Shown here in pieces: positions 1 to 64,000 of a stretch of DNA of 64,000 bases. A model generated the notes under the pieces. It was not told where the DNA came from. It saw only the letters and a list, made by a program, of their open reading frames with translations, and made no database searches. The stretch lies in the NCBI GenBank assembly GCA_030696775.1, contig JAUYRN010000031.1, forward strand, positions 62,001-126,000, read 5' to 3'. This DNA is from Sulfuricurvum sp. (GTDB lineage Bacteria > Campylobacterota > Campylobacteria > Campylobacterales > Sulfurimonadaceae). The position numbers and the translations under genes were made by a program. Position 1 is the first letter of the stretch. The number at the start of each line of letters is the position of its first letter.

Positions 1-236
1 CAACCGATTTTATGATCAAAGGGGTGAAATTTCGTAATGCCATCTGTTATGAAGCCACACGCGAGGAACTTTATACTCCCGATGCTCGCTATCTCATTGC
101 AACAAGCAACAACGGATGGTTCAAGCCTTCTATTGAGCCTACATTGCAAAATCTTTTAATCCGGTTTTATGCACGAAAAAATAATTCAATGGTGTTTCAT
201 TCCGCCAATGGCGGAGGAAGTGGAGTAGTTTGGTAG
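1..236 (+). CDS. lnt: Apolipoprotein N-acyltransferase, C-terminal end (partial)
   Basis: The reading frame is open from base 3 and runs to the TAG at 234-236, so the 5' part lies outside the window and the ATG at 12 is internal. The visible 77 or so residues carry ICYE, the nitrilase-fold segment that holds the catalytic cysteine of Lnt. This is followed by SNNGWF and by IRFYARKNNSMVFHSANGG, which match the end of the nitrilase domain. Lnt N-acylates the N-terminal cysteine of lipoproteins at the inner membrane. No membrane helices are visible because only the last part of the periplasmic domain is present, and the protein stops soon after that domain without a long C-terminal helix. The gene converges on accC. 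The family call rests on motif spacing only. Confidence 0.72.
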   Translation, partial: TDFMIKGVKFRNAICYEATREELYTPDARYLIATSNNGWFKPSIEPTLQNLLIRFYARKNNSMVFHSANGGGSGVVW

Positions 237-278
237 TAGTTTATTTTATTTATGGTGAGCTTATCGAGCCATGAATCT

Positions 279-299
279 GTCCTTAGACAAGCTAAGGAC
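279..299. terminator. Hairpin between convergent lnt and accC
   Basis: A perfect 8-bp stem, GTCCTTAG (279-286) and CTAAGGAC (292-299), encloses a 5-base loop. It lies between two converging genes and could stop transcription from both sides. Neither side has a long T-run, so intrinsic termination would be weak. Seen directly; the role is inferred. Confidence 0.45.
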
Positions 300-311
300 G
301 AACAGTATCTA

Positions 312-1769
312 TTAGTGTCGAACCGTTAAATTCTTACTATTGATCGCAGCAATCACTTGTTCGATATGCTTCATCTTTGTCTCTTCATCTTCCATATTAT
401 GGATAGCATCAAGATTAAAAGTACTCAATTTAGTATCCAAGTAACCTGTATCCAAGTTTCCAGCTATAAAATCTGGATCACGAACTATTTGACGGTGAAG
501 AGAAATATTCGTAGGTACACCTTCGATGATAAATTCATCCAGCGCACGTCGTGCTTTACGCACAACGTCTTCCCATGTCAATGCAGAAACAATAAGCTTT
601 CCGATCATAGAATCATAGTTTGATGGAATTTGATAGTTGGTATATGCCATACTGTCCAAACGTACACCTGGACCACCTGGAGCTAGATAGTTCGTAATAA
701 GACCCGGTGACGGTACAAATCCAAGTTTTGGATTTTCAGCATTAATACGGAATTCAATAGCATATCCACGGAATTTAATCTCTTCTTGCAAGAAAATAAG
801 TTGATCACCCTCAGCGATTTGAATCATACGTTGGATCAAATCAATCCCTGAAATTGCTTCAGTAACAGGATGCTCAACTTGAACACGGGTATTCATTTCA
901 ATGAAATAAATATTATCGTCTTGGTCAACCAAATATTCGATCGTACCGACACTTTCATATCCGAGTTTGAACATCGCTTTGGTCGAAATACGGTAGAGCT
1001 CACGACGAGTTGTTTCATTTAACAACGGTGATGGAGCAATTTCGATTACTTTTTGATGACGACGTTGAATAGAACAGTCACGATCGCCCAAGTGGACAAC
1101 GTTACCGTATTTATCGGCAACAATTTGGATCTCGATATGACGAGGATTTTTGAGATATTTTTCAATAAATGTTTCACCGCGATTAAAAAATCGTAATGCT
1201 TCATTGGTCGCAGACTCATACATCTCTTTAAAATCTTCCGCTTTTTCAACGATACGCATACCGCGTCCACCTCCACCGAAAGCTGCTTTAATAATTACGG
1301 GGAAACCGATTTCAGTTGCAATTTTTTCCGCTTCTTCAATATTATCAATAGGCTCATCCGTACCAGGAAGCATCGGAACACCTACTGCACGCATAGCTAC
1401 TTTTGATGCCATTTTATCGCCAAAAAGGGCAATATGATCTGCTTTTGGTCCGATAAAAACAATTCCGTTATCCGCGCATGCTTGCGCGAATTCAGCACTC
1501 TCAGAGAGAAAACCATATCCCGGATGAATCGCATCACAATCCGCTTTTTTAGCCAAAGAAATAATACGTTCATAGTCCAAATAAGCGGCGATTGGATCAC
1601 CCATAATCGGATAACACTCATCTGCTTTACGAACCCAGACGCCGTTTACATCTGCTTCAGAAAAAACAACAACACTTTTTTTACCAAGTTCTTTACACGC
1701 ACGTATAATACGCAATGCAATCTCACCGCGGTTTGCAATCAAAATTTTATTGATCGTTTTGTGCTCCAT
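312..1769 (-). CDS. accC: Biotin carboxylase subunit (acetyl-CoA carboxylase AccC or pyruvate carboxylase subunit A type)
   Basis: This enzyme carboxylates biotin on a carrier protein using ATP and bicarbonate. The protein has the N-terminal fold opening KILIANRGEIALR, the ATP-grasp glycine loop GGGGRGM at about residues 165-171, NPRHIEIQ, RDCSIQRRHQK and the active-site strand EMNTRVQVEHPVTE. I chose the ATG at 1769 (MEHKTINK) rather than the ATG four codons upstream because homologues begin here. About 485 residues is longer than typical AccC (near 445) and close to the stand-alone PycA subunit of pyruvate carboxylase. The C-terminal extension is rich in charged residues. No accB or pycB is adjacent, so the partner cannot be decided from the window. 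It is transcribed away from cysK. Confidence 0.9.
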   Translation of the reverse strand: MEHKTINKILIANRGEIALRIIRACKELGKKSVVVFSEADVNGVWVRKADECYPIMGDPIAAYLDYERIISLAKKADCDAIHPGYGFLSESAEFAQACADNGIVFIGPKADHIALFGDKMASKVAMRAVGVPMLPGTDEPIDNIEEAEKIATEIGFPVIIKAAFGGGGRGMRIVEKAEDFKEMYESATNEALRFFNRGETFIEKYLKNPRHIEIQIVADKYGNVVHLGDRDCSIQRRHQKVIEIAPSPLLNETTRRELYRISTKAMFKLGYESVGTIEYLVDQDDNIYFIEMNTRVQVEHPVTEAISGIDLIQRMIQIAEGDQLIFLQEEIKFRGYAIEFRINAENPKLGFVPSPGLITNYLAPGGPGVRLDSMAYTNYQIPSNYDSMIGKLIVSALTWEDVVRKARRALDEFIIEGVPTNISLHRQIVRDPDFIAGNLDTGYLDTKLSTFNLDAIHNMEDEETKMKHIEQVIAAINSKNLTVRH

Positions 1770-1802
1770 CGGATACCCCAAATAATGAATTTTATTGTGA
1801 AA

Positions 1803-1808
1803 ATTATA
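1803..1808 (-). promoter_or_regulatory. -10 element of the accC promoter
   Basis: On the minus strand TATAAT occurs 34 bases upstream of the accC ATG, with TTTATA about 18 bases further upstream as a weak -35. Campylobacterota promoters rely mainly on the -10 element, so this is a plausible sigma-70 start. Confidence 0.5.
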
Positions 1809-1880
1809 CCTAACCTAATATTAAACTATAAAACCTCAATGTAATACTGCTCATTCTATTGTTTTTTTCTTTATTTGGTT

Positions 1881-1886
1881 TATAAT
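1881..1886 (+). promoter_or_regulatory. -10 element of the cysK promoter
   Basis: TATAAT lies 22 bases before the cysK ATG at 1908 and would give a leader of roughly 15 bases carrying the ribosome-binding sequence GGGGA. No convincing -35 hexamer is visible. Because it lies downstream of an upstream TTG in the same frame, it supports the ATG as start. Confidence 0.5.
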
Positions 1887-1907
1887 AAGAAAAAAAATGG
1901 GGAATTC

Positions 1908-2831
1908 ATGAATATCGCCGCCAACATCACCGAACTTATCGGAAATACTCCCCTTGTGCACCTTAATGTTCCGTCTAAAACTTCAGGTGCAACGATTTTA
2001 GGCAAATGTGAATTTATGAACCCTACCAGTTCTGTTAAAGATCGTATTGGATTTAATATGATTAAAACAGCAATGGATGAAGGTAAAATTACTAAAGAGA
2101 CCTTGATAATAGAGCCCACCAGCGGTAATACCGGTATTGCACTTGCTTCTATTTGTGCTGCTTTGGGACTTAAGCTCACCCTCACCATGCCGGAATCCAT
2201 GAGTATCGAACGACGTAACCTCCTCTATGCTCTCGGAGCCAATCTCGTTTTGACACCCGCGTCTCAAGGGATGAAAGGGGCTATCGATGAAGCTAATCAT
2301 TTAAATAACACTACACCAAACTCCATTGTTTTACAACAATTTTCCAATCCTGCCAATCCACAGATTCATCGTGAAACAACAGCACAAGAAATCTTACGTG
2401 ATACCGATGGGAAAGTAGATATTTTTGTGGCAGCTGTAGGCACAGGCGGGACGATTACGGGAACAGGTGAAGCACTACGTGCTGTTTTACCCAATGTTCA
2501 GATCATAGCCGTTGAGCCAAAAGACTCATCCGTCCTCTCAGGCGGAAAAGCAGGTCCTCACAAGATTCAAGGGATAGGAGCAGGCTTTATTCCAGATATA
2601 CTGAATACTGCTCTCTACAATGAAGTCGTTATGGTTAGCAATGAAGATGCTATTGCAACAGCTAAAAAACTTGCTCGCGAAGAAGGAATCCTCGTAGGTA
2701 TCTCAGCAGGTGCGAATGTTTACGCCGCTATCCAAATAGCTTCTCGTCCCCAAAACAAAGGCAAAATCGTTGTTACCGTCCTTTGTGATACTGCAGAACG
2801 TTACTTAAGTACAGCACTGTTTGAAGCCTAA
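1908..2831 (+). CDS. cysK: Cysteine synthase (O-acetylserine sulfhydrylase)
   Basis: This is a PLP enzyme that makes cysteine from O-acetylserine and sulfide in the cytoplasm. NPTSSVKDRIG contains the Schiff-base lysine, PTSGNTGIALA is the substrate-binding loop, and GTGGTITGTGE binds the PLP phosphate. At 307 residues the length is normal for CysK/CysM. The ATG at 1908 is preferred over the TTG at 1875 because it has GGGGA just upstream and the usual N-terminus NITELIGNTPLV. It overlaps the following aminotransferase-like gene by 11 bases, so the two are probably cotranslated. CysK and CysM (which can also use thiosulfate) cannot be separated by eye. Confidence 0.95.
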   Translation: MNIAANITELIGNTPLVHLNVPSKTSGATILGKCEFMNPTSSVKDRIGFNMIKTAMDEGKITKETLIIEPTSGNTGIALASICAALGLKLTLTMPESMSIERRNLLYALGANLVLTPASQGMKGAIDEANHLNNTTPNSIVLQQFSNPANPQIHRETTAQEILRDTDGKVDIFVAAVGTGGTITGTGEALRAVLPNVQIIAVEPKDSSVLSGGKAGPHKIQGIGAGFIPDILNTALYNEVVMVSNEDAIATAKKLAREEGILVGISAGANVYAAIQIASRPQNKGKIVVTVLCDTAERYLSTALFEA

Positions 2832-3402
2832 CGTATTTTTAGAGACCATATTGTGCAATGAGGGAGTTGCTCAGCATCTCTCTTATCATCAACAGCGATT
2901 GGATCTAACGTTACAAAAATTTAATCTTCACGCACACTATAATCTTTCAGAACTTATAGCTCCGCCTGATGATACGCAGTACCGATGTCGTTTTTTATAT
3001 GATGACGTAAATTATAGTATTGAATATCATCTCTATATTCCAAAAAAAATCACCTCACTGCGTTTAATTCAGGACAATACTCTAGAATATTCATCGAAAT
3101 ATGCCTATCGAGACGGGTTAAATAAACTCTTTGCCGCGCGTAACGGATGTGACGATGTGCTCATAATTAAAAATAATTACCTCACTGACACCACAATAGC
3201 CAACATTGCTCTTTTTATTAATAATCAATGGCTGACTCCGGAAATACCTCTGCTTGAGGGAACGACACGTTCACGACTGATTTATGAGGGGAAAATAATT
3301 CCTGCCAATATAACTATTTCAGATGCTCTTAAGGCACCAAAAATAGCCCTTATGAATGCTATGACAGGCTTCATTGAGATGGAAAATGGTATAATCCAAT
3401 AA
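2821..3402 (+). CDS. Short class IV aminotransferase-like protein (possible aminodeoxychorismate lyase)
   Basis: The protein has 193 residues and starts at a TTG inside the end of cysK. The pattern resembles fold-type IV PLP enzymes: an N-terminal FLETILCNEG, a central SSKYAYRDGLNKLFA where the PLP lysine would be expected, DDVLIIKNNYLTDTTIANIA resembling the family segment with conserved E/N and T, and LEGTTRSRLI resembling G.TR..LL. It is clearly shorter than canonical PabC (about 270 residues) and lacks part of the N-terminal domain. A role in 4-aminobenzoate formation for folate is possible, and folK lies elsewhere in the window. Assignment as PabC is inferred; a branched-chain or D-amino-acid aminotransferase relative is an alternative. 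Confidence 0.6.
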   Translation: MKPNVFLETILCNEGVAQHLSYHQQRLDLTLQKFNLHAHYNLSELIAPPDDTQYRCRFLYDDVNYSIEYHLYIPKKITSLRLIQDNTLEYSSKYAYRDGLNKLFAARNGCDDVLIIKNNYLTDTTIANIALFINNQWLTPEIPLLEGTTRSRLIYEGKIIPANITISDALKAPKIALMNAMTGFIEMENGIIQ

Positions 3403-3426
3403 ACATAAAAAAATAGGTTAAACAAC

Positions 3427-3891
3427 ATGCTATACGATATTATAAAAAGCTCTTCTTTCGCCAGACTCATGGAAAACCATGTTCGTGAAATGCTCATTTA
3501 TCTATTCGAAAATGATCAAAATTTCGGGATCTTATGCAAAATCGAAGCGGTTACCTTTGATCCGATTCTCCCCAAAGAAATAGCAGATGAATTTAGAGCT
3601 ATGACACTCTTTTTTCTTGCAGGATACACCTTTGAAAGTGCTCGAATTGATCATGATGTTTTAATTTTTGAAGCAGGATTTGGTCAGGAAAATATTGGCA
3701 GTTTCGTAAGCGTTCCTCTTATATCAATTGTCCAAGTAATTATTGATGATACCCCGGCTTTTGTCAATCTAGCGCTACCACATGAGAAAGTAATGCCCGT
3801 AAACAGTGAAAAAAATGAAGGTGTTCAAAATTCAATGAGTGCCTTTCTTACAAATCCTGAAAACCAGAAATTTTTAAATAAGAAACAATAA
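3427..3891 (+). CDS. Small protein with SspB-like (ClpXP adaptor) pattern
   Basis: The protein has 154 residues and no signal peptide or membrane segment. Residues about 45-115 follow the pattern of the SspB adaptor fold: a proline-preceded strand, then SARIDHDVLIFEAGFG, then a glycine-rich turn, then SVPLISIVQVIIDD. In classical SspB the same place reads F.ARFGG....V.VPL.A.L.I. A hydrophilic tail with acidic stretches follows, also as in SspB, where the tail tethers the substrate to ClpX. The gene follows the cysK pair after 24 bases and is the last rightward gene before a convergent LysR gene. The family link is my inference from a weak pattern and could be wrong; otherwise it is a conserved hypothetical protein. 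Confidence 0.55.
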   Translation: MLYDIIKSSSFARLMENHVREMLIYLFENDQNFGILCKIEAVTFDPILPKEIADEFRAMTLFFLAGYTFESARIDHDVLIFEAGFGQENIGSFVSVPLISIVQVIIDDTPAFVNLALPHEKVMPVNSEKNEGVQNSMSAFLTNPENQKFLNKKQ

Positions 3892-4011
3892 GCTATTTTA
3901 AAATTGTAGCGCGGTTCATCTGATGTCTGAACGCATACCGCTGAGAAGTAGAAAAGCTCTAAGTGCATAACTAGAGTTAGAATAGCTAGAAGGGCTTTGC
4001 CTCCTAACAGA
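3892..4011. other. Hairpin-rich intergenic segment between convergent genes
   Basis: This 120-base space contains nested complementary segments. AGCTATT (3892-3898) and AATAGCT near 3982-3988 could close a multi-branched fold. Inside are GTTCA with TGAAC around 3917-3935 and CTCTA with TAGAG around 3957-3976, followed by AGG with CCT in the last part. No gene was recognised. It may only serve as a bidirectional terminator. Confidence 0.4.
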
Positions 4012-4911
4012 TTATAATTTTAGACCCAATAAATAGGTAACAACATTATCAATAAATGCATCGTGCTTACGCTCTTTGCTGTAAACAATGTAGAATTTAC
4101 GTTTGATTTTAAAGTTTTTGATACGCGCTTCAAATAATCTTCCCTCTTCCACCTCATCTTGAATAACATGACGAGAAATTACTGATACAACAGGGCGTTC
4201 AGCGCTTTTAGGAGAACGAAGAATCGTCTCTTTAATCGCGGTAGAGCTTGCAACTACACCGATAACACTGAATCCAGAGCACTCAACTCCAATTTCTTCA
4301 AAGACTTCTGACGTAAGCTTTCGAGTATGAGAGTTTTCATCGCGACAAATCCAATCAAATTTATATAAATCCTCTTTACGAAGCTGTTTAGGAATAGGTT
4401 GATTGGAAAAAACGACCAATTCATCTTCTTCCCATTCACGATAAATAAGGCCTTCTTTCATAACAGGTGATTCAATCAGTGCAATATCAATTTTTTTATC
4501 AATCAACTGATCAATAATTTCTTCAGAAAAAGCAACACGAATATGAACTTCATTGTTAATTTTCTCTTTTAATGCAGCGAGATACGTTGGAAGAACATAA
4601 TTTCCAATCGCGTATGATGCCCCAACAATAAAGGTAAATTCTTTATTGATAATTTTTAGTAAATCTTTTTCACTGCTGAGAATGGCTTTTTCAAGTCGTA
4701 TAGCAATGCGATAAAGATCCTCACCTTCTTTTGTAAGTTTAATCCCATTTTTCTTTCGCTCAACAACACGTGTATCAAGATAATCTTCTATAAATTTAAT
4801 CTGTTGCGTTACCGCAGGCTGTGAAATTCCGAGTTTAGCAGATGCTTTTGAAAAGCTTTTTTCTTTAACCACGGTCAAGAACGTCAATAGTTTTGCAAAG
4901 TCTTTTAACAT
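4012..4911 (-). CDS. LysR family transcriptional regulator
   Basis: The protein has 299 residues, typical for the family. The N-terminal winged helix-turn-helix is clear: LLTFLTVVKEKSFSKAS followed by AKLGISQPAVTQQIK at about residues 26-40, then the linker helix. The rest resembles the two-lobed periplasmic-binding-protein effector domain, starting near FTFIVGASYAIGNYVLPTY. It is divergent from the helicase gene at 5049 with 130-odd bases between them. A ribosome-binding sequence TAGGAA precedes the ATG. Target genes and effector cannot be told from the sequence; LysR proteins often act on a divergent neighbour, but a helicase is an unlikely target. Confidence 0.88.
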   Translation of the reverse strand: MLKDFAKLLTFLTVVKEKSFSKASAKLGISQPAVTQQIKFIEDYLDTRVVERKKNGIKLTKEGEDLYRIAIRLEKAILSSEKDLLKIINKEFTFIVGASYAIGNYVLPTYLAALKEKINNEVHIRVAFSEEIIDQLIDKKIDIALIESPVMKEGLIYREWEEDELVVFSNQPIPKQLRKEDLYKFDWICRDENSHTRKLTSEVFEEIGVECSGFSVIGVVASSTAIKETILRSPKSAERPVVSVISRHVIQDEVEEGRLFEARIKNFKIKRKFYIVYSKERKHDAFIDNVVTYLLGLKL

Positions 4912-4942
4912 AATAATTCCTATAAGTAAAATATATGTAGGT

Positions 4943-4948
4943 ATTATA
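4943..4948 (-). promoter_or_regulatory. -10 element upstream of the LysR gene
   Basis: Minus-strand TATAAT lies about 32 bases before the LysR start. It would put the transcript start near 4936. No good -35 is seen. Confidence 0.45.
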
Positions 4949-5009
4949 ACCCATAATTATGAACCTGGCAAGCTGTTGTCATTTTTTTCATACTTTGGTA
5001 AAAATTGGC

Positions 5010-5015
5010 TATAAT
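5010..5015 (+). promoter_or_regulatory. -10 element upstream of uvrD
   Basis: TATAAT lies 39 bases before the ATG at 5049. Because it falls downstream of an in-frame ATG at 4959, it argues that the helicase does not begin at 4959. Confidence 0.45.
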
Positions 5016-5048
5016 AAAACATCTAATGCTATGAAGGCTCGTTCGGAT

Positions 5049-7097
5049 ATGGATAAAATTTTTGATAGTCTCAATGATGCTCAACGATCGGCAGTTGAGA
5101 CGATTGATGGTCCTTTACTCATCCTAGCAGGCGCAGGAAGCGGAAAAACTAAAACCATTACCTCACGTCTCGCTTACCTGCTCGATTCCGTAGGTGTCCC
5201 CTCCAGCCAAACACTCACCCTGACGTTTACCAACAAGGCTGCCAAAGAGATGCGAGAGCGTGCCATGGGGCTTATCTCTCAAAATAGTTATCCACCGCTG
5301 CTGTGTACCTTTCATAAGTTCGGCTTATTGTTTTTAAAATTTCATATTCATCTGCTGGGTCGAAGCAATACTTTTGTCGTGATTGACAGTGATGACAAGA
5401 AAAAGATTCTCAAAAAAATCAATGCAGATCTACCCACCGCACTTGTTGCCAGTGAAATTTCTCGTTATAAAAATTCATTGATCGATCCCAAAGAAGCTTA
5501 TGCCCAAGCTGAACTCACTAACTACAAACATATCGCTAAAATCTACGAAGAATACCAAGCCTATTTATTGGATAATAATTTAGTTGACTTTGATGATCTT
5601 CTCTGCCTTACGTACAAACTACTCGACGAAAACGATGAACTTTGTACTCAAACCAGTGAAAAATATCGCTACATTATGATTGACGAGTACCAAGATACCA
5701 ATGAACTGCAACTGCGGTTGCTGCAAAAACTCTGCTCTACTCACAATAATCTCTGCGTCGTCGGTGATGATGACCAGAGTATCTACGGATGGCGCGGAGC
5801 GCATGTTCGTAATATTTTAGAGTTTGACCAAGATTTTCCCAACACCACCATTGTCAAACTCGAGCATAACTACCGTTCTACGCAAGCTATTCTTACTGTT
5901 GCCAATTCCCTTATTGAACACAATCGATCCCGATTGGGAAAAACTCTTATTGCCACCAAACCTAGCGGTGAGGATGTCAAAGTCCTCAGCGCACATGATG
6001 AGACTGAAGAGTCTCAAAAAGTAGCAAAAGAGATTCGTCGACTCTTAGACAGTGGCGTACGCGCTAATGAAATTGCGGTACTCTACCGAATCAATGCTCT
6101 GAGCCGTTCTCTTGAAGAGGGGCTAAACCGTGCCGGAGTTGCCTACAAACTCGTAGGTGGATTACGCTTTTATGATCGTGCCGAAGTTAAAGACCTAATC
6201 AGCTATTTACGTGTTATCACCAATGTTCATGACAACTTTTCCCTCAAACGCATTATCAACAAACCCAAAAGAGGCTTGGGAAAAGCAACCATCGAAAAAC
6301 TTGAACTCTCTGCAATGGCTGCCAGTAAATCAATGTTCGAATTTATTGACACCTTGTCTGATGGTGAGCTAGAAAGCCTTGCACGTAAAAAAAGCGTCAG
6401 TGAATTACGCAGTTTTATCCGTGAAATCGTCGAATTACGGGATATTGCCGAAGAAGCCATTTACCAATTTATCGATCAACTTGAAAATCGTTTCAAAATC
6501 AAGGAAACACTCAAAGGGCTACCCGATGAAGCGGATAAAATTTCCAATGTGGATGAATTTTACGGTCTCTTCCGCGATTACATCAAACAAAATCCTGAGG
6601 CTTCAGTCGCCGAATTTCTAAACGACATTACTCTCCAAAGTGATCAAGATCAAGTGGAAGGGGAGAGTATCTATATTATGAGCATTCACGCTTCAAAAGG
6701 GTTGGAATTTGAACATCTTTTTGTCATCGGAATGGAAGAGGGATTTTTGCCGCTAATCGGTGATGGAAGTGATCTTGAAGAAGAACGTCGCCTTGGATAC
6801 GTTGCCTTTACCCGCGCTAAGAGCAATCTAACTTTGTCAAGTGTCAACAGCCGTTTTTACAAAGGCCGTCGAACAGAACTGCAAAAAAGCCGCTTTATCA
6901 ATGAAGCTGGTCTGTGTGAGGGATCCCTCATTTTGGAAAAAAACACTGCCTATAAAAAAGGCGATTTAGTACGTCATAAAATATTCGGTGCCGGACGTGT
7001 CGAGGGTGTAAGCAAGTCAGGACGTGAGTTTAAACTTCTCATCAACTTTGGTGGCAACAAACGTGATATACTAGCCTCCTTTGTGGAGAAACTCTAA
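5049..7097 (+). CDS. uvrD: UvrD/PcrA-type superfamily 1 DNA helicase
   Basis: This is a 3'-5' DNA helicase of the UvrD/Rep/PcrA group, acting in repair and replication-fork maintenance. Motif I is AGAGSGKTKT, motif II IDEYQDTN, motif III VVGDDDQSIYGWRGA, motif IV LEHNYRST, motif V SIHASKGLEFEHLFV and motif VI YVAFTRAK. The C-terminal VRHKIFGAGRV segment is the Tudor-like domain of UvrD and PcrA rather than Rep. I chose the ATG at 5049 (MDKIFDSLNDAQ, 682 residues) since homologues start with this Q-motif region; ATGs at 5031 and 4959 are in frame. It abuts truB, whose TTG follows the stop directly, and leads a rightward operon. Confidence 0.93.
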   Translation: MDKIFDSLNDAQRSAVETIDGPLLILAGAGSGKTKTITSRLAYLLDSVGVPSSQTLTLTFTNKAAKEMRERAMGLISQNSYPPLLCTFHKFGLLFLKFHIHLLGRSNTFVVIDSDDKKKILKKINADLPTALVASEISRYKNSLIDPKEAYAQAELTNYKHIAKIYEEYQAYLLDNNLVDFDDLLCLTYKLLDENDELCTQTSEKYRYIMIDEYQDTNELQLRLLQKLCSTHNNLCVVGDDDQSIYGWRGAHVRNILEFDQDFPNTTIVKLEHNYRSTQAILTVANSLIEHNRSRLGKTLIATKPSGEDVKVLSAHDETEESQKVAKEIRRLLDSGVRANEIAVLYRINALSRSLEEGLNRAGVAYKLVGGLRFYDRAEVKDLISYLRVITNVHDNFSLKRIINKPKRGLGKATIEKLELSAMAASKSMFEFIDTLSDGELESLARKKSVSELRSFIREIVELRDIAEEAIYQFIDQLENRFKIKETLKGLPDEADKISNVDEFYGLFRDYIKQNPEASVAEFLNDITLQSDQDQVEGESIYIMSIHASKGLEFEHLFVIGMEEGFLPLIGDGSDLEEERRLGYVAFTRAKSNLTLSSVNSRFYKGRRTELQKSRFINEAGLCEGSLILEKNTAYKKGDLVRHKIFGAGRVEGVSKSGREFKLLINFGGNKRDILASFVEKL

Positions 7098-7919
7098 TTG
7101 AATCGTCTTTTTGTAGCCTATAAGCCCGCAGGGATAAGTTCCAATCATTTTTTAGGACGAATAAAACGTCGATATGGCGTTAAAAAAGCTGGTTTTTCAG
7201 GAACCCTTGACCCGTTTGCAAAAGGAGTTTTAATTGTCGCTTTTGGTAATCACGGCCGCCTCTTTCGTTTTTTAAACAAAACACCTAAACGCTATCGTGC
7301 GACTCTGTGGCTGGGTGCATATTCCCCAACATTGGACATCGAAGGCGTAGAGGAGATTGATACTCTGGAGGCTTTTCCTATTGAAAAAGTAGAAGCTATT
7401 ATTGCTTCACTTCAAGGTGAACTCAGCTATCTCCCCCCCAAATTCAGCGCAAAACGACTCAATGGAAAACGAGCGTATGAGTTTGCAAGAGCCGGTATTG
7501 AAGTTGAGCTCAAAACAATTACCTCTACCATCCATGAGATAAGAATGCTTCATTATTGCCATCCTTTTGTCACATTTGAAGCAAGTGTTTCCGAAGGAAG
7601 CTATATTCGTTCACTGGGTGAAATGATTGCAGATGCACTGGGATGTTCAGGCTCACTTAGCGCATTAGAACGCTTGAGTGAAGGACAATTTGTATTCGAT
7701 AATGAAAAGGCAATCGATATCAAAACTGGACTTGGTATCCCCAAAAATAGGTATAATGGCATGAAAGAAACCGTTCTTTTAGGTCAACCGCTGGATCGTG
7801 CACTGTTTGACAATGATACTAATGGCACCTATTGGATTGATAACGATGAAACAATCTCCATCATTGAGATTGCAGACGATAAGGTTCACTATATTCTCAA
7901 TAAGGTTGAGGCATGCTAA
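7098..7919 (+). CDS. truB: tRNA pseudouridine-55 synthase
   Basis: TruB converts uridine 55 in the T-loop of tRNAs to pseudouridine. The family signature GFSGTLDPFAKGVL, with the catalytic aspartate in TLDP, is at about residues 32-45. Later YLPPKFSAKRLNGKRAYEFAR and SVSEGSYIRSLGEMIA segments match the conserved core. At 273 residues it is slightly short and without an extended PUA domain. The start is TTG immediately after the helicase stop, and the end overlaps csrA by 7 bases, so translation is coupled on both sides. Confidence 0.93.
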   Translation: MNRLFVAYKPAGISSNHFLGRIKRRYGVKKAGFSGTLDPFAKGVLIVAFGNHGRLFRFLNKTPKRYRATLWLGAYSPTLDIEGVEEIDTLEAFPIEKVEAIIASLQGELSYLPPKFSAKRLNGKRAYEFARAGIEVELKTITSTIHEIRMLHYCHPFVTFEASVSEGSYIRSLGEMIADALGCSGSLSALERLSEGQFVFDNEKAIDIKTGLGIPKNRYNGMKETVLLGQPLDRALFDNDTNGTYWIDNDETISIIEIADDKVHYILNKVEAC

Positions 7920-8143
7920 TACTTTCACGAAAGCTTGATGAATCCATCCTTATTGGGGATTCAATAACGATTAAAGTAGTCGCCATCGATAAAGGAGTTG
8001 TTAAACTCGGTATTGATGCTCCAACGAACATTCGAGTACTACGAAGTGAACTCATCCGCGCAGTGGAAGATTCCAATAGAGCAGCTTCCGCTGAACATGA
8101 TGAATCCCTCTTGCATCAACTTGCCCAAAAATTTAAACTATGA
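7913..8143 (+). CDS. csrA: Carbon storage regulator CsrA
   Basis: CsrA is a small dimeric RNA-binding protein that blocks translation of target mRNAs. In Campylobacterota it acts mainly on flagellin mRNA and is antagonised by FliW. The sequence starts MLILSRKLDESILIGDSI and continues to IRVLRSELI, the RNA-binding strand with the key arginine retained; the usual histidine before it is leucine here. At 76 residues it is typical for the phylum. It overlaps truB by 7 bases and ispE by 4 bases. FliW is not in the window, but many flagellar genes are. Confidence 0.95.
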   Translation: MLILSRKLDESILIGDSITIKVVAIDKGVVKLGIDAPTNIRVLRSELIRAVEDSNRAASAEHDESLLHQLAQKFKL

Positions 8144-8907
8144 AACGTTACAAAGCCTTTGCCAAGGTCAATATTTTTTTAAAAATCACAGGGATGCGTG
8201 GAGATTATCACACAATCTCTTCACGATTTATGCGTGTTTCCTCTCTTTTCGATACCCTATGGTTTGAGCCAAAACCAACGCCTGAATTTGAAATTCGAGG
8301 GAATTTTGACTGCGATATATCATCTAACACCATCTACAAAGCTTACAAATACCTCCTTGCCTATACACGATCAAATTCACTTACAACTTTAATGGAAGAG
8401 AATGCCGTCTGCGTTGATAAACAAATTCCATCCTATGCAGGTTTAGGAGGAGGCAGTTCGGATGCCGCTACCTATCTTCATCTCTGCAACGATATCCTCC
8501 ATCTTGGATTAAGCATCGAAGAACTTTCCGAGATCGGTTCTTCCGTGGGTGCCGATGTTCCCTTTTTCGTTTATGGCTATGAAAGTGCTAATGTCAGTGG
8601 CATCGGAGAGATCGTTCAGCCATACAGTGAGAAACTCATTGATTTTGAAATAATTACCCCGCCTATCCAAATCAGTACTCCTGCGGTTTATCGCTACTAT
8701 CGTGAGTCACTCTATAACCCTATCAGTGCAGATGAAGTATCAAATCTTGAAGCTACATCCTCTCTGGATATTTTATCCTCTATGGAGTCCAAAGAAGCTA
8801 ATGATCTCTACAAAGCCGCACTTGGATGCTATCCTGAACTTGTAGAAAAAGAGGGATGGTTTTTCAGCGGTAGTGGCAGTAGTTTTTTTAGAATAAAGGA
8901 AAGATAA
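8140..8907 (+). CDS. ispE: 4-diphosphocytidyl-2-C-methyl-D-erythritol kinase
   Basis: This GHMP-family kinase phosphorylates CDP-methylerythritol in the non-mevalonate isoprenoid pathway. The glycine-rich ATP loop reads [17 protein letters not shown] at about residues 95-111, the N-terminal [20 protein letters not shown] is the substrate region, and [11 protein letters not shown] at the end is the third GHMP motif. At 255 residues it is at the short end for IspE, as is common in this phylum. ATGA overlap with csrA, and smpB begins 3 bases after the stop. Confidence 0.94.
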
Positions 8908-8909
8908 TC

Positions 8910-9362
8910 ATGGGCGAAAACATAGCCACCAACAAAAAAGCTTTTTTTGACTACCACATCGAAGAGAAATTCGAAGCAGGTCTTGTCCTGCACGGTTCTG
9001 AAGTGAAAGCACTACGTGCAGGACGAGTCAATCTCAAAGAGGGGTTTATTAAGATCGTCCGAGGGGAAGCATTTCTTTTTAATGTTCACATTGGTATCCT
9101 CTCTACAACGCATCATTTTTATGCGCATGAAGAACGTGCGTCTCGTAAACTTCTTTTACACAAAAAACAAATTGACAAGATGTTCAAAGCAGTCGAAAAA
9201 GAAGGCTTCACGCTTGTTCCACTCAGTATTTATCTCAATGATCGAAATATTTTTAAAATGCAAATTGCTATAGCAAAAGGAAAAAAACTCTACGACAAAC
9301 GAGATGACTTAAAAGAAAAAAGTCTTAAACGGGATATGGAACGAGCACTCAAAGGAGAATAG
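8910..9362 (+). CDS. smpB: SsrA-binding protein SmpB
   Basis: SmpB brings tmRNA to ribosomes stalled on broken messages. The N-terminal [18 protein letters not shown], then [20 protein letters not shown], and the basic C-terminal [20 protein letters not shown] tail that enters the mRNA channel are all present. Its 150 residues match the family length. No tmRNA gene was found in the window. The start is an ATG 2 bases after the ispE stop codon, in the same operon. Confidence 0.96.
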
Positions 9363-9365
9363 CAC

Positions 9366-10199
9366 ATGGTCACAATCAACGACGTAACCCTGCATGATCT
9401 GCACTTTAAAGATCTTCAAAATCCCATCCACCCTTCTATTTACGAAAGCTTTAGTGATTACCAAATTTTGATCCTTAGACTACCCGAATTATGGGAGGGT
9501 AAATCGAGTATCCTCTCTCTGCGATTACCGGAGTTTTGGGAAGCCAAAGGAAAGTTTCTCTCTTATAGTTTTGTCATTAGTCCAAAGGGAGTCTGCTATT
9601 ATGATAAAAAAACCAATTCTTTTATTAATTACTCCGAAGGGATGAAAGATTTGTATCATTTTTTGGATACAAAGATTGATGCCCTAATGGAGGATATGGA
9701 CATGGCTCAAGAGAAAATTGCTTTTCTTGAAGAGGGGTTGTATAAAAAACACAATAGTGCCCTTATGGATCGATGGCATACCCTCAAAAAAGAGCTTTCA
9801 CGTTCTGAGCGAGTTATTGTAAAAGCAGTGGATACCTTAGGACAATTTATCATAAAATCCAAACTCACAGAAGAGTCGTTAGAGAATGAATTCAATGATC
9901 TTCATGAACATCTCGAGCGAACGCTTCGTTCCACAATTTCTGCTAATAACCAGCTCGATGATTTATACCGCTACTATAACCTTCGATCCAACGATCGTAT
10001 GAATCGCAGTATCTACGTCCTCACGATTGTTTCAGTCATTTTTTTACCTCTTAATCTTGCGGTTGGTTTTTTCGGAATGAATACAGGTGGATTGCCATTT
10101 CAGGACATAAGTTTTGGAACCGTATATGCGCTTGAAAGTATGATTATTTTTGCGATATTGCTAATTGGTGCAGTGATTTGGAAAATAAAACAAGAATAA
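9366..10199 (+). CDS. corA: CorA-family divalent cation transporter
   Basis: The last 60 residues contain two membrane helices separated by FFGMNTGGLPF, holding the GMN signature that lines the pore of CorA-type Mg2+ channels. The GMNTGGLP variant is common in the ZntB-like subgroup. The middle, about residues 95-210, is the long charged helical stalk. The N-terminal cytoplasmic domain carries an odd tandem duplication: LRLPELWEGK (37-46) and LRLPEFWEAK (52-61). The 277-residue length is near normal. It is the last gene of the rightward operon; a hairpin terminator follows. Substrate (Mg2+, Co2+, Ni2+ or Zn2+) cannot be set from sequence. Confidence 0.88.
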   Translation: MVTINDVTLHDLHFKDLQNPIHPSIYESFSDYQILILRLPELWEGKSSILSLRLPEFWEAKGKFLSYSFVISPKGVCYYDKKTNSFINYSEGMKDLYHFLDTKIDALMEDMDMAQEKIAFLEEGLYKKHNSALMDRWHTLKKELSRSERVIVKAVDTLGQFIIKSKLTEESLENEFNDLHEHLERTLRSTISANNQLDDLYRYYNLRSNDRMNRSIYVLTIVSVIFLPLNLAVGFFGMNTGGLPFQDISFGTVYALESMIIFAILLIGAVIWKIKQE

Positions 10200-10213
10200 G
10201 ATAAATGTTTTCC

Positions 10214-10230
10214 CGCATCCGAAAGATGCG
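10214..10230. terminator. Bidirectional terminator between corA and rplS
   Basis: CGCATC (10214-10219) and GATGCG (10225-10230) form a 6-bp stem with loop CGAAA, extendable by neighbouring C/G pairs. TAATTTT follows on the plus strand and AAAACATTT on the minus strand. It lies between convergent genes. Confidence 0.65.
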
Positions 10231-10261
10231 AGTAATTTTGGGGAAGATATTCGTTGTAGTC

Positions 10262-10636
10262 TTAAACGTTACTTGTCTTAGGGCGACGAATTTCTTTGAT
10301 ACGTGCTTTTTTACCAGCAAGGTCACGAAGATAGAACAATTTCGCACGACGAACACGACCACGGCGAAGTACTTCGATTTTCTCTAAGCTATCGCTGTAG
10401 ATTGGGAATACACGTTCGATACCGATAGCATTTGCTCCGATTTTACGAACAGTAATAGTACGGCCAGTGCCTTCTCCACGAATAGAGATACATACACCCT
10501 CATAACTTTGAACACGAGTTTTTTCACCCTCTGTAATGCTAACAGCAAGACGAAGTGTATCGCCTGCACGGAATAAAGGAATATCTTTCCCAGCGATTTG
10601 TGCTTGCTCGAAGCTAGCAATGTATTTATTTTTCAT
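10262..10636 (-). CDS. rplS: 50S ribosomal protein L19
   Basis: L19 sits at the interface of the two ribosomal subunits. The protein opens [13 protein letters not shown] and has [39 protein letters not shown] and [19 protein letters not shown], followed by [20 protein letters not shown], all strongly conserved. At 124 residues it is normal. It overlaps trmD by 11 bases and closes the leftward rpsP-khpA-rimM-trmD-rplS group, a standard bacterial order. Confidence 0.98.
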
Positions 10637-11321
10637 AAGAAGTCCTTATTTTATGCTTTAGTAGCTGTTCAGGTCTGAAATATTTTGTTTTACATTCAGA
10701 CATAGCTAATTTTAGTGCTAGAATTTTACTGTGATTTCCCTTTAAATATTCTGATGGAACACCCATTTGCTCATAAATAGCTGGTTTTCCAAAAGAAGGT
10801 GCTTCTAAAAGTGGCGTTTCAAAGCTTTCATATTCAAGTGATTCACTGTTTCCAAGAACGCCGTCAATATTTCTAACAATAGCATCGCTCATAACAAGCG
10901 ATGGAAGTTCACCACCGGTGAGAACATAATCACCGATACTAAACACTTCATCCGCAAAGGATTCAATCACACGTTCATCGATTCCCTCGTACCGTCCGCT
11001 AACAAAAACAATATGTTCTTTCAAAGCAAGACGTTTGGCATCGTTTTGTGTAAATTGTTTTCCTACAGGTGCTGCAAAAATGATATACGCACCCTCTTCT
11101 AACGTGTTAAGTGCATCAAAAAGAGGCTGAGGGGTCATTACCATCCCAGCACCACCACCTACAGCCGTATCATCGACTTTAGAGTGTTTGGATGCACTGT
11201 AATCTCTAGGATTTAAATACGCTACTTCAAACTTTCCTGATTCAATGGCGCGCTTCAAAATAGAATCTTGAAAATAACCTTCTATCAGATTAGAGAAAAG
11301 GGTAACGTACGTGAATCGCAT
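10626..11321 (-). CDS. trmD: tRNA (guanine-37-N1)-methyltransferase
   Basis: TrmD uses S-adenosylmethionine to methylate G37 next to the anticodon, preventing +1 frameshifts. The trefoil-knot signature is clear: [16 protein letters not shown] and [15 protein letters not shown], about residues 108-145. The start reads [17 protein letters not shown] as expected. At 231 residues it is close to the family norm. It starts directly after the rimM stop and overlaps rplS. Confidence 0.97.
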
Positions 11322-11876
11322 TTATGATGCCTCAAGTAAGTCGATGCCACCATCCACGCTGATTTTTTTCGTTTTTAAATCAATATTTAAGACAAAACGG
11401 TCAATATAAGGAATTAAAAACGTCGTAGGAAATTCTTGTAGAACCAAAGCATTATCGGTTTTGATTAACAGATAATCCTGTGGTCCAATCCGCTCAACTT
11501 CAATAACTGTTCCAAGAAGTTTTTCACCTTCAAAGACATTGAGCCCAGGCAGATCAAACCAAAAAAACTCACCATCAGCAAGCTTACAGCGATCACGAGT
11601 TGCTTCGTGTGTTGTAAAAAGCTTTGCATTAGTGAGACCTTTTGCTATTTCCGGCGTATCGTATCCCACAATATGTGCGAGCTCACGATCCGGATTGTAA
11701 CTTTGGAGAGTTATGGTTTTGCCATTATCTAAGTCAAAGGTTGCACCTTTGGCAAATTGCTCCGGAAAATCAGTATGAAGATTAAGTTTGATATCACCTT
11801 TAAGCCCTACTACGCGACCTAATGTGGCGACATGAAGAAGATCAGGATTAGGAGAATTACGAAAGCGGTTCGACAT
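11322..11876 (-). CDS. rimM: 16S rRNA processing protein RimM
   Basis: RimM helps maturation of the 30S head around S19. LLHVATLGRVVGLKGDIKL forms the N-terminal beta-barrel start, GEFFWFDLPGLNVF the conserved linker segment, and IPYIDRFVLNIDLKTKKISV the PRC-barrel end. I take the ATG at 11876 (MSNRFRNSP), giving 184 residues; the longer frame to 11936 would lie further inside khpA and adds residues not seen in the family. Even so it overlaps khpA by 20 bases, so the two are translationally coupled. Confidence 0.93.
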   Translation of the reverse strand: MSNRFRNSPNPDLLHVATLGRVVGLKGDIKLNLHTDFPEQFAKGATFDLDNGKTITLQSYNPDRELAHIVGYDTPEIAKGLTNAKLFTTHEATRDRCKLADGEFFWFDLPGLNVFEGEKLLGTVIEVERIGPQDYLLIKTDNALVLQEFPTTFLIPYIDRFVLNIDLKTKKISVDGGIDLLEAS

Positions 11877-12096
11877 TGATACGATAACTCTTTCCATCTT
11901 TGGCTTTACAACCAGAAATGACAGTTTTGATCGCACCGATCATCTTTCCCTCTTTACCGATGAGCTTACCTACATCGGCTTGATTAGCGTACAATAAAAT
12001 TTCTGTTACTTCATCGCGCTCGTAAAATTCCACTCGAACATCCTCAGGATAGGTGGCAACTAGCTTGGCAAAACCAGCGACAAAGTCAGCAATCAT
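11857..12096 (-). CDS. khpA: KH-domain RNA-binding protein KhpA
   Basis: This 79-residue protein is a single KH domain with the GxxG loop in IGKEGKMIGAIKTV, typical of KhpA (also called YlqC). It binds RNA and is usually encoded between rpsP and rimM, as here. The family is linked to cell division and to sRNA or mRNA binding in other bacteria; its role in Campylobacterota is not settled. It starts 2 bases after the rpsP stop. Confidence 0.93.
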   Translation of the reverse strand: MIADFVAGFAKLVATYPEDVRVEFYERDEVTEILLYANQADVGKLIGKEGKMIGAIKTVISGCKAKDGKSYRINVEPLS

Positions 12097-12098
12097 AT

Positions 12099-12329
12099 TT
12101 ATTTACCTGTAATTTTTTTAACGCGATCTGACATTTGAGCACCAACACTCATCCAATACGTAAGACGCTCTTCATCAACTTTAACCGTAATAGGGTCAGT
12201 CATTGGGTTATAATAACCGATCAATTCAATCCAACCACCATCACGACGTTTACGGCTGTCCGTTACTGCGATACGGTAGAAAGGTTGTTTTTTACGACCC
12301 ATACGGGTTAGACGAATGACTGTTGCCAT
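12099..12329 (-). CDS. rpsP: 30S ribosomal protein S16
   Basis: S16 stabilises the 5' domain of 16S r[23 protein letters not shown] and [19 protein letters not shown] are unmistakable. At 76 residues it is normal. AAAGGAT precedes the ATG, and a separate promoter lies just upstream, so this gene heads the operon rpsP-khpA-rimM-trmD-rplS. Confidence 0.98.
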
Positions 12330-12344
12330 TTTAGATCCTTTTAA

Positions 12345-12350
12345 ATTATA
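12345..12350 (-). promoter_or_regulatory. -10 element of the rpsP promoter
   Basis: Minus-strand TATAAT stands about 16 bases before the rpsP ATG, with TTCAAA 16 bases further upstream as a weak -35. The transcript would start close to the AAAGGAT ribosome-binding site, giving a very short leader. Confidence 0.45.
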
Positions 12351-12392
12351 TTTTGCGCACAGTTACTTTGAAGAGTGTTTTGCCCATAAAAG

Positions 12393-12461
12393 CAAAAAAA
12401 AACCACAAAATGACTAGAACGCTAAGTCAGAGATTTAAAAAAATTTCCTGCTTAACGTTCT
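12393..12461 (-). terminator. Terminator-like hairpin after ffh
   Basis: Right after the ffh stop, AGAACGTTAAG and CTTAGCGTTCT (minus strand; plus-strand positions 12451-12461 and 12416-12426) pair over 11 positions with one G-T, with an inner CAG/CTG and an A/T-rich loop. A run of nine T on the minus strand (plus 12393-12401) follows some 15 bases later. This separates ffh from the rpsP operon. Confidence 0.55.
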
Positions 12462-12463
12462 GC

Positions 12464-13810
12464 TTATCGTGGGATTTTAGACCCTTGCATTTGCCCCATC
12501 ATATTTTGGAGGTCTTGCATCCCTTTTTTACCTGAAAAACGCTTTGCCATTTTTGAAGCATTTTTAAACTGCTTCAGGATACGGTTAACATCTATGATAT
12601 TTAGACCACACCCCATTGCCAAACGTGCTTTTCGGCTGTTGTTAAGCAATTCCGGATCTTCACGCTCTTTCATTGTCATCGACGAAACCAACGCTTTAAT
12701 CCGTTTTAACTCGCCAGAATTTTCCAGATCAAAATCTTTGAGTGCAGAGGCCATTCCACCCATTCCAGGAATCATTCCCATAATGGATTTCATGCTCCCC
12801 ATTTTTTTAAGACTTTCCATTTGCTCTAGGAAGTCATTAAAATTGAACTCACCTTTTTTGATTTTTTTGGTGAGCTGTTTTGCTTTTTTCTCATCAATAA
12901 TTGAAGCCGTTTTTTCCGCAAGTCCTTCAATGTCCCCAAAACCCATAAGTCGGTTGACAATACGTTCAGGTAAGAAAATTTCCAAATCTTCCATCTTCTC
13001 ACCCGCACCGATAAAGCGTAACGGTACTTGAATCTGAGAGGCGATACCCAGCGCAACACCGCCACGAGAATCTCCATCGTATTTGGTGAGGATGACTCCA
13101 TCGATACCGATTTTTTGGTTAAACAAATCTGCAGTACGCACTGCATCTTGACCTGCTAACGAATCGGCAACGTAGAAAATTTCATGCGGATTTGCGGCAC
13201 GCTTAACTTCAGCCAATTCACCCATAAGTGCATCATCTATCGCCAAACGTCCCGCCGTATCAATTAATACAACATCAACAAGAAGCTTTTGCGCATACGC
13301 AATCGCCCCTTTGACCACTTCAGACGGGCTTTTAGTGGTTTCATCGCTGTAAAGCTCAACCTCAATCCCTGCGCACACTTGACGGAGCTGTTCGACTGCC
13401 GCAAGACGCTGTAAGTCTGCTGCAACGACTAAAACCCGTTTTTTCTGACGAATTTTAAGATAGTTCGCAAGTTTACCTGTGGTAGTGGTTTTCCCTGAAC
13501 CTTGCAAGCCGGTCATTAAAATAACCGTAGGCGATTGAGGTGCATAAACAAAACCCGAATTTCCTTTGACTTTCAAAAGCTCATACAATGAACTTCGTAG
13601 CGCATCCAGAAATTGATCTTTACCGATACCATTTTGTTTTACTTGAAGTTCGACCGAATCAATAAGGTCTTTCACCACTTTGTGATGGACGTCTGCTTTT
13701 AATAACGCTTTTTTAAGCTCGCCCAATGCCTTGGTGAGTGCTTTTTCATCGTCATGAAAACGAATCTTGCGTATGGCAGATGTAAATGATTCGGTGAGCG
13801 TATCAAACAC
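12464..13810 (-). CDS. ffh: Signal recognition particle protein Ffh
   Basis: Ffh binds signal sequences on ribosomes and, with SRP RNA and FtsY, delivers them to the membrane. The N domain (about 1-85) is followed by the GTPase G domain with GLQGSGKTTTTGKLA, DTAGRLAID and TKYDGDSRGG, then a methionine-rich M domain with MGSMKSIMGMIPGMGG and LNNSRKARLAMGCG. The tail MMGQMQGSKIPR is typical. The 448-residue length fits. The start is GTG with AGGAG eight bases upstream. No SRP RNA gene was found nearby. Confidence 0.97.
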   Translation of the reverse strand: MFDTLTESFTSAIRKIRFHDDEKALTKALGELKKALLKADVHHKVVKDLIDSVELQVKQNGIGKDQFLDALRSSLYELLKVKGNSGFVYAPQSPTVILMTGLQGSGKTTTTGKLANYLKIRQKKRVLVVAADLQRLAAVEQLRQVCAGIEVELYSDETTKSPSEVVKGAIAYAQKLLVDVVLIDTAGRLAIDDALMGELAEVKRAANPHEIFYVADSLAGQDAVRTADLFNQKIGIDGVILTKYDGDSRGGVALGIASQIQVPLRFIGAGEKMEDLEIFLPERIVNRLMGFGDIEGLAEKTASIIDEKKAKQLTKKIKKGEFNFNDFLEQMESLKKMGSMKSIMGMIPGMGGMASALKDFDLENSGELKRIKALVSSMTMKEREDPELLNNSRKARLAMGCGLNIIDVNRILKQFKNASKMAKRFSGKKGMQDLQNMMGQMQGSKIPR

Positions 13811-13858
13811 TTGAACTCCTAAATAGTACGGTTACAGGGTATAAAAAGTTTCGCATTA

Positions 13859-13964
13859 TAGCTAAAGTTGCCTTTAGCTACGCTTTTTATTTTGAACGCC
13901 GTTAGAGCAAAGCTCCAACGTCTACGCTAGCCGCTATGGCACTAAAGCTTGCCTTTTCAAGGCA
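13859..13964 (+). repeat. Dispersed hairpin repeat, family A, copy 1
   Basis: This spacer between the pseudouridine synthase stop and the ffh start holds three hairpins. TAGCTAAAG/CTTTAGCTA is a perfect 9-bp stem at 13859-13880. GTTAGAGC/GCTCCAAC at 13901-13919 has one mismatch. TGCCTT/AAGGCA lies at 13950-13964. Bases 13922-13953 are identical over 32 positions to 53264-53295, and a diverged copy lies at 57399-57442. Confidence 0.75.
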
Positions 13965-13987
13965 GATAAAAGTCAAAAAATTTAACC

Positions 13988-14725
13988 TCAACTACCGAAA
14001 TGTCCAAATATTTTAGGCTCTGACGCTATAAATGTCAATCCCAGAATTTCCACTTTTTTAGCGTGTAACATAACGCGCTTCGCTTGTCGACCGCCGTAAC
14101 TCTCGTCACCTACTATCGGATGAAGAGCATATTTCATGTGTGCGCGGATTTGGTGCGTTCGTCCATGATGAATAATTAACTGAACTTTCGTCTTTTTCCC
14201 TGATACTTCCAGTGGGGTCACTTCGGTAATAGCGGGCTTACCATTTTTGGCCACTTTCGTATACGCCTTGTTCCCTTTTTTCTCCGTAATAAGTGGCTGA
14301 TCGATAACAAATGGCTCACTTATGATTCCATCTACCCACGCAACGTACTCTTTATAGACGTTGTCTTTTTTAAACTCGCCAATGGCTTTGAGCCGGTATT
14401 CTTCGTTTTTAACCAACATCAAGACACCGCTTGTTTCACGGTCAAGTCTATGAAGAAGTTGTGAACCTTTAAACTGTCGCTCAATCTCATCAGAGTTGAC
14501 AAATGCCGGCTTATCGATAACAATCAGATTGTCATCTTCATAGATTGGGTGAGCTTTTTCTACCTTTTGAACGATAAAACTGGTTTTACCACTAATTTCA
14601 CCTCGAGCAATGAGCACCTTAGAGTTACCCACATAGACCAATCCACGGTCAATCAGCGATTTTGCTTCGGAATTACTAATTCCCTCTTGTGCTGCTAAGA
14701 GTTTGTATGCTTTTGGTTTTTCCAT
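13988..14725 (-). CDS. RluA-family RNA pseudouridine synthase
   Basis: The catalytic signature LLHRLDRETSGVLML, with the aspartate in RLD, and HHGRTHQIRAHMKYALHPIVGD show a RluA/RluC/RluD-type synthase. The N-terminal 60 residues (LAAQEGISNSEAKSLIDRGLVYVG) look like an S4 RNA-binding domain. At 245 residues it is on the short side. The modified position, in 23S rRNA or tRNA, cannot be set from sequence. It stands alone between repeat copy A1 and the waaA gene. Confidence 0.88.
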   Translation of the reverse strand: MEKPKAYKLLAAQEGISNSEAKSLIDRGLVYVGNSKVLIARGEISGKTSFIVQKVEKAHPIYEDDNLIVIDKPAFVNSDEIERQFKGSQLLHRLDRETSGVLMLVKNEEYRLKAIGEFKKDNVYKEYVAWVDGIISEPFVIDQPLITEKKGNKAYTKVAKNGKPAITEVTPLEVSGKKTKVQLIIHHGRTHQIRAHMKYALHPIVGDESYGGRQAKRVMLHAKKVEILGLTFIASEPKIFGHFGS

Positions 14726-14767
14726 TTTATCGTCCTCAGGTTGATTTTCAATCCGTTTATTTTTCGA

Positions 14768-14786
14768 ATTATAGCACTATCGTGCT
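14768..14786 (-). promoter_or_regulatory. -10 element with overlapping small hairpin upstream of the pseudouridine synthase
   Basis: Minus-strand TATAAT (14773-14768) lies 42 bases before the start. The immediately upstream bases AGCAC/GTGCT with a 4-base loop (14773-14786) form a 5-bp stem overlapping the -10. No -35 hexamer is clear. Confidence 0.4.
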
Positions 14787-14801
14787 TCAACTCTAACCCA
14801 A

Positions 14802-15953
14802 TTAGCGTAAACACTCCATTACCCTGTCCAAGTCAATGGTTGCATTCACCTGAGATGGCGGTAAGGTTTCGGCAGTTTGTAGAGCTTCAGAAATTTCATC
14901 AAGCTCTACAAATTGAACATGTGAAACGTATTTAAAAAGTTCTCGCTGCAAAAATATCTGCTTTCCACTAATGATCTTGCATCCAAAATGGGCAGGCTCT
15001 AGAGGATTGTGTCCTCCGATGGGTGAAAATGCTCCTCCCAAAATCGCTATGTCGCTGATGGCGTAAAGATTGTTGAGTTCTCCCATAGCATCAATGAGAG
15101 TAATATCTTCACTAATAGTTTGGATTTGGCTCCAGCGTGAAAAACTATTATTTGGAGCAATTCGTGTAATTAATTCTGCTACTTTGCCAAAGCGCTCAGG
15201 GTGGCGCGGGACGATGAGAATTTTTGTGTGAGGATTTTTGACACGATACTCCATAAATCCTTGTAAAATTCCCTCCTCTTCCCCCTCATGGGTACTTCCT
15301 GCAACAATCAATAATCCATCGGGTTTTGGGTACTCTTTGGTCGCTTCTATCTTTTGTGCTAGCTTGATATTTCCGACCACTTCGACATTGTGTGCACCCA
15401 ATGCGATGAAACGCGCCATGTCCTCACTGCTTTGGCATAAAATACGGTCGCATTTTTCAAACAGTCTCGCATAAAACCATCTCATCTTATAATATTTCGG
15501 AAAACTTCGATCACTGATACGAGCATTGAGGGCAATTACCCGCGCGCCTCGGAGGGTGCAAATACTAAATAAAAGATACCAAAATTCAGCTTCTAAGATG
15601 ACAACCGTTTTGGGACTGCGAATCCAAAACCATAACCATGGCTCAAAAGGGAGATAGCGTACTTCTGCAATGTATTTTGATGCTGCTTCATATCCGGTAT
15701 GGGTAATAACGCTAATAGCAATCTTAGCCCCTTTTAAGCTCTCTACTATCGGAGCGATTGCTTTGGCTTCTCCCAACGAACAAACGTGAAACCAAATATC
15801 ATGATCTTTGAATGGGCGATTATTATAGAGGAAAAAACGGGAGGGAATCGAGGAATGGTATTTTTTTTTAAAGGATAGAAAAATAATAAAAGGGAGAGCC
15901 ACCATAAAAAGAATGGTGGCTAGTAAGGTGTAAAAAAGGTCAAACACCTTCAC
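14802..15953 (-). CDS. waaA: 3-deoxy-D-manno-octulosonic acid (Kdo) transferase
   Basis: WaaA (KdtA) adds Kdo to lipid IVA at the cytoplasmic face of the inner membrane during lipopolysaccharide synthesis. An N-terminal membrane anchor (about residues 6-28) is followed by WFHVCSLGEAKAIAPIV, ISVITHTGYEAA, EAEFWYLL, ALNARISDRS and the donor-site segment VAGSTHEGEEE, all family hallmarks. GGAFSPIGGHNPLEPA is the Kdo-binding loop. At 383 residues it is slightly short. The HP0958-like gene lies 8 bases upstream, so they are probably one operon. Confidence 0.95.
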   Translation of the reverse strand: MKVFDLFYTLLATILFMVALPFIIFLSFKKKYHSSIPSRFFLYNNRPFKDHDIWFHVCSLGEAKAIAPIVESLKGAKIAISVITHTGYEAASKYIAEVRYLPFEPWLWFWIRSPKTVVILEAEFWYLLFSICTLRGARVIALNARISDRSFPKYYKMRWFYARLFEKCDRILCQSSEDMARFIALGAHNVEVVGNIKLAQKIEATKEYPKPDGLLIVAGSTHEGEEEGILQGFMEYRVKNPHTKILIVPRHPERFGKVAELITRIAPNNSFSRWSQIQTISEDITLIDAMGELNNLYAISDIAILGGAFSPIGGHNPLEPAHFGCKIISGKQIFLQRELFKYVSHVQFVELDEISEALQTAETLPPSQVNATIDLDRVMECLR

Positions 15954-15961
15954 GAAAAGAT

Positions 15962-16687
15962 TTACGCACCCATCTCTTCAGTAACAGGCTCAAGATACAA
16001 AAGACGTCCACAGTGTGGGCACATTGTGATCTCTTCACCTTTAATGACTTCAGTATATACTTTATCACTTAATGCCATATAGCATCCCATGCACGCTTGA
16101 TTGCGAACTGGTACTGCTGTCGTATTTTTCGCCCAACGACGAATTTTTTGATAGAAAGAGAGCCCTTTTTGGTTCATTGCACCTACAAGAATCTCTTTTT
16201 TAGCAAATATTACTTTGCGCTCTTCATCAATTCGTGCCAATTTGACATCAACATCCGCTTTTACCCCTGAAAGTTTCCCTTCTACTTCGGATGCTTTTGC
16301 TTCAAGTTCTTCGATTTTAGCTTTTTTGTGATCGATAAGTTTTTCCAAACGTCCAATCTCTTCATTGGCAAAATTTACTTGTTCTTTTGCAATTTCTTCT
16401 TCAAGTTGAAGTGATTTCATCTCACGTTCGGTTTTGATTTCAGCACTTTTCTTGCTGTTATCTTCTAGTTTTGCAGAAAGTTCTGCAAGGTGAAGCTCAT
16501 TTTTTTGCTTCTTGACTTGCTCATCTTTGATCTCACCAGAGAGGGTTGAAATCTCGTTTACTAAAGCTGTTTTTGTGGCTAAAAGAGCGTCGTACTGAAG
16601 GTTTGCTTCGTCAATTTGTGGCTCGAACGCATCGATCTCTTTGTCAATCAACGACAAGTCGATTAGCTGCTCTAAATGTTTGTTCAT
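15962..16687 (-). CDS. Coiled-coil zinc-ribbon protein, HP0958-like
   Basis: Residues about 5-170 are a long charged coiled coil. The C-terminal part has CMGCYMALSDKVYTEVIKG followed by CPHCGRLLY, a C4 zinc ribbon. This architecture matches Helicobacter pylori HP0958, which binds the sigma factor RpoN and flagellin mRNA and is needed for flagella. The 241-residue length fits. It lies between a Nif3-like gene and waaA on the same strand. A flagellar role here is carried over from the homologue and is not shown by the context. Confidence 0.85.
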   Translation of the reverse strand: MNKHLEQLIDLSLIDKEIDAFEPQIDEANLQYDALLATKTALVNEISTLSGEIKDEQVKKQKNELHLAELSAKLEDNSKKSAEIKTEREMKSLQLEEEIAKEQVNFANEEIGRLEKLIDHKKAKIEELEAKASEVEGKLSGVKADVDVKLARIDEERKVIFAKKEILVGAMNQKGLSFYQKIRRWAKNTTAVPVRNQACMGCYMALSDKVYTEVIKGEEITMCPHCGRLLYLEPVTEEMGA

Positions 16688-16714
16688 AATGTGCCTTTTT
16701 GGGGGTGCTTCATC

Positions 16715-17437
16715 TCAATGGTAAGAGAATGGGTTTTTTGATGGTGAAATTATAACACTCAAACCTAATTTTTCCAAGTGTGTTGCCAATATCTCTCCAA
16801 AATAGCATTCACTTTCATAATGACCGATGTCCAACATTGATAAACCAAGTACTTTTGCTTCCATCGCATCGTGATATTTTATGTCTCCGGTTAAAAAACA
16901 GTCTGCTTGGATATTTCGCATTAGTGATGCACCTGAACCGGTGACTAAAGCGCAAGAACGAATATGATCATGACACTGTACGCTTCGAATATGGTCAAGC
17001 CCCATCGCTTTTTTGATTTTAGTTGCAAAAAGTTCAAACGGTTCATCCACTCCTAAATAGGCGACAAATCCTTCTTTGGCAATGATCTCATACCCTAATA
17101 TTTTTGTTGCAACGTATTCGTTGAGATGAGTTTGATCGAAGTTTGTGTGCATAGCGATGTTGGAAATATTTTTACGAATCATCGGTGCGAGAAGTTTGGC
17201 GGGGTATTGGTTGAATTGTAATTGTTTAAGTCCACCGAAGATAAGCGGGTGATGTGTAATAAGCAACGCATTATCAGGAATGGATTCAAGCAATCCTTCA
17301 TCCAAATCAATCGAAAGAACTACCGTCGAAATCTCCTGAGTAAAATCACCGACTAAGAGTCCTGAGTTATCCCAGTTCTCTTGAAGTGAAAAGGGTGACA
17401 GCTCATCTAAAAAGGTATAAATTTCTCGTACTGTCAT
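16715..17437 (-). CDS. Nif3-like dinuclear metal centre protein
   Basis: The protein has 240 residues of the Nif3/YbgI family, toroidal hexamers with a two-metal site. Metal-binding motifs are visible: QENWDNSGLLVGD, LITHHPLIF, IAMHTNFDQ and DIGHYESECYF. A GTP cyclohydrolase I type 2 annotation is often attached, but the biochemical role is unknown for most members. The ATG overlaps the end of the NYN-domain gene by 4 bases, so the two are cotranslated. Confidence 0.9.
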   Translation of the reverse strand: MTVREIYTFLDELSPFSLQENWDNSGLLVGDFTQEISTVVLSIDLDEGLLESIPDNALLITHHPLIFGGLKQLQFNQYPAKLLAPMIRKNISNIAMHTNFDQTHLNEYVATKILGYEIIAKEGFVAYLGVDEPFELFATKIKKAMGLDHIRSVQCHDHIRSCALVTGSGASLMRNIQADCFLTGDIKYHDAMEAKVLGLSMLDIGHYESECYFGEILATHLEKLGLSVIISPSKNPFSYH

Positions 17438-18177
17438 TTTTCATAACTCCTTTTCTTGCGCTTTACCCTCACGTGAATGGATTGAGAGCCTGAAAGAGGA
17501 TCGGAATATTTGAACTCAAACTCGCCTAACCCTTCGATCAAATCGACCAATTTTTTGTATCCAAAACTGCGCGGGTCAAATTCGGGGGATTTGTTGATCA
17601 AATTTTGTCCTATTGCCCCCATATACGACCACCCTGCTTCATTTGTTGTATCTTCGACCGCATTACGTACTAGCTCTAAAAGGGCTTTTGTGTCGTGCTT
17701 GACGGTTGAGGGAGCGATTGGTGCAGTTGTGGCAGAAGAACGGCGGAGATTTTCAGTATAGATGAATTTATCGCACGCGCCGATAAACGATTTAGGTGTT
17801 TTTTGTTCACCAAAGCCATACACCTTAATCCCTGATTCCCGAATACGGCTGGCAAGCCTCGTAAAGTCACTGTCACTGGACACAATGCAAAAACCGTCAA
17901 AATTTTTCGTATACAGTAAATCCATAGCATCAATGATCATGGCACTGTCGGTCGCGTTTTTACCGGTTGTATAAGCGAATTGCTGCATCGGATGAAGTCC
18001 GTGTTCGAGTAACACATTTTTCCAACCCTTCAGCTTGACATCTGTCCAATCCCCATAAATACGTTTGACACTCGCTACACCGTGTCCCGCGATTTCATCG
18101 AGCAAACCTGCAATAATCGATGGTTGAGAGTTGTCTGCATCGATCAATACGGCCAGTCGTGCTTGATTTTGATTCAC
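17434..18177 (-). CDS. NYN-domain (LabA-like) protein with C-terminal OST-HTH domain
   Basis: Residues about 1-150 are a NYN/PIN-like nuclease domain with the acidic residues expected in the active site: LIDADNSQPS, NATDSAMIIDAMDLL and VSSDSDFTRLASRIRE. Residues about 165-245 (TKALLELVRNAVED, WSYMGAIGQNLI, DPRSFGYKKLVDLIEGL) look like an OST-HTH/LOTUS domain, a fold that binds RNA or G-quadruplexes. The protein is therefore probably an RNA-binding ribonuclease. It is overlapped by 4 bases at both ends by the TPR gene and the Nif3-like gene. Confidence 0.88.
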   Translation of the reverse strand: MNQNQARLAVLIDADNSQPSIIAGLLDEIAGHGVASVKRIYGDWTDVKLKGWKNVLLEHGLHPMQQFAYTTGKNATDSAMIIDAMDLLYTKNFDGFCIVSSDSDFTRLASRIRESGIKVYGFGEQKTPKSFIGACDKFIYTENLRRSSATTAPIAPSTVKHDTKALLELVRNAVEDTTNEAGWSYMGAIGQNLINKSPEFDPRSFGYKKLVDLIEGLGEFEFKYSDPLSGSQSIHVRVKRKKRSYEK

Positions 18178-18770
18178 TTAACGTCCTTTAATTGTTCCAG
18201 TGCTTCGCGTGCTTCTTTGAAGTCTTCTTGTAAAGCCAGAGCTTTTGAATACATCTGTGCTGCCTTCTCGAAGTCTCCTTTATCATTAAAAAGATTTCCA
18301 TAGTTGTAGTACGTTATTGCGTATTTTTTATCTATGGCCAGTGCTTTTTCATAGTGCTCTTGTGCGTGCTCAAAATCACCTTGTTCTTTGTATATGGATG
18401 CTATGGCGATGTGGGTTAAATCATCCGTAGCATCAAGTTCCAGCGAACGAGTATAAAGAGAAATTGCTTCTTCTGCATTTCCCATTTTTCCATTAATAAA
18501 AGCGCACTTGTTAAGGATTTCGGTGTTATTTGGAAATTGGGTATTAGCACGATTAAGTTTCTCAAGCGCACGCTCCAAATCTCCTTCACTGTAAGCTTCA
18601 TCTGCTTCTTCAATTAAATTCGTTGAATTATCTATCATCACAGCCTTGGTAGAAATGGGTTCTGGGGCTTCATTTTTCTCGACGGGATCTTCTAATGTTT
18701 GAACATGACGATAAATTTGATACGCAAAAAATCCTGTTGCTGCTAACATAATAATGGCAAATGTACTCAT
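18174..18770 (-). CDS. Membrane-anchored TPR protein
   Basis: The protein has one N-terminal membrane helix (STFAIIMLAATGFFAYQIY), a short linker, then about four tetratricopeptide repeats from residue 55 on (ADEAYSEGDLERALEKLNRA, KMGNAEEAISLYTRSLELD, EQGDFEHAQEHYEKALAID, DKGDFEKAAQMYSKALAL). TPRs are protein-binding scaffolds. The ATG at 18770 is chosen because AAGGAGT lies 3 bases before it; the longer frame from 18791 has no such site. It overlaps the NYN gene by 4 bases and diverges from ppk. Partner unknown. Confidence 0.85.
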   Translation of the reverse strand: MSTFAIIMLAATGFFAYQIYRHVQTLEDPVEKNEAPEPISTKAVMIDNSTNLIEEADEAYSEGDLERALEKLNRANTQFPNNTEILNKCAFINGKMGNAEEAISLYTRSLELDATDDLTHIAIASIYKEQGDFEHAQEHYEKALAIDKKYAITYYNYGNLFNDKGDFEKAAQMYSKALALQEDFKEAREALEQLKDVK

Positions 18771-18792
18771 GTGACTCCTTTTTGTAATCAAA

Positions 18793-18804
18793 GTATACTA
18801 TAAT
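18793..18804. promoter_or_regulatory. Overlapping divergent -10 elements for the TPR gene and ppk
   Basis: TATAAT on the plus strand (18799-18804) faces ppk, while TATACT on the minus strand (18798-18793) faces the TPR gene. The two hexamers lie back to back with no gap, so one RNA polymerase would exclude the other. Confidence 0.5.
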
Positions 18805-18832
18805 CGCAACAACATAATAATAGGTACTCATC

Positions 18833-20932
18833 ATGCACAGTAATTTAAAAGATCCAGCTCTTTATATCAACCGTGAGCTCTCATGGCTTCAGTTTAATAC
18901 TCGTGTTTTAGGGCAAGCACAAAATGAATCACTCCCATTACTCGAACGCTTGAAATTTCTTGCAATTTATGGAACCAATCTCGATGAATTTTACATGATT
19001 CGCGTTGCTGGGCTCAAAAAGCTCTTTAGTGCGGGCGTCAATGTTTCGGGGGCAGATCGATTTACTCCACTCCATCAGCTTCGTGAAATACGGACGTATC
19101 TTCATACTGAGCAGCAAGAAGTCGAAAAATGTTTGCTTGGTATCATGGAATCTCTTGAAAAAGAGGGAATTTTTTTCAAATCGTATAAAGAGGTAACCGA
19201 GCAAGAGCAGCGTTATCTCGATAAATATTTTCATGAGAATATTTATCCGGTTATTGTCCCTATCGCCATCGATGCTACCCACCCGTTTCCTCATCTCAAC
19301 AATCTCGGATTTGGACAGATTGTCAAACTCAGAGACAAAGATGATTCTGCAGTCGAACGGTACGGACTGATCCGAATTCCACGTGTATTACCTCGTTTTG
19401 TGGATATTGACAACCGTATTTATATCCCTATCGGAAGTATTGTAGCAGAGCATATCGATGATCTTTTCCCTGGATATGAGCTCATCAAATTTTCGGCATT
19501 CCGTGTTACCCGTAATGCCGACATCGCTATCGAAGAAGAAGAAGCGGATGATTTTATGGAGATGCTCGAAGAGGGGTTAAAACTTCGCAAAAAAGGAGAA
19601 TTGGTTCGACTGGAACTGAGCAATCACGCTGATGATGATTTGCTCAATTTCTTTAACCGTCACGCCAATGTATTCAAAGATGACATTTACCGTTTTCAAA
19701 CGTATTTGAATCTAGGAGCTCTCTGGCAAGTCGTCGGCAATAAAGATTTTGCTCATCTTACCAGCCCAAGTTTTAAGCCACGCAATCTTCCTCCACTCAA
19801 TTCAGACGAAAATTTGTACTCCATTTTGGATAAACAAGATTTGGTGATCTTTCACCCTTTTGAGAGCTTTGAACCCGTTGTTCGTCTCATCCAAACAGCA
19901 GCAAAAGATCCTGATGTTGTCTCCATTCGTATGACGCTTTATCGTTCAGGATCTAAATCGGTTATTGTCCAATCTCTTATTGCCGCAGCCGAGTCCGGTA
20001 AACAAGTCACGGTTATGGTGGAACTCAAAGCCCGTTTCGATGAAGAAAATAATCTCATCTGGGCAAAAGCTCTTGAAAGTGCCGGAGCCCACGTTATTTA
20101 TGGTATTTCAGGGTTTAAAGTTCATGCCAAAGCTGCGCTTATCACCCGTCGTGTTGGCGGAAAACTCAAACAATACGGTCACCTTGCTACGGGTAACTAT
20201 AATCCTTCCACTGCAACCGTTTACACCGATATTAGCTACATGACATCTAACGATGCTATCACCAATGATATGACTCGCTTTTTTCACTTCCTCACGGGCT
20301 TTAGTAAAAAAGGCAAACTTAACGAGCTCTACATGGCTCCGACTCAAATTAAACCGAAAATTCTCTCCCTCATTCATAATGAAACCCGCCTGGGAAGTGA
20401 AGGAATGATCATTGCCAAAATGAATGCCCTTGTTGATGACGATATTATCAAAGCACTCTATAAAGCGTCTCAGGCGGGAGTCAAAATTCAGCTTATCATT
20501 CGAGGAGTTTGTTGTTTACGTCCTGGTGTTGAGGGAATCAGTGATAACATTCGGGTTATCTCTATCATCGGAAAATACCTCGAACATGCTCGAATTTTTT
20601 ACTTTAAACACTCTACACCGCAAACGTATATTTCCAGTGCCGATTGGATGCCTCGTAATCTTTTGCGTCGCATCGAACTGCTGACTCCGATTGCAGGGGA
20701 AGAAGCTTCGGGTAAACTCCTTCAAATCTTACAATTACAAATTTCAGATAATGATTTAGCGCACGAGCTCCAAAGCGATGGGACGTATACAAAAATTCCT
20801 CATGAAGCTAACAATACAATTAACTCTCAGCAAATTGTTGAAAGTGCCACCAATAAAGTATATAATTCTGCCAAAAAACAATCTCCCAATTACATGCAGC
20901 AACTCACGTCACGCTTGTTTAGAGAAAGTTAA
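18833..20932 (+). CDS. ppk: Polyphosphate kinase 1
   Basis: PPK1 reversibly polymerises the terminal phosphate of ATP into polyphosphate. The order of domains is the helical N domain (YINRELSWLQFNTRVL), the head domain, then two phospholipase-D-like catalytic domains. GFKVHAKAAL holds the histidine that is autophosphorylated, and HARIFYFKHS plus YISSADWMPRNL form the second site. SIRMTLYR lines the ATP tunnel. At 699 residues it is typical. The start is an ATG with a weak TAGG upstream. A CHAD-domain gene, a family known to bind polyphosphate, lies 2 kb downstream on the same strand. Confidence 0.97.
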   Translation: MHSNLKDPALYINRELSWLQFNTRVLGQAQNESLPLLERLKFLAIYGTNLDEFYMIRVAGLKKLFSAGVNVSGADRFTPLHQLREIRTYLHTEQQEVEKCLLGIMESLEKEGIFFKSYKEVTEQEQRYLDKYFHENIYPVIVPIAIDATHPFPHLNNLGFGQIVKLRDKDDSAVERYGLIRIPRVLPRFVDIDNRIYIPIGSIVAEHIDDLFPGYELIKFSAFRVTRNADIAIEEEEADDFMEMLEEGLKLRKKGELVRLELSNHADDDLLNFFNRHANVFKDDIYRFQTYLNLGALWQVVGNKDFAHLTSPSFKPRNLPPLNSDENLYSILDKQDLVIFHPFESFEPVVRLIQTAAKDPDVVSIRMTLYRSGSKSVIVQSLIAAAESGKQVTVMVELKARFDEENNLIWAKALESAGAHVIYGISGFKVHAKAALITRRVGGKLKQYGHLATGNYNPSTATVYTDISYMTSNDAITNDMTRFFHFLTGFSKKGKLNELYMAPTQIKPKILSLIHNETRLGSEGMIIAKMNALVDDDIIKALYKASQAGVKIQLIIRGVCCLRPGVEGISDNIRVISIIGKYLEHARIFYFKHSTPQTYISSADWMPRNLLRRIELLTPIAGEEASGKLLQILQLQISDNDLAHELQSDGTYTKIPHEANNTINSQQIVESATNKVYNSAKKQSPNYMQQLTSRLFRES

Positions 20933-20946
20933 CGCAAGGAATATCA

Positions 20947-21483
20947 ATGATCGGAAATTACCTCAACTTCACTCCAACCTTAAACGAGCGCGTTTGGATT
21001 GCTCCCTCTGCCGATGTTATCGGTCGAGTTGAAATGGGTGAGGATGTGAGCATTTGGTTTGGGTGTGTTGTACGCGGTGATGTTCATTTCATCAAAATCG
21101 GTGATCGCAGCAACATCCAAGATTTGAGCATGGTTCACGTCACCCACCACAAGCGTGATGACATGAGTGATGGTCATCCTACGATTATCGGCAACGATGT
21201 CACAGTAGGTCATCGTGTAATGCTTCATGGTTGTACTATTGAAGATGCGTGTTTAATTGGAATGAGTGCCACTATCCTAGATGGGGCTGTCATTGGCAAG
21301 GAATCCATCGTCGGTGCAGGTTCACTGGTCACTAAAAATAAAATCTTTCCTCCACGCTCTCTCATCATGGGAAGCCCTGCAAAAGTAATTCGTGAACTCA
21401 CCGATGAAGAAGTTACTGAACTTTATGCCTCTGCACGCCGCTATGTGAGTTTTAAAGAAAACTACCGCGCCCCAAATGTTTGA
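20947..21483 (+). CDS. Gamma-carbonic anhydrase family protein
   Basis: The protein is a 178-residue left-handed beta-helix with hexapeptide repeats. Three metal-binding histidines are visible in MVHVTHHK and VGHRVMLHGC, and RGDVHFIKIGDRSNIQD is the family signature. Relatives (YrdA, PaaY, Cam-like) range from true zinc or iron carbonic anhydrases to proteins of unknown activity. Carbonic anhydrase would fit an autotroph, but activity cannot be judged from sequence alone. It overlaps the next gene by 8 bases. Confidence 0.88.
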   Translation: MIGNYLNFTPTLNERVWIAPSADVIGRVEMGEDVSIWFGCVVRGDVHFIKIGDRSNIQDLSMVHVTHHKRDDMSDGHPTIIGNDVTVGHRVMLHGCTIEDACLIGMSATILDGAVIGKESIVGAGSLVTKNKIFPPRSLIMGSPAKVIRELTDEEVTELYASARRYVSFKENYRAPNV

Positions 21484-22099
21484 ATTTAATCTTGTTGTCG
21501 TTGCCGATATTCTCGGAATCATTGCTTTTGCTTTGAGCGGTTTTTTAATCGGTGTGCGTCATAAACTTGATTTATTGGGACTCATCATTTCCGCTTCCAT
21601 CACTGCACTTGGTGGCGGGGTAGTTCGTGATGTCATTTTGGATCGTACCCCTTTTGCATTTAATGAATATTATCCTGCCATTACCGTTTTCATTACAATT
21701 TCCATCGCCTTTGTATTTCGTCATAAACTGCGTGAGGAATTTGAACGCCAATGGCTTTTTGTCATTAGTGATACCATAGGCCTAGTAGCCTTTAGTATCA
21801 CGGGAGCATTGCTCGCCATTGATGCCAATTTTAACTTTTTTGGTGTAATCATTCTAAGCTTTTTAACGGCCATTGGAGGTGGGGTATTGCGTGACACCAT
21901 GATCAATCAAGTCCCTTCCGTTCTCATCAGCGATTTTTATGGTTCCATTGCCCTTATCGTTGCTGTTTTACTCATCATATCAAATGCTCTTTGGGATCTC
22001 AATACCGCAAGCGTCACCATCATCGCAACTCTCGCGATTACCCTACGCCTTTTAGCCTATACCAAACAATGGCATTTGCCAAAACTGGAAATCAAATGA
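21476..22099 (+). CDS. TRIC-family (UPF0126/YicG-like) membrane protein
   Basis: This 207-residue protein has seven or so hydrophobic helices built from an internal duplication. Each half carries the same motif: GVRHKLDLLGLII then ALGGGVVRDVILDRTPF in the first, and FNFFGVIILSF then AIGGGVLRDTMINQVPS in the second. Prokaryotic members form trimeric cation channels related to animal TRIC channels. It overlaps the upstream carbonic anhydrase gene by 8 bases and mtgA by 4 bases (ATGA). Physiological ion unknown. Confidence 0.88.
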   Translation: MFEFNLVVVADILGIIAFALSGFLIGVRHKLDLLGLIISASITALGGGVVRDVILDRTPFAFNEYYPAITVFITISIAFVFRHKLREEFERQWLFVISDTIGLVAFSITGALLAIDANFNFFGVIILSFLTAIGGGVLRDTMINQVPSVLISDFYGSIALIVAVLLIISNALWDLNTASVTIIATLAITLRLLAYTKQWHLPKLEIK

Positions 22100-22971
22100 A
22101 TAAATTTTGGAAAATAGTCCTCATTCTTTTTGTACTTGGTGGAATCGACATCGGGCGCTACGCTGTTTATCCTAATATTGCCGCTCTAAAAAATGAGCGG
22201 CCCATACCGACGGCCTTTATGGTGTATCGAGAAAACCAGTGGGCAGATGAAAATCGAGATATGCGCCTCACTCAAAAATGGGTTAGTATGGATAAAATCT
22301 CTCCCAACATTATCAAAGCAGTCCTTATCGGAGAAGATGACGGATTTTGGAAGCACGATGGATTTGACGTCAAAGGGATGGAAAACGCTATCGAGCGCAG
22401 TATCAAGAAAAAAACCTTAGCCGGCGGAAGCACCATCAGCCAACAGCTCTCAAAAAATCTTTACCTTTCACCAAGCAAGAATCCGGTTCGAAAGATCAAA
22501 GAGGCCATAATCACATGGCGTATCGAAAAGACTCTCTCTAAACGTCGGATTTTAGAAATTTATCTCAATGTCGCTGAATGGGGCGATGGAATATTCGGTA
22601 TCGAAGCCGCCGCACGTCATTATTACCACAAAAGTGCCAAAAACCTCACAGCAAACGAAGCTTCACGTCTTGCTGCTGTTCTTCCTAATCCTATCAAATA
22701 CAATCCGACAGGCAATCAAAAATACGTCAAGAATCGTGCTCGAATCATTCTTAAGACAATGAAACGCCGTGGTGTCATCCAATCCATCTATAAAGAGGTT
22801 ATGACCCCTGCAAAAGAAGAGAAGCCAACTGAAGTGAATGCTTCAGTTGAATCATTGTTTGATGAGAGCACAAGCGAATCCCCCGTAGAAAATAGTGAGC
22901 CTACAGTCAATGAAAGTCCTGCTGAACCTTCTGTTTTTATGGAGGATGAGGGGAATGCAACACACCGGTAG
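22096..22971 (+). CDS. mtgA: Monofunctional peptidoglycan glycosyltransferase
   Basis: MtgA polymerises lipid II into glycan strands at the outer face of the inner membrane. One N-terminal helix (WKIVLILFVLGGIDIGRY) anchors a family 51 transglycosylase domain with the catalytic glutamate in IGEDDGFWKHDGFD, plus TLAGGSTISQQLSKNLYLS and RILEIYLNVAEWGDGIFG. The ATG at 22096 sits in the ATGA overlap with the channel gene; the longer upstream frame lies inside that gene. The last 55 residues (from about TPAKEEK) are low-complexity, rich in Glu, Pro and Ser, and unusual for MtgA. Confidence 0.93.
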   Translation: MNKFWKIVLILFVLGGIDIGRYAVYPNIAALKNERPIPTAFMVYRENQWADENRDMRLTQKWVSMDKISPNIIKAVLIGEDDGFWKHDGFDVKGMENAIERSIKKKTLAGGSTISQQLSKNLYLSPSKNPVRKIKEAIITWRIEKTLSKRRILEIYLNVAEWGDGIFGIEAAARHYYHKSAKNLTANEASRLAAVLPNPIKYNPTGNQKYVKNRARIILKTMKRRGVIQSIYKEVMTPAKEEKPTEVNASVESLFDESTSESPVENSEPTVNESPAEPSVFMEDEGNATHR

Positions 22972-22999
22972 TATTTCAAACCTTTGACTTACAACACTT

Positions 23000-23020
23000 A
23001 CTATTTATTTTAAAAATAGT
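23000..23020 (+). terminator. AT-rich hairpin after mtgA
   Basis: ACTATTT (23000-23006) and AAATAGT (23014-23020) form a 7-bp stem downstream of mtgA and before the CHAD gene. It is weak and has no T-run after it. Confidence 0.35.
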
Positions 23021-23060
23021 TGTACACTAATAAAATGAGCTGATTTATCGGCAACAAAGA

Positions 23061-23822
23061 ATGATGTATAATTATGTTATGAAAACTAATCCTCTAAACC
23101 AGTACCTACTGTATCAATTGTACCATGCTCGTGTTCTTATACATTCATTGAAATACGATGCTAAAGAAGAAGAGTTACACGAATTTCGTGTCGCCTTGCG
23201 ACGTATTCGTTCGTTGATAAAACTTTTTCTTGATGACTCAGTACCCTTTACAAAATCATTAAAAACAATGATGAATGCGACCAATACAATGCGTGAACTC
23301 GATGTCCTTTTAAATTCCATTTCATCAGCCCAGTTCCCTAAACTATTTAAGCAACTTTCGAAACATCGTCAAAAAATAGTTCAAACTCTTTTTACTCCTG
23401 TATTTGTTCATCAAACACTCTTATTGTTGGATGAAAGCAGTGATTACTTTTTTCAAAATGATTCCTATTTTATTTCTGAAATACTCATGCAAAAAACACT
23501 AACCCACTATCAGCATTGCTTGGATACCTATGAATTACTGGAAAAAAATACAAAACCTAAAACACTTCATCATTTAAGAGTTCAATTTAAAGATGCCAGA
23601 TATGGTTTTGAATTTTTAGAAATAGCAGATATCCATGAAGCTAAAGAGATTATCGAGTATTGTAAGACATTACAAAATAATCTTGGAGCAATTCAAGATG
23701 CAGCTAACCAGATCAAACTGCTCAAAAAAATGCGCCGTGAATATCACACATCTGAAGTCAAAGAGCTTTTAAAACAACGAAAAGACTCCCTTGAAAAGCT
23801 ACAAAAGAGTCATAAATCTTAA
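23061..23822 (+). CDS. CHAD-domain protein
   Basis: CHAD is a helical domain with conserved histidines and basic residues that binds inorganic polyphosphate. HEFRVALRRIRSLIKLF at about residues 46-62 and LHHLRVQFKDARYGFEFL near residue 170 are the two conserved H..R...R/K segments of the domain's two halves. The whole 253-residue protein is this domain; no CYTH domain is attached. Start choice is uncertain: ATG 23061 (AAAG upstream) or ATG 23079, the latter with TATAAT directly upstream. It overlaps the convergent MFS gene by 4 bases. The nearby ppk supports a polyphosphate link. Confidence 0.85.
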   Translation: MMYNYVMKTNPLNQYLLYQLYHARVLIHSLKYDAKEEELHEFRVALRRIRSLIKLFLDDSVPFTKSLKTMMNATNTMRELDVLLNSISSAQFPKLFKQLSKHRQKIVQTLFTPVFVHQTLLLLDESSDYFFQNDSYFISEILMQKTLTHYQHCLDTYELLEKNTKPKTLHHLRVQFKDARYGFEFLEIADIHEAKEIIEYCKTLQNNLGAIQDAANQIKLLKKMRREYHTSEVKELLKQRKDSLEKLQKSHKS

Positions 23823-25048
23823 TCTTTCTTTATTCGTCCTAACGTATACAACGCAATAAAAGAACCCAGAACGAGCAAATAAGCAGGGGCATACGCGTTA
23901 CCACTTAGTTTTACTATCGACGTCATCAATGCCGGAGTAATCCCGCCCACAAGTCCTGCCGCACTTCCTAAAATCAATGCGGTAAACGATGCTCGATATC
24001 CGTGATATTCAAGCGCATGAACGACGGCTGAAAAGATCGGTGCCTGGTAGGCGCACAGTAAAATCACCATGGCCATTACCGCACCAAGAGCACCGTAATA
24101 TCCACCATGAATCATTGTATACATCAAAGGATAGATGCTAACAGCGCTCACAAATGCCGCTGCTCTCATAACACGAATCGAGCCAAATTTATCCGCAACC
24201 ATCGCCATAAGGGGGATAAAAATCACTCCTAAAATAATGGAAATAGTATTAATATTTCCGGCTTGTGATTTACTTAATCCTGCACTTGATTCAAGCCAAA
24301 TCGGAAGATATATAAATAACGTGTAATAAAACATCCAAATCACAGAAGCAACGATTAAAAATCGCCCAAAAAGTTTTTTATGATGTTTAAAGATCTCGAC
24401 CAAAGGAATCGTTTTATCTTCGTGTACTTGATAGTTATCGGTGAGAGTTCGGCGTAGATACATTCCTGCTGCTGCAATTACAATACTCAAGATAAACGGG
24501 ATTCTCCATCCCCATTCGCCCATTGCATCCTCACCCAAATACCAAAGCAATCCACCACACAATGCGGAACCCAGAGCCATTCCGATTTTTGCGCCGACAG
24601 AGACAAATGAACCGTAAAGATTTTGACGGTTGGGGCTGGATTGTTCGACTAAATAGACAATAGAACTAGCATATTCCCCGCCGACGGAAAGCCCTTGTAT
24701 CATCCGAAGAACGACAAGAAGTATCGGGGCCATAATCCCTATTTGAGCGTAGGTGGGTAAAAATCCGATCAAAAACGTCGGTAATGCCATCAACATCAAC
24801 GATGCCATCAAGGCATAACGTCGCCCAATTTTATCACCGATATGACCAAAAATGGCAGCACCAACAGGGCGCATAATCATACCTGCTGCAAACGCTCCAA
24901 AAGAACCTAGCAAGGATAGAAATGGATCATCTGATGGGAAAAAGAGCTTCCCCATCATCACCGCTAAAAAACCAATGAGGGCAAAATCATAATATTCGAT
25001 GACATTGCCGATAATTCCTGCGGCAATAATTCGCTTTTTTGAAGTCAT
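23819..25048 (-). CDS. MFS transporter of the metabolite:H+ symporter type
   Basis: The protein has 409 residues with about twelve hydrophobic helices. The family signatures GNVIEYYDFALIGFLA at the start, FGHIGDKIGRRYALM in the loop between helices 2 and 3, and GLSVGGEYASSIVYLVE mark the ProP/ShiA/KgtP group, which imports organic acids, osmolytes or shikimate with protons. The substrate cannot be decided. It lies downstream of mnmA, separated by repeat B1, and converges with the CHAD gene. Confidence 0.9.
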   Translation of the reverse strand: MTSKKRIIAAGIIGNVIEYYDFALIGFLAVMMGKLFFPSDDPFLSLLGSFGAFAAGMIMRPVGAAIFGHIGDKIGRRYALMASLMLMALPTFLIGFLPTYAQIGIMAPILLVVLRMIQGLSVGGEYASSIVYLVEQSSPNRQNLYGSFVSVGAKIGMALGSALCGGLLWYLGEDAMGEWGWRIPFILSIVIAAAGMYLRRTLTDNYQVHEDKTIPLVEIFKHHKKLFGRFLIVASVIWMFYYTLFIYLPIWLESSAGLSKSQAGNINTISIILGVIFIPLMAMVADKFGSIRVMRAAAFVSAVSIYPLMYTMIHGGYYGALGAVMAMVILLCAYQAPIFSAVVHALEYHGYRASFTALILGSAAGLVGGITPALMTSIVKLSGNAYAPAYLLVLGSFIALYTLGRIKKD

Positions 25049-25101
25049 GATTTTCCCTCTAATATCGCCTCAAAACTCTCAAAAAAACGTGTTTTTTGTA
25101 G

Positions 25102-25160
25102 CTTTAGGGGGTTGTAGGGACATTTGTCCCTCCCACTAAAACGGATAAATTCGTTTTAGT
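25102..25160 (+). repeat. Dispersed hairpin repeat, family B, copy 1
   Basis: Two perfect hairpins sit side by side. AGGGACA/TGTCCCT (25115-25130) has a 2-base loop, and CACTAAAACG/CGTTTTAGTG (25133-25160) is a 10-bp stem with an 8-base loop. The left edge TTTAGGGGGTTGTA and the right hairpin recur on the opposite strand at 45084-45213, with extra sequence between. It fills the space between mnmA and the MFS gene and may also end mnmA transcription. Confidence 0.7.
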
Positions 25161-25169
25161 GCGCAACAT

Positions 25170-26189
25170 TTATATGATCCATCCACCACCGAGAAGTGTG
25201 TCACCATCATAAAAGACACCCGCTTGACCTGAAGCCACACCCAGTACTGGTTCATGCAATTCTACGGTAGCATGATTTCCCTCAATAACAACATTACATC
25301 GCACTGCAGTAGTTCTATAGCGAAGTTTCACGTCGCATTCAAAACTGACGCGATCATCAAACATATTGACATTTTCCAGTACGACGCTATGACACTCTAA
25401 CGCTTCACGGGGACCAACAACGATTTGATTGGTATCCGGTCTGATTTCAACTACAAAATGAGGGTCATGCGCACCGTGTACACTAAATCCTTTACGTTTT
25501 CCGATGGTATAGTGCATGTAACCTTTATGCTTACCGACTACTTTACCCTCAAGATTTAGAACATCACCCTCAACATCGACATTAACATACGGCTTTAACA
25601 CCTCGGCATAAGTAGTTTCTACAAAACATATTTCACTGGATTCTCCTTGCGAAGCAAACGATTCCAATCCTGAAATACCTGCGGCATACGCTTTTATATC
25701 CGTTTTATGCTTTTCACCCAGTGGAAAAAGGAGGCGCGGAACCAGTGCTGGATCGATGTAAAAAAGAAAATAGCTCTGATCTTTCGTATCATCTTCTGCC
25801 ATCTGAAGATATTGCCCGTTATGGCGAATATAATGACCTGTTGCTATAAAATCTGCTCCCAAAGAATCTGCAAACTCTACCATAGCACCAAATTTGATAT
25901 TACGGTTGCACAATGCACACGGATTAGGAGTTTTCCCCTCTTTATAGGTTTCAATAAAAGGGGTAAAAACTTTTTCATTGAATTTTTCTTGAAGATCAAG
26001 TATATGAAGTTTTACACCTGCAAAGTCAGCAGCTTTTTGCGCGCGTTCTTGGTGAATTTCATGATAACCCGGTTTCGAATGGAGCTTCATATAGACGCCT
26101 TCCACTTCATAACCTTGCTCTTTTAACAATAATGTTGAAACGGTAGAATCTACTCCTCCGCTCATCCCGATAACTACTTTTTGTCCCAT
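25170..26189 (-). CDS. mnmA: tRNA-specific 2-thiouridylase
   Basis: MnmA thiolates uridine 34 of tRNAs for Lys, Glu and Gln, using sulfur relayed from a persulfide donor. The P-loop-like PP motif GMSGGVDSTVS is at the N-terminus, the first catalytic cysteine is in NPCALCNRNIKFG, and the second in SSEICFVE. The ATG at 26189 is taken because it forms a TAATG overlap with the upstream stop and has GGAAG six bases before it. At 339 residues it is normal. It is the last gene of the aroQ-flhF-fliA-fliY operon. Confidence 0.96.
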   Translation of the reverse strand: MGQKVVIGMSGGVDSTVSTLLLKEQGYEVEGVYMKLHSKPGYHEIHQERAQKAADFAGVKLHILDLQEKFNEKVFTPFIETYKEGKTPNPCALCNRNIKFGAMVEFADSLGADFIATGHYIRHNGQYLQMAEDDTKDQSYFLFYIDPALVPRLLFPLGEKHKTDIKAYAAGISGLESFASQGESSEICFVETTYAEVLKPYVNVDVEGDVLNLEGKVVGKHKGYMHYTIGKRKGFSVHGAHDPHFVVEIRPDTNQIVVGPREALECHSVVLENVNMFDDRVSFECDVKLRYRTTAVRCNVVIEGNHATVELHEPVLGVASGQAGVFYDGDTLLGGGWII

Positions 26190-26974
26190 TAGATACTTCC
26201 TTCGTCCACATTGCATCGATCATTTACATAAGTAGAAAGTGACTGATAATATTTTGTATTGTCCAATCCCTCTTTTTCTAAGCCTATCATTTGAGTTTTT
26301 AGTGATTTATCAATCTCACTCATCACAAAATTCAAATCATCACTGAGGACAATTAAATCAATATCGCGTTCATCGATCATTCCCTCAGAGAGTAGTTTTG
26401 TCCGTATAAATTCCATAAGCGGTGCATAGAATTCTGTTCCCATTACAAACAGACGCACTCCCCACACTTTTCGGGTTTGAATGAGAGTTAACGCTTCGAA
26501 CATCTCATCAAGTGTACCAAAACCGCCGGGAAAAATGACGTACGCCATTGAATATTTAACCAACATTACTTTACGGGAAAAAAAGTAATCGAAACTCCGC
26601 CCTTTAGTAATATACGGATTTGGCTTCTGCTCTGAAGGAAGTTCGACATTTAATCCTATCGATTCTACCGCTTCATGTTTAAATGCACCTCGATTGGCCG
26701 CTTCCATAACTCCTGGACCGCCACCTGTGATGACATTATAGCCCTTCTTTCCAAGCATATCAGAAAGCGCCATAGCTTGCTGGTAATACGGATGATTTTC
26801 ATTAACGCGCGCACTTCCAAAAATGGTTACGGATGGACCTAAATCTCCTAATTCATCAAACCCTTGAACGAAATCAGCAATAATTTTAAAAACACTCCAT
26901 GCTCCAGCAGACTTAATATCTTTGACATAGCGGCTGCTAGGATACTCTTTTTTTTTCGTTCGGCCATTGGACAT
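26189..26974 (-). CDS. LOG-family (TIGR00730) Rossmann-fold protein
   Basis: The protein carries the PGGFGTLDEMFEALTLIQT motif of LOG-type nucleoside-5'-monophosphate phosphoribohydrolases, plus TGGGPGVMEAANRGAF. These enzymes release free base from AMP-like nucleotides or cytokinin ribotides. The role in bacteria is usually unknown. It has 261 residues, longer than short LOG proteins, with a basic N-terminus. It starts 3 bases after the fliY stop and shares its stop codon with the mnmA start. Confidence 0.88.
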   Translation of the reverse strand: MSNGRTKKKEYPSSRYVKDIKSAGAWSVFKIIADFVQGFDELGDLGPSVTIFGSARVNENHPYYQQAMALSDMLGKKGYNVITGGGPGVMEAANRGAFKHEAVESIGLNVELPSEQKPNPYITKGRSFDYFFSRKVMLVKYSMAYVIFPGGFGTLDEMFEALTLIQTRKVWGVRLFVMGTEFYAPLMEFIRTKLLSEGMIDERDIDLIVLSDDLNFVMSEIDKSLKTQMIGLEKEGLDNTKYYQSLSTYVNDRCNVDEGSI

Positions 26975-26977
26975 TTA

Positions 26978-27850
26978 TTACCCTTTTAGCTTTGTCAAAC
27001 GATCACGTTTTGTCCCAATTGATGTTATTTGTACTCCAAAGTTGCCATCAACAATTACGACTTCGCCTTGCGCAATAACATGATCATCAACCAATATGTC
27101 CAATGGATCATTCGCCAATTGATTGAGCTCGATCACTGAACCTATGTCCATACTCAAAACATCTTTCAGTAGCATCTTTTTCTTGCCGATACGAACACGA
27201 ACAGGAAGTTTGACATCCATAATAAGACCGATATTTTTCATCTCACCTTCATCGAGACGACGGCCTTTATTGGTTGTTTCTTGATTCGCGTATCCTGAGT
27301 CTCGTTCACCGATATCTTCATGAGCTACTGTGCCGTTTGAGCCCTCTAATGCATTCACAATCGATGAATCTACTGCGAACATCACTAAAGAATTAATACT
27401 TCCCAAAACAAAAGAAAAAACATACATCTTTGCATACGGATCAAGATTGATTTCTTCACTCTCACCAATAAAAACGGCACTTTCTGTTTTAATGGAAAAC
27501 TTTGGAAGTTCTTTTTGTGAACCAAGGGTGGTGCTCATCGCGCCCGTGATATTTGAAACAATCTCTTTAAGAGCATCGAGATCATCATCATTCATCTCCT
27601 CTTTGCCCTCACCGTCACCACCCAGCATCATATCGCCAAGCGCAGTAGCCAGCATTGGCGGAACCATAATTACAGCTCGTCCGGATGCTGCTCCGCTAAA
27701 GCTCAACTGTACCGAAGCAATCGGAGGAATAACATTGCTGACAATTGAAATGGTTTCAGCATCTTTAAACGTAACCGTTGGGGCTTGACCGGTTAGTCCT
27801 TCAATTGTTGCTGTGGTTTCGGTAGAAAATAGCCCGGTAAAATTACTCAT
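26978..27850 (-). CDS. fliY: Flagellar motor switch protein FliY
   Basis: FliY is part of the motor switch (C-ring) in Campylobacterota. The first 180 residues resemble a CheC-type domain, with DDDLDALKEIVSNITGAMSTTLG carrying one E..N motif of the phosphatase fold. The last 80 residues (VKLPVRVRIGKKKMLLKDVL through VIAQGEVVIVDGNFGVQI) are the FliN/SpoA domain. At 290 residues it matches the family in this phylum. It overlaps fliM by 4 bases. Confidence 0.94.
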   Translation of the reverse strand: MSNFTGLFSTETTATIEGLTGQAPTVTFKDAETISIVSNVIPPIASVQLSFSGAASGRAVIMVPPMLATALGDMMLGGDGEGKEEMNDDDLDALKEIVSNITGAMSTTLGSQKELPKFSIKTESAVFIGESEEINLDPYAKMYVFSFVLGSINSLVMFAVDSSIVNALEGSNGTVAHEDIGERDSGYANQETTNKGRRLDEGEMKNIGLIMDVKLPVRVRIGKKKMLLKDVLSMDIGSVIELNQLANDPLDILVDDHVIAQGEVVIVDGNFGVQITSIGTKRDRLTKLKG

Positions 27851-28941
27851 CTTTCATCCTCATCAAACTCATCGGGAGTTCGTATTATCTCTTTTGCGCC
27901 AATAATTCGTTCTTTACGTTTCGACTCGAACTCTTTAAGTGCCCGTTTGACCGCATCTTTTTCTGTATCGATTACTTCGGTAATTTGAACCGATTTTCGA
28001 AAGCGTCGTAGTCCCATTTGTGCTACAAAACGCTCTTTACCATCGACACTGACACTTACTACATCATTCGCAGGGAGATTAAGCCGTAAAATATCACCTT
28101 CTTCAATGTCGAGCAGTTCATGAAGGCTTAACTCTGCATATCCAAGATTAACGTCCACGTTTACGTGCGCACCGCCGAGAAGAACTTGCAACTCCTGATT
28201 ACGGCTTTTTTTCGAGCTTGTCTCATTGAGCATCAAATCACGACTGGCAAGCTTGGGCAATATCGGTTCTAGTGCAATAACAGGATAGCATATATTCATC
28301 ATTCCCGAACTGTGCCCGATAATAATCTCCATAACTACCATGACGACAATCTCATTTTGTGCGACGATTTGAACCACATTCGGACTGGATTCTTTGGACT
28401 CAATTTGAGGATAAAGCTCCGTTACAGGACCCCACGCTTCGCGCAAAGTTGCCATCATAACACGCAATATAGTTTCAAAGAGAGAAAGCTCAATATCGGA
28501 AAACTCTCGATTTGCTTCAAAAGGTTCGCCCTTGCCCCCTAAAATACGGTCTAGCATCGGAAAAGCGATAGAAGGATTAATCTCTAAAACACCATTTCCC
28601 TCTAACGGCTTCATTGAAAAGACATTAAAACTCGTCGGATTAGGTAGGGACATCAAAAATTCCCCATACGTCATCTGATCGACGGAGTGTAACTGTATTT
28701 CAACAATGGAACGCATGATAGAGGATATTTGCGATGAGATAGAACGCGCCATCTTATCATGAATGCCTCGAAATGCCCGTAACTGCTCTTTGGAAACACG
28801 ATTTGGGCGCTTAAAATCATAAAGCGTTATTTGACGATTAGCAAATAGATTTTCCTCTTCACCATCCAGCGATACTTCACCTTCCTCATCCACAACATCC
28901 AACAGAGCATCTATCTCTTCTTGGGATAAAATATCAGCCAT
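27847..28941 (-). CDS. fliM: Flagellar motor switch protein FliM
   Basis: FliM receives phosphorylated CheY and sets rotation direction. The N-terminal CheY-binding peptide is LSQEEIDALLDVVDEE, the middle domain begins KRPNRVSKEQLRAFRGIH, and the C-terminal SpoA domain contains LNLPANDVVSVSVDGKERF. The 364 residues include a short charged tail. It starts 3 bases after fliA ends and overlaps fliY, in the conserved order fliA-fliM-fliY. Confidence 0.97.
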   Translation of the reverse strand: MADILSQEEIDALLDVVDEEGEVSLDGEEENLFANRQITLYDFKRPNRVSKEQLRAFRGIHDKMARSISSQISSIMRSIVEIQLHSVDQMTYGEFLMSLPNPTSFNVFSMKPLEGNGVLEINPSIAFPMLDRILGGKGEPFEANREFSDIELSLFETILRVMMATLREAWGPVTELYPQIESKESSPNVVQIVAQNEIVVMVVMEIIIGHSSGMMNICYPVIALEPILPKLASRDLMLNETSSKKSRNQELQVLLGGAHVNVDVNLGYAELSLHELLDIEEGDILRLNLPANDVVSVSVDGKERFVAQMGLRRFRKSVQITEVIDTEKDAVKRALKEFESKRKERIIGAKEIIRTPDEFDEDER

Positions 28942-28944
28942 CTT

Positions 28945-29634
28945 TTACCCCCTTACCGTTTCTTTAATACGTCGAATGACCGATTTATGGATCTGTGAAA
29001 TACGAGATTCTGTTATGTTGATGATCTCGCTAATTTCTTTCAACGTTAATTCCTCGAAATAATAGAGCTGAATAATCATCTGTTCGCGATCATCAAACCC
29101 CATCAATACATCTTTGATCACATCCACTAATTCTTCGTGCTCCATACGCTCGAGCGTTCCGCCATCACATTCATTGCCTAACTGATCATCCAACGGTAAA
29201 ACCGTATAAATATCCGAAGCTATACGAGCTTCGTGAATTTTTTCTTCCTCAATACCCAATATTACTGCCAACTCTTTATTGGTCGGCTCATTATCGTGCT
29301 GAAGTAAATGACGTTCAATCGCAACATCGATTTCTTTGATAAGACGTCTGCTCGCACGGCTCACGACATCCAATGAGCGGAGATAATCTAACATTGCCCC
29401 ATACACTCTCGTTTTAGCGTATCCCCAAAAAGAATCATTTTGTGCTTCATCATAACGGCGTGCAAGTTTTACGAGTTCTTCTGTACCAATAGCAGATAGG
29501 TCCATGTAATCAATGGAGCTTGGCAAACGTTCTTTGAGTCGGAACGACATCGCTTTGACGGCAGGAAGATATTGCAATGCAAGTTGGTCTTCTTGGTGCT
29601 TCAACTCTTGGCAATACACACCTGCACCACTCAT
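28945..29634 (-). CDS. fliA: Flagellar sigma factor sigma-28
   Basis: FliA directs RNA polymerase to late flagellar promoters and is held by FlgM until the hook is finished. Region 2 (LPSSIDYMDLSAIGTEELVK, SFWGYAKTRVYGAMLDYLRS) and region 4 (LTLKEISEIINITESRISQI) are well conserved. At 229 residues it is normal. It overlaps the small membrane-protein gene by 4 bases. FlgM is not in the window. Confidence 0.97.
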   Translation of the reverse strand: MSGAGVYCQELKHQEDQLALQYLPAVKAMSFRLKERLPSSIDYMDLSAIGTEELVKLARRYDEAQNDSFWGYAKTRVYGAMLDYLRSLDVVSRASRRLIKEIDVAIERHLLQHDNEPTNKELAVILGIEEEKIHEARIASDIYTVLPLDDQLGNECDGGTLERMEHEELVDVIKDVLMGFDDREQMIIQLYYFEELTLKEISEIINITESRISQIHKSVIRRIKETVRG

Positions 29635-29951
29635 TTACTCACCTTTTCATCGCTTAGTAATTCAGACTTATGGACGTAATAGGCATCTATAAACTGCTCA
29701 CGACGATTAATTTCACGAACATAATTATCCAAACTTCTCTCATGCGAATGCTTGGGAAACGGATGAACTTTAACACCCAAAGTTTGAAAATAAAATCCAA
29801 CACATAAATGGGCGAACAAATAAAAAAACGTGGTAATTAAAAGCACCAATCCCAAAAAGTTTTCAGCAGAAGTCGATTGTAATATCCCAAACACAATACC
29901 AAAGAGGAACCCTTGTACTGTTAAGAAAGAGACAAAATTCTGACCGCGCAT
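29631..29951 (-). CDS. Small two-helix membrane protein between flhG and fliA
   Basis: This 106-residue protein has two hydrophobic helices (VQGFLFGIVFGILQS and LGLVLLITTFFYLFAHLCVG, residues about 12-50), then a basic and polar cytoplasmic or periplasmic tail with SHERSLDNYVREINRREQF. I recognise no domain. The same position in Campylobacter, between the flhG and fliA homologues, holds a small predicted membrane protein, so it is a positional orthologue of unknown function. It lies 19 bases downstream of flhG and overlaps fliA by 4 bases. Confidence 0.85.
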   Translation of the reverse strand: MRGQNFVSFLTVQGFLFGIVFGILQSTSAENFLGLVLLITTFFYLFAHLCVGFYFQTLGVKVHPFPKHSHERSLDNYVREINRREQFIDAYYVHKSELLSDEKVSK

Positions 29952-29970
29952 TATGTGCCTTGAGGGAATA

Positions 29971-30843
29971 TCAAAAGTGTTCCATTAGGCGCTTAAAGAA
30001 GCCGCCGAGTCCACTCTCCTGTGGACTAACGAGCACATTTCGTTCCAATTTCTTTGCAATCTTTTTCACAATCATTTCCAACTCAACGGCAGGAGTCGAA
30101 GTTGGGAACTCACGGCTGTACAATGCTCTTTTTTTAACACTGATAGAAACCTTCGGATCCGAAGTAATTTGTCCTAAAAAATTCAGTTTCAATTGCTCAC
30201 CGATGTTTGCAAGGGCAACTTTTTGAATTTTGTCAAACAGGGCTGACGCTTCTTTTTCACTGCGAACTTGATTCATGATAACACTAATATCATTGCGAAG
30301 ACGTGAAGTCACTTTTATGGTTGCATAGGCATCGGTAATAGCCGCAGGATCAGGAACAGTGACCACAATCACATCATCACATGCACGCAAAAAAAGTTGA
30401 ATATGTTCGCCGATACCTGCTCCCGTATCAATAATCATTACATCTAAATCATCCAACACATGCGCTTCGTCCATAAACCGTTCAAACAACCCCGATGAAG
30501 CATACTTAAAAATCTCTTCACCGCTCTCACCGGGGATAAGGACGAGATTTTTTTCAATCGGAACCAAGATTTCCTCAACCGTGGCTTCTCCGCGCAGTAC
30601 ATGCAAAATATTTTTTTTGATCTTGACATTAAACATCACATCAAGATTGGCAAGACCTATATCCGCGTCAAAAATCCCTACTTTGAGCCCATTTTTCGCC
30701 ATTACGTGCGCCATATTTGAGCTAATAGTACTCTTTCCTACTCCGCCTTTCCCGCTGGTAATTGCAATGAAACGAGTTTTTTTAGACGTAGCATGAGAGT
30801 TTTGTTTTACCAAAGCTTCGAGTTTAGTGGCTTGGTGAGTCAT
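29971..30843 (-). CDS. flhG: Flagellar number regulator FlhG (MinD-like ATPase)
   Basis: FlhG is a MinD/ParA-type ATPase that limits flagellar number together with FlhF. The deviant Walker A is SGKGGVGKSTISSNMA, the switch regions include FDADIGLANLDVMF and IIDTGAGIG, and the C-terminus has amphipathic basic helices for membrane binding. The N-terminal HQATKLEALV resembles the DQAxxLR helix by which FlhG activates the FlhF GTPase. At 290 residues it is normal. It overlaps flhF by 4 bases. Confidence 0.95.
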   Translation of the reverse strand: MTHQATKLEALVKQNSHATSKKTRFIAITSGKGGVGKSTISSNMAHVMAKNGLKVGIFDADIGLANLDVMFNVKIKKNILHVLRGEATVEEILVPIEKNLVLIPGESGEEIFKYASSGLFERFMDEAHVLDDLDVMIIDTGAGIGEHIQLFLRACDDVIVVTVPDPAAITDAYATIKVTSRLRNDISVIMNQVRSEKEASALFDKIQKVALANIGEQLKLNFLGQITSDPKVSISVKKRALYSREFPTSTPAVELEMIVKKIAKKLERNVLVSPQESGLGGFFKRLMEHF

Positions 30844-32102
30844 AGATTTTCACCCTTACGAAATCCATTTAGCAAGCAGTCAATTAAAAAATCACTGCTG
30901 GAAACTACTAAATCCTCCGGAACTTCTTGTCCGATTGAAAAGTAACTGATAGGAACTTTAGTCTCATAAACGAGAGAGAAAATATTACCAAACCCTCGTG
31001 TTTCATCAAGCTTTGTAAACATCATCGTATCAATTCCCAAGGGAGCAAAATTCTCATAGGTTGACTTCAAATCTTCATATTTAATAGAACTTGGCAAAAC
31101 AAGAATGACATCCACACTGTAATCCGTCGTGTTTGAGCGCAAGCACTCATAAATTTTTTCAATTTTGCCCTTATCATAGGGTGAACTACCCATCGTATCA
31201 ATCAAAATATAATCGCTGTACTGAAGGGAATTCAATGCAGTTGAAAACTCAGGAGGATCAACCACGGTCTCAATCCCCAGCTTCATCATCCGTGCGTATT
31301 GCATCAATTGCTCAACGGCTCCGATACGATAGGTGTCCAATACGACCAATCCTACTTTGTATTTTTTCTCTAAAAAATAAGAGTATCTCGCGGCCAGTTT
31401 TGCAATGGACGTTGTTTTTCCAACTCCCGTAGGACCTACAAGCATCACCACTTTTTTAGCGCCCATCTTAGGAGCACTCTCTAACCTAACGGGAATCATT
31501 TTACGCAATAAGGTTTGAAAATAACGCTTGACGGTTTCAGAATTTTCACGCATTTTGGAGGGCATATGCTCCAATGTAAGCTGCATAATTTCATCTAAAT
31601 GTTCTTGATTCATACCGCTTTGCTGTGCAAGACGATAAATCTCAGCAAACTCAGGAGGGATAGGAAGACTATTTTTAGGTGATTTTTCATTCCAAAACAT
31701 ATTTTGAATTAATTTGACTTTATCACCAAGTTTTTCTATCTCATCTTTGATTTTTTTGAGATCTTCACTTTGCACAACAGGAGTAAGCTTGGAGGGACGA
31801 TCGACTTCCGTTACTTCTGCAATTTTAGAGATTTGCTTTGCTGCTTCGGATATGTTGTACAAAACATCATTGCTTTTTTGGGCTAAAGGCCGCTGCTTGG
31901 TCAAAGGTTCTGGTTGACGTTGAGAACTGCGTGGCATTGCATTCTCTTCAACCCCTACCACGATTTCATACAGAGCAGTTTTTCCAAGTGATTTTTTTTG
32001 AATCTCACGTGTTTCGATTAGCATTGCATCTTCGCCGACTTCAAGCTGTGCTTTTTTCAATGCCTCCGCTGGAGTGGAGCCGCTAAACGTTAAGATTTTC
32101 AT
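30840..32102 (-). CDS. flhF: Flagellar biosynthesis GTPase FlhF
   Basis: FlhF is an SRP-type GTPase that marks the pole for flagellar assembly. The basic N-terminal B domain (MKILTFSGSTPAEALKKA) leads into a variable linker, then N and G domains with VGPTGVGKTTSIAKLAARY, VVLDTYRIGAVEQLMQYA, IDTMGSSPYD and FTKLDETRGFGN. At 420 residues it is typical for the phylum. Its start lies 20 bases inside the end of folK. Confidence 0.96.
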   Translation of the reverse strand: MKILTFSGSTPAEALKKAQLEVGEDAMLIETREIQKKSLGKTALYEIVVGVEENAMPRSSQRQPEPLTKQRPLAQKSNDVLYNISEAAKQISKIAEVTEVDRPSKLTPVVQSEDLKKIKDEIEKLGDKVKLIQNMFWNEKSPKNSLPIPPEFAEIYRLAQQSGMNQEHLDEIMQLTLEHMPSKMRENSETVKRYFQTLLRKMIPVRLESAPKMGAKKVVMLVGPTGVGKTTSIAKLAARYSYFLEKKYKVGLVVLDTYRIGAVEQLMQYARMMKLGIETVVDPPEFSTALNSLQYSDYILIDTMGSSPYDKGKIEKIYECLRSNTTDYSVDVILVLPSSIKYEDLKSTYENFAPLGIDTMMFTKLDETRGFGNIFSLVYETKVPISYFSIGQEVPEDLVVSSSDFLIDCLLNGFRKGENL

Positions 32103-32607
32103 ATTGTCTCCGTATCGTGTTTCGAGCCATGCTACGCAATGGTATCACTACGCTGGATCGCTCTTTCCAATGGGGGTGAGGAACACTAAGCTCTGGATAA
32201 TTCAAACTCTTATCACCGTAAAATATCACATCTAAATCAAGTGTTCTTGGAGCATTCGTGAAACTACGAACCCGCCCAAAACGCTTTTCAATTCTCCACA
32301 GCAATCGTAAAAATACTCGAGGAGAAAGTGATGTTGAAATCTCAATCACTGTGTTATAAAAATCATCTTGCTGAGTATATCCAAACGGAGGATTTTTTAA
32401 AATCACTCCGCTTTGAACGAGTTTAAGCTGAGACAGTTTGCCCAAATAAACCCACAAATGTTCCATACGCCGTCTAACATCGCCAACATTACCACCGACT
32501 CCCAAAATAACGGAAAATCGATGTTTATTTTCTTCTCGTACCTTGGAAGGGAAATTTCGATTTACATAAATCGAATGTTTCTCATCCACTCTTCGCGTTA
32601 AAAACAT
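32083..32607 (-). CDS. folK: 6-hydroxymethyl-7,8-dihydropterin pyrophosphokinase
   Basis: FolK transfers pyrophosphate from ATP to hydroxymethyl-dihydropterin in folate synthesis. Motifs include VILGVGGNVGDVRRRME, LKNPPFGYTQQDDFYNTV and RTLDLDVIFYGD, plus VPHPHWKERSSVVIPL. The 174 residues include about 30 extra N-terminal residues before the catalytic fold. It starts 2 bases after aroQ and overlaps flhF; the same aroQ-folK-flhF order is known in Campylobacter. Confidence 0.94.
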   Translation of the reverse strand: MFLTRRVDEKHSIYVNRNFPSKVREENKHRFSVILGVGGNVGDVRRRMEHLWVYLGKLSQLKLVQSGVILKNPPFGYTQQDDFYNTVIEISTSLSPRVFLRLLWRIEKRFGRVRSFTNAPRTLDLDVIFYGDKSLNYPELSVPHPHWKERSSVVIPLRSMARNTIRRQYENLNV

Positions 32608-32609
32608 AT

Positions 32610-33086
32610 TTATTCTTGTGTTGCTTCTTGTTGAGCACGTTGCATCGCTTGAATTTCACTCAAAATCTGCATCATTCCTACCATTGCCAAATGATAACCA
32701 AATGGTCCAAAACCGATAATAGATGACGTACATACAGGAGCGGTCATACTTTTTTGACGAAACTCTTCACGACGATAGATGTTGCTGATATGAACTTCAA
32801 TGGTTGGAATGTTAACAGCACTGATTGCATCACGAATCGCAATCGATGTGTGTGTGTAGGCAGCAGGATTAATAATAATCCCATCTACATCTCCATAGCA
32901 CTCTTGAATTTTATCAACAATTTCGCCTTCTAAATTACTTTGATAAAAATCGATTTCGATTCCATTTTGCCCTGCAAAATCTTTCATTTGCGCATGGATT
33001 TGTTCTAAACGCATCGGACCGTACACTTGAGTGTCACGTACACCTAACATATTGAGATTTGGACCTTGAATTACCGCTATCTTCAT
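32610..33086 (-). CDS. aroQ: 3-dehydroquinate dehydratase, type II
   Basis: AroQ forms 3-dehydroshikimate in the shikimate pathway. The fold is recognised from [18 protein letters not shown] at the start, with the active-site tyrosine, [17 protein letters not shown], and [17 protein letters not shown]. At 158 residues it is the usual dodecameric type. It is the first gene of an 11-gene leftward operon running to mnmA, with its own promoter upstream. Confidence 0.97.
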
Positions 33087-33118
33087 ACAAAAACCTTGAA
33101 TTTTACTTTTAAGGGTAG

Positions 33119-33124
33119 ATTATA
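33119..33124 (-). promoter_or_regulatory. -10 element of the aroQ/flagellar operon promoter
   Basis: Minus-strand TATAAT lies 33 bases before the aroQ ATG; a second minus-strand TATAAT lies at 33136-33141. No FliA-type or RpoN-type element was seen, so the operon is probably read by the main sigma factor. Confidence 0.45.
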
Positions 33125-33152
33125 CGCGTACATAGATTATAAGGAACTTTTA

Positions 33153-34436
33153 TTAGACTATTTCAACTCGGTTTCTACCGTTTTTCTTTGCTTTGTACAA
33201 AGCCGTGTCCGCCCGGTTCAAAAGTGTTGCATGGGTATCACCCTCCACGAATAAGCTCACTCCGAATGATAATCTAACATCTACAAATAACCTAAGCTGC
33301 TCAACCGCCATTCTTAGTTTTTCCGCTACATGAATTGCTTTGCTTGCACTCACATGGGATAATAAGAAAATAAATTCTTCTCCGCCCCATCGAGCTATTA
33401 CATCTCCGGTTTGTAACGTTTGAGACAGTACTTTAGCTATTTGAACCAAGACTTCATCCCCTCTTGGATGACCATAAATATCATTGATTTGTTTAAAATG
33501 ATCAATATCTGCCATAACAATAGCAAATGTATCATCTGTTTTCCAATGTTCTCGCATCAACATAATGTCAAAAATTTCATCAAATTTATAACGATTGGAA
33601 AGCTTGGTGAGCAAATCTGTAGTCGCCAAAAGTTCCAACCGTTTTTTATCGGTTATATCATGATAAATAGCCGTATAACTGTTCAAGCTTCCCGAATTAT
33701 TACTCCATGGTGTAACTACTGCGTCCACCCATATTGCTTGTCCATTTTTCGAAATTATTTCAATTTCTCCACTCCAACGCTGCCCATTTTGAAGTGTATT
33801 TTTCATCTGTGCATATTCAGAAACCGGTATTTTATCCGAACAAATTAGCTGTAATTCACAATCCTCAAGCTCATTTTTCTCAAATCCAAAAAATGTATTA
33901 AAAGCTTTTGAAACTTCAATGATGTGAAAGTCTCCGTCTGTTTTTACAATCAATAAATTATCATCAATAATTTGCTTATCGTGTTGAAGTTCGCTGTTGA
34001 GATGCGCTATTTTTTCCATCTGTTTTTGCAATGTTAGCTTCAATTCATGAAGATCACTGATGTCATACACCGCAATCATTACCATACCTTGATCAATAAT
34101 ATAAGGAGAAATCGTTACTTGCAGCTGCATGGTACTTAAAAGTGAACTGCTGATTTTGTTTCGAGAGATGGGGATAAATCGATTAGTCAAGGAAGCATCG
34201 TAAAAAGTGGGAGAATTGAGTCTCAGGGTTGTTCTGATTTTTCGTTGGAGCGTCCGATAATCGATCTCCGGATAAAACGTTAAAAGTGATTTTCCCACCA
34301 TATTGCTATAATCATGACCCGTATTAATTTCCAGCCATTGATTCCAATACATAACGTTAAACGCTTCATCAACGATCATGATCCCATGTTCAAGTGCATC
34401 AAGTAAAATATTGGGATAGTCAACCGGTTTTTTCAT
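33153..34436 (-). CDS. PAS-PAS-GGDEF diguanylate cyclase
   Basis: The C-terminal 165 residues are a GGDEF domain with ARWGGEEFIFLL, so the active-site motif is the permitted GGEEF. The inhibitory RxxD site five residues before it reads QTGD and looks lost, suggesting no product inhibition through that site. Two PAS-like domains precede: about residues 8-115 (VDEAFNVMYWNQWLEINTG) and about 150-270 (TDGDFHIIEVSKAFNTFFG, with ITDKKRLE at its end). No membrane segment is present, so sensing is cytoplasmic. It overlaps the CheC-like gene by 4 bases. Confidence 0.92.
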   Translation of the reverse strand: MKKPVDYPNILLDALEHGIMIVDEAFNVMYWNQWLEINTGHDYSNMVGKSLLTFYPEIDYRTLQRKIRTTLRLNSPTFYDASLTNRFIPISRNKISSSLLSTMQLQVTISPYIIDQGMVMIAVYDISDLHELKLTLQKQMEKIAHLNSELQHDKQIIDDNLLIVKTDGDFHIIEVSKAFNTFFGFEKNELEDCELQLICSDKIPVSEYAQMKNTLQNGQRWSGEIEIISKNGQAIWVDAVVTPWSNNSGSLNSYTAIYHDITDKKRLELLATTDLLTKLSNRYKFDEIFDIMLMREHWKTDDTFAIVMADIDHFKQINDIYGHPRGDEVLVQIAKVLSQTLQTGDVIARWGGEEFIFLLSHVSASKAIHVAEKLRMAVEQLRLFVDVRLSFGVSLFVEGDTHATLLNRADTALYKAKKNGRNRVEIV

Positions 34437-35053
34437 GCATACAATTCTTCAAGTTTTTGGTCAATAAGGTCTTTGAGACTTTGAATCATGGCATCTTTAG
34501 CCAGAATAAATATATGCCCGTTGATGTTTTGATTTTGAAACTCCATTTGCGTACTGATAATAATAATCTGGGAATATTCAGCGGTCTCTTCCAAATAAAT
34601 CAAATCATTCCCTGAGATAATCTCTGTTGAAGGGAGAAAAAACTGAACTTTTATATTCAATTCTTCCGTCAATCTGCTTATCATCGTAGCACTTAAAATA
34701 TTAGTTAACTCAATCACTGCATCGTAAATATCAGCATCATTGGGGGCTTCAACATCATAAAGATGATTGCCCAAATTAATTGCCACTTCATCGGTAATGA
34801 CAAAAATAAATTCCCCGCCCAAAGGACCTCCAAAAAGCTGTTTTGTCACATAGTGACTGCTTTCGTTGGGGATAGTTTCATGCATGTACTGCTTCAATCC
34901 CTTTATATCGCTAATGGCAATTTTAGGAATATGCATTGTTCCAAACGCTTGCAGCAAATCAGCAATACTCGCCGTAGCATTTCCCACAGCTATGTTCATA
35001 AGCTCTCGAAGAACATCCAAATGGTCCCCGCTAAATTCAACTCTTTTCAGCAC
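34433..35053 (-). CDS. CheC-family CheY-P phosphatase-like protein
   Basis: The protein has 206 residues and two copies of the CheC active-site pattern: LRELMNIAVGNATASIADLL at about residues 14-33 and VIELTNILSATMISRLTEEL at about residues 110-129. Both keep the glutamate and asparagine needed for dephosphorylating CheY-P. No SpoA domain is attached, so it is CheC rather than FliY. It lies between a CheY-like gene and the diguanylate cyclase and overlaps the latter by 4 bases; the three probably form one operon. Confidence 0.88.
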   Translation of the reverse strand: MLKRVEFSGDHLDVLRELMNIAVGNATASIADLLQAFGTMHIPKIAISDIKGLKQYMHETIPNESSHYVTKQLFGGPLGGEFIFVITDEVAINLGNHLYDVEAPNDADIYDAVIELTNILSATMISRLTEELNIKVQFFLPSTEIISGNDLIYLEETAEYSQIIIISTQMEFQNQNINGHIFILAKDAMIQSLKDLIDQKLEELYA

Positions 35054-35066
35054 CGATTTCCTTTAT

Positions 35067-35426
35067 TTAGAATACAAGCTGTTCTAAAACAGCTTGCATT
35101 TTTTCACTACTGATAGGCTTTGGAATCACCATCTTTGCACCCAACGCTATAACCTGAGCCTGAGCCTGACTTTGAATGTCAGCTGTCACAATGACTACTT
35201 GTGCTTTTGAATTCATTTCAATGATTTTTTCCAATGCTTCATACCCGTCCATAACCGGCATCGTCAAATCCAAAAAAACGATTGAAGGAGAATTTTCTTT
35301 AAATTGTTCAACTGCGATTAAACCATTTTCAGCCTCTATAATTTCACAATGAGGCTCAAGCCCCTTGATACTTTTAATCAGTGACAATCGCGCCAATTTT
35401 GAATCATCTGCAACTAATATCTTCAC
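35067..35426 (-). CDS. CheY-like single-domain response regulator
   Basis: This 119-residue receiver domain stands alone. MKILVADDSKLARLS supplies the acidic pair, IVFLDLTMPVMDGYEAL the phospho-accepting aspartate, VIVTADIQ the switch threonine and VIPKPISSEK the lysine. With no output domain it must act by protein contact, most likely with the CheC-like phosphatase 13 bases downstream. It is the first gene of the three-gene group; a divergent promoter region separates it from the rightward amidohydrolase. Confidence 0.92.
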   Translation of the reverse strand: MKILVADDSKLARLSLIKSIKGLEPHCEIIEAENGLIAVEQFKENSPSIVFLDLTMPVMDGYEALEKIIEMNSKAQVVIVTADIQSQAQAQVIALGAKMVIPKPISSEKMQAVLEQLVF

Positions 35427-35489
35427 TCTTTACTCCTGCATACTATGCATTATTAGTTAAATTGTAGCCAACAATGGGTAAAAAGGTTC

Positions 35490-35498
35490 TGCTATACT
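35490..35498 (+). promoter_or_regulatory. Extended -10 promoter for the amidohydrolase gene
   Basis: TGCTATACT combines the TGn extension with a TATACT -10 element, 28 bases before the TTG start. AAAGG at about 35514-35518 would serve as ribosome-binding site. Confidence 0.55.
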
Positions 35499-35525
35499 GT
35501 TATTAAAAATTTTAAAGGCCCTCTT

Positions 35526-36740
35526 TTGCAGATACTTCTCGCTGATGCTATTTTTACCCCTAACAGCATTTTACGCAATCACGGAATCGTTTTTGATAAA
35601 ATAATTATTGCAGTTGCCCCAAATAACGAACTTCTCGAACAATACGGAGCCAAATGTCAAGTGCTAGGTGAGGGTTCGGTGATTATGAGCGGCCTTATCA
35701 ATACGCACGTTCATCTGGAGTTTAGTGCCAATCAATCAACTCTAACCTATGGTAAATTTATGCCATGGCTATCAAGTGTTATTGCCAATCGTGATGAACT
35801 GATTAACAGCTGTGATAGTGAGTGTATGGAACATGCTACACAAGTGATGCTAGACAATGGCATCACTTCGTTTGGGGCGGTGAGTTCGTATGGTTTTGAT
35901 TTAGATGCTTGCGCCAAAACACCTCAAAAAGTCGTTTATTTCAATGAACTCATTGGCTCCGATCCCCTCATGGCGGACGCTTTATACGGCGATTTTCAAG
36001 AGCGTTTGTTTGCCTCACAAGCCATAAAAAGAGAAGGATTTTATCCCTCAATTGCCATCCATTCCCCCTACTCCGTTCATCGTATCCTCATCCAAAAAGC
36101 ACTCAAATATGCGCAAGAAAATGCAATTCGCGTCACAGCACATTTACTTGAAAGTTCCGCAGAACGCGAGTGGCTTGACACCAATAGCGGAGATTTTCAA
36201 CCATTTTTCCAAAACTTCCTCAAACAACAAAAAGCCGCCAATACTGCTGAAGAGTTTTTACAGCTTTTCCAAGAAGTACCGACTCTGTTTACACATGTTA
36301 TTCACGCCAAAGAAGATGAGCTACTCGCGATAAAAGAAGGAAATCACACCATCATCCACTGCCCTATTTCGAACCGACTTCTCGGTAATGGAGCACTCAA
36401 CTTGAAAGAATTGGATTCCAAAAATATTCGTTGGGTATGTGGAACCGATGGTCTAAGCTCCAACTACACTCTAAATTTATTTGAAGAGATGAAAATTGCT
36501 TTATTTATGCACCATAATCTTAATTTATTAGAACTTGCCTCCGCTCTTTGGAAAAGCGTCACCGTCGATGCAGCGGGTGCATTAGGATTAAACTGTGGTA
36601 CAATCGCACCTTCTTATGATGCGGATTTACTCGTAACGCGAGTCAATTATCCGATCAACGATCAATTGCCGATCCATTTGCTGCTGCAACCGCTGCACAT
36701 CGAATCGGTTTATATTGTCGGACAAAAAGTAAAAGGATAA
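35526..36740 (+). CDS. mqnX: Amidohydrolase, probable 6-aminodeoxyfutalosine deaminase
   Basis: The protein has 404 residues of the adenosine deaminase-like amidohydrolase class: LINTHVHLEFSAN with the HxH metal pair, HLLESSAEREW, FTHVIHAKEDELL with a metal histidine, HCPISNRLLGNG and CGTDGLSSNYTLNLFEE with the catalytic aspartate. In Campylobacterota the gene in this neighbourhood belongs to the group that deaminates 6-amino-6-deoxyfutalosine in the futalosine route to menaquinone. menG lies 2 kb away. The function is drawn from family knowledge; a general chlorohydrolase or nucleoside deaminase remains possible. The start is TTG. Confidence 0.75.
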   Translation: MQILLADAIFTPNSILRNHGIVFDKIIIAVAPNNELLEQYGAKCQVLGEGSVIMSGLINTHVHLEFSANQSTLTYGKFMPWLSSVIANRDELINSCDSECMEHATQVMLDNGITSFGAVSSYGFDLDACAKTPQKVVYFNELIGSDPLMADALYGDFQERLFASQAIKREGFYPSIAIHSPYSVHRILIQKALKYAQENAIRVTAHLLESSAEREWLDTNSGDFQPFFQNFLKQQKAANTAEEFLQLFQEVPTLFTHVIHAKEDELLAIKEGNHTIIHCPISNRLLGNGALNLKELDSKNIRWVCGTDGLSSNYTLNLFEEMKIALFMHHNLNLLELASALWKSVTVDAAGALGLNCGTIAPSYDADLLVTRVNYPINDQLPIHLLLQPLHIESVYIVGQKVKG

Positions 36741-36743
36741 TCA

Positions 36744-37616
36744 ATGATGGAATGGATTAAAAAAATAGGCTCATGTCTTGCAAATGGATTACGTTTTATC
36801 CAAAATCATTTCAAAGCAACACTTCTCGTACTGTTCGTACTATGGCTTATACTTCCTTCAAGCGAAGAGGGACTCACCTCTTATAATCTTCAAAAAATCT
36901 CTCTTGTTGGTCCCATCATGGATGCAACCTCGATTGTTGAACAACTCGATGAAGCACGAGAAAATAAAGAAGTTAAAGGGGTTTTATTTAGCATCGATTC
37001 TCCCGGCGGAGCCGTTGCCCCTTCAGTTGAAATTGCGTATGCGGTAAAACGTCTAAGAGAGGTTAAACCCGTCGTCGTCTATGCTGCAGGTATCATGGCA
37101 AGCGGCGGCTATTACTCTGCTATCTGGGGAAGCGAGATCGTAGCCAATCCCGGAAGTATGGTTGGCTCCATCGGTGTTATTATGGAAGGAGCTGACATCT
37201 CTGAACTCATGCAGAAAGTAGGAGTAAAAACCCAGGTGGTTCATGCAGGGACCTACAAACAAGTAGGAACCTTTGATCGACAATGGAGTAACGTTGAACG
37301 CGCTGAACTCGAAAAAGTAATCAGTGGTACCTATACTCTTTTCGTCGGAGATGTTGCCCGTGCGCGTAAGCTCGATTTAAATCGTAGTAATGACTATGCC
37401 GATGCTCATATTTTTACCGCTGCTCAAGCCAAAGAGGTGAAGCTAGTCGATTCACTCGGGGTAGAGTTTGATGCGAAAAAACGGGTTGAAGCACTCGCCA
37501 AAGTGACCGATCCAACATGGAATAAAGAAGACCCCGTGGATAGATTCTTTAAGAAATTTGCGGCTGAGGGTGCAACACTTGCCCACATGTACTTTCCACC
37601 TGTAACTCTTAAATAA
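36744..37616 (+). CDS. sppA: Signal peptide peptidase SppA (short form)
   Basis: SppA degrades cleaved signal peptides in the membrane. One N-terminal helix (ATLLVLFVLWLILPSS) anchors a ClpP-like serine protease domain with FSIDSPGGAVAPSVEIA, GIMASGGYYSA holding the nucleophilic serine, GSIGVIMEGADI, and HAGTYKQVGTFD with the general-base lysine. At 290 residues it is the 36-kDa single-domain type. It follows the deaminase after 3 bases and ends only 3 bases before the convergent xseA. Confidence 0.94.
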   Translation: MMEWIKKIGSCLANGLRFIQNHFKATLLVLFVLWLILPSSEEGLTSYNLQKISLVGPIMDATSIVEQLDEARENKEVKGVLFSIDSPGGAVAPSVEIAYAVKRLREVKPVVVYAAGIMASGGYYSAIWGSEIVANPGSMVGSIGVIMEGADISELMQKVGVKTQVVHAGTYKQVGTFDRQWSNVERAELEKVISGTYTLFVGDVARARKLDLNRSNDYADAHIFTAAQAKEVKLVDSLGVEFDAKKRVEALAKVTDPTWNKEDPVDRFFKKFAAEGATLAHMYFPPVTLK

Positions 37617-37619
37617 GGG

Positions 37620-38873
37620 TTACATCTTCGTTATTTTAACCACCTCTGACGTCACTGCAGTTGTATCATTCATCGCAACATACTCATCACCGATATTTAG
37701 ATCATCCAAATCAATCACTTTACCATCACGTGTTATCTGAGCAAAGCCGCGTTTATTTTTATGCTTAGGATGTTGTGATTCATACCCCTGAATCATTTGA
37801 GAAAGTATATTTTGTTTTTGGCGGATCAAACTTTCTATAGTTTGCGATAAACGTTCTCTAAGAGGAGAGAGTTCACGGAACTTAACTTCTAAAATCACTC
37901 TTATTTGTCCATTTAGTCTCTCACGCAGTTCTTGTAACTGCTCTTTTTGATGTACCAATCGCTGTTCAACCCCATGACGTTTAAATGCTTCTTGCATCAT
38001 TGCCAACTGCTCACGTTTTCGCTCTAATCGCTGTGAGATCATCCCATATGCACCATAGCGCATCTCATCAATGCTTTGCATCAGTTCATTCCTGTCAGGT
38101 AATATCATCTGCATTGCAGCACTGGGGGTAGGTGCGCGAAGATCGGCTACATAATCGCTGATCACCCAATCAATCTCATGTCCAACAGCCGAAACAACTG
38201 GGGTAGTCATCGCAAAAAGAGCATCGGCGACGACCTCTTCGTTAAACGCCCATAAATCTTCAACACTTCCACCGCCGCGCCCTACTACTACTGCATCACA
38301 CCCTAAGGTATCTGCAAACCTAAGCGCATCTGCAATCATCGCAGCTGAACTAACCCCTTGTACCAGCACATCAATCACTGTTAATTTTACCAATGGCCAT
38401 CTGTGAGCAGCAACCCGTTGCATATCCTGTAAAGCAGCGCCTGTTGCGGATGTTACCAATGCAATTTTTTGGGGAAATTTAGGAAATGTTTTTTTGTGTA
38501 TTGAGTCAAAGTACCCTTTGGCTTCAAGCTTTTTTTTGAGTTGCTCAAACGCTACGGCTAATGCCCCTGCCCCGTACGGCTCAGCACTGACACAGTTGAT
38601 CTGATACTCACCACGCGGTGTGTAAAGGCTCAACGCACCATGAATTATCACGTGCGCTCCCTCGTCAAGAGAAAACTTTAATCGTACTGCATTGCCTCGA
38701 AACATGACACATTTGATAGAAGAGTTCGCATCTTTGAGGGTGAAATAGATGTGTCCACTACCGTGCTTGGTAACACGAGACAACTCTCCCTCAACGCTCA
38801 CAAACTCAAAAGTTGTTTCCAATAGCGTCTTAATTTGCTCATTTAATCCACTAACACTGAGAGTTGAAGCCAT
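37620..38873 (-). CDS. xseA: Exodeoxyribonuclease VII large subunit
   Basis: XseA with XseB degrades single-stranded DNA. The N-terminal OB fold spans about residues 5-95 (GHIYFTLKDANSSIKCVMFRG), the catalytic core includes ALVTSATGAALQDMQRV and VVGRGGGSVEDLWAFNEE, and a long coiled coil follows. I prefer the ATG at 38873 (MASTLSV) to the TTG at 38894, which lies in the end of menG. At 417 residues it is normal. xseB is not in the window. It is the last gene of the lpxC-infB operon. Confidence 0.95.
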   Translation of the reverse strand: MASTLSVSGLNEQIKTLLETTFEFVSVEGELSRVTKHGSGHIYFTLKDANSSIKCVMFRGNAVRLKFSLDEGAHVIIHGALSLYTPRGEYQINCVSAEPYGAGALAVAFEQLKKKLEAKGYFDSIHKKTFPKFPQKIALVTSATGAALQDMQRVAAHRWPLVKLTVIDVLVQGVSSAAMIADALRFADTLGCDAVVVGRGGGSVEDLWAFNEEVVADALFAMTTPVVSAVGHEIDWVISDYVADLRAPTPSAAMQMILPDRNELMQSIDEMRYGAYGMISQRLERKREQLAMMQEAFKRHGVEQRLVHQKEQLQELRERLNGQIRVILEVKFRELSPLRERLSQTIESLIRQKQNILSQMIQGYESQHPKHKNKRGFAQITRDGKVIDLDDLNIGDEYVAMNDTTAVTSEVVKITKM

Positions 38874-38877
38874 ACTG

Positions 38878-39585
38878 TTATTTTTTTCGTGCAATCATCA
38901 ATGTTGAAATATCCATCGAAAAACTTTTAGTATATAAAATTTCAAATTCTGCTTCTTCGAGTTCTTGAGCCATTTTTCCAATACTCAGAAAACCTTCGAT
39001 AGAATCAGGAAGGTAACGATACGCTTCGTAGTTGTTAGAAATAAGTCCTCCAATACGCGGAAGCACATTGTTCATGTACCAGTCTCGTACTTTACCAAGA
39101 GGTGAAGGATTCTCATTTTTCATAAACTCGAGGATAACGACCAACCCTCCTGTTTTCAGCACACGATTAAATTCTAAAAATGCTGCTTGTCGCTCCATTA
39201 CATTACGAATTCCATATGAAATACTGATAATGTCTGCAGAGCCATTTTCTCTAGGAAGTGCCGTTGCTGGAGCTATGTAGAATGACATTTGCGGAAATTT
39301 TTCACGTCCCACACCTACCATTCCATCTGAAGGGTCAATACCGATAATTTCATCAATATGAATCTTATTTTCATCAGCAATACGTTTCCAATACCCCATC
39401 ATATCTCCGGTACCACAGGCAACGTCGACAATGGAAAGTGCATTGTCATCACAATAACCAAAAGCAAGATTACACGCTTTTTTTCTCCAAATTGTATCAA
39501 CACCCATACTCAACACTCGATTGGCTCGATCATACGTTGGAGCAATATCATTAAACATGGATACAATTTTTTCTTGCTTAGTCAT
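38878..39585 (-). CDS. menG: Demethylmenaquinone methyltransferase
   Basis: This class I SAM methyltransferase (UbiE/MenG) performs the last step of menaquinone synthesis. IVSMFNDIAPTYDRANRVLS, VACGTGDM for SAM binding and ISISYGIRNVMERQAAFLEF are family signatures. At 235 residues it is normal. Campylobacterota make menaquinone, not ubiquinone, so MenG is the likelier role. The ATG overlaps the ribD stop by one base (TAATG). Confidence 0.94.
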   Translation of the reverse strand: MTKQEKIVSMFNDIAPTYDRANRVLSMGVDTIWRKKACNLAFGYCDDNALSIVDVACGTGDMMGYWKRIADENKIHIDEIIGIDPSDGMVGVGREKFPQMSFYIAPATALPRENGSADIISISYGIRNVMERQAAFLEFNRVLKTGGLVVILEFMKNENPSPLGKVRDWYMNNVLPRIGGLISNNYEAYRYLPDSIEGFLSIGKMAQELEEAEFEILYTKSFSMDISTLMIARKK

Positions 39586-40598
39586 TAATTTTCCTGTTTC
39601 TTTCTCATCCAGAGGATAATATCTTCGTTTATTTTAGCGCTCATTACCTCAAAATCCTCTGTAACACGGCTAAGGGTCTGAGTTCCATTACCAATACGTG
39701 GGGCGATATAACACAAATAGCAATCACATACGGATGATGTTGCTTCCATCATAGATGCACCACCCTCAATCATTACCAAAGAATACTCTTTGATCTTTTC
39801 CAATGAAGATTCAATAAACACGTCACGATTAGGAATAGAAAAAAGAGGAATATTGGTATCAAAATCGTTATTCCGTGAATAAATCAATACATCAGGAGCT
39901 TTGCCCTCTACCAACCTCGCATCAAGCGTCGGACGGTCTTCTCGTACAGTACGTCCGCCAATGACAATCAGATCACATACATCACGTAATCTATGCACAT
40001 GTTCACGAGATGCAGACGAGCTGATAATACCGTTGTCGATCGTTCCATCAAGGCGTTGTGCCCATTTAAAAAAGACGAAAGGTTTATTTTGCCATTGTAA
40101 AAATGGTTCAAGAAGGTGAGCCCCCTCTTCTGCAAGTATCCCAAATATACACGTCACTCCGGCATCTTCTAATATACTTATACCGTTTGCCGCAATAGGA
40201 TTGGAGTCTTTGCACGAAATAAAAAGCGTTTTTATCCCTAGATCACGTATAAGTAAGGCGCATGAAGGTGTTTTACCACTATGAGCACACGGTTCTAGTG
40301 TTACTGCCATTGAGATGTTTTGAAAAAGATTATTGTGATGTTCTCGTAAATATTTGTGAATGTAAGCAGAATCATCGCTCAAAGCAATCACATCATCACC
40401 GCTTAGAGCGACATACGCATCTCGAAGTGCGTATACCTCTGCATGAGGACCGCCCGCTTTTTTATGAGCCCCAATAGAGAGAATTTCTCCATGAGCACCA
40501 AGGCACACAGCACCGACAGCAGGATTAGGGAAAGTTAAGAGTTGATAATCCCACGCCGCATTGATGGCGAGGTTCATAGCAGTTTGAGAGGTTTTCAT
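39585..40598 (-). CDS. ribD: Riboflavin biosynthesis deaminase/reductase RibD
   Basis: The N-terminal zinc deaminase domain has HAEVYALRDAY and EPCAHSGKTPSCALLI; the C-terminal domain (FFKWAQRLDGTID, VIGGRTVREDRPTLDARLV) is the pyrimidinone reductase. Together they carry out two successive steps of riboflavin synthesis. At 337 residues it is slightly shorter than classical RibD, mainly in the reductase part. The ATG at 40598 forms a TGATG overlap with the rimP stop; two GTG codons upstream are alternatives. Confidence 0.93.
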   Translation of the reverse strand: MKTSQTAMNLAINAAWDYQLLTFPNPAVGAVCLGAHGEILSIGAHKKAGGPHAEVYALRDAYVALSGDDVIALSDDSAYIHKYLREHHNNLFQNISMAVTLEPCAHSGKTPSCALLIRDLGIKTLFISCKDSNPIAANGISILEDAGVTCIFGILAEEGAHLLEPFLQWQNKPFVFFKWAQRLDGTIDNGIISSSASREHVHRLRDVCDLIVIGGRTVREDRPTLDARLVEGKAPDVLIYSRNNDFDTNIPLFSIPNRDVFIESSLEKIKEYSLVMIEGGASMMEATSSVCDCYLCYIAPRIGNGTQTLSRVTEDFEVMSAKINEDIILWMRKKQEN

Positions 40599-41029
40599 CA
40601 CCACTCGAAGTAGGTTTTTGCCTTGCTTATAGAGCGAAAAGAGACTTTTTGTTCGCCCTCTTCTTTGGTTGAAATGGTAATCTCATCTCCGAGAACGCTG
40701 AGGATTTCTCCTTCAACTTTTTCTTTGTTTACCGTTGAAAGCGCTACTTTTTCCCCAACTGACTGAGCAAAATGTTCTAACGTTTTAAGACGGCGTTCAA
40801 TACCAGGAGAGCTTACTTCAAGTCTGTATTCACCGCTCATCGCAGGGGTAACATCAAGAAGCGGATTGATCAAATGAGTTACTTCAGAACATTGATTCAG
40901 TGTTACTCCGCCTGGCGCTGTAACACTGACACGGTAAATCGTATTCTCATTTTCATGTAAAATTTGTGTGTCATAAAGAGAAAGACCGATGGATTCAACC
41001 ATTTTTTTGATATCACGTTCAAGACTCAT
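40598..41029 (-). CDS. rimP: Ribosome maturation factor RimP
   Basis: RimP assists assembly of the 30S central domain. SLYDTQILHENENTIYRVSV, TLNQCSEVTHLINPLLDV and YRLEVSSPGIERRLKTLEHF match the two-domain family. The ATG at 41029 ([10 protein letters not shown], 143 residues) has AAGGAG seven bases upstream, decisive over the longer frame. It overlaps rbfA by 11 bases and shares its last base with ribD. Confidence 0.94.
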   Translation of the reverse strand: MSLERDIKKMVESIGLSLYDTQILHENENTIYRVSVTAPGGVTLNQCSEVTHLINPLLDVTPAMSGEYRLEVSSPGIERRLKTLEHFAQSVGEKVALSTVNKEKVEGEILSVLGDEITISTKEEGEQKVSFRSISKAKTYFEW

Positions 41030-41384
41030 CTTTTTTCTCCTTGGCGATTTTTGCAAATAAAGCTTCGATATTTTTACTTCGTTCTAATGTATCATCAAAA
41101 ACAAATGTAAGGCGAGGTGATCGAAACCATCCTTGATCTTTCATGCAGTGTTCTTCGATGATAGGACGTACTTTTTCAAGTAATTTTATAAATGCGGCTT
41201 GTTCTTGAGGCGTATAATGATGAGGATCAAGATAAACTTTCGCGTCGCTGCGACCTCGTGAACATTTTACATCGATTACATCGACTTCACGAACACGTGC
41301 ATCAGCGAGACCTGAAATAGCTTCAGGAATCAGCTCTTTGAGCATCGATTCTGTCCGTTTTATTTTTATCTGAGCCGGAGTCAC
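41019..41384 (-). CDS. rbfA: Ribosome-binding factor A
   Basis: RbfA is a cold-shock assembly factor of the 30S subunit with a KH-like fold. [42 protein letters not shown] and [21 protein letters not shown] are typical. At 121 residues it is normal. The start is GTG in a GTGA overlap with the infB stop. Confidence 0.94.
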
Positions 41385-43906
41385 AGAGTTACTTTTTTCT
41401 CAATTTTTTTGAAGGTTTCAACAACGTCACCAACTTTAACATCAGTATAACCGTTTAGAACAACACCACAATCAAATCCTTTACCAACCTCTTTAACATC
41501 GTCTTTGAAACGTCGTAGAGAAGTCAAGTCGCCTTCGTGGATAACAACACCGTCACGGATAACACGAACCATACCGCCACGAACAAGCTTACCGTCAACA
41601 ACGACACAACCAGCAATCGTTCCTGCGCCTCTTGGCATTGGGAAGGTATCACGGACTTCAGCTTGACCGGTATTTTCTTCACGGAACTGAGGAGCCATCA
41701 TACCGCCTAGCAACAATTTAACATCATCGATAAGCTCATAAATAATAGAGTACGTTTTGATTTCAATACCCATTTGTTTTGCCGCTGCACTAACATTTCC
41801 GGTAGGGCGAACATTAAAGCCTAGCAAGACACAGTTCTCACTGTTATTTACTAATGAGACATCATTTTCGGTAATACCACCAACGCCGCTTGAGATCACT
41901 TCAACTTTAACTTCTTCATTACGAAGATCTGCAAGAGCCGATTTAATCGCTTCCAATGATCCATGAACGTCTGTTTTAAGAACCACTTTAAGCGCTTTAA
42001 CACGACCTTCAGCAATCAACGACGTTAAGTCATCAAACGATGCTTTTGTACTCAACGAAAGCTCACGATGACGATCGTATTCAGCACGTTTTTGTGCTAC
42101 TTCACGTGCTTCTTTATCCGTTTCCATAACCATCATCACTTCACCTGATGGCGGAACATCACTAAGTCCGACAACGACAGCTGTTTGACTTGGTCCGATT
42201 TCCTGAAGCTGTACTTTACGATCGTTGATCAATGCACGAACACGTCCATATGCACCGCCACAAACGATGTTGTCACCGATACGAAGAGTACCGTTTTGAA
42301 CAATAACTGTTGCTACTGGTCCACGTCCTTTTTCAAGTGTACTCTCTACGACAACCGCTTTTGCCATAACATCAGGATTTGCAGTAAGCTCTAGGACTTC
42401 AGCTTGTAGCAAAATCGCTTCTAAAAGCTCATCAATACCCGTCATAGCCTTAGCTGAAACACCGACAAACTCAACATCTCCGCCCCACTCTACTGGATTG
42501 AGACCAAGCTCTGCCATTTGTGCTTTAACCATATCAGGATTAGCACCTGGTTTGTCCATTTTATTGATAGCTACAATGACAGGAACTTTTGCATCTTTAG
42601 CATGCTGAACGGATTCACGCGTTTGTGGTTTAACACCATCATCAGCAGCGACAACGATAACAATAATATCGGTCAACTGTGCACCGCGTGAACGCATTGC
42701 ACTAAAGGCTTCGTGTCCTGGAGTATCCAAGAATGTCACGAGTTTACCTTTTTGCTCTACCGAATACGCACCGATATGCTGAGTAATTCCGCCTGCTTCA
42801 CCATGTGCTACTTTTGCACTACGGATGGCATCCAAAAGAGATGTTTTACCGTGGTCAACGTGACCCATGATAGTAATAACTGGAGGACGTTCACACGTAC
42901 CTTCACTGTTTTCATGCTCTTCGTCATACGCTGCTTCAAGACTAAATGCATCTTTAGGATCAACCGTCGTTACTTCAACACCAAATTCATTTGCAAGAAT
43001 TTCAATTTCATCTTTTCCAAGGAAGTCATTTTTAGTGACCATCATTCCAAGATCAAAAAGAACTTTAATAACAGCAGAAATACTTTGTCCTACTTTTTCT
43101 GCAAATTCATAGACACGAACATCTTCAGCAATTTCAACGTGCGTAATTACTTCATCTTCTTTAGCATCTTTCGCGTATTTTTTACGGGATTCACGAGAAA
43201 CTTGACGGGATTTGCCACGATTTGCCCCTTGTTTTTTACCGCTATTACGACCAAGAGGTTTTGCAACTTTTGGTTTTTGTACTTCTTCAGGAGGCATCGT
43301 TGCATTCAGGTCACTAAAGTCAAGAAGAACAACTTGCTCATCTTCATAGTCCATTGAAATGTCAGACATTCCACCATCAAAAATATCAAGGCGAGTACCT
43401 TGTTCTTTTCTTTGTGTTGGTCCGCTTGTATGAAGTTTTTTGGCTTTTTTGGCTTCCAACTCACGCTGTACTTCAGCACTTACTTTACCGTATTGAGAAA
43501 TATTGACATTCTCATAACGAACAGGAGCAGCAACTACCTCAACAGGACGTGCTTTTTTGACGATTTTTAAACCTGAACGTTTTGGAATTTCAATTTCAGC
43601 CACAACTGCTGGAGCGTTAACTTCAACTGGAGCCACTTCAGGCGTGCTAACTGTTTCGCTAACAACAACAGGAGCCGCAACGACTGCTACTTCAACTGTT
43701 GATTCAGGAGTTGAAACTTTTGGAGCACTTGCTTCATGAGCTGCACCACTCATGATGTAGTTCATGATTTTTTCAGCTTCTTCCATTGATACTGTACTCG
43801 AAGCGGTTTTTACATTCAATCCCATAACGGCGGCTTTATCCACAACCTCTTTAGAATTGATACCAAGTTCTTTGGCTATTTCATGAACTCTTACTTTATC
43901 CATCAT
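41381..43906 (-). CDS. infB: Translation initiation factor IF-2
   Basis: IF-2 is the GTPase that places initiator tRNA on the 30S subunit. The N-terminal IF2N motif ([20 protein letters not shown]) is followed by a valine/alanine/proline-rich linker (about 70-150) and a basic stretch with [17 protein letters not shown]. The GTPase domain holds [26 protein letters not shown] and [13 protein letters not shown], then domains II to IV. I start at ATG 43906; ATG 43903 and a TTG at 43912 are alternatives. It overlaps ylxR by 11 bases. Confidence 0.97.
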
Positions 43907-44150
43907 TAACAACGATCTCCTTTAAACGATTCATGAGCTGTACTGGGGTGTTGCTCTTGCAGTGGCGGGCGAGTTGCCCCGAAGTTTTTTTATGATCCAT
44001 GCATGCAAAACACAGATAAAAACTTCGCCCCATCCCGAGGTACGATTCTAAATTGCCTTCACGGCATTGAAGCCGAAGTAACGTCGATTGCTCGAAGCGT
44101 TCACGACAAACAATACACATGCGTACGGGATGACTACTATTTTGCGCCAT
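43896..44150 (-). CDS. ylxR: YlxR family RNA-binding protein
   Basis: This 84-residue protein has the YlxR/DUF448 signature [18 protein letters not shown] followed by [15 protein letters not shown]. In Firmicutes a member (RnpM) binds the RNase P RNA; in other bacteria it is only known to sit before infB, as here. It is followed by the infB start inside its last codons and preceded by thrB 21 bases upstream. Confidence 0.9.
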
Positions 44151-44171
44151 TATACCAAATTCTTTCTTTAC

Positions 44172-45053
44172 TTATCGTTCAACGACGAGTCCGTCGTTGT
44201 CAAAGTTTAATATTTTTACTTCAAAATCAGGAAATGCATTGATAAACTTATCCGCCATCGAGTTTGCATCTTGATCGTAGACCATGTTGAAAAACGTTGA
44301 ACCGCTTCCCGATAAAGTACTCATAAGAGCCCCATTTTCATACGCTATTCGTTGCACATCAAACAATTCAGGCAACATTTTCATCCGTAATCTCTGATGG
44401 AAACGATCTTGTGTAGCCAGACGCAGCATCTCCCAGTCTTCATTATAAAATGCCCCAACCGTAACGGCCGTATGTGAGAGGTTGAATACGGCATTTTCTT
44501 TGCTGTATGAGCGGGGAAGTGTTGTTCGTGATTTAGCTGTGGAAATAGGCTTGTTGGGGATGACGACAACGGCTTTGAGATAATCAGGCATGTGTTTTTG
44601 CTGTGAAAATACTTTTTGTTTCTCTACCATTGCCGAATTAAATCCACCCATAACCGCTGGGGTAATGTTGTCAGGATGAGTTTCGTATACCAATGCGTAA
44701 TTGAGGATACGGCGTTTAGAGACTTTTACTCCTGCTGCTTCATGTGCACAACTAATTGCGCTAACAATAACAGCTGATGAGCTCCCAAGTCCGCGCGACA
44801 TAGGAATTTGGTTGTAAAAAGTAAATTTAAAATTTTGGCGCTTTTGAGTTAAACGGCGATAATGCTCGTTAAAAATACTCACAAACAGATTATTCCCTTT
44901 GAGACGGGGGTTGTTTTCACCCTCTCCTTTGATCGAAACGGTAAAAAATCGTGATGGGACAAGCTCAACACGGTTACGCAAATCAACAGCTAATCCTAAT
45001 GAGTCAAAACCGGGCCCTAAATTGGCACTGGTCGCAGGTACGCTTACAAACAC
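44172..45053 (-). CDS. thrB: Homoserine kinase
   Basis: ThrB, a GHMP kinase, phosphorylates homoserine for threonine synthesis. [19 protein letters not shown] at the start, [17 protein letters not shown] (ATP loop, about residues 84-100) and [15 protein letters not shown] near the end are the three GHMP motifs. I take GTG at 45053 as start because AAGGA lies six bases before it and the family begins here; the upstream frame to 45119 is only translated repeat sequence (copy B2). The 293 residues fit the family. Confidence 0.93.
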
Positions 45054-45083
45054 TCTTGTTCCTTGTGATTTTGATGTTATACA

Positions 45084-45213
45084 ACAAAACGAACTCGTCC
45101 GTTTTAGTGGCAGGGACACCCAGACGGTACTTCGTACATCGACATGGGTTCCAAAGCTAAAAAAGTCAAGAAATTGGCTTTTTTTACGCTTTTCACCCGT
45201 ACAACCCCCTAAA
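45084..45213 (-). repeat. Dispersed hairpin repeat, family B, copy 2 (interrupted)
   Basis: Read on the minus strand it begins TTTAGGGGGTTGTA at 45213, the same left edge as copy 1. It ends TGTCCCTGCCACTAAAACGG then a diverged right arm CGTTTTG. About 70 bases with no counterpart in copy 1 lie between, including complementary AAAGC/GCTTT segments. The left edge overlaps the tsaB stop codon, and the right edge ends about 30 bases before the thrB GTG. Confidence 0.65.
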
Positions 45214-45661
45214 GAGCATCTATTCCATAATCCGGGGCGTTATCGGTATTAAAATTTTCAACATTTATGACGGTTGGAAGCTCAAAGCCTTTTAAAACTG
45301 GCTGTTCCAATGGTGTCGTCGAAATCGTATTACTATTTTTAACGAAATAGAGCTTTCCGTACGCTTTGATGGGGTGATTTTCATTGAAAAAGAACCCATC
45401 TATTGCCAAAAGCGGAATTTTTTTGACGATACTGAGTGTTTTTAAAAAAAGATAGGTGACTTTTATCCCCATAAAACTTCCAGGTCCATTCGCATACATT
45501 AAATGACGAAATGAATACCGGCTCAATAAATCTTCAAAAATTTCACTCAACGCATCAGATCCCATCTTGTCACTTTTAATGGCTTCGACTAATCTTCCTG
45601 ATTCATCGTAAATCCCAACTAAAACAGGACTTCCCAATGCGATGACCACCGCATCATGCAT
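45209..45661 (-). CDS. tsaB: TsaB-like protein for tRNA threonylcarbamoyladenosine synthesis
   Basis: The N-terminal half has the ASKHA fold typical of TsaB: a catalytically inactive TsaD relative. [21 protein letters not shown] corresponds to the family GPGSFTGLR segment. TsaB is the scaffold of the TsaB-TsaD-TsaE complex modifying A37 of ANN-decoding tRNAs. Only 150 residues, so the C-terminal half is short, as in other Campylobacterota. The ATG at 45661 overlaps the lpxC stop by 8 bases; the longer frame is inside lpxC. The stop codon falls in repeat B2. Confidence 0.82.
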
Positions 45662-46541
45662 ACGCTTTTGCCAACTCTTTTGACTCTGCGCTAACCAGTT
45701 CAACAATCTCATAATTTGCAGGATCTTTTAGAAGCTCCATCGTCAGCTTATGATTTAAATCATGACTGCCTGCAAAGGCTTCATAATTACCGATAAAATT
45801 CATTCCGATTAATGACATGTCCCCAATCGCATCGAGGATTTTATGACGGACAAACTCATCTGTGAAACGTAATCCTTCTGGATTAAGAACTTTTTTATCG
45901 TCCAGAACTACCGCATTTTCTAAACTTCCGCCCAGAGCAAGCCCTTTTGAACGTAAATACTGTACTTCATGAACAAAGCCAAACGTACGAGCTCTGGCAA
46001 TCTCTTTTTTATAATTTTCTTTGGTAAATTTTAGAATATACGTTTGCTTATCAATCACGGGATGTGCAAATTTAATCGTAAAATCGTAACTTAAATCATT
46101 GGAAGGAGAAAGCTTGACATATTTGTCTCCCTCTCGGACTTCAACCTCTTTTTTAATCCGCATGATTTTTTTAGGCGCATCGAGCTCAACAATACCCGCT
46201 TCATCCAAAAGCATACAAAAGCTCATAGAAGATCCATCCATGACCGGAACTTCATCCGCATCGACAATAACACGAAGATTATCAATCCCGTATGCGTAGA
46301 TGGCAGAAAGCATGTGCTCAATCGTGGAAATAGTCACTCCGTCTTTTCCAATGACGGTTGCCATTTTCGTATCCACGACACTCTCAGGTGTCAATGGAAT
46401 AGAAACACCTGCATCGCTTCTGAAAAAGACAATGCCACTATTGCTCTCCATCGGTTCAAGACGCAGATGAACCGGAACACCTTTGTGCAATCCGATTCCT
46501 ACCAGCTCAACTTTTTTACCGATTGTTGTTTGTCGTTTCAT
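45654..46541 (-). CDS. lpxC: UDP-3-O-acyl-N-acetylglucosamine deacetylase
   Basis: LpxC is the committed zinc deacetylase of lipid A synthesis. [34 protein letters not shown] (metal histidine), [25 protein letters not shown] (zinc histidine and aspartate) and GSHDLNHKL (catalytic histidine) are all present. At 295 residues it is normal. The start has GAGGAAG upstream and an own -10 element; lpxC appears to head the operon through tsaB, thrB, ylxR, infB, rbfA, rimP, ribD, menG and xseA. Confidence 0.97.
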
Positions 46542-46576
46542 AACTGCTGCTTCCTCATCCTAGAGAATTATTTCCC

Positions 46577-46582
46577 ATTATA
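46577..46582 (-). promoter_or_regulatory. -10 element of the lpxC promoter
   Basis: Minus-strand TATAAT lies 35 bases upstream of the lpxC ATG, just after the end of the M23 peptidase gene. Confidence 0.45.
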
Positions 46583-46589
46583 ACTGTTT

Positions 46590-47960
46590 TTACTGTTGAT
46601 CGATAAACATTTTTGCCGTATCGATAACACTCGCAATATTATCTTGAATCCATTTGCTGTCCATCCATTCTTCGGGACGAACTTCGATTCCCTGAACTAA
46701 GATACCAAAATGAAGATGATCTCCCATCGCATAACCGCTCATACCCGTTTTTGCAATCTCTTGTGCCGTAGCAACCCTGTCATTTTCGTGAACATGTACT
46801 TCAGAACAGTGTCCATACAACGTATAAAGACCAAAACCATGGTCAATAATCGGAAGATTTCCATAAATACCATTCGGTTGAGAGAAAACCACTTTACCGC
46901 CGTTTGAGCTTGTAATAGCACCCATATGGATACTTGCCAAATCAAGTCCCATGTGATACGCTTGAGAGATATTTTCCTGACCTTTATAGCTGTAAATACG
47001 ATGATCTCCGAAATCTGCCACTTTTTGACCGTTGACCAAAGGATAAAAAGGGACAGGTCTAAAATCATTAACCATAGCATTTGAAACTTTAGAAGTGATA
47101 GTATGAATAACTTTTTCATTATCAGCACGTACTTTTTCATTAATTATGCGAAACTGTTCAAGTCGATCATTCACCCCTACGGTTTGCTCATATACATTTG
47201 CAAGCTCAGCAATCTTGCCGTCCAAAAATGCATCACTAAGTTCAATCTTAGAAACTTTGTAAGCATGATCTTTTAATCGTAATGGGACACTTCCGCGAGT
47301 TTCATTACCTGCTTTGTCACGAGCGACAACCGTTGCACTAAAGCTCTCGCTTTGGACCGGCCAGGCTAGAAGTGATGCGTAATATCCTTTTTTATAAAAA
47401 GGTTGTGCAATGAATGTTTTACCGATGGTTGTTTCGATTTTCAAGCTCTCCATTTGCGTATCTTCTGCTTTAAAAATGACGATAGCAGAACCACCCTTTT
47501 GGATTTTGTATGAACTTGCAATAATAGAGAGAACTGGACGACGCTGGTCAATGACCAATGTTACCTCTTTTTTGATGGTATTGCCGGTAAACATTCCCCA
47601 AAGACTGTTATCCGTTGCTTCAATTTTCAATATAACGGATTCGGCTTCCGGATTACGTATTCCTTTAGGAGGGAGAACTTCAAAGCTTTTTTTAGTCTCT
47701 TTAGAAGGAGTTGCTTCATCTACTACCACCCACTCATCATGTGGACCTACGATAGTTGCCGAAAAAGATTTTAAACCGCTTACGTCTTCAACGTCTACTT
47801 TTATCGGGTCTTGAAAATTCCAGTAACCATCTCGACTGATCGTTAATTTGGGATCTTCTCGCTCAAAAAGTGGTGAAAATGCCATAAACCCAATGGCACC
47901 AATCGCGACCACACCCAAAATTAATCCTGCAATTCCTGAACCATTTCCTCGTCTGTTCAC
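46590..47960 (-). CDS. Membrane-anchored M23 family metallopeptidase
   Basis: The protein has 456 residues. An N-terminal helix (GIAGLILGVVAIGAIGFMAF) anchors a long periplasmic region with beta-rich domains, ending in a LytM/M23 domain: YHMGLDLAS gives the HxxxD zinc ligands and MGDHLHFGILV the HxH. Such enzymes cut peptide cross-links in peptidoglycan. In helical Campylobacterota several M23 enzymes set cell shape, but which one this matches cannot be told; its place next to lpxC is conserved in Campylobacter. The start is GTG with GGAGG seven bases upstream. Confidence 0.9.
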   Translation of the reverse strand: MNRRGNGSGIAGLILGVVAIGAIGFMAFSPLFEREDPKLTISRDGYWNFQDPIKVDVEDVSGLKSFSATIVGPHDEWVVVDEATPSKETKKSFEVLPPKGIRNPEAESVILKIEATDNSLWGMFTGNTIKKEVTLVIDQRRPVLSIIASSYKIQKGGSAIVIFKAEDTQMESLKIETTIGKTFIAQPFYKKGYYASLLAWPVQSESFSATVVARDKAGNETRGSVPLRLKDHAYKVSKIELSDAFLDGKIAELANVYEQTVGVNDRLEQFRIINEKVRADNEKVIHTITSKVSNAMVNDFRPVPFYPLVNGQKVADFGDHRIYSYKGQENISQAYHMGLDLASIHMGAITSSNGGKVVFSQPNGIYGNLPIIDHGFGLYTLYGHCSEVHVHENDRVATAQEIAKTGMSGYAMGDHLHFGILVQGIEVRPEEWMDSKWIQDNIASVIDTAKMFIDQQ

Positions 47961-48019
47961 ACTAATACCTCCGTAATATTTTATTATTTTAAACGCTTAT
48001 TGGAACTCGTCCCAACAAA

Positions 48020-48979
48020 CTACGCTAACGCTATGTTTACTTCAGCAGTAAGCTCAAGTGCAATTTTTATTGAATCCATTAAATTTTTAATTGCTGACGC
48101 ACTCGTACATTCTGAAATGCGGGCACCTGCTCGCGTGCGGTGACCTCCGCCGCCATAATGCTGCAGTATATCTACAGCATTGAGAATGCCATTACTTCGC
48201 AGTGAGACTTTTACCCCGCCACGTTTTAACTCTACTACCAAAAGGGCTACTTCGACTGTTTTAAGCGATAAGGCACCATCGACAACCTCTTTGCAGTCCC
48301 GTAACAGTGCGCCTGTTGATTCCAAAAGTACTTGATTCACTTCAAATAGAGCTACACGACCATCATGAAGAATTTTCATCTCACCCAGCATCTTACTTTT
48401 TAATCTCATTGAGGCTAAAGAACGACTATTAAACAAGGCTTGTACGCATTGCCCATGATCTGCACCCAATTGTAGCAATGAATGTGCCATACTAAAAGTT
48501 GAAGATGTGCATTGAGGGTCACTGAAACAACTCGTATCATCGATCAATCCCGCATAAAGCGCATTTGCCATTTTACCATTGATTTTGATTGACTTGGTAA
48601 CAAACCATTCATAAACGACTTGTGTCGTACTCAAAGCTTGGGGATCAATACAGTTATGAGTGCCATATAATTCATTACTAATATGATGATCGAAGTTGAT
48701 GAGTTCCCCACTGTAATCTATCCCTAATCGACCAAAACTGCCACAGTCAAAGCTAATCGCAACATCCGCATCCAAAGGGAATTTCGACGTTATTTCACTA
48801 AACCACGGAAGAAAGGAGAGGTTTTTATCCACAGAGGGTGTGACACAAAAAAGTGTCACTTTGGTTTTGGATCGTAAGAGGTAGGAATAGAATGCGCATG
48901 CACTCCCTAATGAATCTGCATCAGGGTGCTCATGGGCAATAAGAACAATATGACGGGCAGAATCAATAAGAGCTTGCAA
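48020..48979 (-). CDS. DHH/DHHA1 phosphoesterase (NrnA-like)
   Basis: The DHH domain has AHEHPDADSLGSACAFY, ISFDCGSFGRLG and LINFDHHISNELYG with metal-binding Asp and His; the C-terminal DHHA1 domain has YGGGGHRTRAGARI. This matches the NrnA group that degrades nanoRNA or pAp, and some relatives cleave cyclic dinucleotides. At 319 residues it is normal. The start is TTG with AGGA upstream. The last codons and stop resemble a piece of repeat family A (CTACGCTA...GCTATG). Confidence 0.88.
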   Translation of the reverse strand: MQALIDSARHIVLIAHEHPDADSLGSACAFYSYLLRSKTKVTLFCVTPSVDKNLSFLPWFSEITSKFPLDADVAISFDCGSFGRLGIDYSGELINFDHHISNELYGTHNCIDPQALSTTQVVYEWFVTKSIKINGKMANALYAGLIDDTSCFSDPQCTSSTFSMAHSLLQLGADHGQCVQALFNSRSLASMRLKSKMLGEMKILHDGRVALFEVNQVLLESTGALLRDCKEVVDGALSLKTVEVALLVVELKRGGVKVSLRSNGILNAVDILQHYGGGGHRTRAGARISECTSASAIKNLMDSIKIALELTAEVNIALA

Positions 48980-49008
48980 TGGAATCCTCTTCGCAAATAA
49001 TATTCGCG

Positions 49009-49014
49009 ATTATA
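49009..49014 (-). promoter_or_regulatory. -10 element upstream of the DHH phosphoesterase gene
   Basis: Minus-strand TATAAT lies 30 bases before the TTG start, near an imperfect palindrome (TTCGC...GCGA) at about 48990-49009. Confidence 0.4.
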
Positions 49015-49021
49015 CCTAATT

Positions 49022-49939
49022 CTACTCCGTGGCAGCTTTTAGCACTTCTTCAAAGTCTTTTTGAGCTTGAAGCAATACCTGTTTACCCTCAGGATCACTT
49101 ACTTTTGCACTGCTCATCCAGTTATACACACCAGGGAAGCCCATAACAATTTCATTGGTATCTTTTTTCTTGTATACCATAAGTGTACAAGGGGCAAAAG
49201 CTGCTGCTTCAGGACGTGTTTTAGCAACCGTATAAATCACTTTTAATTTACAGATTGAATACGTGTCATAAAAGTCAAAAGGGCTCACTTGACCCTTATC
49301 CGTTAACATAAACTGATAATCAGTAAAGTTTGACATGACAAATCCAGCAGGTTTCAACCCGTCTTCAATCATCATCTCAACCTCTTCTTTGTCTTTTTTC
49401 CAGCTTTCGCTACTCGATGAACGGACAAATCGACTTAGTAATGCTCCCTCTTTTGGAAGAGATATTTCGCTCAATGTGTGTTTAGCTTTAGGAAGCGCTT
49501 TTTTGAATGTAGCCAATACCTCTTTTTCAATCAAGGCAAATTGAGGTGCTTTAAAACCTGCAATCTTCTCCTGTGATTTTGAGGTCAAGACAGATATATG
49601 AAGCTCATTTTCACCCTTGCGCTGATAGATACCCACACCCATCGGGACAAATATCCCTGCATCCGGATGGGATTTAACCAATGACGCCGCGTGTTTAATG
49701 TGAAATACTGTCAGCAAGTTAAATGCCGTAAAATCACTTTTCTCAAATTGCTTCATAAACGGACCGTTCATTTCAGAATTTGCCGAGATATAAAATCCAT
49801 TTGCTTCAAGTGCTTTTTCGATCACTGTTGCATTTACTTTACCATCCGCATTGGGAACACTGAACATATGCAAATCACCTGCTGCGCTTACTGTGACCAT
49901 GCCTAAAATCATCCATACGAAGAACACTATTTTTTTCAT
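49022..49939 (-). CDS. Exported tandem-DUF302 protein
   Basis: A signal peptide (MKKIVFFVWMILGMVTVSAAG) is followed by two related halves. Each resembles DUF302: residues about 25-160 with HIKHAASLVKSHPDAGIFVP then GVGIYQRKGENELHISV, and about 190-300 with YTVAKTRPEAAAFAPC then LMVYKKKDTNEIVMGF. DUF302 proteins are often found beside sulfur-oxidation genes, but the function is unknown. Here it is the last gene of the set downstream of soxB, 18 bases after the DsrE-like gene. A single cysteine (in FAPCTLMV) or SICKL might matter. Confidence 0.82.
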   Translation of the reverse strand: MKKIVFFVWMILGMVTVSAAGDLHMFSVPNADGKVNATVIEKALEANGFYISANSEMNGPFMKQFEKSDFTAFNLLTVFHIKHAASLVKSHPDAGIFVPMGVGIYQRKGENELHISVLTSKSQEKIAGFKAPQFALIEKEVLATFKKALPKAKHTLSEISLPKEGALLSRFVRSSSSESWKKDKEEVEMMIEDGLKPAGFVMSNFTDYQFMLTDKGQVSPFDFYDTYSICKLKVIYTVAKTRPEAAAFAPCTLMVYKKKDTNEIVMGFPGVYNWMSSAKVSDPEGKQVLLQAQKDFEEVLKAATE

Positions 49940-49957
49940 CTTGACTCCTTTGTTTTT

Positions 49958-50392
49958 TTAAGGTTTTATATAAATCCAGCCGGATTTAACACGTTCTAGC
50001 ATCTCAACAATCCCTGCTGTGACAATTTCACTGCCCTCGATGAGTTCTGTAGGCTTGATCTTTTTTGTTTCCATCGTATTACCGCACGCGATAAATTTTA
50101 CATCGTACTGCATCAATGCGTTTACCCGAACGGCAATTTCTTTTTCACTTTTTAACAAGGCCCGGATTCCATGATAATAGGCAACAATTTCCATTTCTAC
50201 CTTCTCTGGGCCGTAAAACTTGAGGACATTATTAGCAGAACTCAACACGTGATTGATCGATTCATCATCGGCACTCGTGATACAAAAAACGATCTGACGA
50301 GGATGATCTATCGACGGTTTTGGTTCAGCGAATTGCGTCTCTGCAAAGCTGCTAATAACAAAAAGCATTAGAATTACTGCATGTCGTATCAT
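49958..50392 (-). CDS. Exported DsrE-family protein
   Basis: After a signal peptide (MIRHAVILMLFVISSFAET) comes a DsrE-like fold of about 120 residues: QIVFCITSADDESINHVLSS, a central helix-strand set (VEMEIVAYYHGIRALL) and VKFIACGNTMETKKI with one conserved cysteine in the place where DsrE/TusD-type proteins carry the persulfide. The family handles protein-bound sulfur; this one is predicted to be periplasmic. It overlaps the thioredoxin-like gene by 4 bases. Confidence 0.84.
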   Translation of the reverse strand: MIRHAVILMLFVISSFAETQFAEPKPSIDHPRQIVFCITSADDESINHVLSSANNVLKFYGPEKVEMEIVAYYHGIRALLKSEKEIAVRVNALMQYDVKFIACGNTMETKKIKPTELIEGSEIVTAGIVEMLERVKSGWIYIKP

Positions 50393-50775
50393 TTAATTTC
50401 CTCCAACATGCTTTTAAAATCTTCTTGATTCCATGAACCCGGAACCGTTTTGATTATTTTTTTATCTTCTGAAATAAAATAAAATGTCGGTGTCATTGAA
50501 GCTTCAATATCCAAGGGCATCTTTTGATGGGCGATATTAATCTTTACCCCAATAAAACGTTTTTGGATAAAATCGCTCATCCGTTTATCATCAAACACAT
50601 CCCGCTGCATATTTTCACAATAATGGCATCCGTCTCGAACTACTTCGAGCATTATAATCTTATGATTTTTTTTCGATAATGCTCTCGCATCATTCCAACT
50701 CTTCCACTCCATACCACTGCTAAAAAGAAGTTGGGATGTTATCAGTAAACTCATGACTATTTTGTTCATTCCCAC
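50389..50775 (-). CDS. Periplasmic thioredoxin-fold protein (SoxW-like)
   Basis: This 128-residue protein has a signal peptide (IVMSLLITSQLLFSSG), the redox motif CHYC in VVRDGCHYCENMQRD at about residues 49-63, and the cis-proline loop SMTPTFYFI. It resembles SoxW and other thioredoxin-like proteins that reduce Sox components such as SoxY or recycle disulfides. It is sandwiched between overlapping MBL and DsrE genes in the sox-linked set. Partner not shown by sequence. Confidence 0.86.
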   Translation of the reverse strand: MGMNKIVMSLLITSQLLFSSGMEWKSWNDARALSKKNHKIIMLEVVRDGCHYCENMQRDVFDDKRMSDFIQKRFIGVKINIAHQKMPLDIEASMTPTFYFISEDKKIIKTVPGSWNQEDFKSMLEEIK

Positions 50776-51668
50776 TCCAACATACGGTAAGATGCTTCAA
50801 CATTGCCTCGATGGAGGGTTTCGTACATTTTAAGCGATTTGTATTGAGGCATTGTCACTTTTGCAACCGTGTCATCGATACTGATCCCATCAGCAATCGC
50901 CGCACGAACTTGGGATCGCATATCTGTAAGATAATTATAAGTCATCTCTGCTGCTTTTTTATCGGTACGATACCCATGCCCGCCGATAATCGTCGTTGCT
51001 TTCAATTTTTTCAGCTCATCGAGCGCATCAATCCACCCGTTAATATCACCACCCACGAGAGAGGGAACACGGTCATTAAAAACTAAATCTGCCGCAAAAA
51101 GGGTTTTAGATTTGGGTAGAAATATCACCATATCTTTAACACTGTGGGCTTTTTTCTTCATGAGATGCAGTTGAAGTTCTTGATCTCCGATTTTTAGGAT
51201 CTTATCCGTGTTTATCATTTCAGTAGGTCGGGTCGGAACCGTCATGGCATACGCTTCTGGAGAGATATGGGTTTGGATTCGGGAAGGAGAATCAATGCTA
51301 GCATTATGAATAAAATCATCCGAACCCAAAACCTTAACTCCCATTTGAGCGAAAAAGCCGTTACCCAGCCAATGATCATCATGGACATGGGTGTTTATAA
51401 CAAGCTCTACTGGTAAAGCTTTTATTTTTTGCATCGCCTGATATGCCGAATGGGCATACGCATACGAAGAACCGCTGTCGATAACGACATAGCTCTTTTT
51501 GGTATCGATATAACACGTGTTGACCATGTTGCCGTTATTCGTCGTATTCATCACAGCAGGTTCACCGAAAAAGCACGTCACTTCAGGAGTGACGCGCTTG
51601 GGTGTGAGTGCAAAATCGTATGCACTCAATGTTGTGACCGTGAGTAGTAATGGCAACATCCAACGCAT
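50766..51668 (-). CDS. Periplasmic metallo-beta-lactamase-fold hydrolase (SoxH-like)
   Basis: A signal peptide (RWMLPLLLTVTTLSAYDF) leads to an MBL fold with the zinc motif INTHVHDDHWLGNGFF, then LVFNDRVPSL and GGHGYRTDKKAAEM. The family next to sox genes includes SoxH of Paracoccus, whose role is not essential and whose substrate is unknown; some relatives belong to quinoprotein relay systems or act on persulfides. It lies 10 bases downstream of the porin and overlaps the thioredoxin-like gene by 10 bases. Confidence 0.87.
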   Translation of the reverse strand: MRWMLPLLLTVTTLSAYDFALTPKRVTPEVTCFFGEPAVMNTTNNGNMVNTCYIDTKKSYVVIDSGSSYAYAHSAYQAMQKIKALPVELVINTHVHDDHWLGNGFFAQMGVKVLGSDDFIHNASIDSPSRIQTHISPEAYAMTVPTRPTEMINTDKILKIGDQELQLHLMKKKAHSVKDMVIFLPKSKTLFAADLVFNDRVPSLVGGDINGWIDALDELKKLKATTIIGGHGYRTDKKAAEMTYNYLTDMRSQVRAAIADGISIDDTVAKVTMPQYKSLKMYETLHRGNVEASYRMLEWE

Positions 51669-51678
51669 GTTTTATCCT

Positions 51679-53214
51679 TTAGAAGAGGTAGTTGATTTCG
51701 AAACGGTATTCGTTATACGATGCATAATCAGTTATTACAGGTACAGCTGTTGTAGTTACAGGGTCAGCCGTGATTGTTGCAAAACGTAATTTAAACTCGG
51801 TATTTGGAAGTGCTTTAAACGTTTGCCATGCATCGACATGAAAAATTGTACGATCTGAAAACGTACTTGATCCAGCTAACATTTTAGCATCATCAAAATT
51901 CATATTTTCATAATCAGCTGCTACAAGTAATCCTGGGACTAAACCTGCTTTTCCAAAATCATACACTGCTTTTACAGCCCAGTTTTTAGTATTAGCAATC
52001 CAATCTACCTGTGCCATTGAACGAGTATATCCTCCAGTAGGGAATCCACGCCATGGAGCAATGATATCTGCATCATCAGAAATCTTTGAATAGCCTGCTG
52101 AAAGTTCCAATGGACCACTTGCAGCGACTAAACGTGCCATAATAATACTACCATCTACACTTGTAGGGTTAGTGTATCCTTTAGCTGAAGCAGCAGTAAC
52201 ATTCCCATTTAATGCTGCACCACCAATTTTTCCAGCGCCATCATCCATTTGACGAAGATAGCGAACACCAGGAGTCAGAGTCCATGCATCATTTAGTTTG
52301 ATTTGATAATTAGCTTCGGCAATAGCAGTATTAAAAAAACCATTTAATCCGATATATTCACCATCCAATTTAAGATTTGGAATTGATTTATTGGTAGCTG
52401 TCACCAATACCATTTCAGGATCAACATCTCCTCCACCTTTGGTACGAATGTTATATGCTGATAAACCTTTATGAGTGCCTGAATCATCATTGTATGCAGT
52501 TTTATCAGTACTAAGGGTAGCACTATCAGCCCCACTAGCAATTAAACTATGAAAACTTTGGTGATCACGAAGCTTTTGAGACATGATATATCCAACACGT
52601 ACCGATGTGTCTTTGATATCTTTGTTTTCAACAACAGCTGCTTCAAAGGTATTTGGAATCATTTTCGTATCATTGGATGCCAACATGATACTGTCGATCA
52701 TTTGACGACCTACTTTTACATCCGTTTTACCATTTTTATATTCGCCATACGCTTCAGCAAAAACACCCATCCCACCTTCAGTACCATCACGGCGGGTGTG
52801 ATACATATCTTTTCCTGCCTTACCGAAGTTCGTCGTATTACCAGGAACCGTATTGTCGTCTAAAACTTGCATTGCTCCATAAAAACCTACAGTTGCAGCA
52901 AAACCATGATAGAACCCTGATTTTGCTACTAAGCTGCCACCCAAGCCCCACATATCATTATCGCGAGTTTTAGCAAGAGCATCTGTAGCGCCCTGCTCGT
53001 TATCCCAATCCCACAAAAAAGCATTCGAACGTAGGCGTCCGTACACTTCACCCTCACTAAGCATCTCAGCGAATGAATTTACATCACCCGGTGCTTTAGT
53101 ATACTCAACTTGATAATTACCTTTGATATTACGATCGTCACTTTTAAGCGCATGCGCCGATGTTGCAAACAAACATGCAGCTGCTGCTGCGATACTAAGA
53201 TTAACTAATTTCAT
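51679..53214 (-). CDS. Outer-membrane porin (Opr-type)
   Basis: The protein has 511 residues with a signal peptide ending SAHA. The mature part has alternating hydrophobic beta strands rich in Tyr, Gly and Asn, and ends in a phenylalanine (YRFEINYLF), as expected for an outer-membrane barrel. VEYTKAPGDVNSFAEML and VKVGRQMIDSIMLASNDTKMI are typical of Campylobacterota porins of the OprD-like group. It follows soxB after repeat A2 and has AAGGAGT before its ATG. Its substrate is unknown; carriage of thiosulfate or another anion is an inference from context. Confidence 0.88.
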   Translation of the reverse strand: MKLVNLSIAAAAACLFATSAHALKSDDRNIKGNYQVEYTKAPGDVNSFAEMLSEGEVYGRLRSNAFLWDWDNEQGATDALAKTRDNDMWGLGGSLVAKSGFYHGFAATVGFYGAMQVLDDNTVPGNTTNFGKAGKDMYHTRRDGTEGGMGVFAEAYGEYKNGKTDVKVGRQMIDSIMLASNDTKMIPNTFEAAVVENKDIKDTSVRVGYIMSQKLRDHQSFHSLIASGADSATLSTDKTAYNDDSGTHKGLSAYNIRTKGGGDVDPEMVLVTATNKSIPNLKLDGEYIGLNGFFNTAIAEANYQIKLNDAWTLTPGVRYLRQMDDGAGKIGGAALNGNVTAASAKGYTNPTSVDGSIIMARLVAASGPLELSAGYSKISDDADIIAPWRGFPTGGYTRSMAQVDWIANTKNWAVKAVYDFGKAGLVPGLLVAADYENMNFDDAKMLAGSSTFSDRTIFHVDAWQTFKALPNTEFKLRFATITADPVTTTAVPVITDYASYNEYRFEINYLF

Positions 53215-53240
53215 TCTAACTCCTTTTTTTATTTAGAACA

Positions 53241-53307
53241 CCAAAGGAATAAAATCCCTTTGGCTACGCTAGCCGCTATGGCACTAAAGCTTGCCCCATA
53301 CGGGGCA
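53241..53307 (+). repeat. Dispersed hairpin repeat, family A, copy 2
   Basis: CCAAAGG/CCTTTGG forms a 7-bp stem at 53241-53263. The 32-base core at 53264-53295 is identical to 13922-13953. TGCCCC/GGGGCA forms a stem at 53292-53307, in the position where copy 1 has TGCCTT/AAGGCA. It lies between soxB and the porin gene and could modulate read-through or mRNA decay. Confidence 0.75.
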
Positions 53308-53318
53308 GAATTTAGTTG

Positions 53319-55079
53319 TTAGCAGCTTTTTGAGCCCTTGCGTGGGCAACCACAATCGTAATCCAAGATATTAACATTGCTGTTACCACTGATATCCACA
53401 TTTTTTTGTTTACGTATGTAGTTGGCAGCGATATCATAAACCGGACGAGTCAATTGATCATTCAAGTTGGTTCCTGCATTTTGCAAGTTCCCGCCCCATG
53501 ATGACACTTTGTACACTTTACGATCATCCAATGGTTTTCCCTTGACCATGATATTTGTGATACGTTTCCCGCTTGGAGCACCGATCTTGATATCATACGT
53601 CACACCACCAAGACGGCTCATATCGCCACCTTGCTGATAGAGAGGATTTGCATTAAAGACATTATCAGCAATATCTTCAAGAACATTTCGAATCTGCAAT
53701 CCGCCCATTTCAAACGTATAAACATTCGGATAGGTGATCGCTGTCATACCATAGACATCGTCCATAGTAATGGCTTCTCCGCCAAGAACCGTGGTTCCCC
53801 AACGATAACCTGGCGTAAACGAAATATCCGAATCCATAGCATCCATAATCGAGTCATTGATCAACTCATCAAACGGTGAATGGAAAGTATCGCGTTTGTA
53901 CAAGATGTTTTTGGTCACACCGAGTATTTCACTAAATTCTTTTTCATGCGGAGCATAAAGAGAATTGACAAGCTCTACCCCTTCTGGATCAGCAGGGATA
54001 AGATTGGCAGCCACGGGAATGAGTTTGTACTCATATCCTTTGACTTTATGGTTTTTGATGTCAATATCCAAGCGTCCAACGTATTTGCCATGGCTTCCTG
54101 CGATAATGATGACCGTACCATTGATAACAGTCGGCTGCGGTGACGGATCATGCGTGTGACCGCTGAGGATGAAATCGATCCCCTTGACCTGACGCGCAAC
54201 TTCTTGGTCAACACTGAAACCGTCGTGGGATAAAAGAACCACACAATCGACTTTTTCTTCTTTACGCAATTTATCCACGTACGTTTGAAGCGTATCAAGA
54301 CGTAATCCAAAACTCCACCCTTGGGTAAACTCTTTTGGATTTGCAGTGGAGGTAAACGGAAACGATTGACCGATAATACCGATCTTCGCACCGCCTCGTT
54401 CCATAATCGTATACGGTTCAAAAATCAATTCCTCATAGTCTTCAGCAAATGAATCATCGCCGACAATATTTTGAGAAATAAATTTTCCTTTGAGCATTTC
54501 GATCAGCTCTTTAACGCGCTGTTTACCATACGTAAATTCCCAGTGACCGACCATAACGTCAACGCCCAAATAGTTTTGTGCCTGAACAATCGCTTCACCT
54601 TTGGTTTTTAGTGCAACGCCGGTACCTTGCCATGTATCTCCTGAATCCAGAAGTAATACATTGTCAGCACCGCGCTCTTTTTTGACGTGGTTGATGAGGG
54701 TTTTCATGTGAGCGATCCCCCCCATTTTTCCGAACTTGTGCGCCAATGCATCAAAGTTCATAAACGTGTCGAAATACGCATCAAGAGTCTTGCCCTTCAT
54801 CCCGTAGTGTTTCAAAAACGACTCACCGCACAAAAACCCTGGAGTTCCTGTGAGATTTGGAGCCGAAATCAATGTCGAAGGCTCACGCCAGTAAAGAGGC
54901 TTGATGTGAGCGTGCATGTCACAGATATGCAATAATGTGACATTACCCCGAGCATTAAATCCGTAAATGTCTTGTAAGCCTACTTGGTCAAGGCGTTTAG
55001 GTGCAGCAGAAGCAAGAGTCGGTAATCCGATCCCTAATGCAGCTGCAATGTGAAAAAAGTCTCTTCGTGATACATCCAT
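53319..55079 (-). CDS. soxB: Thiosulfohydrolase SoxB
   Basis: SoxB hydrolyses the terminal sulfonate from SoxY-bound thiosulfate, releasing sulfate in the periplasm. A Tat signal (VSRRDFFHIAAALGIGL) is followed by the two-metal 5'-nucleotidase-like domain: ICDMHAHIKPLYW, LLLDSGDTWQGTG, LLSHDGFSVD and LSGHTHDPSPQP supply metal ligands, and FTPGYRWGTTVLGGEAIT belongs to the C-terminal substrate domain. The 586-residue length is normal. The C-terminus is unusual, ending DCGCPRKGSKSC with three cysteines. It starts 10 bases after soxA. Confidence 0.97.
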   Translation of the reverse strand: MDVSRRDFFHIAAALGIGLPTLASAAPKRLDQVGLQDIYGFNARGNVTLLHICDMHAHIKPLYWREPSTLISAPNLTGTPGFLCGESFLKHYGMKGKTLDAYFDTFMNFDALAHKFGKMGGIAHMKTLINHVKKERGADNVLLLDSGDTWQGTGVALKTKGEAIVQAQNYLGVDVMVGHWEFTYGKQRVKELIEMLKGKFISQNIVGDDSFAEDYEELIFEPYTIMERGGAKIGIIGQSFPFTSTANPKEFTQGWSFGLRLDTLQTYVDKLRKEEKVDCVVLLSHDGFSVDQEVARQVKGIDFILSGHTHDPSPQPTVINGTVIIIAGSHGKYVGRLDIDIKNHKVKGYEYKLIPVAANLIPADPEGVELVNSLYAPHEKEFSEILGVTKNILYKRDTFHSPFDELINDSIMDAMDSDISFTPGYRWGTTVLGGEAITMDDVYGMTAITYPNVYTFEMGGLQIRNVLEDIADNVFNANPLYQQGGDMSRLGGVTYDIKIGAPSGKRITNIMVKGKPLDDRKVYKVSSWGGNLQNAGTNLNDQLTRPVYDIAANYIRKQKNVDISGNSNVNILDYDCGCPRKGSKSC

Positions 55080-55089
55080 TTGATTATCC

Positions 55090-55896
55090 TTAGCGCTTTA
55101 ATCCAGGAATCTGAATCGCGTTTCCTTTGGTTTTGTTGGTTACATAGACTTCAAGTGCAACCATCTCTTTAGAGCCCAATGGAATCTCAGCCAATAGAGC
55201 ATTTTTCATACATTGCTGCATACGCTTGTCCAGTGTCACCATTGCACTTTGTGTCATACGATATGCCGGCCATGTTCCTGCAGCTGCCGTTTCTTTTGCT
55301 CCCAAATCAGGAAGAGGCTGCATACGAAGACGCTGACCGACTACATCTGCACTGTGACAGCTGTTGCATGAAAGTCCACGTCCGCCGCGACGCTCTTCGA
55401 ATACGGTTTGACCCAATGCGTGCATCTCTTGCATTTGCTTGTTTGCTTTGACGTCAATGTTCGTCTTAAGATCATTTGCGAGTGATTTCACATACGCTGT
55501 CATATTAATCATCTCTTTGTCTTTAAGCTTAAAAACCTTTTTATCACGATCCGCCAATGCCATTTGTAAGGATTGAGATAACGTCACGACTTTACGCATC
55601 GTCTTTGGAAACGTAAAATCATATTTAGGTGTGGCTGTCAGCATACGAGGAAACCCGGCAATAGTTTCTGGCAGATCTTTTACACTAACCCCAAGTACCT
55701 TTGCATAAGCTTCTTGACCGATTAGAGAATTAAATACCTCTTCACCTTCTGCCAAATCCATAGCAGCCGGGTTATTTTCAACCATTTCAGCGTACATTGC
55801 CTTATCAGCATCACTCATACTTAGTTTTTCATCCGCACTTAACATGCCACAAAGAGCCACGGAAAGTAATGCAGCACAAATAGAAAGATTACGCAT
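55090..55896 (-). CDS. soxA: Cytochrome c subunit SoxA
   Basis: SoxA with SoxX forms the cytochrome complex that oxidatively joins thiosulfate to SoxY. A signal peptide (LSICAALLSVALCGMLSA) precedes about 245 residues with a single heme motif, SCNSCHSADVVG, at about residues 175-186. The later cysteine in DKRMQQCMKNALL fits the persulfide-ligated catalytic cysteine of SoxA. With only one CxxCH it is the monoheme form. It follows soxZ by 3 bases. Confidence 0.95.
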   Translation of the reverse strand: MRNLSICAALLSVALCGMLSADEKLSMSDADKAMYAEMVENNPAAMDLAEGEEVFNSLIGQEAYAKVLGVSVKDLPETIAGFPRMLTATPKYDFTFPKTMRKVVTLSQSLQMALADRDKKVFKLKDKEMINMTAYVKSLANDLKTNIDVKANKQMQEMHALGQTVFEERRGGRGLSCNSCHSADVVGQRLRMQPLPDLGAKETAAAGTWPAYRMTQSAMVTLDKRMQQCMKNALLAEIPLGSKEMVALEVYVTNKTKGNAIQIPGLKR

Positions 55897-55899
55897 GAC

Positions 55900-56235
55900 T
55901 TATCCTTTTGGAGTAATGGCTACAGTACTCTCTACGCTTTGACCTTTATTGTCTTTTGCTAGAACTTTTAACGTTCCTGCAGACGGTACTTTGAAACTGA
56001 TGGTTAAAACAGGATTCACTGAAAGGGATTCCCACGTTACCATCTTGGTCACTAATTTATCATTGAATGAAAAACTAACTTCATTGATGTAATGTGCCGG
56101 AATAATTGCTCCGCTATCTTTGTCTTTACGCATTCCCGATTCCATAGGATGCATCGCCATAAAATCGATTTTGACGACATCGCCTGCTTTGTAATCTTTT
56201 GGTTTGATCTTGATCAATGTTTTCATCTCTGCCAT
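55900..56235 (-). CDS. soxZ: Sulfur-carrier partner SoxZ
   Basis: SoxZ pairs with SoxY to form the periplasmic sulfur carrier. It has 111 residues and no signal peptide; in the known system it is exported together with SoxY through the Tat route. IDFMAMHPMESGMRKDKD, HYINEVSFSFNDKLVTKM and VLTISFKVPSAGTLKVLAKD match the family's immunoglobulin-like fold. It lies 53 bases after soxY. Confidence 0.95.
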   Translation of the reverse strand: MAEMKTLIKIKPKDYKAGDVVKIDFMAMHPMESGMRKDKDSGAIIPAHYINEVSFSFNDKLVTKMVTWESLSVNPVLTISFKVPSAGTLKVLAKDNKGQSVESTVAITPKG

Positions 56236-56288
56236 GGGTTATCCTTTTTTTATCTTTTTTTATTAAACTTATATGACGTTGATTATGA

Positions 56289-56762
56289 TCAACCACATCC
56301 ACCAATAGTTACTTTAACGTTTTGCTTGCCGCTTAGGAATGTGCCATCGCTCATCTCAGCAATCGCCAAAACATCTTGCGTTCCGCCAAGTTTGATACGT
56401 GTTCCAAAAGAAGCTTCTCCATTAGCAGGAGTCAAATAGACGTTTGCGCATCGAACATTATTGTTCTTTGTTGCGAAGACATGGATCGCTTTAACATACT
56501 CTTTGTCTGTCATAGCACTTGTTACGGTTACTTTGATCGGAACAACTGCACCGTTTTCTGCGATTTCAGGAGCGGATAAAGATACTTTTGATGATGGAGT
56601 TACCGCTTTTCCGCCAGTAATAGCCGAGATTGCTGTTTCAATGCTCATCTCATTAGGACCTGTAACTTTTTTAGCTTCATCCGCTGCACTTACAATACTA
56701 GGAATCAGTGTTGCACATGCTGCTACTGCTCCAAAACTTTTTAAAAATGATCTACGTTCCAT
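56289..56762 (-). CDS. soxY: Sulfur-carrier protein SoxY
   Basis: SoxY carries intermediates covalently on the cysteine of a C-terminal GGCG swinging arm, which is present here as VTIGGCG at the end. The Tat signal is MERRSFLKSFGAVAACATL. The mature domain includes VPIKVTVTSAMTDKEYVKAI and CANVYLTPANGEASFGTRIK. The 157 residues are normal. AAGGAG precedes the ATG, and soxX lies 15 bases upstream. Confidence 0.97.
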   Translation of the reverse strand: MERRSFLKSFGAVAACATLIPSIVSAADEAKKVTGPNEMSIETAISAITGGKAVTPSSKVSLSAPEIAENGAVVPIKVTVTSAMTDKEYVKAIHVFATKNNNVRCANVYLTPANGEASFGTRIKLGGTQDVLAIAEMSDGTFLSGKQNVKVTIGGCG

Positions 56763-56777
56763 CTTTTCTCCTTGGGT

Positions 56778-57296
56778 TTATTTTTTAGACATGACATAAG
56801 ATGCCAAATCACATACTTCACGCTCATTAAAGAGTCCATTTGCCAAATTGACCGTCATATGTGTTTCTGCATTATCCATACGAGGATCAGCAATTTTTTG
56901 ATATACAAATTGACCATTTCGTGCTCCACTCTCTACGAATAGAGATTTATAGTTACTCAAATCCGGTCCGATATTGCCGTAGCCTTTTGCCCCTTCGATA
57001 TTGTGGCACGCTACACAATTACCCATTTGTTTCTCTTTTCCATCTGGAAGTAATCGTGTTAAACCCGCAGGCGGATTCTCTTTTGCATCTTTACCATTTA
57101 GGTTATGGAAAATGTAATTCCCGCGTGCAATCGCCGCAAGGTCATCCGTAATACATCCCTCTGGCATTGCGTACAACTTAGGTGCAGGAAGTGCATCTTT
57201 TAGTAAGATTGTAGTCGCATCAGGTATTTCAATCACCTGCGACAAATCAGCAGCACCTAAAAAGGTCGCGATTCCAAGCATAATCACTTTTCGCAT
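56778..57296 (-). CDS. soxX: Cytochrome c subunit SoxX
   Basis: SoxX is the electron-accepting cytochrome of the SoxAX complex. After a short signal peptide, the heme motif is GNCVACHNIEGAKGYGNIGPD, and the axial methionine is probably in AETHMTVNLANGLFN. At 172 residues it is in the usual range. GGAG precedes the ATG. It is the first gene of soxXYZAB; upstream on the minus strand TACAAT around 57325-57340 is a possible -10 element. Confidence 0.94.
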   Translation of the reverse strand: MRKVIMLGIATFLGAADLSQVIEIPDATTILLKDALPAPKLYAMPEGCITDDLAAIARGNYIFHNLNGKDAKENPPAGLTRLLPDGKEKQMGNCVACHNIEGAKGYGNIGPDLSNYKSLFVESGARNGQFVYQKIADPRMDNAETHMTVNLANGLFNEREVCDLASYVMSKK

Positions 57297-57398
57297 TGGC
57301 TCTCCTAATTTTTATTTATTTCGAAGAGTATTGTAAAGCAGGAGTGTAAAATTAACGTAAAAAAAATGAGAAAATTATGCAAAAATTAATTCTGTCTC

Positions 57399-57442
57399 GT
57401 AAAGGCAATGTTAATGCCTTAGCAGCTAGCGGAGCGAAAGGG
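57399..57442 (-). repeat. Dispersed hairpin repeat, family A, copy 3 (diverged)
   Basis: Read on the minus strand it begins CCCTTTCGCTCCGCTAGC, close to CCCTTTGGCTACGCTAGC of copy 2, and continues GCTAAGGCATTAA where copy 2 has GCTATGGCACTAA. AAGGCA (57402-57407) and TGCCTT (57415-57420) form a 6-bp stem. It lies between the histidine kinase and soxX. Confidence 0.6.
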
Positions 57443-57463
57443 ATTTGGCGTGCCCCTAGAGTA

Positions 57464-58636
57464 TTATTCCTTGTGCGTTAAATAGATTGGAGGGCTAAAA
57501 GTGTAACTAAAGGTACTACCTTCGCCGTATTGAGAATCGATGTATAAATCAATCCCTGCTTTATCAATAATTGATTTGACGATATTCAGCCCGATACCAA
57601 AGCCCCCCTTGTCTTGATTCTCACGATAATACCGTTCGAAAATCTGGCCAACCTCTTTAATACCGACACCAAAATCTTTAAATGACATAACGCAACTGTT
57701 TTCATCCACTTCGAGTGTAACCTCTATCATCCCGCCTTCATGAGAGTATTTAATCGCATTGGAAAGATTATTATCAATAATACGCTGGAGTTGTGTTGGA
57801 TTAAACATAAGTCTAATCCCTTGCGTAATGCGAGCTTCGATGGTGATATTTTTGAGCGCAGCTACTTCCTGAAAATAATCGATCCTATCTTGTAAATAGC
57901 GACTAAAATCGATAGCTTCATACATAAAAGAGAGCCTCTCATTTTTAATCAAATAATCCATATCATTGTAAAGTGTTGCCAGCGTTTTAGTGGCAGCTTT
58001 AATTCGTTGCAGATATTTATTCGTAGGATTGGCACGATTATAGAGGTCTATGTTCACATTGATAATCGAAAGAGGGGTATTGATCTCGTGCATCGAATCT
58101 TTGATAAATTGATCCAGCCGTTTATTTAACCGCTGAAACGGCAAAGCAAACCGATCCAGAAAAAAGAGCGATAACACAAAAATCAATAGTGCAATCGCCA
58201 GCAAAATAATAACCACATCCTGATAGATACGAACATACGAAAGTTCTCCGCCAACCACCAGATACGACGCATCAAAATAACGTTTTTCCGGTAATGACAC
58301 AACCAAATAGGCATAACCATCGGTGATGTGATATCCAGTTGTCTGAATTTCTAACGGCTTTTGTATTAACGTAAAAATCGGGATAAAATGCCCATTGTAC
58401 AATCCCGACTCAAACGATCGAAAACGAGGATAATTGAACGCTTCTTTCTCTTTTTGTTGAAATTCTTCCATAGCACGGACTATGAGATGCGATTTTGCTT
58501 TAAGAGAGAACTCATATTGGATTTCATGAATGTATTTCATATAGGTGACATACAAATACGTCGGCGTCAGTAATAGCACCGCAACAAGCATCGTGTACAA
58601 AAATGCATTTTTAAGAGCATACCGTTTATCGTTCAA
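57464..58636 (-). CDS. Sensor histidine kinase
   Basis: Two membrane helices (FLYTMLVAVLLLTPTYLYV near the start and VVIILLAIALLIFVLSLFFL near residue 175) enclose a periplasmic sensor of about 130 residues. The H-box is IKDSMHEINTPLSIINV, and the ATPase domain has NNLSNAIKYSHEGG, SFKDFGVGIK and KGGFGIGLNIVKSI. I take the TTG at 58636, which overlaps the response-regulator stop by 11 bases; the longer frame is inside that gene. The 390-residue protein is the last gene before repeat A3 and soxX. Confidence 0.9.
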   Translation of the reverse strand: MNDKRYALKNAFLYTMLVAVLLLTPTYLYVTYMKYIHEIQYEFSLKAKSHLIVRAMEEFQQKEKEAFNYPRFRSFESGLYNGHFIPIFTLIQKPLEIQTTGYHITDGYAYLVVSLPEKRYFDASYLVVGGELSYVRIYQDVVIILLAIALLIFVLSLFFLDRFALPFQRLNKRLDQFIKDSMHEINTPLSIINVNIDLYNRANPTNKYLQRIKAATKTLATLYNDMDYLIKNERLSFMYEAIDFSRYLQDRIDYFQEVAALKNITIEARITQGIRLMFNPTQLQRIIDNNLSNAIKYSHEGGMIEVTLEVDENSCVMSFKDFGVGIKEVGQIFERYYRENQDKGGFGIGLNIVKSIIDKAGIDLYIDSQYGEGSTFSYTFSPPIYLTHKE

Positions 58637-59279
58637 TGATATACCCCAATCCGCGTCGATTTTGGATGATCTCGATAGGAAGTTTTTTACGCAGATTATT
58701 GATCTGTACTCGGATATTTGCCGGATCGACGTATTCTCCCCATATTTCATCTTGGAACATCTCAACCGAAACGATTTGATTGTTGTGCTTGAGCAAGACG
58801 GCAAATATCTCTTTTTCGGTTTTACTCAATGCAATATCATGTCCGTTATGAGAGAGGCTAAAATTTTCTGTATTATAGGTGAGTCCATCCCCAAAATCGA
58901 GCAGACTCTCTCCGTCATGATAATAGCTTTTTAGCGCATGCATAATGCGTAATTGAAGCTCTGTGAGGTCAAAAGGTTTACGTATATAGTCACAGCATCC
59001 CGATTTGTACCCCTCTTGCAAATCATCCACATTGACCATTGAGGTGAGAAAAATAGCAGGAGTTTTATTCCCTTCTTTGCGCAGTGTCCGCAATAAATCA
59101 AAACCATTCATCCCCGGAACATTCACATCGAGCAAATAAAGATCATATCGGGATTCATACGTCGCGTCAAAAGCCTTCTCCCCATTGGAAAAACCGTTCA
59201 CTTCAAATCCCATATCTTCTAAAAATTCAGTAATGCTAATGCGCAGCATGTATTCGTCTTCGAGCAAAAGTACCTTCAT
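58626..59279 (-). CDS. OmpR-family response regulator
   Basis: The receiver domain begins MKVLLLEDEYMLRISI, with the phospho-aspartate in DLYLLDVNVPGMNGF, a switch residue in FLTSMVNV and the lysine in YIRKPFDL. The C-terminal winged helix has LSKTEKEIFAVLLKH and VRVQINNLRKKLPIEII, the DNA-recognition helix region. At 217 residues it is typical. Start and stop overlap the sensor-protein gene (4 bases) and the kinase gene (11 bases). Target genes are unknown; sox is the nearest downstream operon. Confidence 0.93.
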   Translation of the reverse strand: MKVLLLEDEYMLRISITEFLEDMGFEVNGFSNGEKAFDATYESRYDLYLLDVNVPGMNGFDLLRTLRKEGNKTPAIFLTSMVNVDDLQEGYKSGCCDYIRKPFDLTELQLRIMHALKSYYHDGESLLDFGDGLTYNTENFSLSHNGHDIALSKTEKEIFAVLLKHNNQIVSVEMFQDEIWGEYVDPANIRVQINNLRKKLPIEIIQNRRGLGYIIER

Positions 59280-60415
59280 CGAATCTCCCCTTTTACTTCT
59301 TTTGAAACTTTATAATCCAATAATATCCCAATCAGTTCTTCTTTGGAATACGCATTTAACCGTTCCCGTGCCTCTTCTAAAAAAAGTTCCCGATCTTCAG
59401 CTGCTACAACATCTTTAAGATACAAAAGATCCTTGTCGTATGTACTTTGGAACAATGCGTTATTCATCGATTTTTTCATCATAACATCATAAAGCTCATC
59501 ACGGCTAAGATGGATTAAAAACGAAATATCTTCTCTGTCCGAATGGGAATACGCACTCACTTGTTTTTCGGTCAAAGAAAATACAAACGCACCAATCGTT
59601 TCTCCCTCACCATTTTTCATTGGTACATAAAAAAGGTATTTTCCCTGTCGAAAAAGAACACGGGCTTGCTTAAAGGCTTTAAAATCAATCCCTCCGAGTA
59701 ATTTCAAATCACTTTGCGTGTACTTTGGATTCGCCAAAATGTATTCTTTACCGATTGCAGGACTCTCCTGCATAAACACAGCAGTCTCATAAAATCGTTC
59801 ATCCATTAAAACATACAGATTAATTCCCAATCGGTCAAAATATTCTTGAGTTGATTCAAAAAACGATACCACTTCGACAAACCCGATCATTTTTTCTTGA
59901 TGATACACCGGTACCGTTGCCTTGATTCCAAGCTTGCGCCCTACTTCGATCGCTGCTCGGGGTTTTTTATGATTTTGAAAATAAAGTAAATCGGGACGAT
60001 GAAAATCCAAAGGCATTCCCGCATACGAGTTATCCCAACTGCGTGCAAAAATAAAATAATCGGAGGTAATAATCTGTGAGCGAATCAACGTCTTTGTGTA
60101 CAATTGAATCGATTCCATCACCTCTGAGAGAATTTTAAATCCTTTGTCCTCATCTTCTTGCTCCAGAGCATCGCTTAAATTCGAATTTTGACTCAAGATT
60201 AAAGCATAGCGAAGTGCCGTTGAACGTTCTTTGTCAAGCTGATTGTTTAATCCCATTGAGAGTTGATCACTGAGCCTTTGCAGCGTTTGTGATGTTACCT
60301 CTTTTTCTAAATGAATAAAAACCGCGCCCAAAACACCTATAATGACTAAAAAAACAGCCGCAATAATTTTTTTATTTCCAAACAGCTGCATCACTTTTTC
60401 AATCATCCTATTCAT
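59276..60415 (-). CDS. Membrane-anchored double-Cache-type sensor protein without output domain
   Basis: One N-terminal helix (IIAAVFLVIIGVLGAVFIHL) is followed by about 270 periplasmic residues resembling a dCache ligand-binding domain: helical stalk, then ITSDYFIFARSWDNSYAGMP, RPDLLYFQNHKKPRAAIEVG and ATVPVYHQEKMIGFVEVV, then a second lobe. No kinase, GGDEF or methyl-accepting part follows; the last 90 residues are charged helices. ATGA overlap with flhB and overlap with the regulator gene indicate coupled expression. It could feed a signal to the kinase next door; this is inferred. Confidence 0.8.
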   Translation of the reverse strand: MNRMIEKVMQLFGNKKIIAAVFLVIIGVLGAVFIHLEKEVTSQTLQRLSDQLSMGLNNQLDKERSTALRYALILSQNSNLSDALEQEDEDKGFKILSEVMESIQLYTKTLIRSQIITSDYFIFARSWDNSYAGMPLDFHRPDLLYFQNHKKPRAAIEVGRKLGIKATVPVYHQEKMIGFVEVVSFFESTQEYFDRLGINLYVLMDERFYETAVFMQESPAIGKEYILANPKYTQSDLKLLGGIDFKAFKQARVLFRQGKYLFYVPMKNGEGETIGAFVFSLTEKQVSAYSHSDREDISFLIHLSRDELYDVMMKKSMNNALFQSTYDKDLLYLKDVVAAEDRELFLEEARERLNAYSKEELIGILLDYKVSKEVKGEIR

Positions 60416-61470
60416 TTGCTCTTTTTCCCCATCTTATAAACATACGCCAACACTTCCGCAACCGCTGCAAACAACAGCTCTGGAATCGGGTGATCAATCT
60501 CTACTTCCGCATATAAAGACCGGGCTAAAGGAGGATTTTGAACCACATGGACACCATTTTCACGTGCTATTTTTTTGATCTGAATGGCAATATTATCCAC
60601 ACCCTTGGCTACAACGACCGGAGCGTTATGTTTCGTCTCATCGTATTTTATCGCAACCGCATAGTGGGTGGGATTGGTGATGATTACATCCGCATTGGGT
60701 ACCGCTGACATCATCCGCTTACGTGCTGCTTGCATTTGAATTTGGCGGATCTTAGCTTTGATATGCGGATCTCCCTCCATATTTTTCATCTCATCTTTAA
60801 TCTCTTGAAGCGACATTTTAAGTTTATCAAAATAGTGTTTTCGGGTCAAAAACAAATCAACGATTGCATATAAAAAAAGTATGACCAGCATTACGGCAGC
60901 TAAAATAATCGCTTTTTCTTTAAACCATGCCATTTGATCCCAGAGACTAAATAAAGCAACGGTCGGAAGTTCTTTTATATACGACCAGAAAAAGAGAAAA
61001 CCGATTCCCATTGCCGTAAATGATTTAAAGGTGATTTTTAACGCTTCAAGTACTTTTTGCATACTCAGCATATTTTTCAGTCCTGCAATCGGATTAATTT
61101 TTGAAAAATTAGGTTCTAAAGGCTTGGTCGTGAAATTAAATCCTATTTGAGATACCGTACCAGCAATTCCAGCAACCGCTATAATAGCGCTAATGGGCAA
61201 GATCATAATGAACAATTCTTTAAACGTTACAAAAGCAATATCAATTAAATTCGTCTCTTCCAGCGGATGATTCATCAATGAAAAATAATAACGAGTGACT
61301 GTGAGCAGATGCTCAGAGATAAATGGTAACAGCATCAAGAGTGCTAAAATAGCGACAAATAAAACTATGACTCCCGCAGTATCCTGACTTCTGGGGACAT
61401 TCCCCTCTTCTCTGGCATCCGCTAGCTTCTTGGCGGTAGGTTCTTCTGTTTTTTCTTGATCGTCAGCCAT
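60412..61470 (-). CDS. flhB: Flagellar export apparatus protein FlhB
   Basis: FlhB is the substrate-specificity switch of the flagellar type III export gate. TEEPTAKKLADAREEGNVPRS opens the protein, followed by four membrane helices (about 30-50, 90-110, 140-165, 185-210). The autocleavage site NPTH is in ADVIITNPTHYAVAIKYDE at about residue 260, and the cytoplasmic tail has PPLARSLYAEVEIDHPIPE. At 352 residues it is normal. It heads a coupled group with the sensor, regulator and kinase genes. Confidence 0.97.
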   Translation of the reverse strand: MADDQEKTEEPTAKKLADAREEGNVPRSQDTAGVIVLFVAILALLMLLPFISEHLLTVTRYYFSLMNHPLEETNLIDIAFVTFKELFIMILPISAIIAVAGIAGTVSQIGFNFTTKPLEPNFSKINPIAGLKNMLSMQKVLEALKITFKSFTAMGIGFLFFWSYIKELPTVALFSLWDQMAWFKEKAIILAAVMLVILFLYAIVDLFLTRKHYFDKLKMSLQEIKDEMKNMEGDPHIKAKIRQIQMQAARKRMMSAVPNADVIITNPTHYAVAIKYDETKHNAPVVVAKGVDNIAIQIKKIARENGVHVVQNPPLARSLYAEVEIDHPIPELLFAAVAEVLAYVYKMGKKSK

Positions 61471-61493
61471 TAAAAATTAATCCTTTATCTCTG

Positions 61494-61546
61494 TCATTCC
61501 CGCGAAAGCGGGAATCTAGCTGGATCTCCGCTTTCGCGGAGATGAC
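61494..61546. repeat. Double-hairpin inverted repeat with GAAA loops
   Basis: ATTCCCGC-GAAA-GCGGGAAT (61496-61515) and ATCTCCGC-TTTC-GCGGAGAT (61524-61543) are two perfect 8-bp stems. The two hairpins are inverted copies of each other, so the whole 53-base unit is an imperfect palindrome. The first matches the ATTCCC-N8-GGGAAT pattern of Neisseria dRS3 elements. It lies between nadC and flhB. Confidence 0.75.
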
Positions 61547-61562
61547 GAAAGCTTAAGCTTTC
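61547..61562. other. 16-base perfect palindrome
   Basis: GAAAGCTTAAGCTTTC equals its own reverse complement and abuts the double-hairpin repeat on the side of nadC. It could be a protein-binding site or part of the same mobile repeat. Confidence 0.5.
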
Positions 61563-61573
61563 TAGTAGACAAC

Positions 61574-62389
61574 TTAGTCCATTTTCATCGACATATCAAT
61601 CCAGTTGGCTTGATGGATTAGTGAACCAGTACTGATGGCATCGACACCCGTTTGAGCATAGCTTTCGATGGTTGAGAGGGTAATGTTTCCACTTGCTTCG
61701 AGCAAAACACTGGAATGATGTTCCCATTTATACTCCACCACTTCACGCAATGCTTCCACAGACATATTGTCACACATCACAATATCTGCTCCCACTTCCA
61801 TCGCTTTTTTTGCCATCTCTATTGTCTCGGCTTCAATCTCTATCTTTGCCGTAAAAGGGATCTTGACACGTGCTTCTTCCATGAATTGCTCTAAATTTTC
61901 AATCGTTTTGAGATGCGTATCTTTGAGCATCAGCGCATCATCCAACCCCATACGGTGATTCGTAGCCCCCCCGATTCGAGTCGCATATTTCTCAAAATTA
62001 CGCAAAAGAGGGCGGGTTTTTCGAGTATCAAGCAATTTCGTACCATAGGGAGTGACAAGATCAACATACTGACGCGTCAAAGTAGCAATCGAACTGGCAT
62101 GTAACAACATATTGAGCAGTGTTCGTTCTATGCGAAGAAGCGTATGCGAATCACCGCTAAGCCCTAACAGCACATCTCCCGAAACAAAGCGTTCACCATC
62201 GTTCTTATGCCAAAAAATCTCAAATTTTTCCATAATTGCCAGTACACGCAAATATTCTTCACCAGCAAACACTCCATCACTTTTAGCGATGATTTTCGCA
62301 CTCGCATCCACCGACGCAGAAACACGAGCATACAAATCCCCACGTCCTACATCTTCAGCTAATACGTCACGGATAAATTGTTCAATCAT
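61574..62389 (-). CDS. nadC: Quinolinate phosphoribosyltransferase
   Basis: NadC makes nicotinate mononucleotide from quinolinate and PRPP. EDVGRGDLYARVSAS, LLDTRKTRPLLRNFEKYA, NHRMGLDDALMLKDTHL, KIEIEAETIEMAKKAMEVGAD and LLEASGNITLSTIESYA are conserved active-site segments. At 271 residues it is normal. The ATG overlaps the nadA stop by 4 bases. Confidence 0.96.
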   Translation of the reverse strand: MIEQFIRDVLAEDVGRGDLYARVSASVDASAKIIAKSDGVFAGEEYLRVLAIMEKFEIFWHKNDGERFVSGDVLLGLSGDSHTLLRIERTLLNMLLHASSIATLTRQYVDLVTPYGTKLLDTRKTRPLLRNFEKYATRIGGATNHRMGLDDALMLKDTHLKTIENLEQFMEEARVKIPFTAKIEIEAETIEMAKKAMEVGADIVMCDNMSVEALREVVEYKWEHHSSVLLEASGNITLSTIESYAQTGVDAISTGSLIHQANWIDMSMKMD

Positions 62390-63378
62390 AACGCCATCAT
62401 CCTCTCCAACGCGATTCTAGCCCAATACGCCGTATCTTCATCCACCTCGATCTCATTAATCGGTGCACCGTCCTCGATCGCTTTTAGTGTGAGATACAAA
62501 TCTTCCAACGTCGTTTCGTTCATTGTCGGACATTCGGGTTTCGTACTTGAAAGAATATACGTATTTTTGGCACGTAAACGGTTTACCATGTTAAACTCTG
62601 TCCCTACCGCTACTTTTTGATCTTCCGGAAGCTCTTTGATGTATTTGATAAGCTGTGACGTTGATCCGACAAAATCAGCACGGTCACAGATAGCAGGGTC
62701 ACATTCAGGGTGAACGGCGATCAGGATTCCGGGGTATTTCTTGCGGTAAAACTCGATGTCATCGACGCTAAAGAGCTGATGAACGGAGCAAAAACCGTCG
62801 TAACAAATAATATCCGCTTCTTTGGGATCTTTTCCATCCCCGATAACACACGATTTTAATCCCATCATATTGGCGATATTTTGCCCCAAACAACGATCAG
62901 GAACGAAGAGTATCTTTTTCCCCTCGGCAAGTGCTTTTTCGATAATCATTTTAGCGTTTGAACTGGTACACACCATACCGCCCATTTTCCCCACACGCGC
63001 TTTGACATCTGCATTGGAGTTGATATAGGTAATCGGCAAAATATCTTCCGCACGAATTCCGCTTTGTTCCAATTTTTCGATTGACTGATCAAAATAAAGC
63101 CCGTCAATCATCCGTGCCATCGCACAGCACGCAACTTTTGGCATCACGACCCGCTTTTGCGGGCTGAGAATTTTAAGACTTTGCCCCATAAATCCAACAC
63201 CGCAAAAGACCACAAATTCTTTGTCATCTGCCATCGCCCGTTTTGCCAGTTCCAATGAGTCGCCCGTAATGTCTCCCATCTCGAACACTTCATCCCGCTG
63301 ATAAAAATGCGCCACAACCGTGACACTCAAACGGCTTTTTAAATCAATAATTTTTTGTTTTAACTCTTCGGTATTCAT
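62386..63378 (-). CDS. nadA: Quinolinate synthase
   Basis: NadA condenses iminoaspartate with dihydroxyacetone phosphate on a [4Fe-4S] cluster, giving quinolinate. VVAHFYQRDEVFEMGDITGDS is the N-terminal substrate region; the cluster cysteines lie in MPKVACCAMARM, GGMVCTSSNA and HPECDPAICDR. I prefer the ATG at 63378 (MNTEELKQK, 330 residues); ATG 63405 would add nine residues. NadB is not in the window. Confidence 0.95.
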   Translation of the reverse strand: MNTEELKQKIIDLKSRLSVTVVAHFYQRDEVFEMGDITGDSLELAKRAMADDKEFVVFCGVGFMGQSLKILSPQKRVVMPKVACCAMARMIDGLYFDQSIEKLEQSGIRAEDILPITYINSNADVKARVGKMGGMVCTSSNAKMIIEKALAEGKKILFVPDRCLGQNIANMMGLKSCVIGDGKDPKEADIICYDGFCSVHQLFSVDDIEFYRKKYPGILIAVHPECDPAICDRADFVGSTSQLIKYIKELPEDQKVAVGTEFNMVNRLRAKNTYILSSTKPECPTMNETTLEDLYLTLKAIEDGAPINEIEVDEDTAYWARIALERMMAL

Positions 63379-63489
63379 AATAAGTATTTTCCTCGTCATT
63401 ATCATTAAGTCGTTATTATATCTTTTTTAGTTCTCTGTAACGATGAGTGGATTATAATTCTCAACCGAAAATGAAAAAGGAAACACTAT

Positions 63490-64000
63490 ATGGAACTCTT
63501 ATTTAATCCAAACATACAATTTTATCTTGTCGCATATCTCCTTGGAGGAATCCCTTTTGGGCTTTTGCTTGCTAAATTCTTTGCAGGGGTCAATGTCAAA
63601 GAATCAGGCTCAGGAAGTATTGGTGCGACAAACGTACTGCGCGTGGTAAAAGAAACCAATCCGCGTCTAGCCAAAAAACTGGGCGCTGCAACCCTCGCAC
63701 TCGATGCTCTAAAAGGGATTGCCGTCGTGCTTGCTGCCAAATACATGGGATTCGATGAAAGTGTTCAATGGATGGTAGCCGTCCTTGCTGTTATTGGTCA
63801 CTGTTTTAGCCCTTATATGTGGTTCGAAGGCGGAAAAGGGGTAGCAACAGGAATGGGCGTTATGGCGGTTATGCTTCCTATTCCTACTGCCATCGCTCTT
63901 GTTGTATGGGCTGTTTCTGCAAAAACTATTCGTATCTCATCTCTTTCTTCTATGTTAGGTTTGGCAGCATTGGTAATAGCATCGTTCGTTCTTTATCCAG
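63490..64000 (+). CDS. plsY: Acyl-phosphate:glycerol-3-phosphate acyltransferase (partial, 3' end outside window)
   Basis: PlsY is an integral membrane enzyme that acylates glycerol-3-phosphate with acyl phosphate, the first step of phospholipid synthesis. The frame is open from ATG 63490 to the window end. LGGIPFGLLLAKFF is in the first helix, SGSGSIGATNVLRVV is the phosphate-binding loop, and GGKGVATGMGVM is the second conserved loop. About 170 of roughly 200 residues are present. It is divergent from nadA, with only 111 bases between the starts, and TATAAT-like bases (GATTATAAT) at about 63451-63459 may be its -10 element. Confidence 0.94.
   Translation, partial: MELLFNPNIQFYLVAYLLGGIPFGLLLAKFFAGVNVKESGSGSIGATNVLRVVKETNPRLAKKLGAATLALDALKGIAVVLAAKYMGFDESVQWMVAVLAVIGHCFSPYMWFEGGKGVATGMGVMAVMLPIPTAIALVVWAVSAKTIRISSLSSMLGLAALVIASFVLYP

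Follow-up and report, generated by a model that had tools for sequence, protein, structure and literature searches.

What becomes of the sulfur left on SoxYZ in bacteria with an incomplete Sox system, and which proteins handle it? The locus described here, from Sulfuricurvum sp. (GCA_030696775.1), bears on this question. Thiosulfate oxidisers of the genera Sulfuricurvum, Sulfurimonas, and Sulfurovum are abundant. The window analysed is a 64,000-nt stretch of contig JAUYRN010000031.1 (positions 62,001-126,000 of the forward strand), to which all coordinates refer. It contains a Campylobacterota thiosulfate-oxidation locus. A periplasmic sensor and a two-component system come first, followed by soxXYZAB, a porin, and exported proteins that would handle thiols and sulfane, namely an MBL-fold hydrolase, a thioredoxin, a DsrE-family protein, and a tandem-DUF302 protein; the whole unit lies in that order on the minus strand (Table 1).

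Table 1. Features of the sox locus, in order of transcription, with the evidence for each.
Feature	Positions	Strand	Evidence
dCache_3 periplasmic sensor protein without kinase domain (sens)	59276..60415	-	PF14827 46.8 bits, cut-off 25.7
OmpR-type response regulator	58626..59279	-	PF00072 + PF00486; position conserved
Sensor histidine kinase	57464..58804	-	PF00512 + PF02518; position conserved
Direct repeat TTTACG-N5-TTTACA, candidate response-regulator site	57345..57361	-	11-bp period, 49 bp upstream of soxX ATG
soxX	56778..57296	-	TIGR04485 78.3 bits, cut-off 61
soxY	56289..56762	-	TIGR04488 162.2 bits, cut-off 125
soxZ	55900..56235	-	TIGR04490 110.4 bits, cut-off 76
soxA	55090..55896	-	TIGR04484 189.4 bits, cut-off 110
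soxB	53319..55079	-	TIGR04486 814.2 bits, cut-off 550
OprD-family porin	51679..53214	-	PF03573 59.1 bits, cut-off 25
SoxH-type periplasmic MBL-fold hydrolase	50766..51668	-	Lactamase_B PF00753 65.6 bits, cut-off 22.7
SoxW-type periplasmic thioredoxin, CHYC	50389..50775	-	Thioredoxin_2 38.3 bits, cut-off 27; PF13098/PF03190/PF13899
Periplasmic DsrE-family protein (DsrE1)	49958..50392	-	PF02635 32.6 bits, cut-off 22.7
Tandem-DUF302 protein	49022..49939	-	PF03625 37.4 bits, cut-off 23, two stretches

The initial annotation had described five exported or outer-membrane open reading frames behind soxB on the same strand, the last four of them tightly packed, and both descriptions hold. All five are in place with a Pfam match behind each, and their N-termini, judged by eye, resemble signal peptides. 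The porin and MBL genes are separated by 10 bases, whereas the MBL and thioredoxin genes overlap, by 10 bases from a GTG start or by 4 (ATGA) from the ATG at 50769, which is the more likely start. The thioredoxin and DsrE genes overlap by 4 bases, and 18 bases separate DsrE from DUF302. The 104-base gap between soxB and the porin gene holds one copy of a dispersed genomic repeat. The sensor, response regulator, and histidine kinase trio upstream of soxX (57464-60415), which had been missed earlier, is part of the same conserved unit; the real start of the kinase probably lies inside the longest open reading frame, the one tabulated.

The same arrangement was found in 24 of 259 sampled Campylobacterota genomes, giving 22 resolved type I loci and two further loci that are cut. 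DsrE and DUF302 are each present in all 22 resolved loci, the MBL protein in 19, and the thioredoxin in 17 by profile or 18 by phmmer, so that DsrE and DUF302 are more constant members than the better-named SoxH and SoxW. Several close relatives within Sulfuricurvum have no thioredoxin gene at the locus, and some loci have no MBL gene; neither is therefore strictly required there. The sensor keeps its position upstream of the response regulator, kinase, and soxX in 21 of the 22, and the porin position holds an OprD-type protein in 17 and an unrelated barrel of ~404-408 aa in 4, a substitution that would fit uptake of a common solute. DsrE is still found with soxYZB in another Sulfuricurvum locus whose order is rearranged, and wherever enough upstream DNA is available soxB precedes the DsrE orthologue on the same strand (55/55). 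This, together with the recurrence in sampled genomes, makes the arrangement more than chance, and the order sox-porin-MBL-Trx-DsrE-DUF302 recurs across several Campylobacterota families, which the initial annotation had proposed as a check. Co-induction with sox on thiosulfate versus hydrogen had been proposed as another, and a comparison close to this one agrees for three of the genes: the Sulfurovum indicum dsrE, soxW, and soxH1 that lie beside soxB are 2.17-3.83-fold up on thiosulfate versus S0 (PMC10045233). Recurring order and this induction together support the reading of the genes as one conserved, sox-attached set.

The upstream region of soxX points to how the unit may be controlled. 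The direct repeat is followed by a -10-like TTTACAAT, and in relaxed form it stands upstream of soxX in 55 of 60 distinct relatives, against 0.09 expected; the pattern was picked after the soxX alignment had been seen, and the test on DsrE paralogues (DsrE2) came later. No repeats occur in the soxB-porin gaps (0/55). The strict pattern has 4 matches in the genome versus 2 for the reversed control. Two of the three matches outside soxX precede periplasmic DsrE genes, one of them heading a DsrE-rhodanese-DsrE-DsbD-Trx operon, and one strict match has no adjoining gene. Among relatives, the repeat lies upstream of 13/20 unlinked DsrE-paralogue loci versus 0/10 that are embedded in the module (Fisher p 0.001); for these counts, as for soxX, the shuffles preserved base composition alone. 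When two mismatches were allowed in the search for a wide regulon, 108 matches were obtained versus 158 in the reversed control, so that the pattern carries no signal when relaxed this far; scans with promoter and terminator consensus sequences did not exceed shuffles.

An element common to sox and to unlinked sulfur genes suggests, at the level of sequence, that one two-component regulator switches them all. The sox-linked response regulator would probably bind TTTACA-N5-TTTACA repeats, and is predicted to drive the unlinked DsrE and DsrE-rhodanese-DsrE-DsbD-Trx genes as well. More tentatively, it is possible that the two-component system senses thiosulfate or a sulfane product and, via the TTTACA repeats, controls a scattered regulon of sox, periplasmic DsrE paralogues, rhodanese, DsbD, and thioredoxin, which would represent periplasmic removal of SoxYZ sulfane without SoxCD, SoxT/YedE, or rDsr.

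The MBL protein is, in sequence, SoxH-like and not SoxG-like. It matches Paracoccus SoxH at 27% over 284 aligned positions (E 4e-30), compared with E 0.005 for Paracoccus SoxG, and its best NCBIfam matches are the SoxH-related TIGR04559/04558, under the cut-off (201.7 of 280 bits). A persulfide-dioxygenase reading was also considered; the nearest solved sequences are hydrolases and beta-lactamases, with weak E-values, which weighs neither for nor against it. The metal site is intact, with HxHDDH, H175, D194, and H231 invariant in type I loci, and C32 and C52 are also invariant. Paracoccus SoxH is without the HxHxDH motif, so a complete metal site is not common to the namesake, and its annotation says little about catalysis here. 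It has been proposed that SoxH acts as an analogue of SoxB (PMC9122950, PMC10045233), a second sulfate-releasing hydrolase on SoxY-bound sulfonate, in which case the other genes would serve redox balance only. The intact metal site and the SoxH genes that also adjoin soxCDYZ clusters are in keeping with this proposal, but SoxB is already encoded in the same operon, the MBL gene is absent from some loci, and proteins related to SoxH also occur with SoxYZ-like carriers in PQQ alcohol-dehydrogenase loci that no Sox sulfur pathway adjoins. Four PQQ loci from other bacteria have relatives of the MBL protein next to such carriers, which ties the family to the carrier. A literature search found no published assay of SoxH hydrolase activity on a SoxY conjugate, and we consider a SoxB-like role rather unlikely.

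The initial annotation had also reported that SoxCD is missing and raised the possibility that the set compensates for it; the first statement is borne out, and the second is not. The Sox system here is of the truncated type, with soxXYZAB present and no match to SoxC (TIGR04555) in a 100%-complete genome; the nearest molybdoenzyme that it encodes is SorA, adjoined by SorB. Neither rDsr (dsrA) nor a YedE/SoxT-type transporter was found in the genome, and Sulfuricurvum kujiense and RIFRC-1 are also without soxCD (PMC4288042), all of which would suit a set that processes SoxY-bound sulfane in place of SoxCD. However, 12 of the 22 resolved genomes with the locus encode SoxC elsewhere (13/24 when the two cut loci are included). 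In the other type of Campylobacterota cluster, one that carries soxCD, DsrE lies beside soxB in 15/19 cases; it also lies near the soxCD genes of an alphaproteobacterium, and homologues of both DsrE and the thioredoxin are found in the soxCD clusters of that other type and near soxCD in Indioceanicola. Replacement of SoxCD is therefore distinctly unlikely.

The thioredoxin retains C50 and C53 of its CHYC motif and a cis-Pro (T95-P96), with C50, C53, and P96 invariant in relatives. It appears closer to SoxW (E 2e-7; profile match at 1.5e-14) than to SoxS (E 3e-4), and the literature on SoxS and SoxW is concerned with keeping SoxYZ active (PMC10451225). No dedicated SoxV/CcdA partner was found in the locus; genes for DsbD and a CcdA-size protein lie at other places in the genome, and in several relatives DsbD adjoins the module. 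Similarity of the thioredoxin to DsbH/DsbD-type domains, and the fact that soxX and soxA encode cytochromes needing maturation, might indicate that the downstream genes are general periplasmic helpers of disulfide formation or cytochrome maturation, hitch-hiking on the sox operon. This is very unlikely, since the genes track soxB (in every case for DsrE) through several families and two cluster types, respond to thiosulfate versus S0 in Sulfurovum indicum (PMC10045233), and have a promoter element common to soxX and other DsrE genes.

The DsrE protein has C103, within an ACxNTM motif, invariant across 20 aligned relatives; because a single scan of genome contigs for DsrE relatives returned Campylobacterota alone, those beyond the phylum were searched for on plasmids only. 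The tandem-DUF302 protein is ~305 aa in length, and its structure model (pLDDT 90) matches the DUF302 structures 1q9u and 1j3m, with C230 and C251 of the second domain invariant in the alignment. The catalytic residues for the thiol/persulfide chemistry first ascribed to the set are invariant. That DUF302 acts with sox on polythionates such as trithionate, and not on SoxYZ, is most improbable: Acidithiobacillia and Thiohalorhabdus do have a DUF302 gene between soxA and soxB, but its published role is speculation (PMC5037610), the protein there is 191 aa, and the structures matched by the fold have no known function.

The best explanation of the locus as a whole, which we hold with moderate confidence, is that the exported set acts on the SoxYZ carrier and is accompanied by an unlinked, response regulator-driven DsrE regulon. 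The role of the set is most likely carrier maintenance and sulfane transfer. The porin would let in the anion, and the SoxW-type thioredoxin, with electrons from DsbD, would resolve dead-end SoxYZ disulfides and strip excess sulfane, which the single cysteine of DsrE may take up and hand on as a persulfide. The SoxH-type hydrolase would remove unproductive adducts from the SoxY cysteine, and DUF302 may provide an additional cysteine-pair protein of the relay. In this host, which has no SoxCD, the sulfane probably exits as sulfide or polysulfide for Sqr, or as extracellular sulfur. The locus thereby yields a short list of conserved candidate proteins and a concrete regulator-site prediction.

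Several known systems share parts of this arrangement. Paracoccus soxSVW-XYZABCDEFGH likewise has a SoxH-type MBL protein and a SoxW-type thioredoxin in its sox cluster but, unlike the locus here, contains SoxCD, SoxS, CcdA (SoxV), and YeeE/YedE genes, and its annotated gene list has no DsrE or DUF302. In Acidithiobacillia, soxXYZA-DUF302-B similarly places a DUF302 gene inside a soxCD-less cluster, although it lies between soxA and soxB and the DsrE/MBL/thioredoxin set is not described (PMC5037610). Sulfurimonas soxCDYZH has a SoxH-type MBL protein beside SoxYZ, but in a separate cluster with SoxCD and without soxB (PMC9122950). Closest is soxABXY1Z1-soxH1-soxW-dsrE of Sulfurovum indicum ST-419, in which the same families lie beside soxB and are thiosulfate-induced, so that the naming of soxH1-soxW-dsrE and its induction on thiosulfate are already known (PMC10045233). 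That organism has soxCD elsewhere, whereas the Sulfuricurvum genome is without it, and the paper makes no mention of a DUF302 gene, the two-component trio, or a shared promoter element. New in the present analysis are the TTTACA-N5-TTTACA repeats and the sox regulon predicted from them.

The accessory set behind soxXYZAB is a real, conserved, sox-attached group of genes that has in part been described before. The coordinates, strands, overlaps and 18-base gap that the initial annotation gave for its five genes match the open reading frames (ORFs) found here, and an ATG at 50769 is the more likely start of the thioredoxin (Trx) gene, which would then overlap the MBL gene by 4 bases (ATGA). The window lies in contig 16 of a Sulfuricurvum genome (G000), and its DsrE protein is 98% identical to one from an uncultured Sulfuricurvum. 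A repeat about 68 bp long is dispersed through this genome, with 30 matches.

Locations of the features discussed
Feature	Location	Strand
dCache_3 sensor, OmpR-type response regulator, histidine kinase, soxX, soxY, soxZ, soxA, soxB (5' to 3')	window	minus
OprD porin, MBL hydrolase, CHYC thioredoxin, DsrE protein, tandem-DUF302 protein (after soxB)	window	minus
Copy of ~68-bp repeat, between soxB and porin	window 53241-53308	
Sequence similar to ~68-bp repeat, opposite orientation (by eye), upstream of soxX	window about 57390-57450	
TTTACRNNNNNTTTACA match 1	before soxX	
TTTACRNNNNNTTTACA match 2	before periplasmic DsrE gene, first of operon	
TTTACRNNNNNTTTACA match 3	before another periplasmic DsrE gene	
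TTTACRNNNNNTTTACA match 4	site without gene start nearby	
Operon behind match 2 (L191)	G000:C14:405500-412500	
Compact Sulfuricurvum sox locus	L098 2741-9383	
Tandem accessory unit	L052 1-9471	
SoxYZ-fusion carrier region (G000:C21)	L003 1-12000	

SoxB lies above the family cut-off in 42 of 259 sampled Campylobacterota genomes. Two types of sox cluster were seen when the neighbourhoods of SoxB and MBL matches were annotated using profiles made from the window proteins. Type I, that of the window, joins both the accessory set and the sensor trio to soxXYZAB; the initial proposal of a sox-linked set held when its conservation was checked, the same families recurring in the type I loci of 24 genomes (2 interrupted at contig ends). 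In type II, found in 19 genomes, the genes after soxCD-XYZA-B include those for Trx, a MOSC protein and DsrE; DsrE adjoins soxB in 15 of these genomes. All 22 resolved type I loci carry both DsrE and DUF302; 19 have MBL, and 17 have Trx by profile (18 with one phmmer match added). The porin slot is taken by an OprD porin in 17 loci and by an unrelated barrel in 4. The window's response regulator was scored absent in the locus table solely because its ORF overlaps the long histidine kinase ORF. Among the best 80 DsrE matches in named genomes, which were picked by similarity and so speak for the synteny of orthologues but not for DsrE proteins in general, every one of the 55 having at least 5.2 kb upstream has a same-strand soxB no more than 6 kb away, DUF302 follows in 65/71, and MBL and Trx lie ahead in 49/66 and 41/66, respectively.

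Other arrangements were also observed. The compact Sulfuricurvum locus (similar in L097) reads DsrE-soxY-soxZ-soxB-DsrE-SoxB/UshA-like-DUF302-DsrE and adjoins a divergent response regulator-kinase pair; soxX and soxA were not found within the stretch examined. The unit MBL-Trx-Trx-DsrE-DUF302 occurs elsewhere as three tandem copies (3883-bp period, 99.95% identity) with MBL truncated in two, reflecting either recent amplification or an assembly artefact. In Sulfurovum mangrovi (NZ_CP087125.1), a type I locus sits on a plasmid-labelled record that also bears ribosomal-protein genes, and its soxB and porin are split into several frames, possibly by sequencing errors.

It had been suggested that the set compensates for missing SoxCD. 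No SoxC was found in the window's genome, in agreement with the statement that Sulfuricurvum lacks soxCD (PMC4288042); SorAB is present, and neither a YedE/SoxT-type transporter nor dsrA was found there. However, SoxC is encoded elsewhere in 12 of the 22 genomes with a resolved type I locus, and DsrE and Trx homologues also belong to clusters that carry soxCD; on an alphaproteobacterial plasmid they lie near such a cluster. The set is thus independent of SoxCD absence, and compensation is not supported.

Synteny, the relationship of the MBL to SoxH, the neighbours of SoxH relatives and the literature indicate that the set probably acts with the SoxYZ carrier. Relatives of SoxH in PQQ loci adjoin SoxYZ-like carriers, periplasmic thioredoxins keep SoxYZ active (PMC10451225), and SoxYZ makes a poor intermediate when unconjugated or when bearing a sulfonate (PMC5336275). 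Trx would have a reducing role, DsrE could act as a sulfane carrier, the SoxH-type MBL would hydrolyse adducts, and DUF302 may be a further cysteine protein. The window's genome also encodes a SoxYZ-fusion carrier (TIGR04557) near PQQ-type dehydrogenase and ABC-transporter genes.

A direct repeat, TTTA(C/T)(A/G)-N5-TTTA(C/T)(A/G), with an 11-bp period, lies upstream of soxX in 55 of 60 distinct relatives against 0.09 expected from composition shuffles, a count that reflects conservation among related sequences and not independent events; the 55 soxB-porin gaps examined contain no copy. Of the five relatives that lack it upstream of soxX, four have an upstream stretch that falls inside kinase-coding sequence, so the soxX start is likely misplaced, although the counts keep starts as called. 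The pattern TTTACRNNNNNTTTACA has 4 matches in the window's genome versus 2 for the reversed control; with two mismatches allowed it is no commoner there than the control. The operon behind the second match, unlinked to sox, encodes a periplasmic DsrE, a rhodanese, a cytoplasmic DsrE-like protein, DsbD and a thioredoxin; a divergent ArsR-type gene adjoins it. Among relatives of this first DsrE paralogue the element occurs at 13 of 30 loci (0.08 expected), 3 of the 30 matching the second paralogue instead. It is present at 13/20 loci not embedded behind DsrE-DUF302 versus 0/10 embedded ones (Fisher two-sided p = 0.001, indicative only, as the sequences share ancestry). The neighbouring response regulator is predicted to bind these repeats.

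Across type I loci, MBL keeps HxHDDH, H175, D194, H231 and the cysteine pair C32/C52, Trx both cysteines and the cis-proline, DsrE C103, and the second DUF302 domain C230 and C251, which the first domain lacks. The DUF302 model (pLDDT 90) matches single-DUF302 structures across one domain, none with known function. MBL homologues of some Campylobacterota families (L070-L074) have lost HxHxDH and may therefore not be metal hydrolases. Unlike the window's MBL, Paracoccus SoxH lacks both the cysteine pair and HxHxDH, and the PQQ-associated relatives lack the cysteine pair. In Sulfurovum indicum, dsrE, soxW and soxH1 have been named beside soxB and are expressed 2.17-3.83-fold more strongly with thiosulfate than with S0, and qRT-PCR confirmed soxH1 and soxB (PMC10045233); that text is silent on DUF302 and on the locus tags RS08595 and RS08575 that flank these genes. 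DUF302 has been noted within sox clusters in Acidithiobacillia (PMC5037610). In the largely open-access literature searched, neither the two-component trio linked to sox nor the repeats were found described. The regulon link is the new, testable part.
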